From contig RXJR01000004.1 in NCBI GenBank assembly GCA_003963305.1, positions 308,562-372,561 on the forward strand: 64,000 bases of DNA, in the 5' to 3' direction. How positions within the stretch are numbered: the first letter of the stretch is position 1; each line of letters begins with the position of its first letter. Source of the DNA: Candidatus Melainabacteria bacterium (GTDB lineage: Bacteria; Cyanobacteriota; Vampirovibrionia; Obscuribacterales; Obscuribacteraceae). Positions 1-64,000 of this stretch are shown in pieces. The notes under the pieces were generated by a model. The model was not told the DNA's origin, did not search any database, and saw only the letters and a list, made by a program, of their open reading frames with translations. Position numbers and translations under genes: made by a program.

Positions 1-1089
1 AACGAGAGCCTGTCTATCACGTGCAGCCAGGTCAGTCTTTTTATCGACTTCAGATTGCATCTTCATCAGCTCAGCTTCCATCTGAATTTGCTGAACAGGT
101 GATTGAGATCCGCGCACTTCGTTGCAGATGCCTTGCAATTTAGTCAGGGCAGCTTTTGTTCTTTCCAGATCACTCAAATTGATCTTGTAGTCTTTGTAGG
201 CTCGAACAACTTTGTCTGCAGTACCGCGAACCATGTTGTAGAGAATGATCGCTTCTGTCTGACTCAAACGAGCTTTCTTGTCATTGGCACTTTGCACGCC
301 ATTCAGAGCTTGCAGCATCATGCTGGCGCCCATGTTGGCGCCCATTTGCGCGCCCATATTCGGTGCCATCATGGTCATCATGCTCATGCCACCAAATACG
401 GCGGTACTGAGCATCTTCATCATGACGTTAGCGGTCTTACCACTGTTCTGATTCGGCATCAGCTTCTGAACGACAAATTGAATGTCTTGCGAACGAGCGA
501 GGGTTGAATCCCACAAATCAGCGAGCTCAAGTTTTTCTGCGTTGAATTTAACGTCTAATTGATTTTGTTCTTCTTCAGGACTCGGCATCAACTCGATAGG
601 AACTGCATTCACATCTCGAGCCATTTTCGAGATGTTGTGTTCATTTTTCAAAACCTTGTCACTGGTTGTGTTCTTAACACTCTTGGGTGCAAGTATCGCG
701 GCTTGGTCGACCGGTCCACTGACAGCCGTTCTGTCGACTTTAACAGTGGCTTTGAAAACGCCTGCTTCTGATGGTCCAAGTGATGTATCCGATTTCTGCC
801 CTTCATCTAAAGTGACCGGAGTCAAATCGACCGGTTTGGCTGCAACCGGAGCAGCAGGGGTGCTGTTGTCCAGCTGTGGATCTTGTTTTTGCAAGTCGTT
901 AGTTTGAGGACCAGCACCAGGGCTGAGCTTCGAATAGACTTCATACTGCAAAGTGGCTCTTTTTTGTGAACTCTTCGACAAACTGATAGCCAGACAAGGG
1001 CTAACGGTCTGACCGATCAGTGAAATCCCCAGCGCTACAAACGCGAGTTTCTTGTTTATAGATACTTTGGATTGCGATGCCATATCCAT
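1..1089 (-). CDS. Exported protein of unknown function, 3' end cut by window edge
   Basis: An open minus-strand frame of 363 codons runs from an ATG at 1089 off the left edge with no stop. A GGAAGG ribosome site lies about 10 bases upstream. Residues 13-35 form a hydrophobic signal segment (KKLAFVALGISLIG..) ending near CLA, so export is likely. A low-complexity Pro/Ala/Lys linker follows, then a Met/Gly-rich hydrophobic stretch (roughly residues 235-265, with MGAQMGANMGA) and a charged helical region at the edge. I recognise no family. The Met/Gly stretch could be a membrane-inserting hairpin (inference). The frame is convincing because of its length, ribosome site and signal segment. Confidence 0.72.
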   Translation of the reverse strand, partial: MDMASQSKVSINKKLAFVALGISLIGQTVSPCLAISLSKSSQKRATLQYEVYSKLSPGAGPQTNDLQKQDPQLDNSTPAAPVAAKPVDLTPVTLDEGQKSDTSLGPSEAGVFKATVKVDRTAVSGPVDQAAILAPKSVKNTTSDKVLKNEHNISKMARDVNAVPIELMPSPEEEQNQLDVKFNAEKLELADLWDSTLARSQDIQFVVQKLMPNQNSGKTANVMMKMLSTAVFGGMSMMTMMAPNMGAQMGANMGASMMLQALNGVQSANDKKARLSQTEAIILYNMVRGTADKVVRAYKDYKINLSDLERTKAALTKLQGICNEVRGSQSPVQQIQMEAELMKMQSEVDKKTDLAARDRQALV

Positions 1090-1245
1090 CAGTGAGTAAC
1101 CTTCCGAAAAGTAATAAATTTGCCTGTTAAGCCACGCAAACTATAGCACGATAACACCTCTTTGAAAGTTACCTTTTGCCAATGTTAAAGCTACGTATGA
1201 AGTTGTCGAATAGCCGTCAGGTAGGCACTTTCCGGTTACCGGCAG

Positions 1246-3192
1246 TTAGCGTTTTCCTGCCGTCACGGCAAAGATTATTAACGCAATTATGACAACCAAT
1301 TGCATCAATTGGTCTGCAAGAAACGGCATGCTTTGCATCAGTGTCGGACCCATGATGCTCATGTACCAGAGCTTCGCGAGAACAGCGATGACACACGGGA
1401 TGATTAAAATCATCGCCGGCTTAGGCTGAGCAGCAGGAGAGTTTCGATAATTATTTATCGGCTGTTCATCGATGTCATCAGCTCCGCCGCCTAACAGTCC
1501 AGATCTTGACGACCGCCGCAAAGCAGGGGCAGGTGAACTATCTTTTATTTTTGATGCCACTTCAGGTGGTGTCGATGGTGCTGTCGGCGCCGGTGGCACG
1601 ACTTTTGGCTCAGCAGCACGACTCTCAGCGAATCCACGATCTCGCCACATATCACCGGGTGGCTGCGGGTCAGGAAAACCTCTGTCACGAAATTCCGGTT
1701 GAGCCGGCGCAGACGTATCTGCAAAAGATTTAGTGTCGGGGAATGATGCTGCCGGTGGTGGCGCAGCCGGAGCAGGACCGGGCGTTATCTTTGATGGCGC
1801 CGGTGGTGCCGCTGGTTCTGGCGCGATGTGCTTGGAACGCGCTGCCAGTAGAGGTGAACGCAACACATTGGGATCGTCGATCTCTTCGTAATATGGTTCG
1901 TCGTAATCAGATTCAAAGCTCTGTCCGCCTGCTCCATCCATTATCGGTGAGTGCAAACGCGGTCTGCCGCCTGCAGGGCGAGACGGTGAAGGCGCAGGAG
2001 CCGGCTCATCGTCCAGATCGGCTCCTCCCAATAGAGGTGAGCGCAAATGACTTCGTCCGGGAAATTTGCCGGAACTGGTCTGGTCAGTCGATTCCGGGGC
2101 TTTATCGGCTGGATCTTTATCCCTGGCCGATGCCGGTCGACGCACGTGCGGAAATGGTGTCTTTCCAGGCACGGGCGGCAAATCATCATCTTCCTCGTCG
2201 CCCTCGTAATCATCCACACCACCGAGAAGCGGCGAACGAAGATGTGCACTACCGGTGCGTGGAGGCAAGCCCTTTGGTGGTTTCACAGGCTTAGACTGCG
2301 GAACGAAGTCGTCTTCGGCAGCACCGAGAAGCGGTGAACGAAGACCACCCTTGCTCTTGCCCGGTGAAGGGGCTGGCGGATCATCGGCAGGCAAACCTCT
2401 GAGACTACCCTTGCCGCGCTGAGGCAGATCTGGATCATCTTCCCCTCTGAGCAACGGTGACCGCAAACCGCCCGACCGAGGCTTAGGGGCTGGTGGATCG
2501 ACTTCACTGTCGTCTTCGCCAAGAAGCGGCGACCGCAAGCCTTTTGGCTTACTCATGCCGCCAAAACCACCGGCAGGTTTAGGCGCCTGCGGTCTGGTCG
2601 ACGGTTCGTCAGGTCCATCAAATATAGGTGAATGCAACTTGGGGCGGGCAGGCAGAGGTGGACTCTGCGAGACTTCCGGTTCTGGAGGGAAAGTCTTCGA
2701 TTGAGTCTCTTGAGACGCATTAGAGGAAGGAGTTTCTGTATCGAAAGATTGACCTGCCGGCTGCGCGACATTATTGAAAGCAGACGTGTTCGGAGGGTTG
2801 AAGGCCGGCGTGTTCGGGGGATTGAACGCCGGTGTATTAGGCGGGTTGAATGCCGGAGTCTGGGGCGGATTGAAAGAAGCTTGCTGCGGTGCTATGCCTG
2901 GAGACTGAGGTGGGGCACCAGTTGAGGGCGGTCCGCCAAACGCAGAATTATCGAATTGATTGGCTGATGTCCCGAAATTACTGGCTTGCTGGTAGTCCTG
3001 AACCGCCTGTGGTTGCGGCGACGGTGCTTTATCAGCAGGAGGAAAGCTCGGGAAGACAGGCTCTGGAGCCGCAGCTGCGTTAGGGTTTTGAAAAGAGTTC
3101 TGGGGCGATGCCGGTGCAAACCGTTGTCCACATTCAGAACAGAAATGAGCTTGCTCCTCGTTCATCACGTGGCAAATAGGACATTCAATCAC
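1246..3192 (-). CDS. Zinc-ribbon, LRSPLL-repeat protein with C-terminal membrane anchor
   Basis: A 648-residue protein. Residues 4-21 form a zinc ribbon (CPIC..CSEC). A disordered Pro/Ala/Gln region follows, with four copies of an AFNPPNTP octapeptide (about residues 108-140). Next comes a run of up to ten spaced motifs: six exact LRSPLL, two LHSPI and two degenerate copies, each followed by a Gly/Asp/Glu-rich acidic patch. Two hydrophobic helices close the protein (about 595-645), so it is probably tail-anchored with the ribbon and repeats in the cytosol. I know no family with this repeat. Each motif carries Ser-Pro after Arg, so phosphorylation by a Ser/Thr kinase is conceivable (inference). 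It is divergent from the gene at 3490. Function unknown. Confidence 0.85.
   Translation of the reverse strand: MIECPICHVMNEEQAHFCSECGQRFAPASPQNSFQNPNAAAAPEPVFPSFPPADKAPSPQPQAVQDYQQASNFGTSANQFDNSAFGGPPSTGAPPQSPGIAPQQASFNPPQTPAFNPPNTPAFNPPNTPAFNPPNTSAFNNVAQPAGQSFDTETPSSNASQETQSKTFPPEPEVSQSPPLPARPKLHSPIFDGPDEPSTRPQAPKPAGGFGGMSKPKGLRSPLLGEDDSEVDPPAPKPRSGGLRSPLLRGEDDPDLPQRGKGSLRGLPADDPPAPSPGKSKGGLRSPLLGAAEDDFVPQSKPVKPPKGLPPRTGSAHLRSPLLGGVDDYEGDEEDDDLPPVPGKTPFPHVRRPASARDKDPADKAPESTDQTSSGKFPGRSHLRSPLLGGADLDDEPAPAPSPSRPAGGRPRLHSPIMDGAGGQSFESDYDEPYYEEIDDPNVLRSPLLAARSKHIAPEPAAPPAPSKITPGPAPAAPPPAASFPDTKSFADTSAPAQPEFRDRGFPDPQPPGDMWRDRGFAESRAAEPKVVPPAPTAPSTPPEVASKIKDSSPAPALRRSSRSGLLGGGADDIDEQPINNYRNSPAAQPKPAMILIIPCVIAVLAKLWYMSIMGPTLMQSMPFLADQLMQLVVIIALIIFAVTAGKR
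2773..2868 (-). repeat. Four tandem 24-bp units encoding AFNPPNTP
   Basis: Four 24-base units at 2773, 2797, 2821 and 2845 differ by a few bases each, and a decayed fifth start follows. They keep frame and encode the octapeptide repeat of the zinc-ribbon protein. Confidence 0.8.
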
Positions 3193-3363
3193 TTCGTCAT
3201 CTCTCCAGAATTGAGTTCAGCTGCGTCAAGCCCGGGCGCTGTATCTACAGTACACCGCCACGACGCGGAATGGGGCCTAAATCCCCCTACTTAGTTTAAT
3301 GCAATCATGCGCCCAAATGTCGTAGTTATAAGTTCGACCTATTGATTTCTCAAAATCCGCTAA

Positions 3364-3391
3364 TTGTTTAAGTAAATTGCCGTGGTATGCT
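3364..3391 (+). promoter_or_regulatory. Candidate sigma-70-type promoter with extended -10
   Basis: TTGTTT at 3364-3369 and TATGCT at 3386-3391 are separated by 16 bases. A TG one base upstream of the -10 makes it an extended -10. It would start transcription about 90 bases ahead of the ATG at 3490. Pattern match only. Confidence 0.45.
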
Positions 3392-3489
3392 GGCACTCAA
3401 TCCGCTTGACCTCTTTCGAAAAATGCCCAAGAGTTGGCTTCAACCATAGTCCGCGCGATTACGATTCGACGATGAACTGGAGATAATAA

Positions 3490-4605
3490 ATGACCCGTGG
3501 CTTTCTTCCTATAGCACTGAGCGTTCTCCTGTCAGCAGGCTCAATGCCGCTGGCATTTGCAGCAAGCGACTCTCAGCTCAACTTTAAGATTTATAGTCCC
3601 GACGGTGCATCAACCGCTCCCGCGCAGCCTGACGAAGTCCCTGCCGCAGCCACTCCGTCCGCCACAGCCGCTCCTGCAGCTGCCGACCCAGCCTCGACCG
3701 ACACTGCTACCGCTGATAAAAGTAACGATTCAGCAAGTGTAACGGAATTAAAACCAGAACTTACAAAAGAAGAGCCTGTCATGTCGGCTCCTGCAACTAC
3801 AGCTGCCACTGACTCAGACGCTGCCGCTGCAGCAACTTCGGCCGCAAGTAGCGCTACTGATACATCTACCACTACTACAACAGATACCGCTTCAACATCT
3901 GCAGCTGATACCACAAGTGGTGACAAAACAGAGACTTCCGCTACTGATAGCGAAACGAAAACAGCCTCAGCATCAAGCACTAAATTGCAAGGTTACGTTA
4001 GAGAAGTGCCGGCTCAGACCAAGATTCCAATCATCATGGATACTGCAGTCGACAGCGATACCAGCCAGGAAGGAGACGAGTTCTCAGCAAGAACTGCTGA
4101 AGACTTAACCATTGACGGTGCCATTGTCGTACCGGCAGGCTCGATCATCAAGGGCAGAATCGCCCAACTCAACTCGCCCAAGCATTTAAACCGCAGCGGC
4201 TCGGTGGCACTGAAGTTCGACACAGTCACAACCCCTGACAATCGCCAGATTCCGTTGGTAGCCAACCTGGTCGCACACGGTGGTGTTGTGCACGCCAAAC
4301 GCGGACTCAAAGATTACGCAATCGATTCCGGAACAGTTGCTGCTCCGTTGGTGATTGGTACCCTGATCGGCTTGGTCGCGGGCAACAGTAACAACAACAA
4401 TAACAACAATAACAACAACAATAACGGTAACAATGGCAACAACAACGGTCTGTCCTCAGGGGCAGCAATGGCACTCGGCGCCGGTATCGGTGCAGCAGTT
4501 GGTATAGCCATTCTATGCGCCAAGAAAGGCAAAAAGGTCGACGTGCGTCCCGGGGACGAGCTCAAAATCGAGCTGGCCGAAGCCCTGCGCATGCCGATGA
4601 TGTAA
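3490..4605 (+). CDS. Exported protein with Thr/Ala-rich linker and poly-Asn tract
   Basis: A 371-residue protein. Residues 1-25 are a signal peptide ending at AFA. Residues 40-160 are Ala/Thr/Ser/Asp-rich and probably disordered. Residues 165-285 form a folded domain containing GDEFSARTAEDL and IVVPAGSIIKGRI. This 'IPaGs..kG' pattern resembles the beta-barrel core of TrbI/VirB10-like proteins, which I offer only as a resemblance. A glycine-rich hydrophobic segment follows (VIGTLIGLVAG), then an Asn tract of about 20 residues broken by Gly, then a second hydrophobic segment (GAAMALGAGIGAAVGIAIL). GGAG lies 8 bases before the ATG. Envelope location is likely, role unknown. Confidence 0.85.
   Translation: MTRGFLPIALSVLLSAGSMPLAFAASDSQLNFKIYSPDGASTAPAQPDEVPAAATPSATAAPAAADPASTDTATADKSNDSASVTELKPELTKEEPVMSAPATTAATDSDAAAAATSAASSATDTSTTTTTDTASTSAADTTSGDKTETSATDSETKTASASSTKLQGYVREVPAQTKIPIIMDTAVDSDTSQEGDEFSARTAEDLTIDGAIVVPAGSIIKGRIAQLNSPKHLNRSGSVALKFDTVTTPDNRQIPLVANLVAHGGVVHAKRGLKDYAIDSGTVAAPLVIGTLIGLVAGNSNNNNNNNNNNNNGNNGNNNGLSSGAAMALGAGIGAAVGIAILCAKKGKKVDVRPGDELKIELAEALRMPMM
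4384..4447 (+). repeat. AAC/AAT trinucleotide tract
   Basis: About twenty AAY codons interrupted by AGT, GGT and GGC encode the poly-Asn stretch of the protein at 3490. Changes by whole units would keep frame and change the linker length between two hydrophobic segments. Confidence 0.85.
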
Positions 4606-5054
4606 TCGAAACCGTATAAACGGATAACTTCGGTCTGAGACAGTAAGCGTTTTTCGAACTTTTCAGGGGAAACCCTGAAGCGTTGGCTTGACAAAAGCGG
4701 TAAATTGAATTTTGGGAAACCTGGTTCAAAACCGTTCAACAATCAAATTCCACCGCCACAGATTCAGTTTCTGGCAAGGTTCGGCAAAAACGCATCAATG
4801 ACAGTCCCAGTCCGAGCTAGCAATCCACTTATGTTATACTTAACCAGTCATTAATCGACTGCGGTAGTCGAGCAGCCTGCTGCAATAGACTATCCAAGAG
4901 CGATCAATGCTTGATTTCGTATTTGGATTTACTAGAAAAACCGAGCTGAGATGCCAAATTTGAGTAGTTTGGGCAGGATGGTTGGAGAACACGAACCCGA
5001 AGGCGGCGTTGCCTGCGTTTTCCACAATCACAACAGCGGGAAATCATCTCAGAC
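4606..5054. other. Intergenic region upstream of the ton operon
   Basis: I see no convincing gene. A perfect 7-bp stem with a GAAA loop lies at 4662-4679 (TTCAGGG/CCCTGAA) without a following T run, so it is either a weak terminator for the gene at 3490 or an RNA structure. TATACT at 4835-4840, preceded by TATG, is a plausible -10 for tonB-exbB-exbD, but no good -35 accompanies it. Confidence 0.4.
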
Positions 5055-6686
5055 ATGACTAGCACAGCAAAACCTCCTGGTTTTCACCAATCATCTAAAG
5101 ACCCGAATATGGCAGCCATGCTGTCGATCATCCCCGGATTTGGTCAGCTTTACAACGGCGAGCAACGCAAGGGAATGCTCTTCCTCGCGGTCGCCGCAAT
5201 CAACTTTATAGTCTTCTTGCTCCTGCTTTTCACCGATCCTATTCTCAGAGGACTGGTCGAATTCGGCATAAGCAATCATATGAAGCCGAACCGCGAGCTG
5301 GTCACGTCGATTTCCCAGATTCACATGGGAAGTCCAGCCTCTTTAGTCGTTCTTGGACTCTTTCTCTCATTTGTAGCTTTCGCTATTCGCGACGCTTACG
5401 ACCATGCCGCCCTGCTTCAGCGCCGACGCATATACCCGGAATATGTTATGGCCATGTCCGAAGCCACCAGCGGAAGCTATCTCCTTCACGTAGCTTTCAT
5501 GGCAAGTTTCTTCGTGCTGGCATTCTTCTTCCTGGTGCCGCCGCCGCCCAAACAACAGATCACAGACATCGAATTCATTCAGAATCAACCTCCGGTTGAG
5601 CACAAAGTCAAATCACAAAGACACGCTCAAAAGAACTCTGAAAATGCCGGTAAGCATGACGCTACAAAACCAGTAACGGCGCCGTCTCCTGCTCCTAAGG
5701 CTCCAAGCAAAGCAGCACCAGCGGCCAAACCGACTCCAGAGAAGGCAGCACCGACGCCCAAGCCGACTCCCACGCCGTCGCCAAAACCGACGCCAACGCC
5801 TGTAGCGCGTCCAACTCCAACACCTCCTTCTCCGCATCCGTCGCCGTCTCCAACTCCTCATCCGAGCCCGACACCTTCACCGTCGCCGACGCCGACACCA
5901 TCTCCAACGCCAAAGCCGATGGCAATGCCAACGCCAACGCCTTTCGCACATCCTTCTGCAAGCCCATCACCAACTCCTTCTCCATCGCCTTCGCCGTTAG
6001 CTTTTGCACACGGTGGCGGTCCTTCACTGTCGCCAGTGCCAAAGATTGGAGCAGGTCCAGGACACGGCTCCACAGCCGCACCAGCACCAGCTCCTATGTC
6101 CACCGGTTCAGGCGCAGCTGGGGGTGGACCACCTTCGCCTTCTCCTATTGCCGGCGGTGGTGCTCCTAGAGTAGGCGGCGGTTCCGGACCTACAGCGGCA
6201 CCAGCTCCCAGCCGAGTCGGCAGAAGCGGTGGCGGCGGTTCAGCCGGCGGCGGTCCAATTGCAGTTGCGCCAAGCGTTCCACGACCGACTGGTGGTGGCG
6301 GTGGCGAAGGTGTCAAGGGTAATCCTGATGCCAACAACAATCCAAACGGCAGACCATCTGTGGCAGCACAAGCCGATGTGGACTTCGGACCATACATGGC
6401 TGACCTGCAAAGAAGAATCAAACGCGCATGGTTCCCTCCAAAAGGTAATGAATCCAAGAGAGTGGTGGTTATCTTCAAAGTTCACAGAGGCGGAGAACTC
6501 TCCAACTTGAGACTTGATAAATCATCTGGCGTAGCGATTGCCGACCAGGCAGCCCTCAAAGCTGTTGAAAACGCGGCACCGTTCCGACCATTACCTGCGG
6601 GCGCCAGCGATGACGTAGACATTCAATTCACGTTCGATTACAACGTATTCAGCGGCGGTGGACACGGCACCTTCCGTTCGTTCTGA
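5055..6686 (+). CDS. TonB-family energy transducer fused to a multi-helix N-terminal membrane domain
   Basis: A 543-residue protein. The N-terminal part has a PGFGQLYNGE motif (residues 27-36), typical of small TM2-like membrane proteins, and three hydrophobic helices at about 41-60, 95-112 and 143-161. A long Pro/Thr/Ser linker (about 170-310, TPTPSP repeats) and a Gly/Pro-rich region (310-435) follow. Residues 445-540 are a TonB C-terminal domain: YMADLQRRIKRAW, VVVIFKVHRGGELSNL, AVENAAPFRPLPAG. TonB normally carries the proton-motive-force signal of ExbB/ExbD to outer-membrane receptors and usually has a single N-terminal helix. Here the anchor is a larger domain. exbB and exbD follow directly, which supports the role. 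No receptor gene lies in the window. Confidence 0.9.
   Translation: MTSTAKPPGFHQSSKDPNMAAMLSIIPGFGQLYNGEQRKGMLFLAVAAINFIVFLLLLFTDPILRGLVEFGISNHMKPNRELVTSISQIHMGSPASLVVLGLFLSFVAFAIRDAYDHAALLQRRRIYPEYVMAMSEATSGSYLLHVAFMASFFVLAFFFLVPPPPKQQITDIEFIQNQPPVEHKVKSQRHAQKNSENAGKHDATKPVTAPSPAPKAPSKAAPAAKPTPEKAAPTPKPTPTPSPKPTPTPVARPTPTPPSPHPSPSPTPHPSPTPSPSPTPTPSPTPKPMAMPTPTPFAHPSASPSPTPSPSPSPLAFAHGGGPSLSPVPKIGAGPGHGSTAAPAPAPMSTGSGAAGGGPPSPSPIAGGGAPRVGGGSGPTAAPAPSRVGRSGGGGSAGGGPIAVAPSVPRPTGGGGGEGVKGNPDANNNPNGRPSVAAQADVDFGPYMADLQRRIKRAWFPPKGNESKRVVVIFKVHRGGELSNLRLDKSSGVAIADQAALKAVENAAPFRPLPAGASDDVDIQFTFDYNVFSGGGHGTFRSF
5730..5995 (+). repeat. Degenerate Pro-Thr/Pro-Ser hexanucleotide repeats
   Basis: Imperfect CCNACN/CCNTCN units encode the periplasm-spanning linker of the TonB protein. 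Synonymous variation among units indicates selection on the protein rather than recent slippage. Confidence 0.7.
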
Positions 6687-6721
6687 TAAACTCATTTCGT
6701 TCGCAGCACTCAGGAGAGAAA

Positions 6722-7357
6722 ATGGAAAGCAAATTTTTCACTTACTTTATTCAGTTCATGATGACTGACTGGTTCGCTTCCATTCCCATTACCCTGTGCT
6801 CTGTAGCGACTGCGGCTGTGATGATTGAGCGATATCTGTACTATCAGAAAAATCGCCGTGACGTAACTCAATTCATCCACCAGCTGCAACGCGAGTTAGA
6901 GAGCCAACAATTGCAGAAAGCGCAACAGACATGCAGCCGCCTCGGTGGTGTTGTCGGTGAAGTCGCCGAAGAAGGCGTGCGCTTGATGGCAGAACAAAAA
7001 GAAGACTTCTCGAAAGCGTTCGATATCACAGTCGGTCTGGTGACAAGAAAGCTGGAACGTCACTTAGTAGTACTGGGAACGATCGGCGCTACCTGCCCGT
7101 TCATCGGCTTGTTCGGAACAGTGGTCGGGGTTATTTTCACACTGGACCAGTTAGGCGTCGCCGGTGGTGGCACTCCAGTTGTTGTAACCGGTGTTGCGAA
7201 AGCTCTAATTGCGACAGGATACGGTCTGGTTGTCTCAATTCTCGCCGTTATCTTCAACAACCTCTACACCAACACTGTAAAGGGCTTCAACGATGACTTC
7301 CTGCTCCTCAAGCTGCTCTTCCTGAGCTTCGTTGGTACTGAAGGTCACGCTCACTAA
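6722..7357 (+). CDS. exbB: ExbB/TolQ/MotA-family proton channel subunit
   Basis: A 211-residue protein of the MotA/TolQ/ExbB family. Residues 17-37 form the first membrane helix, followed by a charged cytosolic domain (about 40-115). Two further helices lie at about 120-145 and 155-180, with the conserved GLFGTVVGVIFTL and KALIATGYGLVVSILAV segments lining the proton path. It forms the inner-membrane motor with ExbD and drives the TonB protein upstream. It starts 35 bases after tonB, with GGAG about 6 bases before the ATG, and precedes exbD by 32 bases, so the three are one operon. TolQ is the alternative name. The fused TonB neighbour favours ExbB. Confidence 0.92.
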   Translation: MESKFFTYFIQFMMTDWFASIPITLCSVATAAVMIERYLYYQKNRRDVTQFIHQLQRELESQQLQKAQQTCSRLGGVVGEVAEEGVRLMAEQKEDFSKAFDITVGLVTRKLERHLVVLGTIGATCPFIGLFGTVVGVIFTLDQLGVAGGGTPVVVTGVAKALIATGYGLVVSILAVIFNNLYTNTVKGFNDDFLLLKLLFLSFVGTEGHAH

Positions 7358-7389
7358 AATTCGACTCTCGTCGAGGAGGGTGAACTGCT

Positions 7390-7818
7390 ATGTCGATGGG
7401 TACTAATGCCGGTGAAGTCTTCACCGAAATCAACGTCACGCCGTTGACAGACGTGTTCCTCGTGCTGCTCGTGATCATGATCTTGATCGCACCTCTTATT
7501 GACAAGTCCGATTTGAAGATCAAGCCGCCTGAAACCAAGAATGCTAAGAAAGTTGATGAGAGTAAAGGAATTTTTATAGACATCGACAAACAGGGGCAGA
7601 TTGCCATCAACGGCAACTTTGTCAACAGCACCGATCCAACAGTGATCGGCCAGCGCATCAAGGAAATCATCGTCAAACTCGGCAACAAAGAAGTGCCCTG
7701 CACAGTCAACGCCGACGGAGATTCAAAAGAAAAGGAAGTAGTGGCAGTAATGCAAGCGGCTGCTGAAGCCGGCATAAAACGCATGAGAGTAGCCACGATT
7801 CAGGCGAGCAGTTACTAA
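7390..7818 (+). CDS. exbD: ExbD/TolR-family biopolymer transport protein
   Basis: A 142-residue protein with one N-terminal membrane helix (about 18-38, DVFLVLLVIMILIAPLI) and a periplasmic domain, the standard ExbD/TolR design. The Asp in VTPLTDVFLVLL is the conserved proton-carrying residue of the family. The periplasmic part ends in IKRMRVATIQ, close to the family's C-terminal strand. A GAGGAGG ribosome site lies just ahead of the ATG. It is the last gene of the tonB-exbB-exbD operon. aroE begins 33 bases later and may be co-transcribed. Confidence 0.92.
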   Translation: MSMGTNAGEVFTEINVTPLTDVFLVLLVIMILIAPLIDKSDLKIKPPETKNAKKVDESKGIFIDIDKQGQIAINGNFVNSTDPTVIGQRIKEIIVKLGNKEVPCTVNADGDSKEKEVVAVMQAAAEAGIKRMRVATIQASSY

Positions 7819-7851
7819 TACGTCAGTCCAAGACGCGACCATAAGACTAAA

Positions 7852-8712
7852 TTGAAATATCGTTTGGCATTAATTGGACATCCGGTGTCGCATTCTCTGT
7901 CGCCACCGATGCATAACGCTGCTCTGAAATATTGCAATCTGGAAGGTTCATACGAACTTCTCGATATCGCTCCAGCCGAACTTGAGCAGCAAATAGAGCG
8001 CATCAAGACCGAGGGATATACGGGCTTCAATGTGACGATTCCACACAAAGATGCTATCTACCGCATGGCGGGTGGACATACAAAAGAAGCCGCGCAAGCA
8101 CAGGCATCAAATACGGTGAAGATTTTAGAAGAAGAATTTTTGCTCGCCCATAACACAGACATCGGGGGCTTTGAAGAAGCCCTGTCCGAGCTGATTACAA
8201 AAGTAGAAAGCGGTGCAGCCGCCTGCGTAATCGGCACAGGCGGAGCGGCAAAAGCAGCGATTCTGGCGCTCAGAAATCTCGGCTACAAGAGTGTATCGAT
8301 ACTGTCGAGAGACCCATCCAGAGCCGAATCTATGGCACGCGAAATCGAGCCTGTGCTGGATGGAAGGCTGAAGTTGATCGCCACTACTGCGCACGCTTGC
8401 TCAACAGAGAATTTATCGCTCATCGTCAACAGCACGCCGATGGGGCAAAACAACGTGCCTGTGCCTGACTGGATGAACGGTTTTCTCACCTCAGTCAGTC
8501 CGCAAACCCTTGTCTTCGATATGGTTTATTCAAAAACAAAGGAAGACACGGCCGTGGTGGCGCTGGCGAAAAAGGCCGGGCTGAAAGCATCTGACGGCGC
8601 CGAGATGCTGATACGACAGGCGCACAAAGCTTTTCAATTCTGGACGGAACTCTCGCCACCAGTGGAAGTGTTTCGCTCAGCCTTCAAGCAGAGTCTCAAG
8701 CACCAGATGTGA
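7852..8712 (+). CDS. aroE: Shikimate dehydrogenase
   Basis: A 286-residue protein that reduces 3-dehydroshikimate to shikimate with NADPH in aromatic amino-acid biosynthesis. The shikimate site is visible as SHSLSPPMHN (13-22) and NVTIPHK with catalytic Lys66; Asp103 in HNTDIGG is the partner. GTGGAAKA (128-135) is the nucleotide-binding loop. The C-terminal DGAEMLIRQAHKAFQFW segment is typical. Translation must begin at a TTG (7852), because KYRLALIGHPVSHS aligns with the family's N-terminus and no ATG is available. The ribosome site is weak. A DAHP synthase for the same pathway lies at 21.5 kb. Confidence 0.95.
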   Translation: MKYRLALIGHPVSHSLSPPMHNAALKYCNLEGSYELLDIAPAELEQQIERIKTEGYTGFNVTIPHKDAIYRMAGGHTKEAAQAQASNTVKILEEEFLLAHNTDIGGFEEALSELITKVESGAAACVIGTGGAAKAAILALRNLGYKSVSILSRDPSRAESMAREIEPVLDGRLKLIATTAHACSTENLSLIVNSTPMGQNNVPVPDWMNGFLTSVSPQTLVFDMVYSKTKEDTAVVALAKKAGLKASDGAEMLIRQAHKAFQFWTELSPPVEVFRSAFKQSLKHQM

Positions 8713-8714
8713 TG

Positions 8715-9059
8715 CTAAATAAAAGGCGCTTGACCTTCGAAGAAGACAGGTACCAACTGCATAGCTAATCCCAGCTCACCTTCGATTGACAGCACTCCCG
8801 AAAGAGCTGCGGTCATTGCCGACAGGCGTCCAGCAATAATTTCTTCGAGATCATCAGCTTCAACTGAAATCATGCAGTCAGCCTGGGGCGCATCACCGGG
8901 CGGCTGCTGCGTCATTTCAAGTGTGCCGTCGGATATTTTGGTCAGCCACGAGCCTCCGCCTTGCCCTCTGACAGTGATTAGATAAGTGGCGGATAGATTG
9001 CGTGCATTCTCCGGTTTAAAACGCTTACGCAGTTCTTCGATTACCTCTGCGGCTGGCAC
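8715..9059 (-). CDS. SCP2 sterol-carrier-like domain protein
   Basis: A 114-residue protein that is essentially one SCP2 domain: an N-terminal helix (IEELRKRFKPENA), a beta-sheet core (ATYLITVRGQGGGSWLTKI), DCMISVEADDLEEIIAGRLSAMTAALSG and a C-terminal helix. SCP2 proteins bind lipids or other hydrophobic ligands, and the bacterial substrate is usually unknown. The start is GTG at 9059 with a GAGG site about 8 bases upstream. It converges on aroE with a 2-base gap. Family assignment is fairly safe. Ligand and role are not visible. Confidence 0.82.
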   Translation of the reverse strand: MPAAEVIEELRKRFKPENARNLSATYLITVRGQGGGSWLTKISDGTLEMTQQPPGDAPQADCMISVEADDLEEIIAGRLSAMTAALSGVLSIEGELGLAMQLVPVFFEGQAPFI

Positions 9060-9255
9060 AGAATTATCCTCATGGTTGTCCTTAAACTTCGTCGCGCAAA
9101 AGAACGCCGACCGACGACTGTAGCCGTTGTTGAAAACCGGCTAAGCAGGCTGATTATAACGCACTCAAGAAGCAAAATGAGGAAAGTTTCTCGCATTCCA
9201 AGAGACGAAAACTGTAAACTTTAAGACGCAGCGCGCATTAGCCGATGTCGAAAGA

Positions 9256-10089
9256 ATGAATAACGACGATCTTCATAAACCTCAAGAAAATTCGGAGCGC
9301 CGCGTCAAACGTGGCAAGCGCTCACTCGATTCGATTGACAGCGTTCTATCGAAACTGGTCAACTCGCTGGGGCTGGACCGGCGCCTGAAAGAGCATGCTC
9401 TCCTCAGCCTGTGGCCCTTGATGATTGGAGAAGTCTTTGCCGACAAATCTCGTCCGCTCTTTCTGGATTATGAAGGCAATTTAGTAATCGCGGTCAAGGA
9501 CGCGTCTGTAGCCCAGGAGCTCAGTTTACTCAAGCCCGCCATCTTAAGCAAAATGCGCATGGCCGCTAAGAGTATGAACCTGAAAGTGAACGGCATGCGT
9601 TTCGATCTAAAGCATTATTACGGCGGCACGCCGCCTGTAGCAGATGGAGATCGCTTTCAGGCGCACAAACAACCGCGGCGGTCTGAGCCGACCCCGCAAG
9701 AACTGGCTGAAATAACCCTTTCCGAGTCTGATTTGCAAGAGCTGGCAGAGTTACAAAAGGATTTGCCACCACAGAGTTCAGAGGACCTGGACATTTTAAA
9801 AAATTTCAACGTAGTGCCAAAGTTCGGCGAAAGTAAATGCCTGAAGCCTTCGCGCCCATCGCCAGGCTCAAAAAATGACGGCGATATTTTCACAAAAGGC
9901 AGACAACTGGACTTGAATCAACGCATCGTTTCAATGTTCGAGCAAGAGCTGAAACTGCGCCAATGGCGGCGCAAACAGGGTTTTCCAATCTGCCCGAAAT
10001 GTAAGCAACCAACACAATCGTTGCACGGCTCCGAATCGATATGCCCAGACTGCTACTTCTCAGTACTTTCAAAGGCTCGAGACATTTAA
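9256..10089 (+). CDS. DUF721/DciA-like protein with C-terminal zinc ribbon
   Basis: A 277-residue protein. Residues about 25-125 match the DUF721/DciA pattern: SIDSVLSKLVNSLGLD, a LWPLMIGEVFADKSRPLFL core and a DASVAQELSLLKPAIL helix. DciA loads or assists the replicative helicase DnaB in many bacteria. The middle (130-235) is charged and probably disordered. The C-terminus carries CPKC..CPDC (about 250-268), a zinc ribbon that simple DciA proteins lack. ftsE follows within 130 bases. The link to replication comes from family knowledge, not from this sequence. Confidence 0.8.
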   Translation: MNNDDLHKPQENSERRVKRGKRSLDSIDSVLSKLVNSLGLDRRLKEHALLSLWPLMIGEVFADKSRPLFLDYEGNLVIAVKDASVAQELSLLKPAILSKMRMAAKSMNLKVNGMRFDLKHYYGGTPPVADGDRFQAHKQPRRSEPTPQELAEITLSESDLQELAELQKDLPPQSSEDLDILKNFNVVPKFGESKCLKPSRPSPGSKNDGDIFTKGRQLDLNQRIVSMFEQELKLRQWRRKQGFPICPKCKQPTQSLHGSESICPDCYFSVLSKARDI

Positions 10090-10216
10090 CAAAATGCAAG
10101 GTTGGAAGCTTTCAAGGTTTCCTGCTGACTACTATGTTAGGATTTGCCCACCCGCATGGCGGGCGTTTAAACAGATTGTGATCGCACTGCCAGGCAGTGC
10201 TCCAAAGGTAGCTAAC

Positions 10217-10921
10217 GTGATCCGATTACAAAATGTGTGCAAAGACTACGCTGGGAGACCTGCGCTCACCAACATAAACTTGCATATCGCACTGGGAGAG
10301 TTTGCCTTCCTGGTGGGTCCATCGGGCGCCGGTAAGTCGACTCTGATGCGATTGCTTTACAGAGAAGAAACGCCAACGAGAGGCAGCGTACTGATAGGCG
10401 GTGTCAATCTGACTAAGATTCAGAAAGGACAGGTGCCATTGCTGCGCCGCAGGTTGGGCATCATCTTCCAGGACTACAGACTGCTCCCCCGCCAGACTGT
10501 TTTCAATAACGTTGCCTACATTTTGCGAGCCCTCGGGCTTGATGAAAAGCAAGTAGCGAAGCGTGTCAACAGCGCCCTCTGCGTTGTGAATCTGGATCAT
10601 AAAGGTGACGCCTACCCAGACGAACTGTCAGGCGGCGAACAACAGCGTGTCGGTATTGCCAGAGCAATTGTGAACGGTCCGCCAGTTTTGCTGGCAGACG
10701 AGCCCACCGGTAACCTCGACCCGGCCACCTCGCTTGAAATCGTTCAACTGCTGGAGAGAATCAGTCAACGTGGTACCACCGTGTTGATTTCGACACATGA
10801 CCAACCAATCGTCAATGCGATGCGCAAACGCGTCATCAGCTTGCGTGCAGGCGAAATAGTTTCCGACGTAGACAGCGGTGTCTACGATGACGGCGTCTAT
10901 GAAGTGGAGAGCAAAGGATAA
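10217..10921 (+). CDS. ftsE: Cell-division ABC transporter ATPase FtsE
   Basis: An ABC ATPase that pairs with FtsX at the division site and regulates peptidoglycan hydrolases. I place the start at GTG 10217, which has AAAGG 8 bases upstream and gives 234 residues, the usual FtsE length. The frame also opens 41 codons earlier at 10094, which would add an unusual tail. Walker A is GPSGAGKST (34-42), the signature LSGGEQQR (137-144), Walker B VLLADEP (157-163) and the switch His 194. The Q-loop context IIFQDYRLLP is typical of FtsE. ftsX starts 3 bases after the stop. Confidence 0.95.
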   Translation: MIRLQNVCKDYAGRPALTNINLHIALGEFAFLVGPSGAGKSTLMRLLYREETPTRGSVLIGGVNLTKIQKGQVPLLRRRLGIIFQDYRLLPRQTVFNNVAYILRALGLDEKQVAKRVNSALCVVNLDHKGDAYPDELSGGEQQRVGIARAIVNGPPVLLADEPTGNLDPATSLEIVQLLERISQRGTTVLISTHDQPIVNAMRKRVISLRAGEIVSDVDSGVYDDGVYEVESKG

Positions 10922-10924
10922 TTC

Positions 10925-11794
10925 ATGCGGCAACTACGCATACTTCTTAGAGTTGGAATTGAGACGATGATAGGCATTCGCCAGAGCGGCTGGTCGAATT
11001 GGCTGGTGATCAGCATTCTCGCCATCGCCTTAACCATATTCGGTGGCATTCTTCAGTTCACGATGACATTGAAAAATGTCGTTTCAGCCTGGGGCTCACA
11101 GTTAGAAATTTCAGCCTACATCAAAGATACGGCTGATCCAAAGAAAGTGGCAAAAGAAGTCAGTCAGTTCCCGGAAGTGCAACTTGTCGAGATCGTTCCA
11201 AAAGAAGTTTCCTGGGAAGAGATGCAACAAACATTCAAAGTTGCAGCACTCTCGAATCCTCTGCCTAACACTCTGCACATCCGCGTCAGCAGCGCCGAAA
11301 ACGTAGAGAAGGTGGCTCCGAAACTAAACTTGCTCAGCGGCATCGAGAACATTCGTTATCCCCTCAAGGTAGCCCGAAAAATCAATGAGTTTCGCCACTT
11401 CATTGAGCTCGCCGGCGCAATCGTAACAGCCGCTCTGACAGCGGCGACTTTGACCGTTATCGGAAATACGATTCACCTCGTTATTCAGTCACGGCACAGA
11501 GAGATTGAGATTCTCAGCCTCATGGGAGTCAGTCATTTCTATATCAAGGGTCCACTGATCTTGCAGGGGGCATTATATGGTGCAGGAGCCGCAGCTCTAG
11601 CCATCGCCGTGCTCTGGGGCATGCACTGGTATATAGACCCTTATGTGCGAGACCAGATGATCAGCTTCGCACCGATGCTGCCTCAAAATCTCGAATATGG
11701 CATGCTGCAAACGTTCGGCGCCCTGCTCGGGCTTGGTATCGCTGTTGGTGCAGGTGGAAGCGCCTGGACTTCCGGACGCTACATCAAAATCTAA
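10925..11794 (+). CDS. ftsX: Cell-division membrane protein FtsX
   Basis: A 289-residue FtsX. It has an N-terminal helix (about 25-48), a periplasmic domain of about 120 residues (ISAYIKDTADPKKVAKEV, VSWEEMQQTFKV, NTLHIRVSSAENV) and three C-terminal helices (about 160-185, 212-238, 255-280). The SRHREIEILSLMGVS loop is the conserved coupling segment that contacts FtsE. With FtsE it relays ATP hydrolysis to cell-wall hydrolases outside. It is translationally close to ftsE (3 bases) and ends just before a strong bidirectional terminator. Confidence 0.95.
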   Translation: MRQLRILLRVGIETMIGIRQSGWSNWLVISILAIALTIFGGILQFTMTLKNVVSAWGSQLEISAYIKDTADPKKVAKEVSQFPEVQLVEIVPKEVSWEEMQQTFKVAALSNPLPNTLHIRVSSAENVEKVAPKLNLLSGIENIRYPLKVARKINEFRHFIELAGAIVTAALTAATLTVIGNTIHLVIQSRHREIEILSLMGVSHFYIKGPLILQGALYGAGAAALAIAVLWGMHWYIDPYVRDQMISFAPMLPQNLEYGMLQTFGALLGLGIAVGAGGSAWTSGRYIKI

Positions 11795-11833
11795 ATCAAT
11801 CAAGGCATCATCCAAGTCTTCTAAATCAATCAA
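11790..11833 (+). repeat. 14-bp direct repeat spanning the ftsX stop codon
   Basis: TCTAAATCAATCAA occurs at 11790-11803 and 11820-11833. The first copy contains the ftsX stop. It looks like a local duplication of the 3' end of ftsX. Confidence 0.7.
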
Positions 11834-11837
11834 AGTC

Positions 11838-11870
11838 AAAAGGGGATCGCTCTCTGAGCGATCCCCTTCA
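11838..11870. terminator. Strong hairpin between convergent ftsX and cyclophilin genes
   Basis: A perfect 13-bp stem (11840-11852 with 11856-11868) has a 3-base loop. A-rich sequence lies on the left and T-rich sequence on the right, so it can act for both strands. Placed between two convergent genes. Confidence 0.8.
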
Positions 11871-11888
11871 GTTATTTCTGAATTCAGC

Positions 11889-12365
11889 TTACTTAGCAGC
11901 CGGTTCGAGTATTTTGACGTCTTTCATAACATCGCCTACACGCAAACTCTGCATTACATCAAGCCCTTCTACAACTTTTCCGAAAACTGCATATTGCATA
12001 TCGAGGAAGTTGGCTGGTCCAAGTGTGAAATAGAACTGCGAGCTGGCTGAGTTGGGGTCTTGAGCGCGAGCCATAGCGATTACGCCGGCTTCACTGTGCT
12101 TCAACTCTTTTGTTACTTCCAGAGGAATACGTCTTTCTTTCTTTGTCTCAGGATCAACGAAGCCGCCTGTGCCTGTTCCCTTCGGGCAACCACCTTGAAC
12201 GCAGAATCCTGGCTCATAGCGGTGGAAATTCAAACCGTTGTAGAAACCGCGTTTGACGAGATCGAGAAAGTTTCCTGCAGTTTTTGGAACTTCATCTTTG
12301 TAGATTCGAACTTTGATGGTCCCTTTGGTGGTGTCGAGGACAACCACTGGATCTGTTGTTGTCAT
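11889..12365 (-). CDS. Cyclophilin-type peptidyl-prolyl isomerase, cytosolic
   Basis: A 158-residue cyclophilin domain without a signal peptide. I chose the ATG at 12365 because AGAAGG lies 5 bases upstream and [15 protein letters not shown] begins the fold. The frame extends to 12428 but that adds an unlikely leader. Visible family features are [33 protein letters not shown] and [13 protein letters not shown], covering the catalytic Arg and the hydrophobic pocket. [12 protein letters not shown] replaces the usual QGGDPxGTGxGG. It catalyses cis-trans isomerisation of prolyl bonds. A closely related exported copy lies immediately upstream on the same strand. Confidence 0.93.
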
Positions 12366-12444
12366 AAATGCCTTCTGTTGAGGTGAAACGATATCGAATA
12401 GCTGTATATCATACCACCCGCAAGCCAACCGCCCATTAGCACAA

Positions 12445-12464
12445 GACCTGCTCGAAAGCAGGTC
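12445..12464 (-). terminator. Hairpin between the two cyclophilin genes
   Basis: An 8-bp perfect stem (GACCTGCT/AGCAGGTC) closes a CGAA loop (plus-strand reading). It lies downstream of the exported cyclophilin and 80 bases upstream of the cytosolic one. The T run is weak, so partial termination or mRNA processing is as likely as full termination. Confidence 0.5.
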
Positions 12465-12493
12465 CTGAAAGCATTCTACAGAGTTACTGGTGT

Positions 12494-13066
12494 CTATTGT
12501 TGGACGTAAACCTTAGTCATTTTGTCGCCTTTGCGCAACGCCATCACAACGTCAAGACCTTCTTTGACTTTGCCAAAAACAGCGTATTGACCATCAAGGA
12601 AGTTAGCGGGTCCAAGTGTGAAGTAGAACTGCGAACTGGCTGAGTTAGGAACTGAGGTTCGAGCCATAGCAATCACACCGGCGCTGCTGTGTTTAAGGCT
12701 TGGATTAGCAGCCACCATGGAAGGGGATGTTTCCAGGTCGATGGTACGTTCTTGATGCGTTTTAGGATCTATGAAACCACCGCCGCCGGTTCCCTGTGGG
12801 TCACCACCCTGAATGCAGAAGCCTGGTTCATAGCGGTGGAAGGTCAAACCATTGTAGAAATTTCTGCTTACCAGATCCAAAAAGTTGTTTGCGGTCTTGG
12901 GGACTTCGTTCTTATAGATTTCGACTTTGATCTTGCCTTTAGTTGTTTCCATGACAACTACAGGGTCGCCACCCTTTGCCATGGCTGAGAGCGCGCAGGC
13001 GGCTGATGCCACCATACACAGTACCAATGAGAACAGAGACGTTGAAGTCTTCCGTGTCAAACGCAT
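12494..13066 (-). CDS. Cyclophilin-type peptidyl-prolyl isomerase, exported
   Basis: A 190-residue protein with a clear signal peptide (residues 1-30: basic start, hydrophobic [16 protein letters not shown], cleavage near AMA) and a cyclophilin domain (33-185). [30 protein letters not shown] and [10 protein letters not shown] are the family landmarks, and this copy keeps the usual QGGDP. It should fold secreted or periplasmic proteins. A near-ideal AAGGAG site precedes the ATG. Strong similarity to the cytosolic copy at 11889 indicates a tandem duplication followed by gain or loss of the signal peptide. Confidence 0.94.
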
Positions 13067-13122
13067 TTTTCAACTCCTTATATATTCGACTCAGAAGTGA
13101 ATTTTAGCAGCACTAGAAGAAA

Positions 13123-14031
13123 TTAGTTCGCCAGACTATTGGCTACAGGCACGGTAACACTGCCTGAGGGCACGGCTGAACGTGTGTATGAAACAGGAAT
13201 GACCAGACTTTTCAGATCCTGATTGCGCGGGCAACGAAAAGCTATCCAGCCGGTTGTTTCATCGCCGGGCATGATTACACGCACTCCGAAGTGGCCGGCC
13301 TCGACTTCACGACGGGCACCATCGCGCCCTATTGCATCTCCCAGACTGCGTTTTGCGTGCTGATCCGGTGTCAGATTTTCATAAAAAATCGGTGCAGCAT
13401 AGCCGAGACTAAAGGCAGCAACAGCTCCGACTGCCAATTTCCCTTTTCCGTTCAAACGCGGCAAGTTCGAATCCTCGGCGTCCGAAGCTGGTGCCGTCGG
13501 CAGCCTGCCTGTACCGAGATCTGCATGAGCGCTGTTTCCGAGGATGACCGCTATATTTTGACCTGAGTTTTTAACAGTAACTTCTATGTACTTCAGACCT
13601 TTATCGTGATCGCGTAGAAGTGGGCACTCTTTGAGGTTCCGCGCTGAAACTTCAATATCTGTGATCTTCGCCGTGCCCTGTAAGGCGCCGGCGGGCAGAG
13701 TGGTCGCCTGGACATCGGGCAAAGTCGCGTCAAATTGTTTCAGCTCCTGCTGGGCTTCGGCATTCGAGGGATTGAAAGTATTAACGGTAGTGGTGCTAGT
13801 AGTCGTAGTTGTTGACGATGCACCAGATGACGGATTAACAGTGGTTGTTGAAGTTGCCGTTGAAGTCGTTGATGTTGTCTGAGTGGCAGCCGGTGTTGTC
13901 GCAGGCAAAGCACCCCTCAAAGCCGGTTCACCATCTGCTTGAGCGATCACTTCGGATCTGTGATTGTCACTTGCACAGCACACTGTTGAGCATGAAATTG
14001 TAAGAAGACACGCTAAAACAAACTTGCTCAT
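13123..14031 (-). CDS. Exported protein of unknown function with Thr/Ser-rich linker
   Basis: A 302-residue protein with a signal peptide (FVLACLLTISCSTVCCA, residues 4-20). The cysteines could allow lipidation, but no clean lipobox is seen. A Thr/Ser/Ala-rich segment (45-95) leads to a folded domain (about 110-300): ITDIEVSARNLKECPLL, KYIEVTVKNSGQNIAVILGN and ETTGWIAFRCPRN. The middle hydrophobic stretch (KLAVGAVAAFSLGYAAPIFYE, about 200-220) may be a membrane helix. AGGTG lies 5 bases before the ATG. The strand-rich C-terminal domain suggests a periplasmic beta-sandwich (inference). Family unknown. Confidence 0.8.
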   Translation of the reverse strand: MSKFVLACLLTISCSTVCCASDNHRSEVIAQADGEPALRGALPATTPAATQTTSTTSTATSTTTVNPSSGASSTTTTTSTTTVNTFNPSNAEAQQELKQFDATLPDVQATTLPAGALQGTAKITDIEVSARNLKECPLLRDHDKGLKYIEVTVKNSGQNIAVILGNSAHADLGTGRLPTAPASDAEDSNLPRLNGKGKLAVGAVAAFSLGYAAPIFYENLTPDQHAKRSLGDAIGRDGARREVEAGHFGVRVIMPGDETTGWIAFRCPRNQDLKSLVIPVSYTRSAVPSGSVTVPVANSLAN

Positions 14032-14142
14032 GAGACACCTGACTACCCGACTGCAACTAATGAGGCAATCCTAGCAGTTGACCCGAAATTTATCGCGTCG
14101 ATTTGAGTAATGTAATTGCAGAACTGAGGCACAGCGCGGATA

Positions 14143-14808
14143 CTAGCGCATACGAGCTCCGCTGAGCTGATATGTCACCTTCGCTCTCGGCTGCGCCATA
14201 CCTTCTTTGACGATTGAAATTCGCTCCAGTCCGTTGAACTGAGTTCCACCCGGAAGCAGACTGAGGACGATAGCTTCTTGAGCCATCGTTTTGCCGACCG
14301 GATGCTGATAGCGAATGAAAGCAGTTCCACCTTCGACTTTATCGACCCAGAGTGGTGTGCTCATCTCACCGTTAGACATCGAATAACTGCCGGGCTGCCC
14401 ACCGATGTTCCAGGTGTTGTTCGTGTTCAAACTAAACGCTTGCTCGGCACCGGCTTGAAACTCAGGCATCGCTTCGACTTTGGAACGCTGCCCCTGCACT
14501 CGCCAGGAGCCCATGAACCCCTGGGGAAGGACGACTTGCTTCTGAACAGTTGCCTGAATCGGCGGACGTTGTACTGGTTGAGATTGCTGGATCGTGGCGT
14601 TAAGAGGTCTGCTCGGTGGTGCTTTGACAGGAGCCTGAGGACGCATGACCTGCGGCTGAACCATAGTCGGAGCTGGATAAGAATAGTCTCCGGCGCCTTC
14701 CATCACCTGGTTGGTCTTAATGCCGCCCTGGAGCGGTTCTGCCGACACTGCGGCGCTCGAAATCTGAACAGCGACTGCCGCCAACATCAATACAAGTCTC
14801 GTGCGCAT
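14143..14808 (-). CDS. Exported protein of unknown function
   Basis: A 221-residue protein with a signal peptide (residues 1-23, cleavage near VSA), a Pro/Gln-rich segment (45-95, QPVMRPQAP-like) and a folded C-terminal part (95-221). The latter contains GFMGSWRVQGQRSKVEAMPEF, NTWNIGGQPGSYSMSNG and a final strand region; the 'GxWxVxGxR' opening recalls small lipocalin-like or calycin-like secreted domains, which is only a resemblance. TAAGGAGG sits 5 bases before the ATG, a near-consensus ribosome site, so expression is probably good. It is one of a run of minus-strand exported proteins. Confidence 0.82.
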   Translation of the reverse strand: MRTRLVLMLAAVAVQISSAAVSAEPLQGGIKTNQVMEGAGDYSYPAPTMVQPQVMRPQAPVKAPPSRPLNATIQQSQPVQRPPIQATVQKQVVLPQGFMGSWRVQGQRSKVEAMPEFQAGAEQAFSLNTNNTWNIGGQPGSYSMSNGEMSTPLWVDKVEGGTAFIRYQHPVGKTMAQEAIVLSLLPGGTQFNGLERISIVKEGMAQPRAKVTYQLSGARMR

Positions 14809-14993
14809 TACGCCTCCTTACAAACCGCTGCACTCATAATGCCACGGTCGCGGCAAATCTACCGCTTAAGTACAACCGAACGTCGATGGCGAGAATTCGC
14901 CTCAGGTCGATTGTAGCGCTATGAGATAAATTTCACCAGCAAGATTAATGCACCGCCAGTGCGCAATTCAACAAAAAGTCCGGAAACCAGCTA

Positions 14994-16349
14994 TTAGAGA
15001 CTTGTTGCAGGAATATTCATTCCAACATCGCCCGATTTTTTATCTGACTCCGCAGCTTTTGACTCAACAGCTGTGGTCTCAGCCTTAGCCTCGACCTTTC
15101 CAGGCGCAGCTGTATTGGTGTCAGCCTTAGCCTCGACCTTTCCAGGCGCAGCTGTATTGGTGTCAGCCTTAGCCTCGACCTTTTCAGATGCAGTTGTAGT
15201 CGCTGCAACCGGCTCTTCATCGCTAACAGCCTGCGCAAGCACATCCTTACCAGCCATCTTGCTGGCGGTCAGATTGCAAAACTGGCTGAGAACGGTGTTT
15301 CCCGTAATGGAAGCAACGTTGTAGTTATTGATTGCCTGAACCGCTTCTTGATTGATCATTTTATAGCGGCACTCGATGCGTCGATCCAGGTAGAGTTCTT
15401 TGAGAAGCTTGGCCTCTTCCGGACCACCTGTCGCCATCAAAAATGCCAGCAACGCAATCTGAGCAGCAGGCGAGACGATAGTCGGACTGAACATAGCCAC
15501 GCTCAACGTAGTGTTTACGACCTTTGCAGTGGCGTAAAGTAACTTGCTGCGGTGGTTGTATTTTTGCAGTTTCGCTTTTGTTTCCAGCACCACTGCATCA
15601 CGCTGCAAGCTGCTCTCCATCAACTTCTTGGTAGCAGAGTCCAGTTTCAACACGCTGAGCGGTTCACCAGGCGTAGCAGGAGGAGCTGAATCTTTTACTG
15701 AAGCAGCCCAGGCAGTCATAGCTACAAGAGCGCGTTTCGCATCATCATCTCCGACAATTGAAGCCAATTGCTTGACACCATCATCGATGTTCCGTTGCTG
15801 TTTTACCGGATCGCTCATGCCCAGTCCTGAGGCAATCTGCATCAAACTCGAAACTACTTTTGGATGAATGGAATCATGTTGTTTCTGTTTGACCCATTCG
15901 ACAGCGGCTTTACTTTTCAGCTTCTGCTTTTCGTCCAGGATGACATCAGCAGCTTCGCTCGAAGCCTGGAAGCCTTTGTAAGCAGTCATAAACTCTGCCA
16001 TGTCAGAAACTTTAGCGATCGACCGACGAAGCGACCCTTTATACTTCTGCTCTTTCAACTTGATCTCTTCTGCACGCTCATCACGTTCAAACGCTGAGCT
16101 GACCAGCTGATCAATCAGTTCCTCTGGCGCGATTTCGGTCTTTGAAACAACACCTTTCAGCTCTTTACCGGCTTCACCGTGGACACTAGCAGTGTCGTTC
16201 GAGCCTGCGTCTGCAGCTCCGGCATTAATGACCGCACTCGGTACAGTATTGACCGTCGAATTAACAGCGATTTCTGCAGCGCGCACCTGACCGGCAAATG
16301 TAGCCAAACAAAGTGTTGCGGACAGCACGCGGATCTTAAATGTAGACAA
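14994..16349 (-). CDS. Exported helical protein with C-terminal KVEAKADTNTAAPG repeats
   Basis: A 451-residue protein. It starts at TTG 16349, with AGAGGTG 8 bases upstream and the signal peptide directly after (RVLSATLCLATFAGQVRA). Residues about 70-370 are mainly helical and charged, with one hydrophobic stretch near 280-305 (AMFSPTIVSPAAQIALLAFLMA). The C-terminus carries two full and one partial copy of a 14-residue repeat. I recognise no domain. A periplasmic structural role is possible, but nothing in the sequence demonstrates it. Confidence 0.8.
   Translation of the reverse strand: MSTFKIRVLSATLCLATFAGQVRAAEIAVNSTVNTVPSAVINAGAADAGSNDTASVHGEAGKELKGVVSKTEIAPEELIDQLVSSAFERDERAEEIKLKEQKYKGSLRRSIAKVSDMAEFMTAYKGFQASSEAADVILDEKQKLKSKAAVEWVKQKQHDSIHPKVVSSLMQIASGLGMSDPVKQQRNIDDGVKQLASIVGDDDAKRALVAMTAWAASVKDSAPPATPGEPLSVLKLDSATKKLMESSLQRDAVVLETKAKLQKYNHRSKLLYATAKVVNTTLSVAMFSPTIVSPAAQIALLAFLMATGGPEEAKLLKELYLDRRIECRYKMINQEAVQAINNYNVASITGNTVLSQFCNLTASKMAGKDVLAQAVSDEEPVAATTTASEKVEAKADTNTAAPGKVEAKADTNTAAPGKVEAKAETTAVESKAAESDKKSGDVGMNIPATSL
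15079..15183 (-). repeat. 42-bp tandem repeat, 2.5 copies
   Basis: Units at 15079-15120 and 15121-15162 are identical over 42 bases. A third partial unit follows to about 15183. Identity including third codon positions indicates recent expansion or ongoing slippage. The unit keeps frame and encodes a 14-residue Ala/Lys/Thr repeat. Confidence 0.9.
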
Positions 16350-16515
16350 AAGAAGACACCTCTAACTTCACGACTGCCTCAGCAGTAATAAAAATGGATT
16401 GCGTAATGATATCTCTAAAAGGGTTATGTCACCTTAACCCGACCAGAGGTTGTAATACAGTCAAACACTTGAAAGCCGCAAAGGGTGTCAAGTGGAAACC
16501 GAATTAATAAACGCA

Positions 16516-17409
16516 TTAGTGAGTGCGCCGTTTCGCTGCAATTGAAATTGGATGTGCGTTTGGCCTAGACATTACAGGTTTGGCAACCACGACAGGTTTA
16601 GTCACGACTGAGTTTTTTGGAGATACGGCCGGCTTAGTTGACCCAGTCTTAACTTCCGCTTTGACGGCTGTACTAGCGCTGACCGAGCTCAAAGAAGCCG
16701 ATCCCCCTGGCGATGGTGCTAGAGACTCATCAGCTGATTTCGCCGGTGCTGCAACGGTTGCAGCTGCGCCTTCTGCATCATGCGAAAAGCCGAGGTCCTT
16801 CAAGCGCTGGTAGGCAGTCTTTCCAGTCGCCGAAGTGGGGTCGGCCAGAACTATTTCAACGAGAGGATTCAAAGCCTCAGGGTATCTCTTTTGAGCTATC
16901 AAAAGATCAGCTTTTAAAAGCTGAGCGTCGCGCTTCAACTGGCTGAATTTCAATCCAATCTGTTTTTCTGCTGCGCATTGTGCCTTCAATTCATCGTGTT
17001 TAGAAAACGCAGTCGCCATCTTCATATGTGCATCGGCACTATCAGCCAACCACTCAGATAGCTGATAGATAGGATCATGCAGACCTGATGGACCAGAAGC
17101 AGCAAGAGCAGTTCTCAACTCAACGATTCTGTTTTTTGCATCTTTGACTGTGAGCGGCAGGTGTCCATATGCGCTGGCGCCCTTTCTGCCTGGAGTCGGC
17201 GCTTGAGTCGGCGCAGGAGCTGCGGGAGCTGGTGCGGTCAATCGCTGCGCCTGCTCAGGTGGATATACCGGTGCTGACGGTCTCAGTTCCGCCCCCGGCA
17301 GTGGTGCAACTGCCTCGTTCCCAGGCAAAGGTGAACCGCCCTGAGCCAGACAGGGAGCCGCTGTAGAAAGACAGAAGACTAGAGCCGAAACAAATAATTT
17401 GGTTTGCAT
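16516..17409 (-). CDS. Exported TPR-like protein with Pro/Ala-rich flanks
   Basis: A 297-residue protein with a signal peptide (residues 1-22, cleavage near CLA) and a Pro/Ala-rich segment (25-75). A helical core (80-215) follows: NRIVELRTALAASG, PIYQLSEWLADSADAHMKMA, LKRDAQLLKADLLIAQKRYPEALNPLVEIVLADP. The last segment has the periodicity of a tetratricopeptide repeat. A Ser/Ala/Val/Lys-rich tail (220-297) ends in basic residues (AAKRRTH). AAGGA lies 5 bases before the ATG. A protein-protein scaffold in the periplasm is a reasonable inference. No partner is evident. Confidence 0.8.
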   Translation of the reverse strand: MQTKLFVSALVFCLSTAAPCLAQGGSPLPGNEAVAPLPGAELRPSAPVYPPEQAQRLTAPAPAAPAPTQAPTPGRKGASAYGHLPLTVKDAKNRIVELRTALAASGPSGLHDPIYQLSEWLADSADAHMKMATAFSKHDELKAQCAAEKQIGLKFSQLKRDAQLLKADLLIAQKRYPEALNPLVEIVLADPTSATGKTAYQRLKDLGFSHDAEGAAATVAAPAKSADESLAPSPGGSASLSSVSASTAVKAEVKTGSTKPAVSPKNSVVTKPVVVAKPVMSRPNAHPISIAAKRRTH

Positions 17410-17914
17410 AGATGTCCTTGAGACGAGTCACGAGCGCGGTGTCATTGGAAATGACCAAATACTCAAATCGTTCATGATTTTACCAAATGTAGAGAGATTG
17501 CCTGTATCAGGATGAAATACAGTTAGGAACTTGGAAAAGTGATCTGTGGCTTTCCCGCACGCACAAACAACACGAGAGAACTTGATTCGATAATTCTTAA
17601 ACCAAATACAAGGGGTCGCCCGTTGAGAAATCAAACACTAGTAATGAGGCGTCACCTATGCAAAGGAAGCGTCACCACATTTAGTATCGCCCATCACCAC
17701 AATCCATTTAGTCACGCGAACCATCCATTACCCCCCAGTGGTCAGACACCAGGAAATCCGCAAGAGGTCGAAAAGGAATTCGCCAGAAAACGGAAACACA
17801 AATCGCCAGTCTACAGAAGCCCAAAAGCCCCATTCGTGGGGCTTTTGGGCTTCTACACTCTTACCGAATAGCTGATCTGGTTACGACTGGCTTTCGTAGC
17901 CAACTTCGGAGCAA
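17410..17914. other. Intergenic region with one very strong hairpin
   Basis: About 500 bases without a convincing protein gene. An open plus-strand frame runs through 17539-17871 but reads through the hairpin and shows no ribosome site or domain. Besides the hairpin at 17815-17854 I find no tRNA-like or known riboswitch pattern. A small RNA ending in the hairpin is possible. Confidence 0.4.
17815..17854. terminator. 17-bp perfect hairpin with 6-base loop
   Basis: Bases 17815-17831 pair perfectly with 17838-17854 around ATTCGT. It lies 61 bases beyond the stop of the minus-strand gene at 17915 and could terminate it. There is no T run on either side, so a different role (RNA stabiliser, end of a plus-strand small RNA) is open. 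Confidence 0.6.
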
Positions 17915-18283
17915 TCAACCAGCCTTTTTAAACAGAGGCGTTATTATCATCTGATCTGCTACACCAACGGCAGCACCAAGCGCTGCTCCTCCTAGAACTG
18001 CCCACGGTGATTTGCCGTAAGCATAACCGGTAGTTGCACCTATTGAAATATCCTCTGTGAGAGGGGAATGAACACGCAGTCCAAGCTCACCAAGTGCAAG
18101 GGGAGCAAGACCTGCTATCGCCATAGTTGCCAGTGTTTCGCCACGTGAACGTGTCAAAATTGCTGTACCAACTCCTGCAATGGCTACATCAATTGCAGTT
18201 TGTTTACCTTTACTCCACAGACCTTCACTTAATTGCGACGGAGAAGCCTCAGCAGCTTGGCGTTTAGCATCAAATTCAAACAT
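17915..18283 (-). CDS. Small glycine-rich membrane-associated protein
   Basis: A 122-residue protein. After a charged N-terminus (1-25), it has hydrophobic, Gly/Ala-rich stretches at about 32-45, 50-70 and 92-110, including WAVLGGAALGAAVGVADQMI with a glycine-zipper pattern. Such segments pack as membrane helices. A clear AGGAGC site lies 8 bases before the ATG. I recognise no family. The strong ribosome site and membrane segments support a real gene. Confidence 0.7.
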   Translation of the reverse strand: MFEFDAKRQAAEASPSQLSEGLWSKGKQTAIDVAIAGVGTAILTRSRGETLATMAIAGLAPLALGELGLRVHSPLTEDISIGATTGYAYGKSPWAVLGGAALGAAVGVADQMIITPLFKKAG

Positions 18284-18449
18284 TTGTTATTGCTCCTAGC
18301 TAGAAACGACGAATTAGACTCGTGCCACACAACTTAGTCGGTTTCGAATCAAACAAATGTAAAACCAGCCGCGGTAATTACGCAGCTGGTCGAAATAATT
18401 TGGTTTTTGACGCACTAACTTACTGAAAACAGGTAGTAATCGCAGCGAA

Positions 18450-18698
18450 TTACAAACGGCATTTACGGTCGACAGCGACTGATGCATATTGCTGATAGGT
18501 GCGAATCAGCGATCTGATCTGAACTATCGTACGTTCGCGCTTCTCTAATCCAGCGTACGCCTCTCTCAGGCGTTCCACCGAACAACCTAGAATTGCCGCC
18601 GTCACTAATGTACTGGTATCCGTGTTTATATACTCCATGCAAAGCCCCCGCTGTGCAGTTTCAAGTTGGTCCATAGATTTTTCGTACGCTGATGACAT
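18450..18698 (-). CDS. Small helical protein, unknown
   Basis: An 82-residue frame with good helical character (AYEKSMDQLETAQRG, VERLREAYAGLEKRERTIVQIRSLIRTYQQYA). No ribosome site is evident before the ATG at 18698 or the alternative ATG at 18674. It is divergent from the permease gene with a 26-base gap, which leaves little room for two promoters. Real but unclassified, or a chance frame. Confidence 0.4.
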   Translation of the reverse strand: MSSAYEKSMDQLETAQRGLCMEYINTDTSTLVTAAILGCSVERLREAYAGLEKRERTIVQIRSLIRTYQQYASVAVDRKCRL

Positions 18699-18724
18699 AG
18701 TGCACAGTACTGCGTGACAATCTC

Positions 18725-20413
18725 GTGAGCGTCAAGAACTTATCTTTTGCCTGCCTGGTATGCAACAATTCATGGCTGCAACAGGCTAAAGGTGCATCTT
18801 TGCAAGCGCAACGCTTACTACGGCGCAAGCCGACCGATCAATTAATCGATGAGGCGTACGGCGAAAGTCGGCTGATGAAGAAAAGCCTTTCGGCCTTCGA
18901 TCTTCTTGCATTCGGTGTTGGTGCGACGATAGGTTCGGGCATTTTTGCCCTCACCGGCACTGCTGCTGCCGGGCAAGTTTCTGCATCAAAAGATTTCATT
19001 TCGACTCCCCTGATCAACTTTTTACTCGGCTCACCGATGGGGCGCGATGGCGCTGGACCAGCAATCGTCATCTCCTTTTTAATTGCTGCGGTGGCATGTG
19101 GATTTGCCGCACTATGTTATGCCGAACTGGCAGCGATGATTCCCGTCTCGGGATCCGCCTACACATTTGCACAGGCCGCGCTGGGAGAACTGATTGCGTG
19201 GATTATCGGCTGGGATCTCATTCTGGAATACGCAGTCGGTAACGTCGCTATTGCCGTCAGTTGGTCCGACTATTTCTTGCACCTGTTCCATGGTGTGACA
19301 GGGATGCAGCTACCGCTTTGGCTTACAACTGATACTGGCACGGCTTTAACCAGAATAAAGGACCTTGCGTTAGACAGTCCACAGCGCCAATTCTATTCAT
19401 CTCTCACGCTGCCTGATGTTTTTGGTCATCCGCTGGCCATAAATGCACCAGCGTTCTTCATTGTCGCAGTAGTTACCTGGGTCCTCGTTGTCGGCATCAA
19501 GGAAAGCGCCTGGGTCAACACGGCAGCAGTGGCCATTAAAGTGATCATCGTATTGTTTTTCATCATATACGGTGCTTTCTTCGTGCACCCGGAAAACTGG
19601 GTCCCGTTTGCTCCACACGGTCTCTCCGGTATCATGGGCGGTGCGGCGATTGTTTTCTTCAGCTTCATTGGTTTCGACGCCATCAGCAGCACTGCAGAGG
19701 AAACAAAAAATCCGCAGCGAGACATGCCCATTGGCATGATCGGCAGCCTGTTGATTTGCACACTGCTGTATGCGGCGGTATCACTTGTGCTTACAGGCAT
19801 CTTGCCATACCAAAAATACGCAGACGATGCGGCACCGGTGGCCACGGCGCTGCAAGTGGCGGGCAATCCCTGGGCGCATCTGATCGTCAGCGTCGGCGCG
19901 CTGGCGGGCATGACCTCCGTACTCCTGGTTTTTCAACTGGGGCAACCGCGTATATTCATGGCTATGGCTCGCGATGGGCTGTTGCCGCCATTTTTTTCAA
20001 AACTGCATCCTAAATTCAGAACTCCATATATTCCGACAATTCTGACGGGCGTAATCGTGGGCGTGTCCTGCCTGTGCATTGATATCGGCCAAGCTGCCGA
20101 GTTGACGAATATTGGCACTCTTGCCGCATTCATAATAGTCTGCGCAGGCGTTACAAAGTTGCGAAAATCTGAACCGGACCGAGTAAGACCCTTTCGATGC
20201 CCCATGGTTCCACTAATTCCTATTCTGGGCATCATTTCCTGCTTCATCCTCATGCTCAGTCTGCCGCTGATTACATGGCTGCGATTTTTCGTCTGGATGG
20301 GTGTGGGCGTAGCGATCTACTTTTGCTACGGCTACAAACACGGTCATGAAGAAATCCCGTATGTTCCAAAAGAAATTCCTCCAGACGACGAGACAAACAT
20401 TCCCATGCCTTAA
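18725..20413 (+). CDS. Amino-acid permease, APC superfamily
   Basis: A 562-residue permease of the cationic amino-acid transporter type. Residues 31-50 (RRKPTDQLIDEAYGES) form the cytosolic start. GVGATIGSGIFALTG (about 63-77) is the conserved substrate-binding first helix. GFDAISSTAEETKNPQRDMPIGM (about 317-340) is the CAT/YfnA-type signature. Twelve or more hydrophobic helices follow one another up to residue 540, leaving a short acidic tail. The frame begins at GTG 18725; its first 30 residues do not look conserved, so translation may start a little later. Substrate cannot be read from sequence. The gene stands alone. Confidence 0.92.
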   Translation: MSVKNLSFACLVCNNSWLQQAKGASLQAQRLLRRKPTDQLIDEAYGESRLMKKSLSAFDLLAFGVGATIGSGIFALTGTAAAGQVSASKDFISTPLINFLLGSPMGRDGAGPAIVISFLIAAVACGFAALCYAELAAMIPVSGSAYTFAQAALGELIAWIIGWDLILEYAVGNVAIAVSWSDYFLHLFHGVTGMQLPLWLTTDTGTALTRIKDLALDSPQRQFYSSLTLPDVFGHPLAINAPAFFIVAVVTWVLVVGIKESAWVNTAAVAIKVIIVLFFIIYGAFFVHPENWVPFAPHGLSGIMGGAAIVFFSFIGFDAISSTAEETKNPQRDMPIGMIGSLLICTLLYAAVSLVLTGILPYQKYADDAAPVATALQVAGNPWAHLIVSVGALAGMTSVLLVFQLGQPRIFMAMARDGLLPPFFSKLHPKFRTPYIPTILTGVIVGVSCLCIDIGQAAELTNIGTLAAFIIVCAGVTKLRKSEPDRVRPFRCPMVPLIPILGIISCFILMLSLPLITWLRFFVWMGVGVAIYFCYGYKHGHEEIPYVPKEIPPDDETNIPMP

Positions 20414-20805
20414 GCGCGCCCGGATCATGACGCGCATTACGGGCACTCGACACATCACAGGCGCCACCACATTCACGTCGGTAATCTCAGCGACAGAGCG
20501 GATGTAAAGAAGACAAGCAGGGCGCTAAAGCCGCAAGGATGTTGAATCGATATCTTGAACTCAAAACAATTTCGTTTTGTTGCAAACTAATCAAACCTAA
20601 TTTATCAGCGCTTGATCTGTGCTAATTTGGGCATCTTGGCAGGTAAATAAACGGAGCTATAGTTCATGTTTATGCGATTGTGGACTTTTGTGTCATGCAC
20701 TGAGCTACCTGCAAAGATCGCGAATCACTGAAAGCAACAGCATTCGAATGAGATTCACGGTTGATGACATGAAATAAAGCTTGGCGCTCGAGAAATATTT
20801 TCTAA
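20414..20805. other. Intergenic region after the permease
   Basis: No convincing gene. An A/T-rich 6-bp stem at 20562-20579 (CAAAAC/GTTTTG) could be a weak terminator for the permease. I see no further structured element and no clear promoter for the gene at 20806. Confidence 0.35.
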
Positions 20806-21318
20806 ATGGAATCTGACGCGATATTCGAAGAAATGGCGACAAAAATGTTAACCACAATGGTTACCGTGGAGAAATTGAAGCGCGATGCTGAAAAAGCGTT
20901 CAACGACCACGATTACCAGATTTCAGTCGACAAACTCAAAGAAGCAGCGGGCATAGTTGAATCTCAGCCCGGTACGGCAGCGCGCATTGAATTAGCCAGT
21001 ATTTTGCTGCCTTTATCTACCGTTTTCAGAACTGTGGGCGATACCAGTGAGTGCGAAAAGCTGTACAAGCAAATCATCAGCCTGTGCACCCAGCCTCTGG
21101 AAAAATCGGCCGAGGCAAAGTTCGGAAGCAGCCAGGTAGACAGTTTTATGGAGCAGATGATGCCCGGAATGGAAGATATGTTGGTGGAAGCTCACTACGC
21201 GACCACCATGAATATCCTCAGCATATGCGCTGAGAATTACCAGAAACTACTGACCGAATCAGGTCGAAACGAGGAAGCAGAAGCCCTGAAAGAACAACTG
21301 AAAAGTTACCTGGCCTAG
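20806..21318 (+). CDS. Small helical TPR-like cytosolic protein
   Basis: A 170-residue protein without signal peptide or membrane helix. It is almost entirely helical, with repeat-like units: LKRDAEKAFNDHDYQISVDKLKEAAG, ARIELASILLPLSTVFRTVGDTSECEKLYKQIISLC and ATTMNILSICAENYQKLLTESGRNEEAEAL. The spacing and the A/Y/L positions fit tetratricopeptide-type hairpins, suggesting a protein-interaction module. A Met-rich stretch (MEQMMPGMEDM) sits in the middle. It is followed by aroG after 190 bases on the same strand. Partner unknown. Confidence 0.72.
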   Translation: MESDAIFEEMATKMLTTMVTVEKLKRDAEKAFNDHDYQISVDKLKEAAGIVESQPGTAARIELASILLPLSTVFRTVGDTSECEKLYKQIISLCTQPLEKSAEAKFGSSQVDSFMEQMMPGMEDMLVEAHYATTMNILSICAENYQKLLTESGRNEEAEALKEQLKSYLA

Positions 21319-21508
21319 CCGGTTCGGTAATACATTGACAATGGTGCTATAAATGATTAGTTGAACAGCACAATTCTCTGATACCGGATGCAGTGGCGAC
21401 GCCGACAGCGCCGAAAGGTGCAAAGCAGCAGACATAGAGGTTCAAATCTTGTTGAAACACACCCCAGATACCTATTCATCTTACTTAGTTCCAAAAGCGG
21501 AGACTCCG

Positions 21509-22597
21509 ATGGCTCACATTACTGACGACCTCAGGATTCAGGAGATCAAAGAGCTCGCTCCCCCGTCGCATCTGACTCGAGAATTTCCTTGCACAGAACA
21601 AGCTGCTGCCACCGCCTACGGAGCACGCCAGGCGATCCACAACATTCTGCACGGCGAAGACGACAGATTGCTTGTTGTCATCGGTCCCTGTTCCATCCAT
21701 GACCCTATCGCAGCAATCGAGTACGCATCTCTTCTTGCCGCTCAACGCGAAAAGCACAGCAAAGATTTGGAAGTGGTAATGCGGGTTTATTTCGAGAAGC
21801 CTCGCACCACAGTAGGCTGGAAGGGACTCATAAACGACCCGGATGTAGACGGCAGCTTTCAGATTAACAAAGGATTGCGCGTTGCCCGCCAGTTGCTTCT
21901 AGACATCAATGAATTTGGTGTTCCCGCTGCCTGCGAATACCTTGACATGATCACGCCACAATACATTGCTGACCTGGTCAGCTGGGGTGCGATCGGCGCT
22001 CGCACCACCGAGTCGCAAACACACCGTGAGTTGGCATCGGGTCTGTCATGCCCTGTCGGTTTCAAAAACGGTACAGACGGAAACATCAAGATTGCCATCG
22101 ACGCTATGAAAGCTGCCTCACAACCGCATCATTTCTTGTCGGTGACCAAGGGTGGTCACTCTGCCATATTCTCGACCAATGGCAATGAAGACTGCCACAT
22201 TATCCTTCGCGGCGGCAAAACGCCTAACTACGACGCAGAAAGCGTTGAAGCAGCAGCGCAGCAAATCAGCAAAGCTGGTCTCAAGCAACGCCTCATGATC
22301 GACGCAAGCCACGCCAACAGCAGCAAAAAACATGAAAATCAAATTCCAGTTTGCGCCGACATCGCCAAACAAATTGCCGGCGGCGACTCCCGAATCATGG
22401 GAGTCATGATTGAGAGTTTCCTCGTTGCTGGTGCTCAAAACTACTGCGGCTTGCGGGCTGCTGGTCAGCCGATTACATATGGCATGAGCATTACAGACGG
22501 TTGCATCGGCTGGAACGAAAGCGTTCAGATTCTTGAAGATCTGGCAGCCTCAGTTAGAGCACGTCGCGAAAAGGCTCCAACTAATTTCGCGCCTTAG
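21509..22597 (+). CDS. aroG: 3-deoxy-7-phosphoheptulonate (DAHP) synthase, AroG type
   Basis: A 362-residue class I-alpha DAHP synthase. It condenses phosphoenolpyruvate and erythrose 4-phosphate, the first step to chorismate. I place the start at ATG 21509 (GGAG 6 bases upstream) because TDDLRIQEIKELAPP then aligns with the known AroG N-terminus. An in-frame TTG at 21449 with a GAGG site would add 20 residues. GPCSIHD, MRVYFEKPRTTVGWKG, GARTTESQTHREL, GFKNGTDG, HANSSKKHENQ and GVMIESFL give the metal and phosphate sites. The N-terminal arm present here is the part used for amino-acid feedback inhibition in this family. Which amino acid applies is not clear. Confidence 0.95.
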   Translation: MAHITDDLRIQEIKELAPPSHLTREFPCTEQAAATAYGARQAIHNILHGEDDRLLVVIGPCSIHDPIAAIEYASLLAAQREKHSKDLEVVMRVYFEKPRTTVGWKGLINDPDVDGSFQINKGLRVARQLLLDINEFGVPAACEYLDMITPQYIADLVSWGAIGARTTESQTHRELASGLSCPVGFKNGTDGNIKIAIDAMKAASQPHHFLSVTKGGHSAIFSTNGNEDCHIILRGGKTPNYDAESVEAAAQQISKAGLKQRLMIDASHANSSKKHENQIPVCADIAKQIAGGDSRIMGVMIESFLVAGAQNYCGLRAAGQPITYGMSITDGCIGWNESVQILEDLAASVRARREKAPTNFAP

Positions 22598-22660
22598 GGC
22601 ATGAATCTGCACTTGAGCAAATCGATTTGGCAACCTGGATCATCAACCTGCGCCTGAGCG

Positions 22661-23383
22661 CTACTTGATGGGCTTACTGATTTGCAACATCTGTTCAGCA
22701 CCGATTATGTCGCGTTGTTTGACAGGAACGATTTCACAGGCTAAACCTAGAGCGCGTAATTCATCGATAAGGCGTGGTAAGTATTTGTGCTCAGCGACCT
22801 GGGGCCCTTGCAGGGGATAAATGCGCACATCATTCTTCGTCACTCGCAGCAGTTCTTTGACCGCGCGAGCATGAAAATCATAATCCAGCGTGGAATTCTG
22901 CAACATGCCACCAGATTCAATATCACTGTAAATAAAGAGCAGATTGGCGCACAGGGTGGTATCAAAATGATTACCAGCAAACGGTAAATTGGGCAGCACA
23001 CCCGGAACATACCGGCCAATCAACTTTCCATGTACAAAATCTTTCAAAAACCGATCCATAGCCTTGCGTCTTTGAGGCACTGAGACTACTTCCGGATAGA
23101 ACAGCGACATCGCTGATTTTTGCTTCTCGTACACGATGGCTGAATGGTCATCGATGATATTGCGCAAAGTCGCTACGTCATTGACGTACAAAGGGTCGCA
23201 AGCCGTGACCTGAATACCTTTCGCCGCCGCATCCACTGCAAACGCAGCCGGACCGGAACTGCAGTCTAAAATTTGCTTTCCGCGCATTTCGTCGAGATTC
23301 AAGTTGAACATCGCGACATACTCGTTGATGCATCTTCCGAAGAAGACAACACCCTCGAAATCGAATTTGACGGGCTGATTCAT
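22661..23383 (-). CDS. Class I SAM-dependent methyltransferase-like protein
   Basis: A 240-residue protein. After an N-terminal arm (1-35), GKQILDCSSGPAAFAVDAAAKGIQVTACDPLY (about 35-65) is motif I of the Rossmann-like methyltransferase fold, where DCSSGP replaces the usual D-x-G-x-G and ACDPLY holds the acidic ribose-binding residue. NHFDTTLCANLLFIYS (about 145-160) is the motif IV region. The C-terminus has the usual alternating strands (RIYPLQG..., LACEIVPVKQ). It probably transfers a methyl group from S-adenosylmethionine, but the substrate is not visible. GAGGCGG lies upstream of the ATG. Single gene between aroG and a kinase. Confidence 0.8.
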   Translation of the reverse strand: MNQPVKFDFEGVVFFGRCINEYVAMFNLNLDEMRGKQILDCSSGPAAFAVDAAAKGIQVTACDPLYVNDVATLRNIIDDHSAIVYEKQKSAMSLFYPEVVSVPQRRKAMDRFLKDFVHGKLIGRYVPGVLPNLPFAGNHFDTTLCANLLFIYSDIESGGMLQNSTLDYDFHARAVKELLRVTKNDVRIYPLQGPQVAEHKYLPRLIDELRALGLACEIVPVKQRDIIGAEQMLQISKPIK

Positions 23384-23504
23384 TAACTGACCGCCTCAGG
23401 AGCAGACAGCAGTATACCAATCAGTTCCAATTTAATTGTTGGGTGAGCCGATTTCATCTTCGTTAGAGCCACCTTGAAAAATTTCCGCTATCGGCAACAG
23501 CATC

Positions 23505-25313
23505 TCAAGGGACGCTGAAATGACCTTCGCGATACGCGCCCTGGAAAGACTTTAGCGGTTCGTGAAGGTGCTCTTCTACAATTTTCTTCATGCTCTTGTA
23601 GTTGCTTTGCGATTCTATGTTTGTGGAACCAGGCACCAGAGCAGCTCCCATCGTGAAGAATTCAAATGGGTTGTTCTTTCTTGGCGAATCAAGTTCCTGG
23701 CCGTTCTCTCCCAAAAATTGATACCAGGATTTTTCAACAGAGACGCCGGCAGGCACGCCTGTCACCGTAATTGGTGACTTATAGCTGCTCACAAGAACTC
23801 GGTCAATTTTGACGGCGGGGTTCAGCCGCATGATTTTCCAGTTTGTAGGCATATAGGAGCTAAAAACGAGAGTGATCGGCTTATCTGACGGTCCAACCTC
23901 GACTTCTACGTTTCCAGGAAGATTGAAGTTATCCGCTTCCTGACCTTTACCAGCGTAGACCGCGACTACCTGGACATTCGTCTTTCCAGAATTCTCAGGG
24001 TAGCTGACTGTACAGTGCTGGGAAAGTTGCTTGTCGGTGGCAGCTTCAATAGACTTTTGAATGGAGGCAGTGTCAACGTAAGGCTGCGAATTCTGAATGA
24101 ATGTAGGCACCGGCACCGGTGCAGGTTGGGCACGATGCAACAGCATTTGAGAGGCACCCAAAAGAACACAAAAGACCACGGCAAACACACCGGCACCTAC
24201 CAGGAAATTCTTGTTTATGCCCGGGCGCTCGCGATTGGTGGGGCGGTTGGGATTTATAGGTCCCTCGGATTCGACTGGGCGGTTGGGATTTATAGGTACC
24301 TCGGATTCGCCTGGGCGCTCGGGCTTTTCCCAGTCACGCACGCCGGCGCTGGACGACCTGGCATCTTCGTGGCGAGGATTCAATGTTGTTACGGCAATGT
24401 TGTTGGAAGCGTTATATCCGCCACCTCTATCGATAACTTCGAGTGCTTGAGATAACTCCTCCATAGACTGAAAACGTGCCTGAGGCTGTTTTTGCATGCA
24501 TCGTGCAATCACTGCTTCCAGGTTCTTCAGCAAAGCAGTCATCTGCACTCCCGTGACAGAGCTGATTAAGGGCACATCTTCAGTGAGATGCAGATTGAAT
24601 GTTTCCAGTGCGCTTCCACCCATGAATGGAGGCTCACCACAAACTGTTTCGAACATCAAGCATCCGAGCGAATAGATGTCGGAACGAGCATCAACAGCTC
24701 TACCGCTGCACTGCTCAGGACTCATATAAATAGGACTGCCAAATATTTCTCCCGTCATCGTCAGACCCTGCCCGCCGGCGCCTGGACTTACTAACTTAGC
24801 GATTCCAAGATCGACTAGCTTGACAAAATCTTTACCGCGATGGGAAAGAACGACAACGTTATTGGGCTTCAAGTCGCGATGAATGATTCCCTGCTCGTGA
24901 GCATAGGCCAGGGCGTCAGCCATTTGAATGAACATGCGCACTGCGCGCCAATCGGGCAGCACATGCTGCTGCTTCAAAATGTCACCCAGAGCGGGTCCGT
25001 CCAGAAATTCCATGACAAAATAAGGTGTGCCACTATGCGTAGTGCCAGCATCAAGCACACTGATAAGATGCGGATGCGACAACATACTCATAGCTTTGAT
25101 TTCTTGCTGAAAGCGAGCTGCAGCAAAGTTATCCAGAAACATGTGCAGCGCCTTCACGGCCACGGGCTTGTTCAGCGACAGATTGGTCGCTTTGAAAACG
25201 GTACCCATACCACCCTGCCCAAGGACTTCGACAATTTGATAACGGTTGTCCAGGACCTCACCGATAGTGATGCCTGTTTTTGCAAATATTTGCCTGGCCT
25301 CAAATTCGTCCAC
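23505..25313 (-). CDS. Transmembrane Ser/Thr protein kinase with unknown extracytoplasmic domain
   Basis: A 602-residue kinase with GTG start (GGGGAA upstream). Kinase domain at 25-295: glycine loop LGQGGMGTVF, VAVK with Lys54, catalytic HRDLKPNN (145-152), Mg loop DLG (168-170, Leu in place of Phe), and GSPIYMSPEQ. A linker with two copies of a 12-residue Pro/Asn repeat leads to one membrane helix (370-392). The outer domain (about 395-602) contains no PASTA repeat; it includes VEVGPSDKPITLVFSSYMPTNWKIM. It presumably senses an envelope signal and phosphorylates cytosolic proteins. Similar in design to the kinase at 47645. Confidence 0.93.
   Translation of the reverse strand: MDEFEARQIFAKTGITIGEVLDNRYQIVEVLGQGGMGTVFKATNLSLNKPVAVKALHMFLDNFAAARFQQEIKAMSMLSHPHLISVLDAGTTHSGTPYFVMEFLDGPALGDILKQQHVLPDWRAVRMFIQMADALAYAHEQGIIHRDLKPNNVVVLSHRGKDFVKLVDLGIAKLVSPGAGGQGLTMTGEIFGSPIYMSPEQCSGRAVDARSDIYSLGCLMFETVCGEPPFMGGSALETFNLHLTEDVPLISSVTGVQMTALLKNLEAVIARCMQKQPQARFQSMEELSQALEVIDRGGGYNASNNIAVTTLNPRHEDARSSSAGVRDWEKPERPGESEVPINPNRPVESEGPINPNRPTNRERPGINKNFLVGAGVFAVVFCVLLGASQMLLHRAQPAPVPVPTFIQNSQPYVDTASIQKSIEAATDKQLSQHCTVSYPENSGKTNVQVVAVYAGKGQEADNFNLPGNVEVEVGPSDKPITLVFSSYMPTNWKIMRLNPAVKIDRVLVSSYKSPITVTGVPAGVSVEKSWYQFLGENGQELDSPRKNNPFEFFTMGAALVPGSTNIESQSNYKSMKKIVEEHLHEPLKSFQGAYREGHFSVP
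24242..24313 (-). repeat. 36-bp direct repeat in kinase linker
   Basis: Two 36-base units (24242-24277 and 24278-24313) differ at only two positions and encode the (V/G)PINPNRP-type repeat just before the membrane helix. Recent in-frame duplication. Confidence 0.85.
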
Positions 25314-25363
25314 TTTTCCCCGCTACCTAGCCTATTCTGCACAGTTCCGACCGGTCGCACGGG

Positions 25364-25813
25364 TCATGGATTGGGGTCACTCGTCCAATCTGACAAAGGC
25401 TCTCCGTCTCGATGGACAAGTTTCTCCGCCCTTCGGTAAGTGACCTTTTCATCAGGATATTCAATCACGTCTTCGGGATGTGGAATACCGACATCCAAGA
25501 TCTCGAGCACGTCGTCAGACGTATTAATGAACTGATGAGCGATTCCTCTGCCGGCTGGTTTGGAAAAACAAGAGCCAGGTCGAACTTGATAGGTCATGTC
25601 CTCAAGTCGTAAAGTGCCATGACCTCTCAGGACAAGAAAAAATTCTTCCTGCAGCGAGTGCTTATGAAATTTGCAAGACTTTGCACCGGGCTGCAACCGA
25701 TCGATATTCACATACAAGCGCTCTGAACCGCCAGCCCGACCAACCAACAGGGTTGTCAGTAAAGGCGACGCGTCTACACAATCTTCGGGAATAGAGTCTA
25801 AATTAAGCAACAA
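25364..25813 (-). CDS. Cupin-domain protein
   Basis: A 149-residue single-domain cupin. Motif 1 appears as FHKHSLQEEFFLVLRGHGTL (about 48-67) with the His-X-His...Glu metal ligands, and motif 2 near GSCFSKPAGRGIAHQF (about 80-95) with its His. These small cupins bind a metal ion and serve as enzymes or sugar/ligand sensors. The frame starts at TTG 25813 with no strong ribosome site. It is followed by the kinase gene 50 bases downstream on the same strand, so the two may be co-transcribed. Substrate unknown. Confidence 0.85.
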   Translation of the reverse strand: MLLNLDSIPEDCVDASPLLTTLLVGRAGGSERLYVNIDRLQPGAKSCKFHKHSLQEEFFLVLRGHGTLRLEDMTYQVRPGSCFSKPAGRGIAHQFINTSDDVLEILDVGIPHPEDVIEYPDEKVTYRRAEKLVHRDGEPLSDWTSDPNP

Positions 25814-25861
25814 CTCGCTACCGCTAAAAGCTTCAGTATAAAAGATCTGCGAATGTCGCGG

Positions 25862-26791
25862 CTACGATTTATTAGTAGGTTTTATATCTGTCGGCGTTTT
25901 GTCCGCTGGCATTTTGTCGACTTGCGCTTTGTCTGCTTGCGCTCTGCCTGCTTGCGCTTTGTCCGCTTGCGGTTTGTCCGCTTGCGCTTTGTCCGCTTGC
26001 ACTTTGTCCGCTTGCGCTTTGTCTGACTGCGCTTTGTCTGCTTGTGTTTTTTCTGCTTGCATTCTTTCTGCAGGCATTTTCGCTGCTTTCGTTTTGTCTG
26101 ATTGCGTTTGGACTGAAGGCACCTTAGCTGCCTGTGTTTTAACAGCTTTTGTCTTCAGGTTTTTCTTGACGACTGAAGACTTTGGCTTGATGCGCTCGTC
26201 CAAACGTGTCATAGCGTTTTGATAAGCAACGATTTGAGTGCGCGCATCGTTGAGTTCCGTTGCTGCCGAGACGGCATCCTTCTGTGCGCTCTCCAACTCA
26301 CGTCTACTGATCACGCCCTCTGAAAATAACTGCTCGAATTGAGTGGCCTTTTCCTTCAATTCCTTGCTGCGCTGCTCTTTGTCTGCGAGCAACTTCTTCG
26401 CACTGGCAAGTTGTGAGGCAATATCTTTGCGACGCCCGGCTAAAATCGCCGGATTTGCGTAATCAGGTACTCCGAAGCCCGGAAAAATCCCATCAGCAAA
26501 GACGGTCGGAGTGTCTGGCGGCGGGGGCGGCACAAGCCCAGGACCTGGGTGTGCACTATGTTTAACCGTCTTCTGAGCTTTAGCCGTGGCCGCAGTGTCT
26601 GTCTTCACTTTCGCCGGCTCCGACTTTGATGGGGCAGCATCCTTAGTTGCGGCTTTCGAAGACAGCCCGACAGCGAGCGATTTGGGGGCACTTGAAGCCC
26701 CTACTTTAGCCGGTTGTGGCTGAGCCTGCACTGCCGTTCCAACTTGCAGAGCGGTCGCCAGAAATAGAAAGTTGCGGATGAGTCTTAACAT
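25862..26791 (-). CDS. Exported coiled-coil protein with QADKA pentapeptide repeats
   Basis: A 309-residue protein with a signal peptide (residues 1-23: RNFLFLATALQVGTAVQA), a Pro/Ala/Lys linker (25-105) and a coiled-coil segment (about 125-205: RRKDIASQLASAKKLLADKEQRSKELKEKATQFEQ and following). A highly repetitive Lys/Ala/Gln tail (about 235-309) is built of QADKA-like pentapeptides, and is strongly charged and probably helical or disordered. Such tails can bind cell-wall polymers or form elongated spacers (inference). It is divergent from ymdB with a 48-base gap. No family recognised. Confidence 0.8.
   Translation of the reverse strand: MLRLIRNFLFLATALQVGTAVQAQPQPAKVGASSAPKSLAVGLSSKAATKDAAPSKSEPAKVKTDTAATAKAQKTVKHSAHPGPGLVPPPPPDTPTVFADGIFPGFGVPDYANPAILAGRRKDIASQLASAKKLLADKEQRSKELKEKATQFEQLFSEGVISRRELESAQKDAVSAATELNDARTQIVAYQNAMTRLDERIKPKSSVVKKNLKTKAVKTQAAKVPSVQTQSDKTKAAKMPAERMQAEKTQADKAQSDKAQADKVQADKAQADKPQADKAQAGRAQADKAQVDKMPADKTPTDIKPTNKS
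25891..26100 (-). repeat. 15-bp repeats encoding the QADKA tail
   Basis: About fourteen consecutive 15-base units, most ending in GCTTTGTC(T/C)G (plus-strand reading), encode pentapeptides with small substitutions. The central units are near-identical, so recent unit-number change is likely. Confidence 0.85.
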
Positions 26792-26839
26792 GGCACGCGC
26801 AAAGTAGTTCTGAATTGCATTGTAAGGTATTCTCTAGCG

Positions 26840-27691
26840 ATGGATCTTCAAAATAACATCAGAGTCTTATTCCTGGGCGACGTCATAGGCAAACCAGGTC
26901 GCCGGGTGATCAAGCAATTTCTGAGCGCTCATGCGCCTCAAGCCGATTTGATCGTGGCCAATGCGGAAAACGCAGCCCATGGGTTCGGCACGACCGAAAG
27001 CAACCTGCAAGAGCTGCGGGATGCTGGCGTGCAGGCTTTCACGGGCGGGAATCATACATTCGATCGCAAGGAAATATTTGAATTCATAGATCAGCAACAA
27101 AACGTAATTCGACCAGCTAACTATCCAGAAGGAACTCCCGGACTTGGTTCTTGCGTGGTCGAGACAGCAAACGGCGTCAAGGTCGGGCTTATAAACGTAC
27201 TGGGCCGCGTCTTCATGGAACCGCTCGAATCGCCATTTCTGGTCGCTGAAAAGCTGGTTGATAAATTGTCAGCTGAGACAAACATCATCATCGTCGACAT
27301 ACATGCTGAAGCAACAGCGGAAAAAATCGCACTGGCCCTCTATCTTGACGGAAGAGTCTCGGCAGTCGTAGGCACACACACTCATGTGCAAACAGCTGAT
27401 GAGAGAATTCTTCCGAAAGGAACTGCTTTTCTCACTGATGCCGGTTGCTGTGGCCCCGCCAACGGTGTCATCGGCATGGATCAGGCAGCAGTTTTTCGAC
27501 GCATGGTTAAACAACTACCAAGCCGGTTTGAAGTAGCCGAAGGTCCCGCCATGGTCAATGGTGTGATATTCGAAATCGACCGGTCCTCTGGGAAGGCGAC
27601 CGGCGTTCAGAGAGTTCAATTCAAAGAAATTTGCGACAGCAGCACCACTGAACCAGAGTCCAGAACCTCTAAAGTTTCTGAAAAGGTATGA
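26840..27691 (+). CDS. ymdB: YmdB-type metallophosphoesterase (TIGR00282 family)
   Basis: A 283-residue protein of the TIGR00282/YmdB family. Metal-binding motifs are visible in order: FLGDVIGKPGR (about 11-21), NAENAAHGFG (about 41-50), GGNHTFDRKE (about 70-79), DIHAEATAEK (about 153-162) and GTHTHVQTADERILP (about 178-192). Family members hydrolyse 2',3'-cyclic nucleotides, and in Bacillus YmdB affects biofilm and RNA metabolism. The last 20 residues are an unconserved tail. Its stop overlaps the start of the PHP gene by 4 bases, so the two are translationally coupled. Confidence 0.93.
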   Translation: MDLQNNIRVLFLGDVIGKPGRRVIKQFLSAHAPQADLIVANAENAAHGFGTTESNLQELRDAGVQAFTGGNHTFDRKEIFEFIDQQQNVIRPANYPEGTPGLGSCVVETANGVKVGLINVLGRVFMEPLESPFLVAEKLVDKLSAETNIIIVDIHAEATAEKIALALYLDGRVSAVVGTHTHVQTADERILPKGTAFLTDAGCCGPANGVIGMDQAAVFRRMVKQLPSRFEVAEGPAMVNGVIFEIDRSSGKATGVQRVQFKEICDSSTTEPESRTSKVSEKV

Positions 27692-28536
27692 GCGTAGATC
27701 TGCATCTACATACGCATCATTCAGACGGCACCTGGTCGCCTGCCGAACTAGTTAAACACGCAATTTCGATACAGCTCAAACACATTGCTATAACCGACCA
27801 TGATTCTATTCTCGGAATAGAAGAGGCGCAGGATGCCGCGAGTGGCCAACTGGAAATAATTCCCGGTATCGAGATCAATACAATTTTCACGCATGCTTCA
27901 GGTAGAAGAGAAGACATTCACGTACTCGGCTACTTTATCGATCCAACTGATACCACCTTGCAAAAGGTGCTGGCACGACAACAACAAGCCCGAAAAGAAC
28001 ACGTGTACGACTCGATCAAAGCGATTGCAGCGCTCGGTATCGATATCACCCCAGACTCAGTGCAGAAACACGCCGGCATCGGGTCTATCGGGCGCGCTCA
28101 TATCACGATGGCCATAGTCGAGGCGGGCGGCGCAGCCGATGTCAACGAAGCCTGGGAAAAATTCATGACGCGCAAATCGCCACATTACGTTCCGAGAAAC
28201 AGCGTTTCACCGGCAGATGCCGTTCGCGCCATTAATGCCGCCGGTGGTATCGCATCGATTGCTCATCCGGGCGGCGCTAAGCACATTGACGCTCTCATCC
28301 TGCAGTTGCGAGAAGAGGCAGGTTTGGCTGCAATTGAAGCATATCATCGAGTGCATTCAAACGATCTGACAAATCACTTCATTGAACTGGCGCAGAAAAA
28401 TAACATGCTCATCACAGGTGGATCAGATTGCCACGGACCGTTCGAAGACTATGCACCAACAGTAGGGTCAGTACCGCTGCCGCTAGAAAATCTACGCAAG
28501 CTGAGAGAATGCCATGCCAACCAGGCTCTTAGATGA
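27688..28536 (+). CDS. PHP-domain phosphoesterase (TrpH/YciV-like)
   Basis: A 282-residue PHP protein. DLHLHTHHSDGTWSP (4-18) opens with the His-X-His metal site, ITDHDS (about 35-40) gives the next ligands, PGIEIN holds the Glu and GGSDCHGPF (about 252-260) the C-terminal Asp/His pair. This arrangement matches the TrpH/YciV group, reported as 3',5'-nucleotide bisphosphate phosphatase and 5'-3' exonuclease on short RNA. Start ATG overlaps the ymdB stop, so a joint role in RNA or nucleotide degradation is a fair inference. The 3' end overlaps the convergent gene at 28529 by 8 bases. Confidence 0.92.
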   Translation: MSVDLHLHTHHSDGTWSPAELVKHAISIQLKHIAITDHDSILGIEEAQDAASGQLEIIPGIEINTIFTHASGRREDIHVLGYFIDPTDTTLQKVLARQQQARKEHVYDSIKAIAALGIDITPDSVQKHAGIGSIGRAHITMAIVEAGGAADVNEAWEKFMTRKSPHYVPRNSVSPADAVRAINAAGGIASIAHPGGAKHIDALILQLREEAGLAAIEAYHRVHSNDLTNHFIELAQKNNMLITGGSDCHGPFEDYAPTVGSVPLPLENLRKLRECHANQALR

Positions 28537-29026
28537 CTTTGTCCAGCTGCCCTTTGATGACTGAGATTTCAACTTCGCCAATCTGGCTCCAGACAGCTTT
28601 TCCAGACTTATCCAGAATCACTTCGAAAGGTATGTAGCCGGTTTTGCCAGGCGGGCTGTAATAAGTTCTGATCAGCTTTTTGGCATCTTCGTTAGCGGGG
28701 TGATCGACATCAATAACGATAAATTTCACCTGCCCCTTGGGAATCTTATGATAGATGTCCACCAGTCTTTTGGCCTGACGATTAGTATTCAAATCACAGG
28801 CAGCACCAAAGAAGATCAGTGTGGGCAGGTTCGGATCGATAGAAGCGTTATCTATATCCGTTGCAACGATAGGGAATCCGGCATCGATGTCCTGGGTGAA
28901 AGAAATTCCGGGACGAAGCTTGAGATCCTCAGCGGCAAATATTTTGCTGCCACTCACCACCAGTGCTACCACTGCCGCACTGACTGCCAGACAACTTTTT
29001 GAATAACTACCGCTGCTTGATTTCAT
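28529..29026 (-). CDS. Exported thioredoxin-like protein lacking the CxxC pair
   Basis: A protein of 165 residues from the ATG at 29026 (AAGAG 5 bases upstream); a GTG at 29041 would add five residues. A signal peptide (residues 10-32, SCLAVSAAVVALVVSGSKIFA) precedes a thioredoxin-type fold: PTLIFFGAACDLNTNRQAKRLVDIY, QVKFIVIDVDHPANEDAKKLIRTYY and GYIPFEVILDKSGKAVWSQIGEV. At the active-site position it has AACDLN, with only one Cys, so classic disulfide exchange is unlikely. The conserved Pro loop (GYIPFEV) is retained. Redox-inactive chaperone or periplasmic binding role is possible. Convergent with the PHP gene. Confidence 0.78.
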   Translation of the reverse strand: MKSSSGSYSKSCLAVSAAVVALVVSGSKIFAAEDLKLRPGISFTQDIDAGFPIVATDIDNASIDPNLPTLIFFGAACDLNTNRQAKRLVDIYHKIPKGQVKFIVIDVDHPANEDAKKLIRTYYSPPGKTGYIPFEVILDKSGKAVWSQIGEVEISVIKGQLDKVI

Positions 29027-29169
29027 AGTGCTCTTATCCACAAGACGAAAGGGTCTCTTCAGGTCTCCACCAGATGAATGCCGCCAGTCAGCGACTCCGA
29101 CCCCGGCATTTTCGCCTGATCAAGGAGACAATGTCCAGACTCAGATGTTCCCCAAAAGTAAATGCTAGC

Positions 29170-29553
29170 TTAATTGCCGACCGAACGACGATTGAAATCG
29201 CTTGCTTTCAGGTTATGGACAAATCTAGACCATTTCTGGGAATCATAACTGAGACAATACTCGTAAAGACTGCGCAGCAATCTCTTTCCAGATGCAGACT
29301 TCCCCGTGAATTTGTAAGCAGAAAAATCCTTCTGTCCGCTTACAACGTCTTTTAGTTTTTGCTCCACTTGATCTCTTCCAGTTCTCAACATTGCCATTTC
29401 GCAGTGAACGACGCGATCGACATTGTTCCGCGGCGGTGAACTCAATTTCTCAATCAACCATTGAGCCAGGACTTCCGTAGACGGAGTTCTGGGGTCAGCG
29501 GCTTTGAGATATTCGGCGAATGCTTCGAGAATCAAGTTGGACCATCCAGTCAA
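29170..29553 (-). CDS. Small protein of unknown function
   Basis: A 127-residue frame beginning at TTG 29553 with a poor ribosome site. It contains SNLILEAFAEYLKAADPRTPS, a hydrophilic helical middle and RLLRSLYEYCLSYDSQKWSRFVHNL near the end. Composition is protein-like with no signal peptide or membrane helix. I recognise no domain. A slightly different start is possible. Confidence 0.5.
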   Translation of the reverse strand: MTGWSNLILEAFAEYLKAADPRTPSTEVLAQWLIEKLSSPPRNNVDRVVHCEMAMLRTGRDQVEQKLKDVVSGQKDFSAYKFTGKSASGKRLLRSLYEYCLSYDSQKWSRFVHNLKASDFNRRSVGN

Positions 29554-30065
29554 GAGTTCTTTGTTTCAAACAGATCAGTTTTAAGCGAGCTGTCCGAGCC
29601 GATGTAAACCAGGTCTTTCTCTTGCGACTATAGCACAGGTAAACAAGAGGTCAAACGACTAATTTGCAACAGGCGCCAAGTTCCTGCCGATTTTGACCGA
29701 CAGTTGTGTAGCCCGAAGGTCCGCTGTTATCAGCAGCTTGTTACGATACAAATTAAAGTTTTGAAAGTGAATATGCATATAGGTCATTAGCGCTATAATA
29801 AAGACACTTGAGGGCGTTCTAGCTCAAGATTCTTTTTCAAAACCGTATCTTGTTTCGCTGATCTCCGGAAGACCTGCCGATTGGGTCCTACCCGAGATGA
29901 ACACTCAAAGACTTTCATCGGCTGCGGCTTTCCGACTCGCTGATTTGCTGGCGAACGTAAGTCATCAACCACTTTCGTGTCGTCATATGTTCTGAAAGCC
30001 GGTAGGTGAAACCTATAAGCATTTTCTCTTGTGTACTTTTCGGAGTCGGGACAATAGTTAAATCG
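29554..30065. other. Intergenic region and probable long leader of the radical SAM gene
   Basis: A TATAAT box at 29794-29799 is the best promoter candidate; no matching -35 is found at normal spacing. From it the transcript would have a leader of about 200 to 260 bases. A 32-codon frame (29897-29995) has no ribosome site. An in-frame GTG at 30006 is an alternative start for the downstream gene. Confidence 0.4.
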
Positions 30066-32972
30066 ATGGTGGGTCGACAGGATCCACAAGTCAAGACAAC
30101 ATCAACAGCGAAAGTCAACGACTCGGAATTTTCCAGCCTTCTGACTGAAGAGTTGCTCGAACAAGTGAACCGACCCGGTCAGTATCTTGGAAACGAGTGG
30201 GGCGCGGCGCGCAAAGATTTCGAACAGGCAACGGTCAGACTGGCGTTGTCTTTTCCAGACCTTTACGAACTGGGAATGTCCAATTTCGGGTTGAAAATTC
30301 TCTACCAGATTGTCAATGCCACCGAAGGTCTGCTGGTTGATCGCAGTTATGCGCCAGGCTCAGACCTGGAGAAAATTTTACGCGACAGAAAAATACCGTT
30401 GTGGGGTTGGGAATCGCGACGACCGCTGAGAGATTTCGAGCTGGTCGGCTTTTCGCTGCAGTACGAGCTTTGCTACACGAACGTCTTGAATATGTTGGAT
30501 CTCGCCCAGGTGCCAGTCCTGGCTGCAGATCGCACCGACATTTTCCCGCTTATCTTCGGCGGCGGACCCTCAGCGGTAAATCCGGAGCCAATGGCGCTAT
30601 TCATGGACTTCTTCATCATTGGTGACGGCGAAGCCGCGATACCAAATACGATGAAAATTGTACGAGAGTTCAAAGAACGTTATCCCGATGCTCAAGGTGC
30701 ATGCTATCGCCAGAGGCTGCTGTCCGAGCTGGCTACCCGTGTGGAAGGTCTCTACGTTCCGTCTCTTTATCAATACAACAACGACGGCAAAGCACCCAAG
30801 CCAGTCGATCTGAAAACATTACAACCGAGTCAAAACTGCAGCGTCGATCACGAACACTGTTCCACTGCAGATATTGCCACGCCGCTGCCAGAGCGCATTC
30901 TGCGCCAGACAATCCCACTATCGAACGACAATCAGCCGACAGCATCGCTCGTCCCATACCTGTCACTCGTGCACGACCGAGAAGTGCTGGAAGTGCGCAG
31001 AGGTTGCGACCGTGGCTGCCGTTTCTGCCAGCCTGGTTACACCTTTCTTCCAGTCAGAGAGAGATCGACTGAAGACTTGCTGAAGCTCTCCAGTCAGGCA
31101 CTGGCCAACAGCGGTCACCAGGAATATTCAATGTTGTCGCTTTGCGTGAGCGACTACACCAGTCTGCACGAGTCGGTGCGGGCCCTCAATCAAGAGCACG
31201 CAGCCAAACGATCCTCGCTGTCATTTCCAAGTCAGCGAGCCGATCGCATGAATCTCGAACTGGCCGAAGAGCTGAAAGCGGTGCGTAAAAGTGGTATCAC
31301 CCTTGCGCCTGAAGCAGGTTCAGAGCGGCTCAGAGCGATCATAAACAAAGGGCTGTCGCATCAACAAATCATCTCTGCAATAGAAGCCGCTTATCAGTCG
31401 GGCTGGACTTCTGTGAAACTGTACTTCATGTGCGGACTGCCTCTCGAAGAAGACTCCGATCTGGCCGGCATCGTAGATATTCTCAAAGAAGCAACTATGC
31501 ACTGTCGCGCCATCAAAAAGACAGATCCCGTAAAATACAAAAAAGATATCGACTTCACCTGCACGATTTCAAACTTCGTGCCCAAGCCGTTTACTCCGTT
31601 TCAGTGGTTCGGTCAAGTGACACCGGAAGAGACAGAGCGCCGGCACAAAGTGTTGCGGCAGAAACTCAGGGAATCAGGGCTGAGAAATGTGCAGCTCAAT
31701 TTAACCGACACCACAATAAGCTTGCTCGAGTCCGTAATCTCTCGCGGCGATCGAAACGTCAGCAAGATGATTTACGAAGCATGGAAAGACGGCGCCGTTT
31801 TCGATGCCTGGGACGAACATTTCAAACCGCAGATCTGGCACAATGTCGCCGCCCGCATGAACACTACATTGATTGATATGGCCTGTACCGACAGACCGGT
31901 TGGCTCCGAACAGCCATGGGAAGCAATCCACATCGGGCTGAACAACTGGTGGCTCGTAAAGGAATGGGAAAAAGCCGTAGCGGCAGTCGAAACCGCTCCG
32001 TGCACCGAGAACCTTTGCCATGCTTGCGGCGTCTGCACCGAACTCGATACCACGCATCAGCTCTCTGCACCTAAACCGGAAGTGATGAAGAAAAATCCTT
32101 TCGTCAAAGAGCTGGCAGTAAAAGTCGAAGAATCAAACGGTGACAGTCATCCGTCGCTGTTCTTCACAAAACCACCGGAGGCACCGGTCAACGAAGCACT
32201 ACAGAGAATTAGATTCAAATTCACCAAGAAAGGTGATTTGCGATTTATTTCTCACCTCGATTTGCAGCATCTTCTCGCCCGCGCATCGCGTCGGGCAGTT
32301 TTGAATGTTGCCTATACAAAGGGATTCAATCCTGCTCCTCGACTGAATCTTGCAGCACCACTGGCGCTGTTCCAGGAATCAGAATGTGAAGTGGGCGAAG
32401 TAGATCTCTCAGTTGTCGTCTCAACCGACGACTTCATCAAGCGCTTCAATGCGCAGTTACCTCCTGAAATACAGATGCTCGAAGCCAGAGAAATTCCGGT
32501 TTCGAACATGGCCCTGGCTTCCATTCTCAGCTCTGCCACATACAGAGTTCGCCTGGTTCGATTTGCGGATGCCAACGCAGAACGAACTGAGCTGGAGGCA
32601 TATCGAGCCGCTTTGAACGAACTGATTCAGAGTCTGCTCGCCAAAGAAGAAGTCTTCTTACAGTCTCCTGATGCCGATCAAGCGGGTGGTTCATCCTCCC
32701 AAAAGCTCGCGCAGAAAGGATCAACTGAAAATGCAGCGCCCAACGTTGCAAAAAGAAAAAACATTCGCCCAGGAATCCTTTCCATCGAGCTGGTTGATCC
32801 CTCAACTGGCACTCTCGAACTGGAACTTGCTCACGGACCAGCAATGCATGTGAAGCCGGACCATGTTTTGAAGTGCTTGCAACCAGACGATAAGCCTTTC
32901 CCCGAAGCTGTCTGGCGGATTACCCGCACCCAGTTGAAGGGACGGGGCGAAACTCCTTTGTTCAACACCTAA
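30066..32972 (+). CDS. Radical SAM protein (TIGR03960-type) fused to DUF2344 domain
   Basis: A 968-residue protein from ATG 30066 (GTG 30006 would add 20). The N-terminal B12-binding-like part has RPGQYLGNEWGA and ELVGFSLQYELCYTNVLNMLDLA. The radical SAM core has the 4Fe-4S motif C314, C318, C321 (RGCDRGCRFCQPG), then SFPSQRADRM, LAPEAGSERLR and KLYFMCGLPLEED. A Cys cluster follows (CTENLCHACGVC), a second possible metal site. The last 280 residues match DUF2344 (RIRFKFTKKGDLRFISHLDL, ASRRAVLNVAYTKGFNPAPRL). In many bacteria these are two genes next to RNase G; here they are one, followed by an RNase E/G. Substrate unknown, probably RNA-linked (inference). Confidence 0.93.
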   Translation: MVGRQDPQVKTTSTAKVNDSEFSSLLTEELLEQVNRPGQYLGNEWGAARKDFEQATVRLALSFPDLYELGMSNFGLKILYQIVNATEGLLVDRSYAPGSDLEKILRDRKIPLWGWESRRPLRDFELVGFSLQYELCYTNVLNMLDLAQVPVLAADRTDIFPLIFGGGPSAVNPEPMALFMDFFIIGDGEAAIPNTMKIVREFKERYPDAQGACYRQRLLSELATRVEGLYVPSLYQYNNDGKAPKPVDLKTLQPSQNCSVDHEHCSTADIATPLPERILRQTIPLSNDNQPTASLVPYLSLVHDREVLEVRRGCDRGCRFCQPGYTFLPVRERSTEDLLKLSSQALANSGHQEYSMLSLCVSDYTSLHESVRALNQEHAAKRSSLSFPSQRADRMNLELAEELKAVRKSGITLAPEAGSERLRAIINKGLSHQQIISAIEAAYQSGWTSVKLYFMCGLPLEEDSDLAGIVDILKEATMHCRAIKKTDPVKYKKDIDFTCTISNFVPKPFTPFQWFGQVTPEETERRHKVLRQKLRESGLRNVQLNLTDTTISLLESVISRGDRNVSKMIYEAWKDGAVFDAWDEHFKPQIWHNVAARMNTTLIDMACTDRPVGSEQPWEAIHIGLNNWWLVKEWEKAVAAVETAPCTENLCHACGVCTELDTTHQLSAPKPEVMKKNPFVKELAVKVEESNGDSHPSLFFTKPPEAPVNEALQRIRFKFTKKGDLRFISHLDLQHLLARASRRAVLNVAYTKGFNPAPRLNLAAPLALFQESECEVGEVDLSVVVSTDDFIKRFNAQLPPEIQMLEAREIPVSNMALASILSSATYRVRLVRFADANAERTELEAYRAALNELIQSLLAKEEVFLQSPDADQAGGSSSQKLAQKGSTENAAPNVAKRKNIRPGILSIELVDPSTGTLELELAHGPAMHVKPDHVLKCLQPDDKPFPEAVWRITRTQLKGRGETPLFNT

Positions 32973-33021
32973 ATCCCATGTTCAATCAGATTCAATCAAA
33001 ACCCAACACTTTTCCAAACAC

Positions 33022-33055
33022 CGGGCTAGCAAATGCAATCGAGCATTCAAGCCCG
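33022..33055 (+). promoter_or_regulatory. Two-part hairpin in the RNase E/G leader
   Basis: CGGGCT (33022-33027) pairs with AGCCCG (33050-33055), enclosing an inner AATGC/GCATT stem around AATCGA. It ends 70 bases before the start codon. RNase E in other bacteria autoregulates through its 5' leader, so this is a candidate site for that. Confidence 0.45.
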
Positions 33056-33125
33056 ACTCGACTGATTTGCGCTCCGAATACGGTGCGTACTCAATTCAAT
33101 TTTTCAAACCAATAAGAGGAACCTT

Positions 33126-35444
33126 ATGAAAAAGTCACTTGTAATCTCCGAGCAAGACAGCATTGCGGCGATACTCGAAAACGAACGTGTGGTCGAGTTC
33201 TTCGTAAACCGCGGTGAATTGCTGCTGGGTGACATTTATTCAGCCACCGTGGAAAACATCCTGCCCGGCATCGACGCTGCTTTCGTCAACCTGGGCAAAG
33301 ACAAAATGGGCTTTCTCCACGCCAACGACGTGCCCGGGCAGGGTCTGTTGAAAGAACGCCTGGTACCCAAACAAAAATTACTGGTGCAGATCACTAAAGA
33401 ACCAACCGGCCACAAGGGACCAAGAGTTTCCACAGCAATCAGTCTGCCTGGAAGATTCCTTGTACTCGTTCCCGAAGAGCGAGGAGTCTCGATTTCACGA
33501 CGCATCAGCGAAGCGAGAGAAAGAGCCCGCTTGAAATCAGTGGTCAACCTGATGAAGCCTCCCGGCGTCGGTCTAATCATCCGTACAGAAGCTAAAGCAC
33601 AGGGCGAGAGTGAACTTTTCGAAGATTTCGAGCAGCTCTGGGATCGCTGGCAGACGGTGGTTTCAGAAGGCGAGGCTTCAATCGGTCCATCGCTCATTTA
33701 TAGAGACCAGGATTTGTTGTTCCGCGTCATCCGTGATGCTTATTCCAACGATGTAAGCGAAATCATCTGCGACAGCCAGGACGGGCAGAAGCGCGCCCAG
33801 GAATACTTGCAAGGCTGGGCCGGTCGCACGACGCGCGTCAGTTATCACACTGGCGATGACAGCTTGCTGGTTTCAAAAGGTGTCGATAAAGAGATCGAAG
33901 CCGCTCTCTCCGACCGGGTCGAACTGCCAAGCGGTGGACACCTCAACATTCAACCGACCGAAGCCCTGACCGTTATCGACGTCAACTCGGGTCGATTCAC
34001 AAGTTCGCGCACCCAGGCTGAGACCGTGCGCAGAACCAATGTCGAAGCGGCACAGGAAATTCCGCGGCAGTTGCGATTGCGCAATATCGGCGGCATGGTG
34101 ATAGTCGATTTTATCGACATGGACAGCCGCAAAGACCAACAACAAGTCCTGGAAGTTTTCCAGAGAGTGCTGGAAGAAGACCGTGCCAAGCCTCAAGTCG
34201 GCCAACTTTCAGACCTCGGTCTGGTCGAGTTGACTCGTCGCCGCCAGGGTCAGAGCCTGCGTGAGCTCTTCACCGTTCATTGCACAGGCTGCTCAGGCTT
34301 AGGCGTAGTGCCGACGCTCGAGCTTGGAACTGCCGAACACCGTCGTGTAATCAGCTTCAAGAGTCCAGAAGAAACGACCAAAACTCGCGGCGGCAACAAC
34401 CGCAGACCACTCCGGCAGCAAAATGCCGGTGGTGGACAGTTGCGCGCAGCAACCGCTCACAACGGTCGAATTCTGCCGACAGTTGACGAAGTTGAGGAAG
34501 AAGACTTCACAGACGTGCCTGAGGAAATTCTGGATCAAATGCCGGACGACCTGCTCGCCGACCCAGCCGAACGCGAGTTGAAAGGCGGCGTAAAAAGAGC
34601 TGCATACAATGAATCGGAGTCTGAAGACGAAGAAGACAACGATCAAGCCCAGTTCGACGCGCACAACGAAGACTTCGCCCCTAAGGCCAATCTCTTTGAA
34701 GAAAGCTTCAGCGACGACGATGAGGAAGAGTCGACCACGTTGACTGAAAACATCACTGCAGTCGAACACGTCTTCAACGAAATGGGTGCACGCCCGCGCC
34801 AGGAAACTCCGGCCGAACAAATCGCCGCTGAAGCTTCCGAAGTGCGACCTTACGAGCAAGCTGAGCCACATGTTCATGCCGAGCCGGAAGAGTCGAGCCA
34901 GGAGGAGCAGCCGGAAGTGTCCGTGGAACACGAGACAGAAGAAGATCTGGTGTCGTTTGCCGACAGCAGTCCCTTCCAAACTGAATACGATCCTGTCACA
35001 GGAACGTATCGGCTCAAAGCTCGAGTTGTCGAGTCTGAAAGCCAGCAGGAAGGTGCTTCTCAACACTCCGAGCATCACGACCATGGTCACTCCCATGAGC
35101 ACGAGCATGAGCATTCGCACGAGCACAACGGCGAGCATGCTCACCAACACGAGCACGGGCACAATGAACATGAACACTCGCACGAGCATGGTCATGACCA
35201 CTCTCACGAGCACGGGCATGAGCAGCATGGACATGAATCCGGCTCTAGCTCGATGCAAGGAGAGCAGTTGAACTTGTTCGGTGCAAATGAACATGAAGAC
35301 ACCTCAGGCTCACATCAATCTGAAGCTCCAACCTGGAACGACACCACAGGCGATGCCAGTGAAGGCGGACAGGAAGAGCACAGCGAACAACATGAGCAGA
35401 GTGTCTATTCAGGCTCGCAGCAGTGGGGCGAAGATAACGGCTAG
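33126..35444 (+). CDS. rne: Ribonuclease E/G family endoribonuclease with His-rich C-terminal tail
   Basis: A 772-residue RNase E/G. An S1-type RNA-binding domain opens it (about 35-125: GDIYSATVENILPGIDAAFVNLG). VVNLMKPPGVGLIIRTEA and the DNase I-like catalytic region follow, with TVIDVNSGRF and GMVIVDFIDM carrying the two Mg-binding Asp. C386 and C389 (CTGC) match the zinc-link of RNase E. From about 415 the protein is acidic and disordered. Residues 647-704 hold 27 His among 58, alternating with Glu, Ser and Gly. The tail ends in a short segment with QLNLFGANEHED. The catalytic half is ordinary; the tail is not. It follows the radical SAM/DUF2344 gene. RNase G is the alternative name. Confidence 0.94.
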   Translation: MKKSLVISEQDSIAAILENERVVEFFVNRGELLLGDIYSATVENILPGIDAAFVNLGKDKMGFLHANDVPGQGLLKERLVPKQKLLVQITKEPTGHKGPRVSTAISLPGRFLVLVPEERGVSISRRISEARERARLKSVVNLMKPPGVGLIIRTEAKAQGESELFEDFEQLWDRWQTVVSEGEASIGPSLIYRDQDLLFRVIRDAYSNDVSEIICDSQDGQKRAQEYLQGWAGRTTRVSYHTGDDSLLVSKGVDKEIEAALSDRVELPSGGHLNIQPTEALTVIDVNSGRFTSSRTQAETVRRTNVEAAQEIPRQLRLRNIGGMVIVDFIDMDSRKDQQQVLEVFQRVLEEDRAKPQVGQLSDLGLVELTRRRQGQSLRELFTVHCTGCSGLGVVPTLELGTAEHRRVISFKSPEETTKTRGGNNRRPLRQQNAGGGQLRAATAHNGRILPTVDEVEEEDFTDVPEEILDQMPDDLLADPAERELKGGVKRAAYNESESEDEEDNDQAQFDAHNEDFAPKANLFEESFSDDDEEESTTLTENITAVEHVFNEMGARPRQETPAEQIAAEASEVRPYEQAEPHVHAEPEESSQEEQPEVSVEHETEEDLVSFADSSPFQTEYDPVTGTYRLKARVVESESQQEGASQHSEHHDHGHSHEHEHEHSHEHNGEHAHQHEHGHNEHEHSHEHGHDHSHEHGHEQHGHESGSSSMQGEQLNLFGANEHEDTSGSHQSEAPTWNDTTGDASEGGQEEHSEQHEQSVYSGSQQWGEDNG
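35061..35237 (+). repeat. His-codon-rich CAY GAG tract
   Basis: Degenerate repeats of CAC/CAT with GAG, TCN and GGN codons encode the histidine-rich part of the RNase E/G tail. Mixed CAC and CAT usage argues for selection at the protein level. Confidence 0.8.
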
Positions 35445-35962
35445 TCCGGTTTAGTCACACTTCAGTAATAATTCGACGCTACTATAAAGGACATCAAGTT
35501 CGTTATAGGAAACCCGCTCGACTGCCAAATGCTCGCCAAACAGGCTCATGCGCCTCTCAGAATAATGTCAGCTCGCTGTTGTTATCTGAAAGGTTGAAGA
35601 GTGGTAAGCGCTTAGCAAGCGACAGTCAGCTCGAATCAGATGGCGGCACCTGTAGGTAATCTCTGCATAGTGCAACCAACTGAAAGAGCAAAATCAAGAG
35701 CAATCAGCGTTTTGCAGGAGTATTACGTTTGATGAGCGCCAAAAAAGCCCTGTTCCAGAGCCCTGACGCATCCTCATTCGTACTTCTACGCATTGACGGA
35801 AACAGATTAGCTCTTGATAATAATAGAACGGCAGAGCAACGCAGAGGCCCAACCTATGCGTTTTCTAACAAACACTCAGCGACCTCGGGTTAGCTGGCTT
35901 GCTAGGCTTATGCTGTTTTCGCAATCAACAGAGACTCTGACTTACCACTTCGCGAGGTTAAT
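35445..35962. other. Intergenic region between rne and the Tad-like gene
   Basis: About 500 bases without a confident gene except the small frame listed at 35729. I see no strong terminator directly after rne and no clear promoter. L21 and L27 ribosomal genes, which often follow this radical SAM-RNase G pair, are absent. Confidence 0.4.
35729..35893 (+). CDS. Candidate small protein of about 54 residues
   Basis: A short frame opens with TTG 35729 directly followed by ATG 35732. AGGAG lies 8 bases before the TTG. The product starts ALFQSPDASSFVLLRIDG after a short basic lead and ends at TAG 35893. It is hydrophilic, with no signal peptide. The ribosome site is the only positive evidence, so this is tentative. 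Confidence 0.3.
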   Translation: MMSAKKALFQSPDASSFVLLRIDGNRLALDNNRTAEQRRGPTYAFSNKHSATSG

Positions 35963-38083
35963 ATGCGACGACGTCATGGGAAGCGCGGTGCAACGCTATC
36001 TTTAGTGGTCGTGACCACTTTAGTAATCATGGTAATCGGCATGGGGATATTCTTCCTCAGCAAGTTACTGGGCGGTGCCCGAGAACTGCAAAACGCCACT
36101 GACTCAGGCAACCTCAACGTCGCCAAACAAAGTCTGCGCTATCCGTCGCTGAAACTCTTCAACGGTGGACCCTACGACATGTCTGGTCCTCGTCTGGCTC
36201 TAGCCCAGCAAAATTTCGGACAGCTGAGAGATCCGGCCACCAACGAACTCGATCTGCTCACGTATAACCGAGCAGTCGGACAGGCGATGCTGGTAGCCAT
36301 GAATGCTGCATCGGATACTAATCCGCTTGGTGTCTCAGATGCTAAAACGCTAATCGATCTGCTCGCCAATCCTAATGATGGTATCGGTAAAGCTCTGGCG
36401 AACAAATTGGCCGGCGACCAGCAGATGGATATCAACTTCAAAAACCTGGCGCAAATTGCAAGTATAAAGATGCTCAATAACGGCACCGCCCCTGATAACG
36501 TCAGTCCGATCAAAGACGTTTCTTACATGGCACCCAATACCGCCACGAACTTGCAGCTCAACCCAAACACAATTCCTCCGGCATTCAACAATCCGACTTT
36601 CCTCGGCAGCACTCTCGTCAGCCAGGCCGGTTCGACTTACTTGAAGGGATATTCTTTCATCGACATTCCGTCAGTAACCGACAACTCGAGCTACCCACTC
36701 ATGGGCGTGCCCCTGCGACCAATGACGAACCCTCACCTGGTAAGCGAGTACGACTTCGGACGCCTGAAGCCAACTCCTCTTTCCGGTGCCAGCGGAGCAG
36801 TTGCCAGTCGCATTCCACCTAATGCATTCAAGTCTGGCGGCTCAGGTTACGAGTCTCATCAGGGCAAGCTCGCAGGCGCCACATCATGCGCCATTGCCGG
36901 CACAGTCGCCCTGGCAGGACAGTTCACAGCCAGCATCCCATGCGGCTTCATCGCAGTCATGAACGGACCAGGCCAGTCTCCATTCTCCGGCACAGGCCAG
37001 CTCAACACTCAGCCTCCAGCGGCAGGGTTGAACGCCAACGGTTACGGTGGCGGCGGTCGCGACATTTTTGCCGACGTGCTCATGTACAACACGGTCTACG
37101 TCACCGCCAATGGTGCGATGTCACAAAATCCACAAAAAATTGTCGACATTCAGGACTGGAAGAAAGCTCAGATAGCAGCCGGCAATCCAACCACGCCGGT
37201 ACCTGCCAACCTCGCTGATGGACTCGATGGACCAAGTCCTAAACAGGCTTTCGCTGACGGCATTCAACCAAACGAAACGCCTTCGGCTTGCACAAACACC
37301 AACTCGTCAGCAGGTGAGCCGGGTTACAACCCTACTTGCGTAAACAACCTCACTTCCATGGCGACTGTATATGGCACCAACTTGCCTTCGCAGGGTGGCG
37401 CTGGTCAGTTGAACGGACTGATGGCTCTCGAACGTGAGAAAGCCGGTGTCATCAACCCACGTCCAGGCGGCGGACCAGCCGTAATCAACGATCTGCCTGC
37501 TTCTGCAAGCGGCGGTGTGTGCACTGGACTGAAGTATTTCCCGACCGCAATCGGACCAAACGATCCAATCCAGTTCGGACAGGTAGGAACGATCGGCAGC
37601 TTGCTGACCAGCTTCTCGCAGTATCCACAGACGGCATCAGCTGAGTCACAAATCTACTCAATCATGACTCTCAAACTGCATCAGATCAAACCGACCGCTT
37701 CCGCTTCGGAGATTCAAGCCGTTCTCAACACTCCGTTGCCGATGGGCGCACAGCGATTCATCTGGCTGGATAGCAACGGCACTTTCAAAGTCACGGACCA
37801 GGGCAACTTGCCCAGCTGGATCAACGTCTCCAGTATCACTGCCGACGGTTCAAGCATCCACGCCGACACCCGCGTCAATGGTACCGACCTGCCAGTAGTG
37901 CCTGCGTATGTAAACATTCCAGGTGAGCAAGGGTTCCCAAATCCATGGGACTGCAACGGTGTTGCCAGTTACCGCAACAACCTCGATTGGACCAATTCAT
38001 CCGGTTTCAATTGCTTGCAGGGTATCTTGCGCTTCTCAAATTGCGCCTACGATGCCGGTCAACCCTGGCACTGCCCCTGCTAA
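35963..38083 (+). CDS. Large Tad-like (TadG N-terminal type) secreted protein
   Basis: A 706-residue protein. Basic MRRRHGKRGATLS leads into one membrane helix (about 11-34, LVVVTTLVIMVIGMGIFFLS), followed by ELQNATDSGNLNVAKQ (about 40-55). This is the class III prepilin-like start of TadG-type proteins, where the 'LQNAxD' motif is typical. The remaining 640 residues are Asn/Pro/Gly-rich with several Cys near the C-terminus, and probably lie outside the cell. GAGG lies 8 bases before the ATG. The next genes encode a small exported protein and a TPR protein. It may form part of a Tad/Flp-like surface apparatus. Confidence 0.78.
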   Translation: MRRRHGKRGATLSLVVVTTLVIMVIGMGIFFLSKLLGGARELQNATDSGNLNVAKQSLRYPSLKLFNGGPYDMSGPRLALAQQNFGQLRDPATNELDLLTYNRAVGQAMLVAMNAASDTNPLGVSDAKTLIDLLANPNDGIGKALANKLAGDQQMDINFKNLAQIASIKMLNNGTAPDNVSPIKDVSYMAPNTATNLQLNPNTIPPAFNNPTFLGSTLVSQAGSTYLKGYSFIDIPSVTDNSSYPLMGVPLRPMTNPHLVSEYDFGRLKPTPLSGASGAVASRIPPNAFKSGGSGYESHQGKLAGATSCAIAGTVALAGQFTASIPCGFIAVMNGPGQSPFSGTGQLNTQPPAAGLNANGYGGGGRDIFADVLMYNTVYVTANGAMSQNPQKIVDIQDWKKAQIAAGNPTTPVPANLADGLDGPSPKQAFADGIQPNETPSACTNTNSSAGEPGYNPTCVNNLTSMATVYGTNLPSQGGAGQLNGLMALEREKAGVINPRPGGGPAVINDLPASASGGVCTGLKYFPTAIGPNDPIQFGQVGTIGSLLTSFSQYPQTASAESQIYSIMTLKLHQIKPTASASEIQAVLNTPLPMGAQRFIWLDSNGTFKVTDQGNLPSWINVSSITADGSSIHADTRVNGTDLPVVPAYVNIPGEQGFPNPWDCNGVASYRNNLDWTNSSGFNCLQGILRFSNCAYDAGQPWHCPC

Positions 38084-38110
38084 TATTATGGAAGCACCCG
38101 AAGGACGCGG

Positions 38111-38593
38111 ATGACCATAATCACAGCTCGAACTCTCTGCATCGCTGCAATTGCGTCAGTCGCACTTGCAGCGACAGCATCTCGATGTATCGCAGACACA
38201 AACTCGAATGCTAAAGCTCAACCGAGGGTGTATCGACCGGTTACAGCAGACAGAGAATATGCCTGCGAAAATTTGAGCCAGCCGGTCGACATTCCCAATG
38301 TGCCGACATTCACAGGGCGAACAAAATTTTTGACAGGGCTGCGTTATCCCAACGACCGCTCCGGTTACAGAATCGGTCTGACCTTTGCAGCGACAGAAGA
38401 TGAAGGACAGGTCATGGAATGGTACAGAACAGCCCTGACTAGCTACGGCTGGAAGCTGCTCGACATGGCACCAGACGGCAAAACATTGACTGCAGTCAGA
38501 GAAGGCAGCACGTTTACTGTACGCATCAGCCCTAACAAACAACCCGGTTACCGAACCGTGGTGGTATTGTCTTTCAAGGCAGTGGCAAGGTAG
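38111..38593 (+). CDS. Small exported protein of unknown function
   Basis: A 160-residue protein with a signal peptide (residues 5-28, LCIAAIASVALAATASRCIA). The mature part contains PVDIPNVPTFTGRTKFLTGLRYPNDRS, an EDEGQVMEWYRTALTSYGWKLL helix-strand unit and a C-terminal strand (TFTVRISPNK, RTVVVLSF). The 'EWYRTALTSYGW' block recalls small periplasmic proteins that dock as one alpha/beta unit, but no family name can be given. AAGGA lies 5 bases before the ATG. It starts 27 bases after the Tad-like gene and 6 bases before the TPR gene, so the three form an operon. Confidence 0.8.
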   Translation: MTIITARTLCIAAIASVALAATASRCIADTNSNAKAQPRVYRPVTADREYACENLSQPVDIPNVPTFTGRTKFLTGLRYPNDRSGYRIGLTFAATEDEGQVMEWYRTALTSYGWKLLDMAPDGKTLTAVREGSTFTVRISPNKQPGYRTVVVLSFKAVAR

Positions 38594-38599
38594 AGAGAG

Positions 38600-39853
38600 A
38601 TGCGCAAACTGGAGGCATTGACATTGGCGGCGGTGACGCTGGTCACTTTTGCTGCACCAAATTCAGTGCAAGCGATGACGCCCGGGGCAGACACGGCCCC
38701 TGTACGAGACGAAAAACCCAGCCAGCAAACATTGAACCGACTGGCTGAAGCAGTGGATAAGAATCCAAACGACGTCGATGCACGCTGTCAGCTGGCCGCT
38801 TGCTATGACCAGCTGGCCCTGCCCGACCTGGCCCGCGAACAATACATGGCTGCAGTCAAACTGGCACCAAACAATGCCCACCTCTGGATGCTGCGCGTCA
38901 AACAAGAGCTGAAAAACGGGCGCTCCGATGTAGCGATGCATATGATTGAGACTGCTCACGAGAGATTTACCGACGATCCTGAGGTACTTTTCTGGTACGG
39001 CAACTATTTTGCCGCCAGGAGCAAGATCGATGATGCCGCCTTTGCCTACAACCTGGCCCTGAAAAAAAATCCGGAAATCGAAGGGCTGCGCTCGGCTCTG
39101 GGCGAAGTCTGCCTGGAGAAAATGCGTTACGGAGACGCCCTCAACTTAGCCGAACAAGAGATCAAAACTCATCCTCAATTCTGGCTGGCCTACAAAGTAA
39201 AAGCCTTTGCCTTGATGGGACTGGGACGCACTCAAGAAGCGTTGTCACCACTGAGAGTGGCATATGCAAATTATCCGACCAAAGCCATCGTGGCCAAAAC
39301 ATACGCACGAGCCTGTATCTGGTGTGGGTATTTCCAGGAAGCGCTCCTGCCTGCTTTGATGTTTTTGAATACAACCTCTAACTTGACCTCCAACGACTAC
39401 GATGCAAAACGACTGCTCAACACAGTTCTGACGAACCTGCCCCGGTCAATCGTGGAGAAGGAACTGCCCTCGATAAGCGCGGCAGTGCAAAAAATCAAGC
39501 CAAACGCTGCTTATTATTTCGCCCTCGGCGATACACTCGATCACGCCGGCTTGAACGACCTGGCTATCAGCCAGTATTACGCAGGTCTGCAGATGGAGCC
39601 AAACTTTGCCCGGGGATTGTTCAGACTGGGCAAAGACTTCGAACAAGCCCGCAGAGACTATAAAGCAGCACTGATGCTCTACGCTAAAGCCAATCAGCTG
39701 GCGCCGCAAGACCCCGAAATTGCTACTTATTTCTTGCGCCTGGGCAGACGCTATAAAAATAGAGACAATGACCTGGCTTGGCAGTTGAAAGATTACTTCC
39801 AACCAGCGATACCATCTGTAATACCGTTTGACGTAAAAATAAACGCCAAATAA
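38600..39853 (+). CDS. Exported TPR protein, paralogue of the protein at 56954
   Basis: A 417-residue protein with a signal peptide (residues 1-25, cleavage near VQA) and TPR units over most of its length, for example VDARCQLAACYDQLALPDLAREQYMAAVKLAP and DAAFAYNLALKKNP. It ends with the motif DNDLAWQLKDYFQ. The TPR protein at 56954 has the same layout and ends in SDLAWQLKDFLRK, so they are paralogues. Both sit next to Tad-like genes. In Tad systems a TPR protein (TadD) assists pilus assembly. This protein may play that part (inference). It is the last gene of the operon that starts at 35963. Confidence 0.87.
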   Translation: MRKLEALTLAAVTLVTFAAPNSVQAMTPGADTAPVRDEKPSQQTLNRLAEAVDKNPNDVDARCQLAACYDQLALPDLAREQYMAAVKLAPNNAHLWMLRVKQELKNGRSDVAMHMIETAHERFTDDPEVLFWYGNYFAARSKIDDAAFAYNLALKKNPEIEGLRSALGEVCLEKMRYGDALNLAEQEIKTHPQFWLAYKVKAFALMGLGRTQEALSPLRVAYANYPTKAIVAKTYARACIWCGYFQEALLPALMFLNTTSNLTSNDYDAKRLLNTVLTNLPRSIVEKELPSISAAVQKIKPNAAYYFALGDTLDHAGLNDLAISQYYAGLQMEPNFARGLFRLGKDFEQARRDYKAALMLYAKANQLAPQDPEIATYFLRLGRRYKNRDNDLAWQLKDYFQPAIPSVIPFDVKINAK

Positions 39854-39931
39854 TTGAAGCCTTGAGTTTCCTTATTGCTCGAGGCGCGTTGGCCGAAGTT
39901 TGTTCGATGCCGGTTAAGGCGAGATGCCGAA

Positions 39932-41317
39932 TTAGCGCCCGTCTATGCGCTTTTTAGCCATACTCAAGCTGAAGCCGAACCGCACCGCCGATGATGTCAT
40001 CTCGGGAGGCAAGATACTGGCTTCGACATTAGCGCGCGGATCATTGCGCAAAAGCTCGTAGACAAACTCTTTGTCGGTCCTGAACTGCTGGTCTTCGACA
40101 TAGAAGGCACCACAGAACTGTCCTTTGTACACATAACCGAGGCAGGTTGCCGAATTAGATGGAAGCGTTATAGCCAAACAGGCGGTATTGCCTTTGCTTT
40201 CGAACCAGCCGCAAATGTAGTCCATATAAGCGCGTGCATCATAGTCGTCGTTGCGTTGCACCGGGTAACCAAGGAAGAGCGCAGACATGGCGAGAGTGAC
40301 ATTCTCGGGCAAATCGTACATTTTGACATCGGTGTCGGGCACTTCGAGGTCGGCCAGCATATTTTGCAAAGACTGCTCGGTAGGCTGAGTATCAGGCATA
40401 GACTTGCAACCGTAGATGCAGCCGACAGCGCGTCCGCGATAAAGCAACATGGCAGAACGAGAAAGTTTGCTCTCACAGGCAGCTTTGACACAGCCGGTGC
40501 GCATGCCGCCTTCCAGATTGGTTATAAGCCACTCGACATCGTAGTCTACGATTTTGAACTCTTCCAGAGAGTCTTTATCAATTGGTGGCAAAATCAAATC
40601 GGTGGCGCGCTTCAAATGAAACTTACGCGGGGTTGATGCCCAGACTCCAAAAGCCCTTTCTGCTTCGGCTTCTTGCTCGAGTTGTATGGCCTGGTTGGAG
40701 GGGATTGAGATCAGTCGGTTCGGTACAGGATCAGATGCTGGCGGCGCGTTAGCCGGATACGGCATGGCCTGGTTCAGCCCTCCCCCGCGAGGTTGAGGAG
40801 GCGCCTGTGCTGCTGCTGGTCTGTTCGGCGGCGCTGGCGGGTTGGACTCGACCGGCAGGGTCTTCACTGATGTAGCCGGGTAATTCTTGTACATGCCGTC
40901 ATCAGGGCGCGTCGAAGGAGGCACGATCACGTTACCTTGCTGATGAGGCGGAATAGTCTGCGATTGTTGCTCAACCGAAGCTCTGGGAGCGGGCTCCTCA
41001 TTTTGCTGTGGCGGCGCTGGTGCAGCTACGTCTATCTCATCAAGATGCTCTTCCCAGCGGACATTTGGCGTAGCAGCGAGTTTGCTTACATTGTTGGAGA
41101 AACGAGCAGAAAGCAAAATGCGATGGTTATGAACGCATACGAACTGAGCCAAGATCTCTTCACCCGTCCGCAGCAAAGCTTGTGTGGGCAAAAAACCAGG
41201 AAGATTGTCTTTCGGGATAATGACTGCGTAGCCGCCAGGTTCATCTTTAACGACCTTGCAGACAACATTTTGACCAGCTTTATATCCCGATAATTTCCAG
41301 GGATTCAACGGACTCAT
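39932..41317 (-). CDS. Protein with N-terminal S1-like domain and unknown C-terminal domain
   Basis: A 461-residue protein. Residues 8-75 look like an S1-type beta barrel (VVCKVVKDEPGGYAVIIPKDNLPGFLPTQ, ILLSARFS). A Pro/Ala/Gln-rich linker (95-215) follows. The C-terminal part (about 235-455) contains EFKIVDYDVEWLITNLEGGMRTGCVKAA, LYRGRAVGCIYGCKSM, VTLAMSALFLGYPVQ and GYVYKGQFCGAFYVEDQQF. The repeated YRGRAVGCIYG / YKGQFCGAFYV pattern suggests two related roadblock-like or profilin-like subdomains (inference). AAGGG lies 7 bases before the ATG. Cytosolic, no signal peptide. Unknown role. Confidence 0.8.
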   Translation of the reverse strand: MSPLNPWKLSGYKAGQNVVCKVVKDEPGGYAVIIPKDNLPGFLPTQALLRTGEEILAQFVCVHNHRILLSARFSNNVSKLAATPNVRWEEHLDEIDVAAPAPPQQNEEPAPRASVEQQSQTIPPHQQGNVIVPPSTRPDDGMYKNYPATSVKTLPVESNPPAPPNRPAAAQAPPQPRGGGLNQAMPYPANAPPASDPVPNRLISIPSNQAIQLEQEAEAERAFGVWASTPRKFHLKRATDLILPPIDKDSLEEFKIVDYDVEWLITNLEGGMRTGCVKAACESKLSRSAMLLYRGRAVGCIYGCKSMPDTQPTEQSLQNMLADLEVPDTDVKMYDLPENVTLAMSALFLGYPVQRNDDYDARAYMDYICGWFESKGNTACLAITLPSNSATCLGYVYKGQFCGAFYVEDQQFRTDKEFVYELLRNDPRANVEASILPPEMTSSAVRFGFSLSMAKKRIDGR

Positions 41318-41381
41318 CGAGAACCCTTATGTTTACCTCTTAGTGACCGTTTTAGCGTAGCTGAAACTCTCATTCTCACCT

Positions 41382-41708
41382 TTATCTTACAGGAAACAAC
41401 TTGCTCCACACAGCTTTCCAGGCTTGTGCAAGTGTCCTGCTGGATATAGAAGCACCAGCCCACTGTTCTCTCTGTACCACATTTGCACTAGAATTCTCGC
41501 TGCAGCAGCTTGAATTTGCCGGAGTCGCTTCAACACAGCTACTGTTGTCATTTTTAAGCGTTTTATGACAGGCCAGACAGCTGCCTTTGCATTGCGCGTC
41601 GATGTCCAACCAGGTGTTGCAACGAGGACAATGCATACCCGTACTTTGCCCTGATGATGGGCTTAACGGGCATTTGCAGTGGGGGCAGATCAGGCGGTTT
41701 TGCAGCAT
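41382..41708 (-). CDS. Small zinc-ribbon protein
   Basis: A 108-residue protein from ATG 41708, directly after the feoA stop. CPHC (8-11), CPRC (about 29-32) and CKGSCLAC (about 41-48) give three Cys pairs, so one or two zinc sites are likely. The C-terminal half is polar and lacks a recognisable domain. A longer frame from TTG 41753 would overlap feoA by 44 bases and has no ribosome site. It is the last gene of the fur-feoA cluster, and iron or zinc handling is a context-based guess. Confidence 0.65.
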   Translation of the reverse strand: MLQNRLICPHCKCPLSPSSGQSTGMHCPRCNTWLDIDAQCKGSCLACHKTLKNDNSSCVEATPANSSCCSENSSANVVQREQWAGASISSRTLAQAWKAVWSKLFPVR

Positions 41709-41709
41709 C

Positions 41710-41952
41710 TCATTTCTTGCTCTTGCCTTCCAAATCACTGTGGGAGACTTCAATGAAATTGGCTAACTGTCTGCCTATAGCAATCTCGAGTTGATTCTTC
41801 GAAATTATTATCGGACCGCCCGGAATATTTTTTTGGACTTGAATACGCGACCCTTCGCCAATGCCGAAACGGAGCGCCTGATAGGTTATATCGTCACTTG
41901 TGGTTCGCTCGACGATGAACCATTGACCATCTTTTGCTTCGCTTAAAGTCAA
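41710..41952 (-). CDS. feoA: FeoA-domain protein
   Basis: An 80-residue protein of the FeoA/SH3-like type: LSEAKDGQWFIVERTTSDD, ALRFGIGEGSRIQVQKNIPGGPIIISKNQLEIAIGRQLANFIEV. FeoA partners FeoB in ferrous-iron uptake or acts as a small regulatory domain. It starts at TTG 41952 with GAGGTG 5 bases upstream. The fur gene ends 39 bases upstream and a zinc-ribbon gene follows. No feoB is in the window, so it may work elsewhere or serve regulation. Confidence 0.85.
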   Translation of the reverse strand: MTLSEAKDGQWFIVERTTSDDITYQALRFGIGEGSRIQVQKNIPGGPIIISKNQLEIAIGRQLANFIEVSHSDLEGKSKK

Positions 41953-41990
41953 AATGACACCTCAAAAAAAACTACGTGAACTTTCTCTAA

Positions 41991-42551
41991 TCAAGTTGAT
42001 GTTTTTCCGGCCGAACGACCGGAAGTTTTTCGACTTTCGCCAACTGGGCGGCTCATTGGCTGTAATACGGGCTTTTTCTGCTCCCGGCAGGTTGGACAGA
42101 GCCCGAAGATCTTGAACTGCGCATCTATTACTTCGAAGTTGTGACGAGCGCCAATTTTCTGCCCTGCTTCCTCCAGGAAGTGATCTTCGAACTCGAGAGT
42201 CATATTGCAACCAATGCAAATGATGTGCTGATGCGGCAATGTGTCTTGCTTGAGTTCGTAATGTTTATGACCTTCAGCAAAGTCGAGTTCTCTCAACAAC
42301 CCGAGCGATGAAAGCAGCTTCAGCGTTCGGTAAGCTGTAGCCAGACTGACATTCGAGCCTAACTCGAGCAGCTTGGCGTGTAATTCCTCTGCTGAAAGGT
42401 GGTTGCCGTGCGGCAAGTCGCGAAAGATCTGCAAAATGGTTTCGCGTTGCGCCGTGATGCGGTGCCCACGTTTGCGCAATGAATCGAAAACGGGATCAGA
42501 GGTGTTCTGTCCGTCTGCTTGCATCGCCTTGACGTCGCTCGGGTCAGTCAC
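41991..42551 (-). CDS. fur: Fur-family metal-dependent transcriptional regulator
   Basis: A 186-residue Fur protein. The DNA-binding winged helix covers about 20-95 (RGHRITAQRETILQIF, SLATAYRTLKLLSSLGLL). The dimer domain has HQHIICIGCNMTLEFED with C112 and C115 and LCPTC with C152 and C155, a structural zinc site. HKHYEL (95-100) is the usual metal ligand region. The last 30 residues are a basic Ser/Arg-rich tail not typical of Fur. Start is GTG 42551 with GGAGC 5 bases upstream. It could be Fur, Zur or PerR; the FeoA neighbour favours iron. Confidence 0.92.
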   Translation of the reverse strand: MTDPSDVKAMQADGQNTSDPVFDSLRKRGHRITAQRETILQIFRDLPHGNHLSAEELHAKLLELGSNVSLATAYRTLKLLSSLGLLRELDFAEGHKHYELKQDTLPHQHIICIGCNMTLEFEDHFLEEAGQKIGARHNFEVIDAQFKIFGLCPTCREQKKPVLQPMSRPVGESRKTSGRSAGKTST

Positions 42552-42633
42552 AAAAGCTCCTGGCTATGTGGAAACAGAGGGTGCCGCATACATCATAAAA
42601 CACGAACGGAGCCATAACAACCTGAGTCACCGT

Positions 42634-45540
42634 TTATACCAGGGCTTTGTTCAAATTAAGACATTCGCGCAAAAACTGTCCTGTATGCGATTCTTTGACA
42701 GCAGCCAGTTGCTCCGGTGTTCCCTCGGCGACGATGGTTCCGCCCCTGTCGCCGCCTTCCGGACCGAGGTCGATAATCCAGTCTGCCTGCTTAATGACGT
42801 CTAAATTGTGCTCAATGATCAAAACAGTGTTGCCTCCGTCAACCAATCGATTGAGAACATGCAAGAGTTTGTCTACATCAGCAAAGGACAATCCCGTTGT
42901 CGGCTCGTCCAGAATGAAGATAGTCTTTCCGGTCGACCGTCTCGATAACTGCTCAGCCAGTTTGACACGCTGCGCTTCGCCACCAGATAAGGTGGTAGCC
43001 GATTGCCCCAACTTAATGTAGTTGAGACCGACTTCTTGCATGGTCGTCAGCTTGGACTCAGCTTTCGGCACATTCTCGAAAAAGACGAGTGCATCTTCCA
43101 CGGTCATCTCGAGCACGTCACCAATAGATTTGCCTTTGAACTTAACCTCCAGAGTCTCGCGATTGTATCGGGCGCCCTTGCAGACATCGCAGGTAACAAA
43201 AACAGACGGCAGAAAGTTCATCTCGATCTCATTCATGCCTTCGCCGCGACAGGCTTCGCAACGCCCACCCTTGACGTTGAATGAAAATCGTCCGGGCAGA
43301 TAGCCGCGCGCCTTGGCCTCATTGGTGAGCGAGAAGATGTCGCGCACGACGTCGAACAAACCAGTGTATGTAGCGGGATTGGATCGAGGTGTGCGACCAA
43401 TCGGAGACTGATCGATATCGATCACTTTATCGAGATTTTCGATGCCTGTGACGCTGGTGACGCCTTTCGGCATCGGCACCGGGCTGCCCAGGGCGTGCCT
43501 GAGATATTGATAAAGCAAATCGTTTACAAAACTGGATTTACCGGAGCCACTGACCCCGGTAACAGCAACAAATTTATTGAGCGGTATGGTGACGCTGACA
43601 TCTTTCAAATTGTTCAGCTTGGCACCTGTAACCTTCAAATAGTGACCATTTCCAGGGCGTCGCTTCTTCGGCACCTCGATTGATTTACGCCCGGACAGAT
43701 AAGCACCGGTCGAGGAATTCTTCGATTTACAGATATCATCTATGGTGCCTTCGGCGACCAGGTGACCGCCATGAACGCCGGCACCAGGTCCGATATCAAT
43801 CAACCAGTCAGCCATGCGCATAGTGTCTTCATCATGCTCTACGACAAGCAGAGTATTACCCAGATCGCGAAGCTTCTTCAAAGTGTGAATGAGCCGATTA
43901 TTATCACGCTGATGCAACCCGACCGAAGGTTCGTCCAGTACGTAAAGAACACCGGAGAGACCTGAGCCGATTTGAGTGGCCAGCCTGATACGCTGCGCCT
44001 CGCCACCAGATAAGGTATTAGCCTGTCGCTCCAGAGTCAGATAATCAAGCCCGACATCAGACAGAAACTTCAATCGAGAGGTAATCTCAATCAACACCTG
44101 ATGCGCTATTGTCTGCTGGCGCGCGGTCAATTGCTCGGGCAAGTTCTCAAAGAACTGCAATGCCTTAACGACAGAAAGTGCACACACCTGAGCAATAGAT
44201 AGACCACCGGTTCGGATAGCCAGACTCTCAGGCTTCAAGCGAGTGCCTGAGCAAGATTTACAGGGCATCTGGGTCATAAAATTTTCAATATCGGCGCGAG
44301 CCCGATCCGAATTTGTTTCGTCGTGTCGGCGTGTCAAGTTCGGTATCAAACCTTCAAACGGTTTCTTGTACTCCCAGAATTCCCGCCCATCATAAGAATC
44401 ATGGGCAAGCTTGATTTTTTCCTCGCCGGAGCCATAAAGAATGACTTTCTGAGCTGCTTTCGGCAAACTCTCAAAAGGTACATTCATTTTAAACTTGTAG
44501 TGTTTGGCGAGCGAAGTGAGAATCTGCTCGTAATATGGATTGCCGGTCTTAGCCCAGGGATAAATAGCCCCTTCCTGCAGTGACTTCTTCGGATCAGGCA
44601 CGACCAGTGAGGGATCTACTTCAAACACCGACCCCAGTCCGTGGCAGTCAGGACAAGCACCATAGGGGCTATTGAAAGAGAAAATTCGAGGGGAAATTTC
44701 GGCAAAACTGATATTGCAATTAGCGCAGGCAAATTTCTCAGAGAACAGCAACTCCTTTTTTTCACTGGCGGCAGCATCAACCAGATCGACCAGAACATTC
44801 GACTTGCCCCATTTCAAACCGAGCGAAAGACTGTCTGCCAGCCGCGATTGAATGCTTGGCTTGACGACGATGCGGTCGATAACCAGCTCGATTGTATGCT
44901 TCTTTTGCTTGTCGAGTTCTATGTCGTCTTCCAGGGCATGCACAACACCGTCGATGCGAACGCGCACAAAACCTTCTTTGCGCAAATCTTGAAAAAGCGA
45001 CTGATACTCGCCCTTGCGACCGGATATAAGCGGTGCAAGAATCTGAATTTTTGTCCCCTCAGGCAAAGCCATAACACCATCAACAATCTGATCGATGGTT
45101 TGCGGATTGATCAGGCGATCGCACTGCGGGCAGTGTGGAGTACCGCATCTTGCATAGAGCAAACGCAGGTAGTCATAGATTTCCGTAACGGTGCCGACTG
45201 TAGAGCGAGGATTGTGACTGGTTGATTTTTGATCGATGGAAATTGCCGGACTCAGTCCTTCGATGGCATCAACATCAGGCTTGTCCAGCTGACCGAGAAA
45301 CTGTCGCGCATAGGCTGAAAGTGACTCTACGTAACGCCTTTGCCCCTCGGCAAAAATCGTATCAAAAGCCAGTGACGATTTGCCGGAGCCACTAACTCCG
45401 GTGACAACGACGAGCTTGTTTCGCGGAATACTGATGTCTATATTTTTGAGATTGTGCTGGCGCGCACCACGCACCACAATTGCATCTTCGTTGACAGAAT
45501 TTTTGCGTCCATTTTTAGAGCCGTTTTTTTCGCCTGCCAT
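42634..45540 (-). CDS. uvrA: Excinuclease ABC subunit A
   Basis: A 968-residue UvrA, the damage-recognition ATPase of nucleotide excision repair. Walker A GVSGSGKS (48-55) opens the first ABC half and a second GVSGSGKSS lies near 665. Both halves carry LSGGEAQR signatures and DEPSVGL / DEPTTGL Walker B segments. Zinc-finger Cys pairs CPQC..., CANC...CPDC and CEAC...CDVC are visible. The N-terminus has an extra basic, Asn/Lys-rich tail of about 18 residues. AAGGAAATA precedes the ATG. It stands alone, as often for uvrA. Confidence 0.97.
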
Positions 45541-45934
45541 TATTTCCTTTTTCGAGCGTAAAAACGCTCAGACGAGACCACCGAAAATAAGCCGCCCAAG
45601 ATTAATAAGAAATCTTCGGGTCGGAAGTCACAGCTTGCTCAGAGCTTTGCATCCTCGCTAAATATATCGCGATTCCAAGCGTTCTTACACGCTTTTCAGA
45701 AAAGCTTTTACATCTCAATCGGCATGGCGTCGACTCTTTACAGAAAGCTGGAGTAGACGGGCGGCTATTTTATCTGCCAATGGTTTAGCAGGTATCCCGG
45801 CTCGGGTAGATATCCTATAGGAAGCTGTCGCCATACCCCTGATATGTCTACTGGCTGGCGTCCAGACGACGGCGTGCACGGGATACAACCGTGCTCACCT
45901 TTCATGGCAACTGTTGGGATCCGGGAGAACTAAA
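45541..45934. other. Intergenic region between divergent uvrA and the gene at 45935
   Basis: A 6-bp stem with a 4-base loop (GAGCGT/ACGCTC, 45554-45569) lies just 13 bases before the uvrA start codon, in its leader. GCTTTTC/GAAAAGC is a second small inverted repeat near 45690. I see no LexA-like box or confident promoter, and no gene. Confidence 0.4.
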
Positions 45935-47590
45935 ATGTCGCAAAAAGACAGCTCTTCGAAGATTAAAGCTCAACCCGGTGCACCGGGCACAGGCAAGAGA
46001 GCGGGCAGCACCAAGTACAAGATGCAGGCAGCGCAGCTGGCCCAGGAAGCAGCCAAAATCGCAGCCCAGCAAGAGGCCCAGGCTAAGGCTCAGAAAGAAG
46101 CGGCTGCGCGAGGTGAGTCACAATCTGAAGACACGGTGCGTGGTCTGTGGAAGAGTCGAGTGCTGGCTTCTTACAAGAGCAAAGGAGCCAAAGATTCAAA
46201 TACGCTTCTCGCCAAAATCTCAGACGGCAAGGCTGCTCTGGAAGTAGGTGACAGGCACAAGAGCGCAAATGTTCAAGAAGTGATGGTCTCTACCGTCGAC
46301 AAGATGTTCGACGTATTCCAAAATTGCGCCTACGAATTCAATAAAATTGCCGCCGGCACGGAGCTTGAAATCAACTGGATCAGGCCTTTCCTATCGAAAG
46401 AAGTGACAGCCAACTGGCAGCAGCAAGAACACGCCAATCTGATCTTCAGCGGACGGGTCTCAACGCGTCGCTGGACTATGGTAGTCAAAGGCACTGTCGA
46501 AGAGGTCGTAGTTTTCATACTACCGGCTGACAAGTTAATCGGCTTCGCGCTCAGCGCCAATAACTTCAAGCCCTATTTCACGATGATTCCGATTAGCGAG
46601 AATCTAGATGTTCGCTGGCAGATCGAAGAGCACATCATGCCGCCTGAACTATTCCACAACATCTATAAGGAGCTCTTTAACGGACTGATTCGATTTGCGC
46701 GAGAAGAAGCACATCCAGACGAGGTTTTTACGCTCCGACAGATCGGCATCGAGATACCTACAGAAAACGAACAGGCCAAAAAAGAAGAAGAGATAGCCCG
46801 CCAGAAAGCTTACCAGGATGCATTTTTCCAGGATATGCGTTCTAGAGACGATTTTCAGACAAAACAAGTGCCTGAATTTGCTAAACCAGAGTTACCAAGG
46901 CAACTGCCAACTCCTGGAGCACAGGGCGTAGGCTCAGGCAGCTCGAGCGGATGGAAACAAGTACCAGACAGCGCTGCCCACAATGCCGACAATGCGCGAT
47001 TAATGGCGGAGCGCAATCGTCCGATTCAGCCAATCACACCTGAAGCGGCACCAAAACCGCAGCCGGTCATACCGCAACAGGCGCCGCCTCTCCCTCAGAT
47101 GCACCCGCAGCCTCAACCGCAACCGCACATGTCCAGTACGATGACCCCGCAGTGGCCCTCCTTGCAGCAGCAGCCCGTCGCACCACAGCCGCCTCTGCCG
47201 CAGGTCCAGCCTTCAGCACCGGTCGCGCCTCAGCCGATGATGCCGCAGGTGCCACCTGTGGTGCCATCCCCGCCTAAATTCCCTCAGCCTCAATATCCAC
47301 AGGCGATGCAGTTTCCTCAACAGCAGCCTCCGCAAGCACCACCATATCAGCAGCCGGCGCCACCGCCGCAGCCGGTTCGACCAGCGACCTTCCCTGAAGC
47401 TCTCTCCGCTTTGCTTGGGACACTCGATCAGGAGCTTGAGGTTGTTGCCAAAGCAGGCTCAGATGCATTTGCGCAACGCGATCTGGCTCGAGCCGATGCC
47501 GCACTAAAATTCTCAGGACGGTTGAGCGAGTTCCGCACGCTGGCTCGAGAACTCTGGGAATACTACGGCGGCGGAAGCAAGCCCCAGTAA
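45935..47590 (+). CDS. Large protein with Pro/Gln-rich C-terminal region, unknown function
   Basis: A 551-residue protein from ATG 45935 (GGGAG 8 bases upstream; a TTG 21 bases earlier is less likely). A basic, Ala/Gln-rich helical start (1-75) precedes a folded domain (about 95-245): TVDKMFDVFQNCAYEFNKIAAGTELEINW, GRVSTRRWTMVVKGTVEEVVVFILPADKLIGF and ELFHNIYKELFNGLIRFAREE. A long Pro/Gln region (about 320-480) follows, and a helical C-terminus (ALLGTLDQELEVVAKAGSDAF, LSEFRTLARELWEYY). No signal peptide. I recognise no family. The Pro/Gln tract resembles other multi-partner scaffold proteins. Confidence 0.82.
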   Translation: MSQKDSSSKIKAQPGAPGTGKRAGSTKYKMQAAQLAQEAAKIAAQQEAQAKAQKEAAARGESQSEDTVRGLWKSRVLASYKSKGAKDSNTLLAKISDGKAALEVGDRHKSANVQEVMVSTVDKMFDVFQNCAYEFNKIAAGTELEINWIRPFLSKEVTANWQQQEHANLIFSGRVSTRRWTMVVKGTVEEVVVFILPADKLIGFALSANNFKPYFTMIPISENLDVRWQIEEHIMPPELFHNIYKELFNGLIRFAREEAHPDEVFTLRQIGIEIPTENEQAKKEEEIARQKAYQDAFFQDMRSRDDFQTKQVPEFAKPELPRQLPTPGAQGVGSGSSSGWKQVPDSAAHNADNARLMAERNRPIQPITPEAAPKPQPVIPQQAPPLPQMHPQPQPQPHMSSTMTPQWPSLQQQPVAPQPPLPQVQPSAPVAPQPMMPQVPPVVPSPPKFPQPQYPQAMQFPQQQPPQAPPYQQPAPPPQPVRPATFPEALSALLGTLDQELEVVAKAGSDAFAQRDLARADAALKFSGRLSEFRTLARELWEYYGGGSKPQ

Positions 47591-47644
47591 CCTGTCAGTT
47601 AGAATCGCCAATCAGAATAACTGCAATTACAGAAAATGAGCGAA

Positions 47645-48928
47645 TTATCGCCTTGAACTGCCGCGCTCCTTCGGTTCCGAAAGTGGCGCCAGCCCGGGCG
47701 GACGCTGAATTTCTGAGGAGCGCTGCAGTTGGTAGGTCTGCATACCCTGCTGGGTTTTGTTTATAGTGTCACGATAGCGCATCCAGCCATAGCCGACGGC
47801 AAAGAAAAGCACCGCTATTAGTGTCACGGTGAGGAGCATGTTCTTAATTTCAGAGCGCTGTTCCTGCTTGATTGCCGTCGCTCGAAGAGCGCGCGCGTTT
47901 TTAGGCTGCTGCACTGCTGCAATTCCGGAATAAGACCTTTCCATCTTCAATGGTCGTGAAACAGACTTTTCTATATCATCACGCAGTTCAGCCATGGTCT
48001 GATAGCGAGTGTCCGGTTCCTTGGCAAGAGCACGCAAAACGATGGCATCGACTTTAGCGGGCAAGTTCAAGTCTGGTCTAACCTCCGACAACGGACGCGG
48101 CGGTGAACTGATTTGCTGCGTCATCGTGTCGACGTAGTTCCTGCCGAGAAACGGAACTTGCCCTGTGAGAGCTTCGTACATAACCACACCAATCGAATAG
48201 ATGTCAGATCTGGCATCAAGAGGTGCACCCATACACTGTTCAGGACTCATGTAGATAGGACTGCCCCAGACTTCGCCCAATCGCGTCAGACGTTGAGCTT
48301 CTTCTTCGAAACGAGCAATACCGAAATCGACGACCTTGACGAAGTCGTTCTGCCCATTGAACTTGCACAGCATGATATTGCCCGGTTTGAGGTCTCGGTG
48401 TATAACGCCGCAGCGATGGGCGTGATCGACCGCGCCGCAAACTTGAGAGAAAATGTCGCGGAACTTTTCTACGGCAAGCGGACCCTGATATTTCAATACA
48501 TCAGCCAGGTTAACCCCAGTCAGATAATCCATGACGAAATAAGGCTGCCCGCGCACAGTGGTGCCGTAATCGTGAACCTGCACGATGCGCGGATGATTGA
48601 GTTTGCTTAAAAGTTCAGCTTCTCGCTGAAATCGCTTGACGATCAACTCGTCGTTCAGACCCTGCGTACGCAATGTCTTAAGGGCGACAATGCGCGGGTT
48701 TTTACCCATTGCTTTGGCTTTATAGACGACGCTCATGCCGCCGTGACCAAGCACTGACAAAACATAATAACGATTGGCAACGCGTGCGCCGACCAACAAA
48801 TCTTTCGCATCAGGGGGAATGAAAACGCGATATCGAGGCAAACGACCACTTGCCATTGGCACAGGACGCACGGCCGGTGTTACCAATACTGGTCTAGCAA
48901 GAAGCCGCTTTAGTTGCCGGGTTTTCAT
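47645..48928 (-). CDS. Ser/Thr protein kinase with C-terminal membrane helix
   Basis: A 427-residue kinase from ATG 48928 (GAAGG 6 bases upstream; TTG 48952 is an alternative). Residues 55-325 are a Hanks-type kinase: LGHGGMSVVYK, VALK with Lys84, HRDLKPGN (177-184), DFG (201-203), GSPIYMSPEQ and DARSDIYSIG. A juxtamembrane stretch leads to one helix (364-383); only 44 residues follow it. So, unlike the kinase at 23505, it has almost no outer domain. The basic N-terminus (MKTRQLKRLLARP) is unusual. Likely signals from the membrane to cytosolic targets. Confidence 0.93.
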   Translation of the reverse strand: MKTRQLKRLLARPVLVTPAVRPVPMASGRLPRYRVFIPPDAKDLLVGARVANRYYVLSVLGHGGMSVVYKAKAMGKNPRIVALKTLRTQGLNDELIVKRFQREAELLSKLNHPRIVQVHDYGTTVRGQPYFVMDYLTGVNLADVLKYQGPLAVEKFRDIFSQVCGAVDHAHRCGVIHRDLKPGNIMLCKFNGQNDFVKVVDFGIARFEEEAQRLTRLGEVWGSPIYMSPEQCMGAPLDARSDIYSIGVVMYEALTGQVPFLGRNYVDTMTQQISSPPRPLSEVRPDLNLPAKVDAIVLRALAKEPDTRYQTMAELRDDIEKSVSRPLKMERSYSGIAAVQQPKNARALRATAIKQEQRSEIKNMLLTVTLIAVLFFAVGYGWMRYRDTINKTQQGMQTYQLQRSSEIQRPPGLAPLSEPKERGSSRR

Positions 48929-49117
48929 CCTTAACCTTCGCTGTCTAATCAAATATTACTTCAAAATATGCAATTGACCAGGCCAAATTAAGCAACTGGT
49001 ACTGCGGGAGACTGACCTCCTTGATTCAGGCGTCGCACCGTTGCACCATATTTGATACCAACAAGCGACCACACAGCGATAAACCCAGATCAGTTTTTCA
49101 CGCCGTTCTTGAATACT

Positions 49118-50383
49118 CTATGGCACGCAGGCGTTGATCACGATCTGAATGAGCCCCATACCAAGCCCGATTCCACCACCAAACCACTCAAGCAAAATCA
49201 ACTCGCGCGCACAAATTTCCTTGACCAGATTCTCCAGTTGCTGAGCTGTAAACTGATCGATTTTGCGCGCAATCAAAGAGTGAATACCAAGTGCTGGAAT
49301 TGCTTGCCCGAGGAGTTCTCCAAGCTCACGCTTCAAATATGAATAAGCAAAAGTAGCAATATCTTGCTTGGCTCTTTTCAGCCAGATTTCCGGAATAGAT
49401 TCGGGATTGAAACGCACAATCGCCGATCGAACAGTGCCCATCGCCTCGACTTCGACACGTTTTACCGACTCGATCAAATCAACCTTGTGCTCGACAATGA
49501 ATGTCTCTACAAAGCTAATCAGATCTTGTTTGAAACGAGCGATCGTTTGCAAAGGCAGGGAACGCATATCAAAGTTGGCTATCTGCACGGCGATTTGATC
49601 TCTTATCCCGAAGCGCTTGATCAAATCATTGATGATTTTTTGCGACTCTTCCGGTTCTTTCTCCAGAAATGTACGCCACTCGTAACAGACCCTCTTAACG
49701 CCGATGATGCGAGCAAGAATTTTATAAGGACCGCTGGCGTGAGCTTGAATAGATTCATCTACAGCATTGATATTCTGTGGGCTGAGCACCGCAACGAGCA
49801 CGTTTCTTACTTTCGTCGGTGTTAAAAATGCTTCGATAATGTAAGCAGCCAGTTCGTTGGCCTGATCAAGGCTGATGCGAGTGCTGAGGATGACCTGATC
49901 GAAAATCTTTTCGGTGATCGCGGCCACCTTTTGTTCTCGTCCCTGCTCAACACTTTCAATTGTTGATTCAACCAGGTGTTGAAGCAACGTGGGACTGAGT
50001 TCAGCCAGATCTGAAGCCAATCTATGCAATTTAGAAGTATCTCTGAATTCTTTGAGCACCGAGTCGACAAACATATCGACCGAGGTGTAGATATTTTGCT
50101 CAGTAACAAGATTTTCCGCTTGAACTTTGATATCGGTGGTCGTCAAAAGCTTGCTTGTCACAGTAGAAGCCACTGACTCGGCGAGCTTACTGCGCCGCTT
50201 TGGAAAAATTCCCGGCGTCAGAGGCAGCTGATAAGATCCGATCATGATCGGATTATATGGTCTGAAGAGAGCAGCAATAGCCATTCTCGTCGCAAACCAA
50301 CCGTGAAACGAATAGACCAGCGGTGGAAAAAGAACTTTCCAAAAAATTACTTGTGGATTGGCGAATAGGGCTTCCAGACTCAT
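49118..50383 (-). CDS. DUF445-family membrane protein
   Basis: A 421-residue protein of the DUF445 family. A hydrophobic start (about 12-28, IFWKVLFPPLVYSFHGWFA) is followed by the family block YNPIMIGSYQLPLTPGIFPKRRSKLAESVASTVTSKLL (about 43-80). The central part is long and helical, and the C-terminal helix is EWFGGGIGLGMGLIQIVINA (about 398-417). DUF445 proteins are membrane proteins of unknown function with extended helical arms. No ribosome site is clear before the ATG. It is divergent from the TPR gene pair at 50.6 kb. Confidence 0.85.
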   Translation of the reverse strand: MSLEALFANPQVIFWKVLFPPLVYSFHGWFATRMAIAALFRPYNPIMIGSYQLPLTPGIFPKRRSKLAESVASTVTSKLLTTTDIKVQAENLVTEQNIYTSVDMFVDSVLKEFRDTSKLHRLASDLAELSPTLLQHLVESTIESVEQGREQKVAAITEKIFDQVILSTRISLDQANELAAYIIEAFLTPTKVRNVLVAVLSPQNINAVDESIQAHASGPYKILARIIGVKRVCYEWRTFLEKEPEESQKIINDLIKRFGIRDQIAVQIANFDMRSLPLQTIARFKQDLISFVETFIVEHKVDLIESVKRVEVEAMGTVRSAIVRFNPESIPEIWLKRAKQDIATFAYSYLKRELGELLGQAIPALGIHSLIARKIDQFTAQQLENLVKEICARELILLEWFGGGIGLGMGLIQIVINACVP

Positions 50384-50612
50384 TTGGGTCTATATCCAAA
50401 AATTACGCGGCTGAGCTGTGTGATAGATGACAACCTGGTAAGAACGAATAACGCGCGTGTTTCATAAAAGCAGTTTACTAGGATATCAACTTAAGATGGT
50501 TTTATTTTGACACTCTTTCGGAAGAATTGCCCGAATCGATGCCACGATAAGTGTTTAACCGTTGTCTTTGAGCAACTTAAATTGGCTTACTAATATATGG
50601 GCGCTTTAAGCT

Positions 50613-51536
50613 GTGCAGCTCTCATATAATGACTTCGTGTCAAATCGTTTTCAATCATCACTGCCCATAATCGCATCATTGCTGCTCACTGTCTTGAGTG
50701 GTGCCTGTGCCCCGCGGTCTGCGCAGGCAGCGCCGCTTGGCAATTTTGCCAATTTGATGCAGGCAGGCAAAACTTTCAGCAATCAAAAGGCATATTCTCA
50801 GGCGATCTCATACTTTCAGCAGGCTGTAGAAGCCAAGCCTGACAGCCCCGAAGCACGCTTAGAACTGGGCAAAGCTCTCTCACGCGCAGGCGACCAGGAT
50901 AGAGCCCTTTCGGCTTTGTTTGAATCTCTCAAACTCAACCCCAAAAATGCCGAGACGCGAGCCGAGATAGCGGTGATTCTGATGAAACGCGGCAACTGGG
51001 ATGAAGCGGGCGGGCAGCTAAAACAGGTACTTGATATGGTGCCTGCTGATAATGATGTGCGCGGCAACTACGCTATTTGCCTGGAACAGCTAGGATATAT
51101 CGATGCCGCTGCTGAACAATTCAGCATCATTGTCAAAGCGCAGCCTAAAAGCGTTGAGGCAATCTACAACCTGGCCGTAGCCTTGCAACTGAAAGGCGAT
51201 ACGGATCAAGCAGCCGATGCATATAAAAGAACTATCGCACTGGCACCAAATCACTCCCTTGCTTATATGGGACTTGGTAAATGTTTTTTGGCCAGGAAAG
51301 ATTACAAAAATGCTGCTTTAATTGAAAAGCGTGCTATTCAGTTGTTTCCAAATAACCACTGGGCTTATCTGGCTCTGGGCGATGCTTATAACGGGCTGGG
51401 GCAGAAAGGAGATTCTCTGGAGGCATATCGCAAGGCTATTCAAATCAGCCCAAAAGACCCAGCCTGTCGTGCAGTTTTAACCAATCTGCTCAAACAAAAA
51501 ACCGCTTCTTTACCAAGCGCGTTTACAACGAGGTAG
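50613..51536 (+). CDS. Exported TPR protein
   Basis: A protein of up to 307 residues. The frame opens at GTG 50613; a GTG at 50637 would place the signal peptide (IIASLLLTVLSGACAPRSAQA) closer to the start, and both lack a good ribosome site. The cysteine after LSGA could be a lipidation site. About six TPR units follow (SNQKAYSQAISYFQQAVEAKP, DQDRALSALFESLKLNP, NWDEAGGQLKQVLDMVP, DQAADAYKRTIALAP and others). It scaffolds protein complexes in the envelope (inference). The next TPR gene starts 8 bases after its stop. Confidence 0.85.
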   Translation: MQLSYNDFVSNRFQSSLPIIASLLLTVLSGACAPRSAQAAPLGNFANLMQAGKTFSNQKAYSQAISYFQQAVEAKPDSPEARLELGKALSRAGDQDRALSALFESLKLNPKNAETRAEIAVILMKRGNWDEAGGQLKQVLDMVPADNDVRGNYAICLEQLGYIDAAAEQFSIIVKAQPKSVEAIYNLAVALQLKGDTDQAADAYKRTIALAPNHSLAYMGLGKCFLARKDYKNAALIEKRAIQLFPNNHWAYLALGDAYNGLGQKGDSLEAYRKAIQISPKDPACRAVLTNLLKQKTASLPSAFTTR

Positions 51537-51544
51537 TGTTCGAA

Positions 51545-52366
51545 ATGAAATTAGATCCGGTAAGAGCGTTGTTAGCAACTCTGCTTGTGATTGCAGCTGC
51601 ATCACCAGGCGTGATGGCAAGCAAAGAACAAGACGAGAACGATATACAAAACGCCATCATTCGCTTCAAGGCAGGCATCGCAGCCAACCCAAATAATCCC
51701 CAAACCAGATTGAGCCTGGGGCGCGCATACTTGACCTCAGGCGACATCGCCGGTGCAGAAGAGCAGTTTAAAGCGGCAATCAAACTGAGCCCCGAGAACT
51801 CAGAAGGTTACATGGGTCTGGCCCGCACTCTGATTCGCAAGAATGACGTCAAAGGGTCGCTCGAAGCTCTGAACAAAGCTGTCAAACTGGACCCTGAAAA
51901 TTCAGATGTGCACTATAAGCTCGGCCAGGTGCTAAACAGAGCGCAACAAACAGAAGAATCAATTGCAGAATTCAGGCAAGCGATTAAATTAAACGCGCAA
52001 AACGCGGCAGCCCATCGCGATCTTGGTGCCACACTGGGAATGAAAGGTGACCTAGACGGTCAGATAGTAGAAGAGAAAAAGGCACTGGCTCTGGCACCAA
52101 ACGACTCAGACGCCCTCTTCTATATAGGCACTGCATATGCGATGAAGGGAGACCATGATAATGCCCTGCTCAATTTGCAACGGAGTGTTGAGCTGGACAA
52201 GAAAAATCCTGAAGCATTTAGAATTTTAGCTGGGGTAACTGCCTCGAGCGGAAAATTCCCGGAAGCGCTCAAATATGCACAGACCGCTTGCGATCTGGCG
52301 CCCGACAACAAGCAGTGCAAAACAACACTCGAAAAGATCAAAGCCGCCTCCGATAAGGCTAAGTAG
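51545..52366 (+). CDS. Exported TPR protein, second of a tandem pair
   Basis: A protein of 273 residues from ATG 51545. A signal peptide (residues 5-25, VRALLATLLVIAAASPGVMA) precedes about six TPR units: TRLSLGRAYLTSGDIAGAEEQFKAAIKLSP, KGSLEALNKAVKLDP, QQTEESIAEFRQAIKLN and further. GAGG lies 11 bases before the ATG; an earlier in-frame GTG at 51536 overlaps the previous stop. It is co-oriented with the preceding TPR gene and with ftsZ. It may have arisen by duplication of its neighbour. Confidence 0.87.
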   Translation: MKLDPVRALLATLLVIAAASPGVMASKEQDENDIQNAIIRFKAGIAANPNNPQTRLSLGRAYLTSGDIAGAEEQFKAAIKLSPENSEGYMGLARTLIRKNDVKGSLEALNKAVKLDPENSDVHYKLGQVLNRAQQTEESIAEFRQAIKLNAQNAAAHRDLGATLGMKGDLDGQIVEEKKALALAPNDSDALFYIGTAYAMKGDHDNALLNLQRSVELDKKNPEAFRILAGVTASSGKFPEALKYAQTACDLAPDNKQCKTTLEKIKAASDKAK

Positions 52367-52673
52367 CTTGGGTCAACAAAATCTTATATGCGTGCGCAGG
52401 GCTTTATGGGGTAGCTTTTGGCACTGCCTGTCTTGGTACTGGCAACTATTCCAAGTAATCATGGGCTGGCTTTATTACTGTAAAAAGCTTAAAGACATAA
52501 GGCCTTTAGTACCTTGCAAATAAGGTAGATACGCTCTAACATTACCGGAACGGTGACAAATGGATTACTTGTCGCAAGCGAAATATCGCTTCGTTAAGCG
52601 CTTTTACAAGCGAGTCCAATTTACATCGATTGTATATACAACCACTTAAAGACCTACACGAGGTTCACGAGCT
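52367..52673 (+). promoter_or_regulatory. ftsZ leader with clustered inverted repeats and a 12-bp palindrome
   Basis: Between 52568 and 52612 the pentamer AAGCG or its complement CGCTT occurs five times, including CTTG/CAAG and AAGCGA/TCGCTT inverted repeats and an AAGCGCTT palindrome at 52596-52603. TTGTATATACAA, a perfect 12-bp palindrome, lies at 52630-52641, about 32 bases before the ftsZ GTG. The density suggests operator sites. No gene is seen here. Confidence 0.5.
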
Positions 52674-53828
52674 GTGCTTGACCGATCGGAACAAACCGAC
52701 AAGAACAACAGATTGGAAGTCAAAGCCAACATCAAGGTAATTGGTGTGGGCGGCGCAGGCTCCAATGCTACTAACAGAATGATCGCCGCAGGGTTGAATG
52801 GAGTTGAGTTCTGGTCTTGCAATACAGACGCTCAAGCCCTCGACCTGGCTGCAGCGAAAAATCGCTTGCAAATCGGAAGCAAGCTGACTCGGGGACTCGG
52901 AGCCGGTGGCAATCCCAGCGTCGGCACCAAAGCAGCAGAAGAAAGCCGCGAAGAGATAGCTGCAGCATTACAAGGTGCTGACATGGTCTTCATCGCAGCG
53001 GGCATGGGCGGTGGCACCGGCACTGGTGCGGCGCCAATCGTTGCTGAAGTTGCCAAAGAGCAAGGCGCTCTGACAGTTGGAGTCGTCTCCAGACCGTTCC
53101 TCTTTGAGGGCAAGCGTCGTAGCAATCAAGCAGACGCCGGCATCAACGAAATCAAATCACGAGTCGATACGCTCATCGTCATTCCAAACCAGCGTTTGCT
53201 GGAGGTTGTCGACCATCGCGCTTCGATGCAGGAAGCTTTCGTTGAAGCAGACAAAGTCTTGATGCAAGGTGTGCAGGGTATCTCAGACATCATCACCGTG
53301 CCTGGATTGATCAACGTCGACTTCGCCGACGTCAAAGCAGTTATGCAGACAGCAGGCTCCGCTTTGATGGGCGTGGGCCGAGCAACGGGCGAAGGCAGAG
53401 CAGTAGAAGCAGCTCGCAATGCCATCAACAGCCCATTGCTCGAAACCACCATCGATGGTGCGTCCGGTGTAATCTTCAGCGTCACTGGCGGACCAGACCT
53501 GACATTGCATGAAGTTCAGGAAGCAGCAAACGTAATCTACTCCGCAGTCTCTGACGATGCCAACATCATCTTCGGTGCTGTTCTCGACGACAGACTGCAC
53601 GGTGAAGTGTTGATCACGGTCATTGCCACAGGATTCGACATGGTTTCACAACAGCCACCCTATCCCACGCATGCCAGAACCACACCTCCTGTAGTGCGCC
53701 AGCAGATTCAGCCAGAGCGCCCACAGCCTGCACCTCAAGCAAACACAAACGGAAAGGATGAAATCAAAAAGATCGCCAGCGATCTTCTCGATATTCCTGA
53801 GTTTTTGAGAGCAAGAGGTCCTAAGTAG
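52674..53828 (+). CDS. ftsZ: Cell-division tubulin homologue FtsZ
   Basis: A 384-residue FtsZ that polymerises with GTP into the division ring. GVGGAGSN (24-31) and tubulin signature GGGTGTG (112-118) bind GTP; NVDFADV (214-220) carries the catalytic Asp216 and Asp219 of the T7 loop. The C-terminal linker is Pro/Gln-rich (about 325-360) and the conserved tail [13 protein letters not shown] binds partners such as FtsA or SepF. Translation begins at GTG 52674, with GAGG about 11 bases upstream. A clear terminator follows. There is no ftsA or ftsQ beside it; TPR genes precede it. Confidence 0.97.
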
Positions 53829-53850
53829 ACCGGACCGAAAAATCAATTTG

Positions 53851-53882
53851 ATGGCGCTGTAAGCAAATGCTGACAGCGCCAT
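53851..53882 (+). terminator. Rho-independent-type terminator after ftsZ
   Basis: A 10-bp perfect stem (53851-53860 with 53873-53882, ATGGCGCTGT/ACAGCGCCAT) is followed by a T-rich ATTATCTTTA. It lies 22 bases after the ftsZ stop. Confidence 0.75.
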
Positions 53883-54014
53883 TATCTTTAAGCAGCTTGC
53901 TCACAAGCTTACAGTCGGGGTATCTTAGGGTGCTGTAGCATTTGTGCCTGATGCGTCTGGGCCTTATCGCTGATTTGATGATTTACTGGTCCGGTAGTTT
54001 GCCTGAGGGAGTTT

Positions 54015-55115
54015 ATGACTGTCGATTCGACCCAACAGCTTGATATCGGCGTTCTGCCGCTCGTTCTCGAAGGCGATCGAGTGCTGCTCGTTGATCAGCG
54101 ACACTTGCCGTACAAGTTTGAGATGTTTGACGCTACTTCTTTAGATGACATGTGCTTTGCCATCACAGACATGGTCGTCAGAGGGGCCCCCTCTATAGGA
54201 GTGGCTGCTGCATTTGGACTGGCCATGGAGGCTATGCGGCTCTCAGCAAACCACTCCATCGACAAAAAGACATTTCTAAAGCACTTGAATGAAGCCAGGG
54301 TGCGTTTACAAGCGACGAGACCGACAGCGGTCAACTTACGCTGGGCCACAGAAAAACTCTATCTCGAAGTGGAGCGATACGGAAATACCAATCTCGACGC
54401 TGACGCTCGTGCCATGGCAGAAAGAGCGATGGACTGCGCCAGACGAATCTTAGACGAGCACATCGAAACCAATCGCATTCTCAGTGAATTCGGAGCGGAG
54501 CTGGTTCCCCGCGACGCCTCAATCATGACGCACTGCAACGCAGGGTCACTCGCCGCTTGCGGTTGGGGCACCGCTCTTGGTGTCATCCGCTCAGCCGCAC
54601 TGAAAGGGCTCAATCCTGCTGTCTATGTCGACGAAACCCGGCCACGCAATCAGGGCTCTAAACTGACTATCTGGGAACTTCATCAAGACAAAATTCCAGC
54701 CACCCTGGTTTGCGATTCTATGTCAGGTCATCTAATGGCAGACGGCAAAGTGCAGATGGTAGTAACTGGCGCCGATCGCATTGCCGCAAATGGCGATTCG
54801 GCCAATAAAATCGGCACCTATAATCTGGCCGTGGTGGCAAACTATCACAATGTACCTTTCTACATAGCAGCGCCAGTATCGACAATCGATCCTCACATTC
54901 AGACGGGCAAGAGTATCCCGATTGAAGAACGCCACGAATCAGAGATCACAAGCTTTGGAGGCGTACAAACAAGCATGGATGGCGTTAAGGTGTACAACCC
55001 GGCTTTCGACGTCACACCAGCCAAACTTATAGCCGGCATAATTACCGAATGTGGCGTACTGCGCCCTCCTTACGAAGAGTCGATTGCCAATGCTTTGCGA
55101 CAGAAGGAAAGTTAG
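54015..55115 (+). CDS. mtnA: S-methyl-5-thioribose-1-phosphate isomerase
   Basis: A 366-residue MtnA that converts methylthioribose-1-phosphate to methylthioribulose-1-phosphate in methionine salvage. Conserved blocks: VVRGAPSIGVAAAFG (about 54-68), catalytic Cys174 in THCNAGSLA, catalytic Asp254 in TGADRIAANGDSANKIGTY and NPAFDVTPAKLI. Length and C-terminus match the family. GAGGGAG lies 4 bases before the ATG. No other salvage gene is in the window. The fold is shared with eIF2B subunits, but the Cys/Asp pair supports MtnA. Confidence 0.96.
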   Translation: MTVDSTQQLDIGVLPLVLEGDRVLLVDQRHLPYKFEMFDATSLDDMCFAITDMVVRGAPSIGVAAAFGLAMEAMRLSANHSIDKKTFLKHLNEARVRLQATRPTAVNLRWATEKLYLEVERYGNTNLDADARAMAERAMDCARRILDEHIETNRILSEFGAELVPRDASIMTHCNAGSLAACGWGTALGVIRSAALKGLNPAVYVDETRPRNQGSKLTIWELHQDKIPATLVCDSMSGHLMADGKVQMVVTGADRIAANGDSANKIGTYNLAVVANYHNVPFYIAAPVSTIDPHIQTGKSIPIEERHESEITSFGGVQTSMDGVKVYNPAFDVTPAKLIAGIITECGVLRPPYEESIANALRQKES

Positions 55116-55174
55116 TCTGCATCGAAACCAACGATGCGTTAAACTGAAATTGTCTTCACCGGAAGGATCTGAAT

Positions 55175-55669
55175 ATGGGAAAACTTGAGCAGGGCAATCT
55201 GTTAGTGCTGGCGGCGGTCGTTATCGCTTCAGTGACAAGCAATATCTCAGCCATCGCAGCACCGGCACCAGCTGCGGCACCACTAAAAACAAAGACTGGT
55301 GCTGAAGTGACAAAAGATAAGGGCGGGTTGGTCTCGACCACGACTGAAAGTAAGACCCCGTCTTATAATCCTAAAGCGTTGCACCGACTGGACTTCAAAG
55401 TTACCGGTAAGAGTTGCGCGGTTTGTTTGCTTGGCATACAGAAGCGCATCAGCAGTGTGCCGGGTTCAATCAAAGCAGCCGTGCAACTGCAGGCTCCATA
55501 CGCTGCAGTAGTACTCTACGATGCCAGCAAAACCAACCAGAAAGCGCTGTTGGACAAAGCCCAGGAAACAGTTCCAGAAGTCAAATTTGTCTCAATCGAA
55601 GACACTGCAATTGCGAAAGTGCCAACGGTTCTCGTGCCGAAAATAGGCGATGAAGTGCTAGATCATTAG
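55175..55669 (+). CDS. Exported heavy-metal-associated (HMA/MerP-like) domain protein
   Basis: A 164-residue protein with a signal peptide or anchor (residues 8-29, NLLVLAAVVIASVTSNISAIA). A Pro/Ala/Lys linker leads to an HMA-type ferredoxin-like domain at about 70-145: DFKVTGKSCAVCLLGIQKRISSVPG with metal-binding Cys81 and Cys84, AAVVLYDASKTNQKALLDKAQE. Such domains bind copper, mercury or other soft metals, and MerP delivers metal to a membrane transporter. No transporter is next to it. GGAAGG lies 8 bases before the ATG. It follows mtnA on the same strand with a 59-base gap. Confidence 0.8.
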   Translation: MGKLEQGNLLVLAAVVIASVTSNISAIAAPAPAAAPLKTKTGAEVTKDKGGLVSTTTESKTPSYNPKALHRLDFKVTGKSCAVCLLGIQKRISSVPGSIKAAVQLQAPYAAVVLYDASKTNQKALLDKAQETVPEVKFVSIEDTAIAKVPTVLVPKIGDEVLDH

Positions 55670-55754
55670 TTGGAAGCACAGGCCGGGTCAGGATTTACAT
55701 ACTGCGTAAAACGACCAGCTCAAGTGGCAGGCATCTTCGTCTAACTTTTTTTGC

Positions 55755-56183
55755 CTAAGGCAATTCACCAACGATTGGTTCGGTTGCAATGGCGTTGAAA
55801 GCGACTTGTGAATTTCCTACCAGCGGCACGGGCACAGGCAGTGTACAAGTGATTGTGGTTTTACACGTAACCATGCCTGCTGAAAGATAGGTAGGAGCAC
55901 CGCTCGGGTCAAAGGGTGCCTTCTTCAGCAAATTGGAATCATGCTGATTCATGTATACGCCTTTGGCCGCATTGACAGCTTTCACATCCCCCTGTGGATA
56001 CTCGGCGGCAGCGCGGGCACAAGCTTTCGCCAGTTTGTCGTTCTCCGTTTGCACAACGACCATAGCTGCCACATCCACTAGAAAGAGTACGATTGGTATA
56101 AGGAGAATGAGACCTGCAGCAGTCTCCACGATGCTGCTACCTTTCTGTTTTCGTTCTTGACCCAGTCGTCCTTGAACCAACAT
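55755..56183 (-). CDS. TadE-like pseudopilin, second of pair
   Basis: A 142-residue protein with a short basic leader (ERKQKGSSIVETAAG) ahead of a hydrophobic helix (about 18-40, LILLIPIVLFLVDVAAMVVVQ). The Gly-x-x-x-x-Glu pattern is the prepilin cleavage and pseudopilin signature of TadE/TadF. The mature part is small, with one C-x(6)-C pair (TCKTTITCTLP). AGGG lies about 9 bases before the ATG. It overlaps none, 29 bases after the gene at 56213 on the same strand. It should be a minor surface or pilus component. Confidence 0.82.
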   Translation of the reverse strand: MLVQGRLGQERKQKGSSIVETAAGLILLIPIVLFLVDVAAMVVVQTENDKLAKACARAAAEYPQGDVKAVNAAKGVYMNQHDSNLLKKAPFDPSGAPTYLSAGMVTCKTTITCTLPVPVPLVGNSQVAFNAIATEPIVGELP

Positions 56184-56212
56184 CTACGTTATCCCTCTTT
56201 CGCTTCTAAAAT

Positions 56213-56665
56213 CTATTTGATGCCTTTCTCTTCTTGCGGTCGCTCCGCTGAATAGGCAAAATTCACTGGTTGATTCATACCCTGTATCTTCATAAAAAAT
56301 GGAATCGGTAGAAACGGTTGAACAGTAACTACGGTTGAAACCGTGCATGAAATCGGGTTGCCGTTTGCGTCGTTAGTAAATGTGGGCGAATTGACTACAG
56401 CGCTTTTGCCGGCACCGATGAACTTGGCCAGACCGGTGGCAGCCCAAGCTGTAGTCGCTGAGTCAGCAGCCGCAGTCGCATTGCTAGGCTCGCGACAGGC
56501 GACTTCCCGAACGACGAGGTGATTGCAATACCAACCAGCCGCATAAGCCAAACTCAAATAGAGCAAGTCCAACATCGGAATGAGAATGACGATGAAAATA
56601 ACAACTAAAGCAGGAGCTAATTCGACGGTACCAGAACCGCCCTTTTTGTTCCGATAAAACTTCAT
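56213..56665 (-). CDS. TadE-like pseudopilin, first of pair
   Basis: A 150-residue protein from ATG 56665 (GGAG 5 bases upstream; an earlier GTG overlaps that site). It has the same plan: basic leader with KKGGSGTVELAPALVV, membrane helix (about 16-40, IFIVILIPMLDLLYLSLAYA), then a small outside domain with Cys residues. The Gly-Ser-Gly-Thr-Val-Glu start is a prepilin-like site. It is co-transcribed with the gene at 55755 and divergent from the TPR gene at 56954. With the Tad-like protein at 35963 these suggest a Tad-type system split over the chromosome. Confidence 0.82.
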   Translation of the reverse strand: MKFYRNKKGGSGTVELAPALVVIFIVILIPMLDLLYLSLAYAAGWYCNHLVVREVACREPSNATAAADSATTAWAATGLAKFIGAGKSAVVNSPTFTNDANGNPISCTVSTVVTVQPFLPIPFFMKIQGMNQPVNFAYSAERPQEEKGIK

Positions 56666-56918
56666 GTGCACTCCATCGAATTGAGACCTTCGACAAACAG
56701 GTTACCGGTTTGTGAACCACAACCTCAAGAGCCGTAAGACGCAGGGGTCTGTGAAGAAATCTAAAGGTAATCTCATTATACCCACGCCCTAGTGGGTTAA
56801 GCGCCACCTCTGTCATGGATTGCAAATTTCACCCGGGTAAACCAAGTTTGCAAGGGGCTAGAATTGAAGAGATAAAGCTACTGCGGCACACGAGCATTTC
56901 CCGCCTTTGTTAAGCTAT

Positions 56919-56924
56919 TATAAT
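56919..56924 (+). promoter_or_regulatory. TATAAT candidate -10 for the TPR gene at 56954
   Basis: A perfect TATAAT lies 30 bases before the TTG start. No convincing -35 was found at the proper spacing. Confidence 0.35.
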
Positions 56925-56953
56925 TTTTCTCCTACAACAAGAGCAGGACTGAA

Positions 56954-58225
56954 TTGAAACAACATCATCGTTCCATTCGTTTAGCGATTTTATTGTTGGC
57001 AACAACTTTGTCGACAGCAGTATATCCAGCATATAGTCAGTCCATCAGTAATCAAGATAGAGAAGTTCTCAACAAGGTTCTCAAAGACAACGAAGCTAAA
57101 CGTCCTCCTGAAGCAGTTGTGGCTCAGGTGCAGGCAATTGTCGACAAATATCCGAAAGATTACTTTGCCCGCCTGGTCATGGGGAACACGTTAGATCGAG
57201 TCGGGATGCCGATGCAGGCGATTGAACAATATCAATTGGCCGTCCAGTATGGTCCCGATAGTCCAAAGGCAGTAATTGAGCTCGTTAAAGCCGAAATCGG
57301 TGTGGGGCAGAAAGAAGCCGCAATGAGGCTTTTGAAAGAAGCTGATAAGCGTTTTCCAAACGACCGCGAAATCACTTTCTGGATGGGTAACTACTATCTG
57401 TCTAAGGGTGACGTAAAACAGGCAGAGCAAAAGTTCAATCAAGTAATGAAGTCAGGCCCGGCTTTTTTTGGAATGGGCACAGCTCAGGCTGAAGTTCAAC
57501 TGAGAGAAGGAAGAGCGGGACTGGCTTCCATCCTCGTCGACAACGATTTAGCCAGAAACCCTGAGTATCCTCTGGGCAATGCCATTAAGGGACAAGCTCT
57601 TTTCACAATGCGCAAGTTCAATCAAGCCTTGCCTTTTCTTCGAAACGCCTATATCGCGTTTCCAATGCAGCCAGATTATGCAAGAAAATTTGCTCAGTCT
57701 TGCCTCGCCACCAACGATTTGAAGATGGCACTGGAACCAGCACTGGTGGCACTGGCGCTCTCCAGTCGCAACGGTGAACCTGATCGCGAGACGCAGTGGC
57801 TCGTGGCCACTGCGATCTCGCAATTGCCGCGTGAGTATGTTCAAGAGACAGCGACGAAGACCTTAGAAAAGCTTGATAGACAAGTGAACAACACTCGTTG
57901 GCATTTCACGCTGGGCGAGATGTTCGATTTTTACGGCTATCATGACCTGGCCACTCGAGAATTTTTTCGAGCCTATCGAGCAGACCCGACTCAGTACTTA
58001 GCCGCCTATCGTCTGGCAAACAACCTGGAGTTGTATTTCCAACAGTATGACGAAGCCGTCAAATTTCTCAGTCAGGCGCATGCCTTGAATCCGGGCAATA
58101 GCGACATCGCCGATCGCCTGGAGCGTCTGCAGAATCGTCTTGCCAATCGCAAGTCGGACCTTGCCTGGCAGCTCAAGGATTTCCTGCGCAAGCAACCATC
58201 GCCTCTTACGACCGCACCGCTCTAA
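56954..58225 (+). CDS. Exported TPR protein, paralogue of the protein at 38600
   Basis: A 423-residue protein that starts at TTG 56954 (AGGA 6 bases upstream). A signal peptide (residues 8-27, IRLAILLLATTLSTAVYPAYS) precedes TPR units such as PDSPKAVIELVKAEIGVGQKEAAMRLLKEADKRFP and GNYYLSKGDVKQAEQKFNQVMK. It closes with SDLAWQLKDFLRK, a near copy of the end of the 38600 protein, and the length matches (423 against 417). It lies beside two TadE-like genes and could be the TadD-like partner at this locus. The Rieske gene starts 35 bases later on the same strand. Confidence 0.87.
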   Translation: MKQHHRSIRLAILLLATTLSTAVYPAYSQSISNQDREVLNKVLKDNEAKRPPEAVVAQVQAIVDKYPKDYFARLVMGNTLDRVGMPMQAIEQYQLAVQYGPDSPKAVIELVKAEIGVGQKEAAMRLLKEADKRFPNDREITFWMGNYYLSKGDVKQAEQKFNQVMKSGPAFFGMGTAQAEVQLREGRAGLASILVDNDLARNPEYPLGNAIKGQALFTMRKFNQALPFLRNAYIAFPMQPDYARKFAQSCLATNDLKMALEPALVALALSSRNGEPDRETQWLVATAISQLPREYVQETATKTLEKLDRQVNNTRWHFTLGEMFDFYGYHDLATREFFRAYRADPTQYLAAYRLANNLELYFQQYDEAVKFLSQAHALNPGNSDIADRLERLQNRLANRKSDLAWQLKDFLRKQPSPLTTAPL

Positions 58226-58260
58226 AACATCATCAGTCGTACACATCGAGTGCCTGCAGT

Positions 58261-59352
58261 TTGCCTGAACAAAACGATATCCGCAACGCTTATACAATTT
58301 CGGCTGACTTCTACCGAAATGAAAAATTGTTGTCGCTTGTAAAAGAGAACATATTCGCTCGCAGCTGGCAGTTCGTCACCGACACCGCTCGACTGAAAGC
58401 GCCTGGTCATGCGGTTCCCCTTACAATGCTGGAGGGATTTCTAAACGAACCGGTTTTACTCACACGTGACAGCGGCGATCAACTGCATTGCCTCTCAAAT
58501 GTATGCACTCACCGGGGCAACATGCTAACAGAAGGAGAGTGCCACACCACATCGTTGCGCTGCAGGTATCACGGACGTCGATTCAACCTCGATGGCAAGA
58601 TAACCTCCGCTCCCGGCTTTGAGGATGCCATCGACTTTCCGGCAGAGTCGGACAACCTGACGGCGGTGCCTTTTGCTCTCTGGAAAACCATGCTATTCGT
58701 CAACGCTTCCGTGACACAACCGCTGTTCACCCTGGCTGAACTGGTGGCAGATATGGATAAGCGACTGGGCTGGTTACCGCTGGAAAAGTTTCTCTTTGAT
58801 TCGACGGGCGCCCGTGAATATCTTGTAAAAGCCAATTGGGCTCTCTACTGCGAGAATTATCTGGAAGGTATGCATATTCCCTATGTGCACCCCGATCTTG
58901 CCACCGCACTCGATATCAAAGATTACCGCTCTGAAATTTACGAATACTCCAATCTACAAATTGGTATCGCATCCAGTGCCCAGGAATGTTTTGATCTGCC
59001 CCGCTCCTCACCAGACTTTGGACAGCGCATTGGCGGCTACTATTACTGGCTTTTCCCCAATATGATGTTCAACTTTTATCCCTGGGGCTTGTCGATTAAC
59101 ATAGTACAACCACTCGGTCAAGAATTGACTAAAGTTGTCTTCTTGCCTTATGTCCTGGACGAATCAAAACGAGCGCTGGGAGCAGGCGCTGCTCTTGACC
59201 GAGTAGAAAGAGAAGACGAAGAAATCGTCGAACGCGTCCAGCAGGGCGTTAAATCCAGATTTTATAAACGCGGGCGCTACGCGCCTCGATGGGAAAAGGG
59301 AGTCAAGCATTTCCACGATCTCTTGAAACGCTTTGTTCCGGAAATAGATTAA
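58261..59352 (+). CDS. Rieske non-heme iron oxygenase, alpha-subunit type
   Basis: A 363-residue oxygenase. The Rieske centre is CTHRGN (C82, H84) and CRYHGRRF (C101, H104). The mononuclear iron site is ENYLEGMHIPYVHPD (198-212) with H205 and H210; the electron-bridging residue is Glu202 where many family members have Asp. Similar Glu use is reported for carnitine monooxygenase CntA. C-terminal DREDEEIVERVQQG is typical of the group. It hydroxylates or demethylates an aromatic or quaternary-amine substrate using a reductase that is not encoded nearby. Start is TTG 58261 with a weak ribosome site. Close to the TPR gene. Confidence 0.92.
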   Translation: MPEQNDIRNAYTISADFYRNEKLLSLVKENIFARSWQFVTDTARLKAPGHAVPLTMLEGFLNEPVLLTRDSGDQLHCLSNVCTHRGNMLTEGECHTTSLRCRYHGRRFNLDGKITSAPGFEDAIDFPAESDNLTAVPFALWKTMLFVNASVTQPLFTLAELVADMDKRLGWLPLEKFLFDSTGAREYLVKANWALYCENYLEGMHIPYVHPDLATALDIKDYRSEIYEYSNLQIGIASSAQECFDLPRSSPDFGQRIGGYYYWLFPNMMFNFYPWGLSINIVQPLGQELTKVVFLPYVLDESKRALGAGAALDRVEREDEEIVERVQQGVKSRFYKRGRYAPRWEKGVKHFHDLLKRFVPEID

Positions 59353-59422
59353 CGAAAGACCGCACTCGCAAGGAGCACGGTCACAAAATCGCTGAACTTC
59401 TATCAGACCCGGGGTCAGAAAA

Positions 59423-59887
59423 CTAAGCCTGGGTCTGAATAGCGTTGTACTCGGCCGTATGCAGCACCATATCCTTAAGAGATTGGTTGATTTTGCCTAA
59501 CTCTTTTGGATTGGCATGATCTTTCAACTGAGCATAAAAAGATTTGGAAAAGGCAATGTGCTCTTCAATCACTCTTAAAAGATTGGACAAATACTCCTCG
59601 TAAGCAGGCTCGTCGACGTGCACCATGACAAGTTGACCAATTTCCTCTTCAACTCTGGCGCGATCTACCTGAGCACTTTGCATGAGGGGAACCAGGTCGG
59701 ACGTCTTAGTGAGATTGTTCAAGAGAATATGCTCTTGCTTCTTCAAATGCCCCATAATGGCGTCACAGACGACCTTTACAGAATCGAATACTCTTTCCCG
59801 CGACCAGGTGTCGTAGTTGTCAGTCAGTTCGATCAACTTCTCTTCGATATCGTTATGCTCTGCGGTCAAATATTCAAAAATGTCCAT
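59423..59887 (-). CDS. Hemerythrin-like HHE-domain protein
   Basis: A 154-residue four-helix protein of the hemerythrin HHE type: FEYLTAEHNDIEEKLIEL, IMGHLKKQEHILL and EEHIAFSKSFYAQL contain the His and Glu residues for a di-iron centre. Such proteins bind oxygen or nitric oxide, or store and sense iron. No membrane segment or extra domain. AGAGG lies 8 bases before the ATG. It converges with the Rieske gene; an imperfect inverted repeat at 59358-59382 may terminate that gene. Confidence 0.87.
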   Translation of the reverse strand: MDIFEYLTAEHNDIEEKLIELTDNYDTWSRERVFDSVKVVCDAIMGHLKKQEHILLNNLTKTSDLVPLMQSAQVDRARVEEEIGQLVMVHVDEPAYEEYLSNLLRVIEEHIAFSKSFYAQLKDHANPKELGKINQSLKDMVLHTAEYNAIQTQA

Positions 59888-60121
59888 ACTGCGAACCTCT
59901 TAACTAACTGCGACCAAAATCAACTGTTGCGTTGGAAGGGACGCAACTGGGCGCCACTAAGTTTCAATATTTCCGCTCAGCAATTAATTGAGAAACTTGT
60001 CAACTACAGAAAGCGGGAACTGCTTTGGGCTTAAGCCGTCATGGCAGACATTATTAGTGGAGTGATCTATATGAAAATCAGCTCCACGCTTTACAATCAG
60101 CGAGTATTCAATTGAATTTGT

Positions 60122-61300
60122 ATGAGATCCGAAAAGATCAAACTAGCTCTTATTAGCTGCGGCCTCGGCAACGTCAACCGAGGATTTGAAGTCTCCACCG
60201 CCCGTCTGTACAAGACGCTCCATGAGAAGAGCGACTTCGATGTGCGACTGTACAGTGGCGGCAAGCACGAAGGCGCGAAATTCGTCTGGAATATTCCGCG
60301 CGACGAAGTGCAGAAAGGATTGGCGCTAATCAGCCACATAAACGATCGCCGCTTCTGGGAATTCGCCTATGGTGTCGAGCAGATTTCTTTCGCGCTCTCT
60401 CTTTTGCCTGAACTTTTCAGTTTCAAGCCAGATGTTGTCTGGACCAAAGAAGTGCCGTTTGGATATTTCCTGGACGCTTACAGAAAATCGTTCGGCTTCA
60501 AGTACAAAGTCATATTCGCAAACGGCGGAGCATTCAACCCGCCCACTTACAAAGACTTCGACTACATCCAGCATCTACAGCCGGAATCATACGCTGATGC
60601 CATCAAATATGGTTTGCCGTCAGAGAAGAATCTGACTCTGACTAACTTTTTGTATTTCCAGAAATCGGAGCAGTCGCGCCAGCACCTGCGATCCCAATTT
60701 GGCTATACGGACAGCGACTGGGTGGTCATCTGTGTCGCCGCCTGGAATCGCTACCATAAGCGAATCGATTACCTGATTGAGGAAGTCGCTCAATTACCCG
60801 ACAAGAACGTGAAGCTCATGCTCTGCGGTCACCCGGAGCCAGACATAAGTTATCTGCGCAAACTGGCGGAAGAGAAACTGCCGGGGCGTGTGCAGTGGCT
60901 GACTTTGCCTGAAGCAAAAGTGCATGAGGCGTTGCAAGCAGCGGACTGCTTTGTCTTGCCCAGCCTGCAAGAGGGTCTCGGAAATGCCATGGCTGAAGCT
61001 GCACTGGCTGAGATACCGGTTGTAGCTCACAGTCATGCAGCCAGCCGTTTTGTTCTCGGCGATCCCAAATATACGACAGACCTGTCGCAAAACGGTTCAC
61101 TGGCAGCCCGGTTGCAATCCGTCAAAGATTCTCCGCCAAACAATGATGAGCTGAAGAAGCTAGCCAGAGCGGTGCACAATCTCTTCAGCGTCGAGGCGCT
61201 TCTGCCTCGCTTCTGCGATATGGTGCGGACCGTAAATGGTGCTCCACCTGCAAACGGCTCGCACCGACTCGGAAATTATGATCTTAGAGCAGAAAACTGA
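60122..61300 (+). CDS. Glycosyltransferase family 4-type protein
   Basis: A 392-residue glycosyltransferase with two Rossmann-like halves. The N-terminal GLGNVNRGFEVSTARLYKTL is the acceptor-side loop. The C-terminal half carries AAWNRYHKRIDYLIEEVAQL, LPEAKVHEALQAADCFVLPSLQEGLGNAMAEAALAEIPVVAHSH, the donor-binding E-x7-E region of the GT-B/GT4 group. It transfers a sugar from a nucleotide donor to an unknown acceptor, possibly an envelope glycan. No ribosome site is clear before the ATG. Its end overlaps the start of the MFS gene by 23 bases, so they are likely coupled. Confidence 0.9.
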   Translation: MRSEKIKLALISCGLGNVNRGFEVSTARLYKTLHEKSDFDVRLYSGGKHEGAKFVWNIPRDEVQKGLALISHINDRRFWEFAYGVEQISFALSLLPELFSFKPDVVWTKEVPFGYFLDAYRKSFGFKYKVIFANGGAFNPPTYKDFDYIQHLQPESYADAIKYGLPSEKNLTLTNFLYFQKSEQSRQHLRSQFGYTDSDWVVICVAAWNRYHKRIDYLIEEVAQLPDKNVKLMLCGHPEPDISYLRKLAEEKLPGRVQWLTLPEAKVHEALQAADCFVLPSLQEGLGNAMAEAALAEIPVVAHSHAASRFVLGDPKYTTDLSQNGSLAARLQSVKDSPPNNDELKKLARAVHNLFSVEALLPRFCDMVRTVNGAPPANGSHRLGNYDLRAEN

Positions 61301-62879
61301 ATCGACAACGCAACCGAAGAGATTGCCGAACACCACTGCTGTAATTTTTGGACTGCAATTGATGTTGCTTCTGGCCGCCATCGACCAGACAATAATCAGC
61401 ACCGCCATGCCTAAAATAGTGACAAACCTGGGCGGGTTCGACCGCTACGCGTGGGCGACTTCAGCCTATCTCCTCACCTCAACAATCTCAATTCCTGTAA
61501 TCGGCAAACTATCAGATCTATACGGGCGTAAACATCTACTCATCGCAGGTGTCCTGCTTTTCGTTCTCGCCTCAGTGCTCTGTGGGTGTTCCGGCATGGC
61601 ACCTTTCGGTGCCATCTTAGACCCGATGAATCAGTTCATCGTCTGGCGAGGTCTGCAGGGACTGGGGGCTGGTATCATTCTCGGTCTGTGTTTTTCAGTC
61701 GTAGGAGACTTATTTCCAGCAGCTGAACGCGGTAAATATCAGGGGCATTTCGCGGCCGTCTTCGCCCTTGCATCAATCGTCGGACCAACCTTCGGCGGCT
61801 TTATAAGCGACCACCACAGCTGGCGCTGGCTGTTTTTCATGAACGTACCGATAGGGGTTGTGGCGGCACTGATTTTTCATCTCACATTTCCATCAGACAG
61901 AAAAACAAATTCACAAGAGAATCTCGACGTCGTTGGCGTGCTCCTGTTCATCGGTGCTTTCGTGCCACTACTTTTGGGACTGAGCTGGAGCGGCAGCGAG
62001 GGCTGGCTGAGCCTGCCTGTGGCGGGCGCGATGCTTACGGCAGCAGGCATGGCGACCAAGTTCATCAAGCATGAAATGAAAGTGCAGCACCCCTTTATGG
62101 ATGTTCGGTTATTTGCCAATCGGGTTGTAACCATCTCTTGCCTGTCGGTTTTCGTTACTGGAATAGGCATGTTTGGTTCGATTATGCTCCTGCCAATCTT
62201 CTTTCAAAGCGTAGTCGGTATGACAGCCGCAAAATCAGGTACGCTGCTTACTCCGCTTATTGTCGTCGTCGCTTTGACCAGTATCATAGGTGGTTACTGG
62301 ATGTCGAAATCAAAACGGTACAAAGCGATTCTCTACGCCGGTCTATCTTGTATGACACTCGGGACGTTCATGCTGGCGCAGATAAATACATCATCGTCGA
62401 TCGCCTACATGCTCTCCAACATGCTCCTAGTAGGAGCAGGACTGGGGCTTCTTCTTCCCATCTATACGGTGGTCATACAAAATGCCGTCGACGAAAAAGA
62501 TATCGGTGCAGTAACCGGTTTCAGCCAATTCTTTCGTTCAGTAGGAGGCACGACTGGCGTCGCCGTCTTTGGCACCGTCATGCTTGCCCTTTACGAGGTA
62601 GGCTTGAAAGCTGGTTCAGCAGCACTTTCTACCCTCAGCCCACAGGCCCGGGCGTTGCTGCATAATCCGCTCGAATCTGCAAAGTTACATCGCAGTCTGG
62701 AAAATCTGCATTTAGCGCCGCAACAGATAGACAGCATTCTTGCAGTCGTCAAACAGTCACTGGTTGATTCGATTGACAAAATCTTCTTTCTATACGGAAT
62801 GCTGCTTCTAGCAACGCTTATTGCTACTCTCTTCTTGGCAGAGTTACCTCTTCGTGAGAAGCCGAGTTCTGCTGATTGA
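61278..62879 (+). CDS. MFS transporter, DHA2 (EmrB/QacA) type with 14 helices
   Basis: A 533-residue exporter from ATG 61278 (GGAA 5 bases upstream; a GTG-type frame from 61236 would overlap the previous gene more). LDQTI-like motif LAAIDQTIISTAMPKIVTNLGG, WATSAYLLTSTISIPVIGKLSDLYGRK (motif A) and the later IVGPTFGGFISDHHSWRW motif C follow the DHA2 pattern. About fourteen hydrophobic helices are present. Family members expel drugs, lipids or secondary metabolites using proton motive force. Its overlap with the glycosyltransferase suggests they act on one product, as inference. The 3' end overlaps the REC-HPt gene (convergent). Confidence 0.93.
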   Translation: MILEQKTESTTQPKRLPNTTAVIFGLQLMLLLAAIDQTIISTAMPKIVTNLGGFDRYAWATSAYLLTSTISIPVIGKLSDLYGRKHLLIAGVLLFVLASVLCGCSGMAPFGAILDPMNQFIVWRGLQGLGAGIILGLCFSVVGDLFPAAERGKYQGHFAAVFALASIVGPTFGGFISDHHSWRWLFFMNVPIGVVAALIFHLTFPSDRKTNSQENLDVVGVLLFIGAFVPLLLGLSWSGSEGWLSLPVAGAMLTAAGMATKFIKHEMKVQHPFMDVRLFANRVVTISCLSVFVTGIGMFGSIMLLPIFFQSVVGMTAAKSGTLLTPLIVVVALTSIIGGYWMSKSKRYKAILYAGLSCMTLGTFMLAQINTSSSIAYMLSNMLLVGAGLGLLLPIYTVVIQNAVDEKDIGAVTGFSQFFRSVGGTTGVAVFGTVMLALYEVGLKAGSAALSTLSPQARALLHNPLESAKLHRSLENLHLAPQQIDSILAVVKQSLVDSIDKIFFLYGMLLLATLIATLFLAELPLREKPSSAD

Positions 62880-63636
62880 TAAAATCTTTGATTCGGGAAA
62901 AAGCAAGAGAGAGCGCTGTAAAACCCTCCTTTGCTTCGTGAAAGTCTTTAAGACCGGCAGAACGCTCCAGTAGCAAACAAATTTTGGCGGCTCCTTTAGC
63001 GCCCACCGAAGCACTAGAGCCTTTCAGTTCATGAGCTAAATAAGCGAGCTTATCGCCATTGCTTTCCGTGATTGACTGATCAATCTCTTGCATCAATCTA
63101 TTCGTGCTTCTCACAAATGTAGCCAGCACGTCACCGACTTCCTCACCGTAATAATCATGCAGTTCTGCCAGATCGATTGGCGGCTCGATTTCTGAAACAA
63201 ATAAAGCTGGTTGGGCAAATTTTTTGGAAAGCTCCTGATTCCTCAAGACGATATCTTTCTGCAACCAGTGATGGAGCTTAATTTTCAACATCTGCCTGTC
63301 AATCGGTTTGGAGATATAGTCGTCCATTCCGGCTGAAATACAACGTTCTTTATCACCGACCATAGAAAGAGCAGTAACAGCGATTATCGGCGTGTAGCTG
63401 CCCCGTAGAGCCTCTAATTTGCGGATCGCTTTTGTTGCTTCAAAGCCATCCATCTCAGGCATCTGACAGTCCATAAGGATGACTGCGTAGACTTCCCTCT
63501 CAACTGCATGCAGCGCTTTCTTGCCACTGTCTACAACATCTGCAATCAGACCCAATTGCTGCAACAGTAGTGTCGCCATCTTTTGATTGACGATGTTATC
63601 TTCAACGAGAAGAACCTTCTTGTTATCATCAGGCAT
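62824..63636 (-). CDS. Response regulator with REC and HPt domains
   Basis: A 270-residue two-domain protein from ATG 63636 (GAGG 8 bases upstream; the frame extends to 63735 but that part looks non-coding). REC domain (5-122): LLVEDN, phospho-acceptor Asp56 in LMDCQMPEMDG, Lys110 in SKPI. HPt domain (about 155-260): H202 in AHELKGSSASVGA. REC plus HPt on one chain without a kinase or output domain fits an intermediate step of a phosphorelay, normally fed by a hybrid histidine kinase. The gene cut by the right edge lies directly upstream. Overlaps the MFS gene's 3' end by 56 bases. Confidence 0.92.
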   Translation of the reverse strand: MPDDNKKVLLVEDNIVNQKMATLLLQQLGLIADVVDSGKKALHAVEREVYAVILMDCQMPEMDGFEATKAIRKLEALRGSYTPIIAVTALSMVGDKERCISAGMDDYISKPIDRQMLKIKLHHWLQKDIVLRNQELSKKFAQPALFVSEIEPPIDLAELHDYYGEEVGDVLATFVRSTNRLMQEIDQSITESNGDKLAYLAHELKGSSASVGAKGAAKICLLLERSAGLKDFHEAKEGFTALSLAFSRIKDFINQQNSASHEEVTLPRRE

Positions 63637-63725
63637 AAGAAGGACCTCACTACGGTCATCTAATTTTCTCTTTCTGCCGACAAGCGGCAAACTGATCTTG
63701 CCCATATAAATGATTGAAATAATCG

Positions 63726-64000
63726 TCACGCACAACGGCGTCGTATCGAAAACGGAGGCTGGAAGCGACTCTCACCGCGACAATCAGTGAGCTTGCGACA
63801 GAGCTTCTGTTTCAGCTCGATTCTGTAAGTTTCCATTCGATCCGCCATGCTGGCGAGCTGGCTGCGCCAATCAACGGCCCACTTCTCCATCTGTCTAAAA
63901 AGACCTTCGTCTTTGTGCACATGCTGCTCGAAACGCTCACTTAAAAGAGCCAGAGTAGATTCAAGCGGCGCTTCGCTTGCGTATGTACTCTCCAACTCGA
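63726..64000 (-). CDS. C-terminal part of a protein cut by window edge
   Basis: An open minus-strand frame that ends at 63726 and continues past the right edge. The visible 90 residues are helical and polar: STLALLSERFEQHVHKDEGL, FRQMEKWAVDWRSQLASM and a basic end. The 'FEQHVHKDEGLF' pattern faintly resembles hemerythrin helices. No catalytic motif can be seen. Position next to the REC-HPt gene suggests a signalling partner, without proof. Confidence 0.5.
   Translation of the reverse strand, partial: ELESTYASEAPLESTLALLSERFEQHVHKDEGLFRQMEKWAVDWRSQLASMADRMETYRIELKQKLCRKLTDCRGESRFQPPFSIRRRCA

Follow-up and report, generated by a model that had tools for sequence, protein, structure and literature searches.

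A conserved L-[R/H]-S-P-[L/I/M]-L motif array in a predicted membrane-hairpin protein of Obscuribacterales

Why would a bacterial protein repeat the same six residues many times over, and what could read them? The question is raised by one gene in a 64,000-nucleotide stretch of contig RXJR01000004.1 (referred to as the window), whose product carries the hexapeptide LRSPLL again and again. Such long arrays, in which a single short linear motif is repeated with exact conservation, have a eukaryote-like design and, to our knowledge, have rarely been documented in bacteria. The original prediction, made from the DNA letters of the window, described a tail-anchored zinc-ribbon protein in which selection maintains a multivalent binding or phosphorylation motif. 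In this study, the array was compared across orthologues, and its possible modes of action were weighed.

Organization of the motif-array gene and its product

The motif-array gene is an open reading frame (1246-3192, minus strand) with a GTG start; it encodes 648 amino acids (aa) and is the sole family member in its 7.48-Mb host genome. The features of the gene and its two flanking genes are as follows.

1246..3192, minus strand: motif-array protein, 648 aa (Cys4 ribbon, array, P-rich stretch, and predicted membrane hairpin)
3130..3183, minus strand: N-terminal Cys4 zinc ribbon, aa 4-21 (CPIC...FCSEC)
2774..2874, minus strand: 24-bp tandem repeat encoding PAFNPPNT, not conserved in other genera
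2620..2637, minus strand: motif copy 1, LHSPIF, aa 186-191, of the first-copy type K-L-H-S-P
2521..2538, minus strand: motif copy 2, LRSPLL, aa 219-224
2449..2466, minus strand: motif copy 3, LRSPLL, aa 243-248
2389..2403, minus strand: degenerate copy LRGLP, aa 264-268 (SLRGLP at aa 263-268)
2326..2343, minus strand: motif copy 4, LRSPLL, aa 284-289
2224..2241, minus strand: motif copy 5, LRSPLL, aa 318-323
2137..2154, minus strand: FPH-R block, single copy, aa 347-352 (FPHVRR), kept in most orthologues
2029..2046, minus strand: motif copy 6, LRSPLL, aa 383-388
1939..1956, minus strand: motif copy 7, LHSPIM, aa 413-418
1846..1863, minus strand: motif copy 8, LRSPLL, aa 444-449, the last copy, of the nearly fixed type DPNVLRSPLLAAR
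1492..1521, minus strand: C-terminal degenerate copy LRRSSRSGLL, aa 558-567
1354..1413, minus strand: predicted membrane helix 1, aa 594-613, with the conserved Lys607
1252..1329, minus strand: predicted membrane helix 2, aa 622-647, with the acidic Asp627 near its start
1..1089, minus strand: exported helical protein, conserved downstream neighbour, 420 aa in full and running past the window start
3490..4605, plus strand: TrbI-like exported protein, conserved divergent neighbour

The original count of six LRSPLL copies (starting at aa 219, 243, 284, 318, 383, and 444), two LHSPI copies (LHSPIF and LHSPIM, starting at aa 186 and 413, respectively), and two decayed copies was exact. SLRGLP is probably a lost copy, since palsa_1080 (L005/L034) has an intact LRSPLL at the aligned place. 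The position of LRRSSRSGLL matches that of C-terminal degenerate copies in relatives (KLRSRLL, KLKSKLL, and GLRGSKLL). The linkers are acidic, as had been claimed: the 14 residues that follow a motif have a mean net charge of -4.3, and the 10-residue stretch up to and including motif position 2 averages +2.6. The FPHR block inside the array (2137-2154, minus strand) probably represents another contact motif, distinct from the repeated one.

Apart from proteins cut by a contig end or a broken frame, every orthologue read is built in the same way: a Cys4 ribbon, then the array, the P-rich stretch, and the hairpin. The window protein carries every family trait: the Cys4 ribbon, several L[RH]SP[LIM]L motifs, a last copy of the DPNxLRSPLL form, and the two-helix hairpin. 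In the alignment columns, the four ribbon Cys residues are invariant in all 28 orthologues that reach the N-terminus. Nearly all orthologues that reach the start of the motif gene have a GTG start (exceptions: one TTG, one ATG, and one unassigned), unlike most neighbouring exported and TrbI-like genes, which start with ATG.

An AlphaFold2 model was computed from a three-sequence alignment, and its disorder prediction is of low confidence; pLDDT was below 50 through the array, and helices were placed at aa 594-613 and 622-647. The array is thus predicted to be largely disordered, and the membrane part is predicted to be a two-helix hairpin rather than the classical single tail anchor first proposed. 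Helix 1 carries a Lys in 24 of 25 orthologues and an Arg in the remaining one, and helix 2 has an acidic residue near its start; the two may form an intramembrane pair. Three features suggest an N-in/C-in topology: no signal peptide is apparent, the protein bears a Cys4 ribbon, and its C-terminus is positively charged.

Conservation, selection, and turnover of the motif

The motif was present in every orthologue examined, at 4-10 copies in each of 30 orthologues. Seven strict matches were counted in the 648-aa protein, against a mean of 0.001 in its shuffles, and 192 in the 30 orthologues, against 0.02; strict matches so far above the shuffled means exclude chance and bear out the claim that the key residues are conserved. 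The 204 copies scored in these orthologues give the consensus [K/R/G]-L-[R/H]-S-P-[L/I/M]-[L/F]-G-G-acidic. Position 1 is L (100%); position 2 is R (64%) or H (31%), with K, N, or Y in the remainder, so that the Arg-Ser-Pro originally ascribed to each copy was too strict. Position 3 is S (100%) and position 4 is P (96%), the latter being replaced by S, K, R, N, or A in nine of the 204 copies. Position 5 is L (78%), I (13%), or M (8%), and position 6 is L (95%) or F (4%). The motif is preceded by G, K, or R and followed by G (63%), G (53%), and an acidic run.

Since the search pattern required L at position 1 and S or T at position 3, the two values of 100% mean that S is never replaced by T and that the rest of the motif follows, not that these positions are independently conserved. 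The alignment columns, which are free of the pattern condition, show the same invariance at both positions. A single Thr copy (LRTPVL, at the cut end of L027) lies beyond the 204, having been left out by the tail filter. The hydrophobic positions (L1, L/I/M5, and L/F6) are held about as tightly as the Ser.

The codons of the motif differ between copies, as originally noted. Between the window gene and two congeners, synonymous differences were found at 73-92% of the motif synonymous sites, and the amino-acid identity of the hexapeptide was 94-98%, compared with 63-78% for the linkers. Synonymous sites are saturated and the hexapeptide is nevertheless 94-98% identical, which indicates strong purifying selection on the peptide; the early reading that the peptide is conserved while the DNA drifts holds up. 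On these comparisons, selection clearly keeps the repeated hexapeptide L-[R/H]-S-P-L-L. Recent tandem duplication as the source of the identical window copies was rejected, because synonymous sites are saturated and a search for tandem DNA repeats over the motifs of the window gene found none.

The copies are not equivalent. Across orthologues, the first is usually K/R-L-H-S-P. The last, in almost every case, reads DPN-V/A/I-LRSPLL and is flanked by acidic residues; its L444, R445, P447, and L449 are invariant in 30 of 30 orthologues. The internal copies vary in number and resemble one another more within genomes (0.58) than between them (0.45; shuffled maximum, 0.48); in L007 and L024, they are fresh tandem units of 87 and 78 bp, respectively. 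As read from these alignments, repeats are born and lost among the internal copies, new ones arising by tandem duplication, while the peptide is maintained. Spacing is irregular (median, 32 residues; range, 13-173).

In a DNA-pattern search of the host genome, matches outside the array protein were about as frequent as with the reversed-pattern control, and the idea that the motif is common to other proteins of the genome was rejected. The sole other L-R-S-P-x-x-G match was in an AddA/UvrD-type helicase.

Family distribution and gene neighbourhood

Profile searches of related genomes had been suggested in the original prediction. A profile of 22 orthologues detected the family in 46 of 53 Obscuribacterales genomes, including all 22 with at least 90% completeness and at most 5% contamination; the nearest named relatives are the metagenome-assembled genomes SZAS-4 and palsa_1080. 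Among 194 genomes sampled across the phylum, matches outside the order were confined to the N-terminal ribbon region, and homologues in other orders or classes were rejected as zinc-ribbon matches only. The protein had no NCBIfam match and no Pfam match above curated cut-offs. Its sub-threshold Pfam matches were to zinc ribbons: the C-x2-C-x10-C-x2-C pattern at the N-terminus resembles Zn_ribbon_3 and DZR, but the scores fall below the curated cut-offs (17.3 versus 27 bits for Zn_ribbon_3), and the ribbon makes up about 4% of the protein. A PDB sequence search with the consensus unit found nothing similar, a PDB search with the family profile gave weak matches, mostly on the ribbon region, and a search for LRSPLL in a library of papers found none that mentions it. 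By these searches, the motif-array family is undescribed in any named family or paper found, which agrees with the initial statement that no family with this motif was known.

In all 21 loci compared, the window included, the motif gene lies between the divergent TrbI-like gene and the same-strand gene of the exported helical protein. In 19 of the 21, including loci of the second family of the order, the next gene detected is sppA, commonly followed by genes for a small membrane protein and MiaA. The gap between the motif gene and the exported-protein gene is 58-307 bp, against 2-89 bp between the latter and sppA; hence, the motif gene may be transcribed separately. Other orders have distant relatives of the exported helical protein, in some cases encoded by a pair of neighbouring genes, and a motif gene was found in none of the six such loci read (six genomes). 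On this distribution, the exported helical neighbour is older than the motif gene.

The exported helical neighbour (1-1089, minus strand; L033, 8122-9348) contains a conserved LWxSTLxRSPDIQFVVQKL stretch. A fold search with it returned no significant match. Comparison with TolC-family proteins (CusC, OprM, and NodT) gave high probabilities with poor E-values on a low-confidence model, and a TolC-family identity was not relied on. On the other side, the TrbI-like protein has a poly-Asn tract (4390-4445, plus strand), whose length and composition vary among relatives (N, S, or T runs). Next to its gene are TonB-like, ExbB, and ExbD genes (5055-7818, plus strand). They occur there in the large family of the order only, often with two TonB-like genes, and the second family is without them. 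The TonB_C match belongs to the separate gene at 5055-6686 and not to the motif-array protein. Further along the window, a predicted tRNA-Ser (TGA; 30452-30531, plus strand) lies inside the 5' part of a 988-aa radical-SAM open reading frame (30006-32972); the likely explanation is a later true start of the radical-SAM gene or else a questionable tRNA prediction.

A docking scaffold and the alternatives

The reading that we favour, and to which we give an even chance, is that the protein is an inner-membrane-anchored, cytoplasm-facing, multivalent docking scaffold for a putative partner. It is favoured because of the flexible spacing, the exactness of the hydrophobic, Ser, and Pro positions, the charge blocks, and the nearly fixed last copy. 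A repeated short motif and peptide-level selection were found, and the chain is predicted, with low confidence, to be disordered. Irregularly spaced motifs in a predicted-disordered chain are what one would expect of docking sites that act independently, and not of a folded repeat domain. In the mechanism that we infer, the two C-terminal membrane helices would hold a region of roughly 590 residues, largely disordered, at the cytoplasmic side of the inner membrane, where each [basic]-L-[R/H]-S-P-[L/I/M]-L-G-G-[acidic] unit would be a short linear motif that docks one and the same soluble cytoplasmic partner. Several copies would provide avidity, so that the partner would be clustered at the membrane beside SppA and the exported helical and TrbI-like proteins. 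The Cys4 ribbon would be a contact point of its own, as would the FPHR block and the last, nearly fixed copy.

Known proteins offer partial parallels. The carboxysome protein CsoS2 and the pyrenoid protein EPYC1 are disordered linkers whose repeated short motifs dock a partner many times. The working mode proposed here, repeated motifs in a disordered chain, would be analogous, but the motif is unrelated, the array protein has a predicted membrane hairpin, and its scaffold role is a proposal. GltJ of the Myxococcus gliding machinery is an inner-membrane protein whose long cytoplasmic part is of low complexity and begins with a zinc ribbon at the N-terminus, an arrangement that the array protein would share; however, Pfam searches found neither GYF nor TonB_C in the array protein, and we know of no LRSPLL array in GltJ.

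Among the alternatives, a multi-site phosphorylation array was the second half of the original proposal, and we judge it unlikely: one or more Hanks-type kinases would phosphorylate the motif Ser, and the number of phosphorylated copies would adjust either reader binding or scaffold charge. A Ser in 204 of 204 scored copies, a Pro at +1 in 96%, and a basic residue at -1 are consistent with it. The kinome is also large: kinase-domain (Pkinase) matches number about 115 in the host genome (G000) and 14-88 in eight relatives within the order (G004, G007, G010, G020, G031, and G036-G038), against 0 and 1 in two genomes that belong to the class but to other orders; seven FHA matches were found in G000. 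The window does contain the two Ser/Thr kinases first noticed (23505-25313 and within 47645-48952), but about 115 matches in 7.48 Mb correspond to about one match per 64-65 kb. Two per window is near the genome-wide density and unremarkable, and kinase proximity was rejected as evidence for phosphorylation. FHA domains read phospho-Thr, whereas the Ser/Thr exchange expected at an acceptor position read in this way was not seen (204 Ser, one Thr). Furthermore, +1 is not Pro in nine of the 204 copies, and motif number showed no correlation by eye with kinase number in eight genomes (G036, 10 copies and 25 matches; G031, six copies and 88 matches). The hydrophobic positions are conserved about like the Ser, and this pattern points no less to a docking peptide than to a phospho-site. 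Of the original proposal, the selected repeated peptide, multivalent by construction, stands; its phosphorylation is unsupported.

Self-association is, in our view, quite unlikely: the motifs would act as stickers and, with the opposite charge blocks, form a membrane-attached condensate or cluster that needs no dedicated receptor. The alternating blocks around each motif (+2.6 and -4.3), the predicted disorder, and the variable copy number would suit such a protein. Sticker models tolerate substitutions, however, whereas the 204 copies show next to no variation at L, S, P, and the last L, and the special conservation of the last copy also argues against it.

Regulation or anchoring of the SppA protease by way of the membrane hairpin, while the array would sense a partner in the cytoplasm, is improbable. 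SppI (YteJ) of Bacillus subtilis, a membrane protein with two or three helices, binds and inhibits SppA (PMC7568657), and the array protein likewise has a predicted helical hairpin and is encoded close to sppA, which follows in 19 of 21 loci, second family included; the conserved Lys/acid pair of the hairpin is suggestive of helix-helix contacts. SppI, however, belongs to the RDD family and as described has neither a motif array nor a zinc ribbon, while the array protein gave no RDD match in Pfam at E-values up to 1. The exported-protein gene stands between the motif gene and sppA, the catalysis of SppA would take place across the membrane from the array in the suggested topology, and the motif itself would be left unexplained.

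Neutral low-complexity expansion, in which a functionless motif has copies that are alike merely through recent duplication, has some near-identical DNA repeats in orthologues and the freely drifting adjoining P/N/F-rich repeats in its favour, but is very nearly negligible given the held peptide, saturated synonymous sites, and lack of DNA repeats over the motifs in the window gene and congeners, and conservation in 46 genomes of two families.

The docking-scaffold reading may extend to a wider proposal, which we offer tentatively as possible: an undescribed, order-wide motif-receptor system, in which a membrane hub with 4-10 copies of L-[R/H]-S-P-[L/I/M]-L and a dedicated putative cytoplasmic receptor would have originated in the Obscuribacterales ancestor, next to envelope genes of greater age, possibly gated by the expanded Ser/Thr kinome. 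The motif can be read from comparative genomics alone, with about 200 instances, and the binding partner could therefore be fished with a single peptide. Obscuribacterales is a large, little-studied, non-photosynthetic cyanobacterial lineage. Apparently present in every well-sequenced genome of the order searched and in no sampled outsider, the motif-array protein is hence a candidate signature and core cell-envelope component of Obscuribacterales.

Follow-up and report, generated by a model that had tools for sequence, protein, structure and literature searches.

A histidine-rich spacer in the RNase E tail of an Obscuribacterales bacterium and its possible response to metal and protons

Background

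The tails of RNase E are known scaffolds, and the motifs they carry differ between phyla. Two described systems are close enough to be compared with the locus presented here. The RNase E of the Caulobacter crescentus BR-bodies has recently been shown to bind Cu2+ through histidines of its C-terminal region, ESEEM indicated coordination by one histidine per Cu site, and condensates of the enzyme protect PNPase from copper, so that it stays active in the presence of the metal (PMC12510024). In the cyanobacterial enzymes of the Anabaena/Synechocystis type (NF052586) no small domain of the E. coli type has been described, and in Anabaena PNPase binds at the nonapeptide RRRRRRSSA (PMC10989914). The Caulobacter copper paper is the only relevant work we found in the open-access literature on histidine-rich RNase E. 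We found no report there, within an incomplete coverage, of a tail like the one described below.

The window analysed here is a stretch of 64,000 nucleotides from a Candidatus Melainabacteria bacterium of the Obscuribacterales, which is uncultured, lacks photosynthesis and is related to cyanobacteria. Like the Caulobacter protein, its RNase E has a disordered C-terminal tail, here a putative scaffold, but the resemblance has limits. Histidines of the region studied in Caulobacter bind Cu2+ and metal alters the state of the condensate; here the histidines are putative ligands. Caulobacter uses one histidine per Cu site; this tail has 38 histidines, 27 of them in one tract. The Caulobacter tail is made of alternating charge blocks and this one is nearly uniformly acidic. 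Compared with the cyanobacterial enzymes, the catalytic region is about 50-52% identical, and both tails are disordered, with conserved islands and variable stretches. However, the cyanobacterial tails are histidine-poor and end in RRRRRRSSA, a C-terminal motif that is absent from our protein and from the Obscuribacterales tails generally, which have their own, different set of conserved motifs. The protein scores 472.9 bits against NF052586, below the equivalog cut-off of 900. We also considered homology between its tail islands and the cyanobacterial subregions and rejected it, since the two sets do not align (hhalign probability 0.3%). We classify the protein as an RNase E of neither the cyanobacterial nor the charge-block subtype. 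A natural tail with a block of 27 histidines, together with relatives that have or lack one, offers a comparative series for the study of a possible metal control of bacterial RNA-decay bodies.

The RNase E gene and its tail

The gene is a single uninterrupted open frame at 33126-35444 on the forward strand, encoding 772 amino acids. The initial annotation called it RNase E/G, and this is supported. Pfam PF10150 matches residues 106-374 (3.8e-93, 312 bits against a cut-off of 25.5), TIGR00757 exceeds its curated cut-off (412 bits against 326), and E. coli RNase E structures match residues 9-417 (1.6e-63). It is the only copy, as a PF10150 search of the 7.48 Mb genome returns one match (9e-94). 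RNase_E_G is the sole domain that Pfam finds in the protein, and the same search finds no G3E GTPase domain of the HypB family. Relatives in named genomes come from Ca. Melainabacteria or Obscuribacterales assemblies.

The catalytic region comprises residues 1-394 (33126-34307, forward strand), and alignment to chain 2vrt_A sets its D285, N287 and D328 opposite E. coli D303, N305 and D346. These three columns are invariant in 28 aligned sequences that include cyanobacteria. So are C386, C389, G391 and G393 of the Zn-link, a conserved CTGCSGLG of the CxxCxGxG type at 34281-34304 (forward strand). With its catalytic and Zn-link residues intact, the protein is by these alignments an ordinary RNase E. 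One genus of relatives (L014, L015 and L206) has the Zn-link altered to CTSC(L/H)(S/T)HG, keeping the cysteines and losing the first glycine. A gene that looks from its sequence like a Fur-family regulator lies at 41991-42551 on the reverse strand of the window, about 6.5 kb downstream of the RNase E gene.

The tail after the Zn-link is 378 residues long and has 93 D+E against 21 K+R, so the acidic region noted at the outset ahead of the histidine tract is real. Computed charge at pH 7.6 gives one basic stretch (+4) followed exclusively by acidic segments, and the alternating positive and negative blocks of BR-bodies are absent. The tail is predicted to be disordered. The full-length AlphaFold model behind this prediction was built from 28 sequences and is poor (mean pLDDT 52, pTM 0.33), and we rely on it solely for disorder and for one possible hairpin.

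Alignments of 33 and of 41 family tails show conservation limited to short islands, with fast-evolving linkers between them. The family consensus of the islands reads LRAA..GR..PT, VPEEIL.Q.P..LL, AVE.V..E, E.DPVTG.YRLK.K and QL.L. On the forward strand of the window, island 1, LRAATAHNGRILPTV, lies at 34440-34484 and ends an R/G-rich basic stretch; island 2, VPEEILDQMPDDLL, at 34515-34556 is partly helical in the low-confidence model; and island 3, ITAVEHVFNEM, lies at 34752-34784. Island 4, PFQTEYDPVTGTYRLKA with the core TEYDPVTGTYRLKA, is found at 34971-35021, occurs once in the genome, and is predicted with modest confidence to form a beta hairpin. Island 5, GEQLNLF (35259-35279), belongs to the QLxL type that most family tails possess. 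We infer that such a tail, with short motifs for partners or RNA set among variable linkers, is a degradosome scaffold. Island 4 is a candidate docking motif that would replace the PNPase nonapeptide of cyanobacteria. Its core is kept across the family; the order-level relatives L213 and L214 have DPNTGIYRLKIK near the C terminus, and at class level the likeness is weak (VSGVFTLTP in L216-L218).

The histidine-rich spacer

Residues 647-704 contain 27 histidines in 58 positions, just as first reported. The residue numbers and the end at 35237 were also given correctly at that time, but the tract begins at 35064 on the forward strand, and the earlier start of 35061 is the codon of Q646. The pLDDT is below 50 throughout. 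Most histidines follow an HxH register in which E, S, G or D takes the middle place. It is not peculiar to this protein: among 251 histidines in ten tails, another histidine stands at +2 for 105 and at +4 for 93, whereas positions +1 and +3 have one for 12 and 33.

Such a composition is extreme for this genome. Histidine makes up 2.2% of 705 non-overlapping ORFs in an 864 kb sample that includes the window, and against that background 27 in 58 has a binomial P of about 4e-29. Ranked by this sample, together with a pattern search of the whole-genome DNA, the tract is the top 58-residue window among the 705 ORFs, and the next two windows have 15 histidines each. The HxHxHxHxH pattern picked out further genuine histidine-tract genes, limited in number, which include HypB, LarC, a MerC-like protein, a SAM methyltransferase, an SLT transglycosylase and a GDSL lipase. 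A SAM-dependent methyltransferase of this genome (L154:4912-5847, forward strand) has an in-frame HGHDHDHGHGHGHDHGHDHGHNHGHDHGH segment within its C-terminal half.

The histidine codons are 15 CAC and 12 CAT, where the genome sample has 2902 CAC and 2613 CAT. Two weak, imperfect 24-nt tandem repeats lie within the tract (77% and 86% match). Small duplications, though old ones, have thus probably contributed to its growth.

Distribution among relatives

In the genus of the window (L002, L003 and L004) the tract occupies the linker between DPVTGxYRLK and QLxL, and it is common to all three congeners. The corresponding linker is also histidine-rich in L011 and L012. Elsewhere the tract is in other places: C-terminal of QLxL in L020 and L212, near the C terminus in L010, and ahead of the DPVTG island in L008 and L026, with an additional tract ahead of VPEEIL in L008 and L031. 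At least three different tail linkers thus carry histidine tracts among the 41 family members. Eleven of these 41, from 7 genera, reach at least 10 histidines per 58, and the others go down to 1; L006, L013, L014, L018, L022, L023 and L030, for example, have no histidine-rich linker. Outside the family, the class-level relatives have at most 6 per 58 in their RNase E tails, and none of the cyanobacterial tails examined exceeds 7.

On a tree of the catalytic core the histidine-rich label needs 7 changes, of which at least 5 are forced by well supported branches. Related species have evolved similar histidine stretches several times, in different places of the same tail. The initial annotation proposed aligning the tails of relatives and took absence from all of them as the case against its idea. 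The alignment shows the tract in all three congeners and comparable tracts in other genera, but also many relatives that have none. Since many close relatives do without it, the tract is not needed for the enzyme; a shifting position, a recurring composition and so many tails without it mark the feature as dispensable.

Is the tract maintained?

The catalytic cores of L002 and L003 differ with a dS of 1.34 and a dN of 0.01, so synonymous sites are near saturation. Even so, 23 of 24 aligned histidines of the tract are kept between these two species, one is changed, and three stand opposite gaps. The kept histidines use the same codon in 12 cases and the other codon in 11. A neutral simulation run to the same distance, 1.34 changes per site, retains about 4 of the 27 histidines and at most 10; L003 has 28. 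This suggests selection for histidine in the two closest species, read with the caveat that repeats align histidine to histidine easily and that composition could also persist if repeats turn over slowly. In the comparison with L004, which is more distant, 11 of 23 aligned histidines are kept and 12 are changed.

The mixing of CAC and CAT had been offered as an argument against simple recent slippage, and it gains force from this comparison. Recent replication slippage is unlikely and we reject it, because codons are mixed and nearly all aligned histidines have been kept, about half of them with the other codon, over near-saturated synonymous sites. A genome-wide histidine bias of disordered regions is not supported. 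The disordered part of IF-2, as covered within the loci examined, has at most 4 histidines per 58 in 30 of the same genomes, and RNase E histidine content does not correlate with how many HxHxHxHxH sites the rest of the genome contains (Spearman 0.22, p 0.23). Genome size gave a raw Spearman of 0.50 (p 0.0008), but independent phylogenetic pairs are not significant, so we do not regard it as the driver.

Possible functions of the spacer

Metal-binding regions were the first likeness proposed for this tract, and for composition the likeness holds. The tract's other significant matches in family genomes, where they can be placed, are mostly to histidine-rich parts of the nickel proteins HypB and LarC, which likewise have a stretch dense in HxH and interspersed with D, E, S and G. 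This is a local similarity by composition and not homology, as our tract sits in an RNA-decay enzyme that has no GTPase or nickel-insertion domain. The computed charge of the spacer goes from -13.7 at pH 7.6 to +3.3 at pH 6 and +13 at pH 5.

The reading we prefer, tentatively and at somewhat less than even confidence, is that the tract is a spacer that responds to metal and protons and tunes self-association of the degradosome. We prefer it because of the HxH make-up shared with HypB and LarC, the computed charge switch, and the Caulobacter precedent for copper binding by histidine. The organism's single RNase E would use its disordered acidic tail as the degradosome scaffold, and in the genus of the window the linker between DPVTGxYRLK and QLxL has become an HxH-rich spacer. 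At the pH of the cytoplasm this spacer is expected to bind several ions of Zn, Ni or Cu, and on acidification of the cell it would take up protons. Metal and protons alike would switch it from a net charge of about -14 to neutral or positive within a strongly negative tail. Switched tails might then cross-link or attract each other, RNase E would move between dispersed and clustered forms, and clustering could shield degradosome enzymes from excess metal. Extreme composition, HxH register, maintenance among congeners, recurrence and the contrast with IF-2 count for this reading; the dispensability of the tract, its weaker conservation in the third congener and the absence of charge blocks count against it. 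A bolder version, which we consider unlikely, is that RNA decay in the Obscuribacterales is tied directly to metal, with recurrent histidine spacers sensing divalent metal and reversibly clustering the degradosome. If true, bulk mRNA turnover would have a metal switch built into it.

A serious rival, doubtful on balance in our opinion, is that this is a compositional spacer with no metal role. Linkers of this tail would need only length, solubility and disorder, and histidine repeats born by duplication may simply be tolerated in them. The position and size of the tract vary freely between lineages and most lineages lack it, constraint falls on the islands and not on the linkers, and the tract contains the imperfect 24-nt repeats. 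Moreover, the methyltransferase, transglycosylase and lipase with histidine tracts in this genome are non-metal proteins. Against this rival stand the retention of histidine at near-saturated synonymous divergence, the IF-2 region that is never histidine-rich in the same genomes, and the lack of correlation with HxHxHxHxH sites elsewhere. The spacer could instead be mainly a pH sensor, in which protonation under acid stress makes it positive and folds it onto the acidic tail, altering degradosome assembly or RNA access. We find this rather improbable. In its favor, the computed charge changes greatly from pH 7.6 to pH 5, and pH can drive phase separation of histidine-rich disordered peptides (PMC6884462). 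However, congener G002 has a tract with fewer histidines rather than more, and a spacing of HxH is met more typically among metal ligands. One congener (L062) is named for a palsa sample, and palsa peat is acid, which favors the pH sensor; bacterial cytoplasm seldom stays below pH 6.5, which does not.

Slightly less probable still, we believe, is a store of nickel or zinc, or a source of zinc for the Zn-link of the same protein, much as histidine-rich tails of HypB hold nickel. The composition resembles HypB and LarC, the Zn-link cysteines are there to be supplied, and HypB proteins that have histidine-rich regions take up several Ni, which they may keep as a store (PMC7055735). But tract presence shows no association with these nickel genes: almost every family genome has HypB and LarC, be its RNase E histidine-rich or not, and congener G001 has the tract but no HypB match over the cut-off, in a genome that is 87% complete. 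The two nickel proteins thus occur independently of the tract, and we do not favor a role specific to nickel. The tract is missing from relatives whose Zn-link is intact, and RNase E is not known as an enzyme abundant enough for a store, which would also argue against one.

Other features of the histidine-rich sequence

Two further open frames overlap the region, one in the +1 frame at 34786-35271 and one antisense at 34299-35294; most likely, both merely follow from a composition rich in CAY. A HypB gene is apparently split over two contig ends (the end of L147 and the start of L148, C19/C20), exactly in its long HSHDHDHSHDHGH repeat, so this repeat probably broke the assembly.
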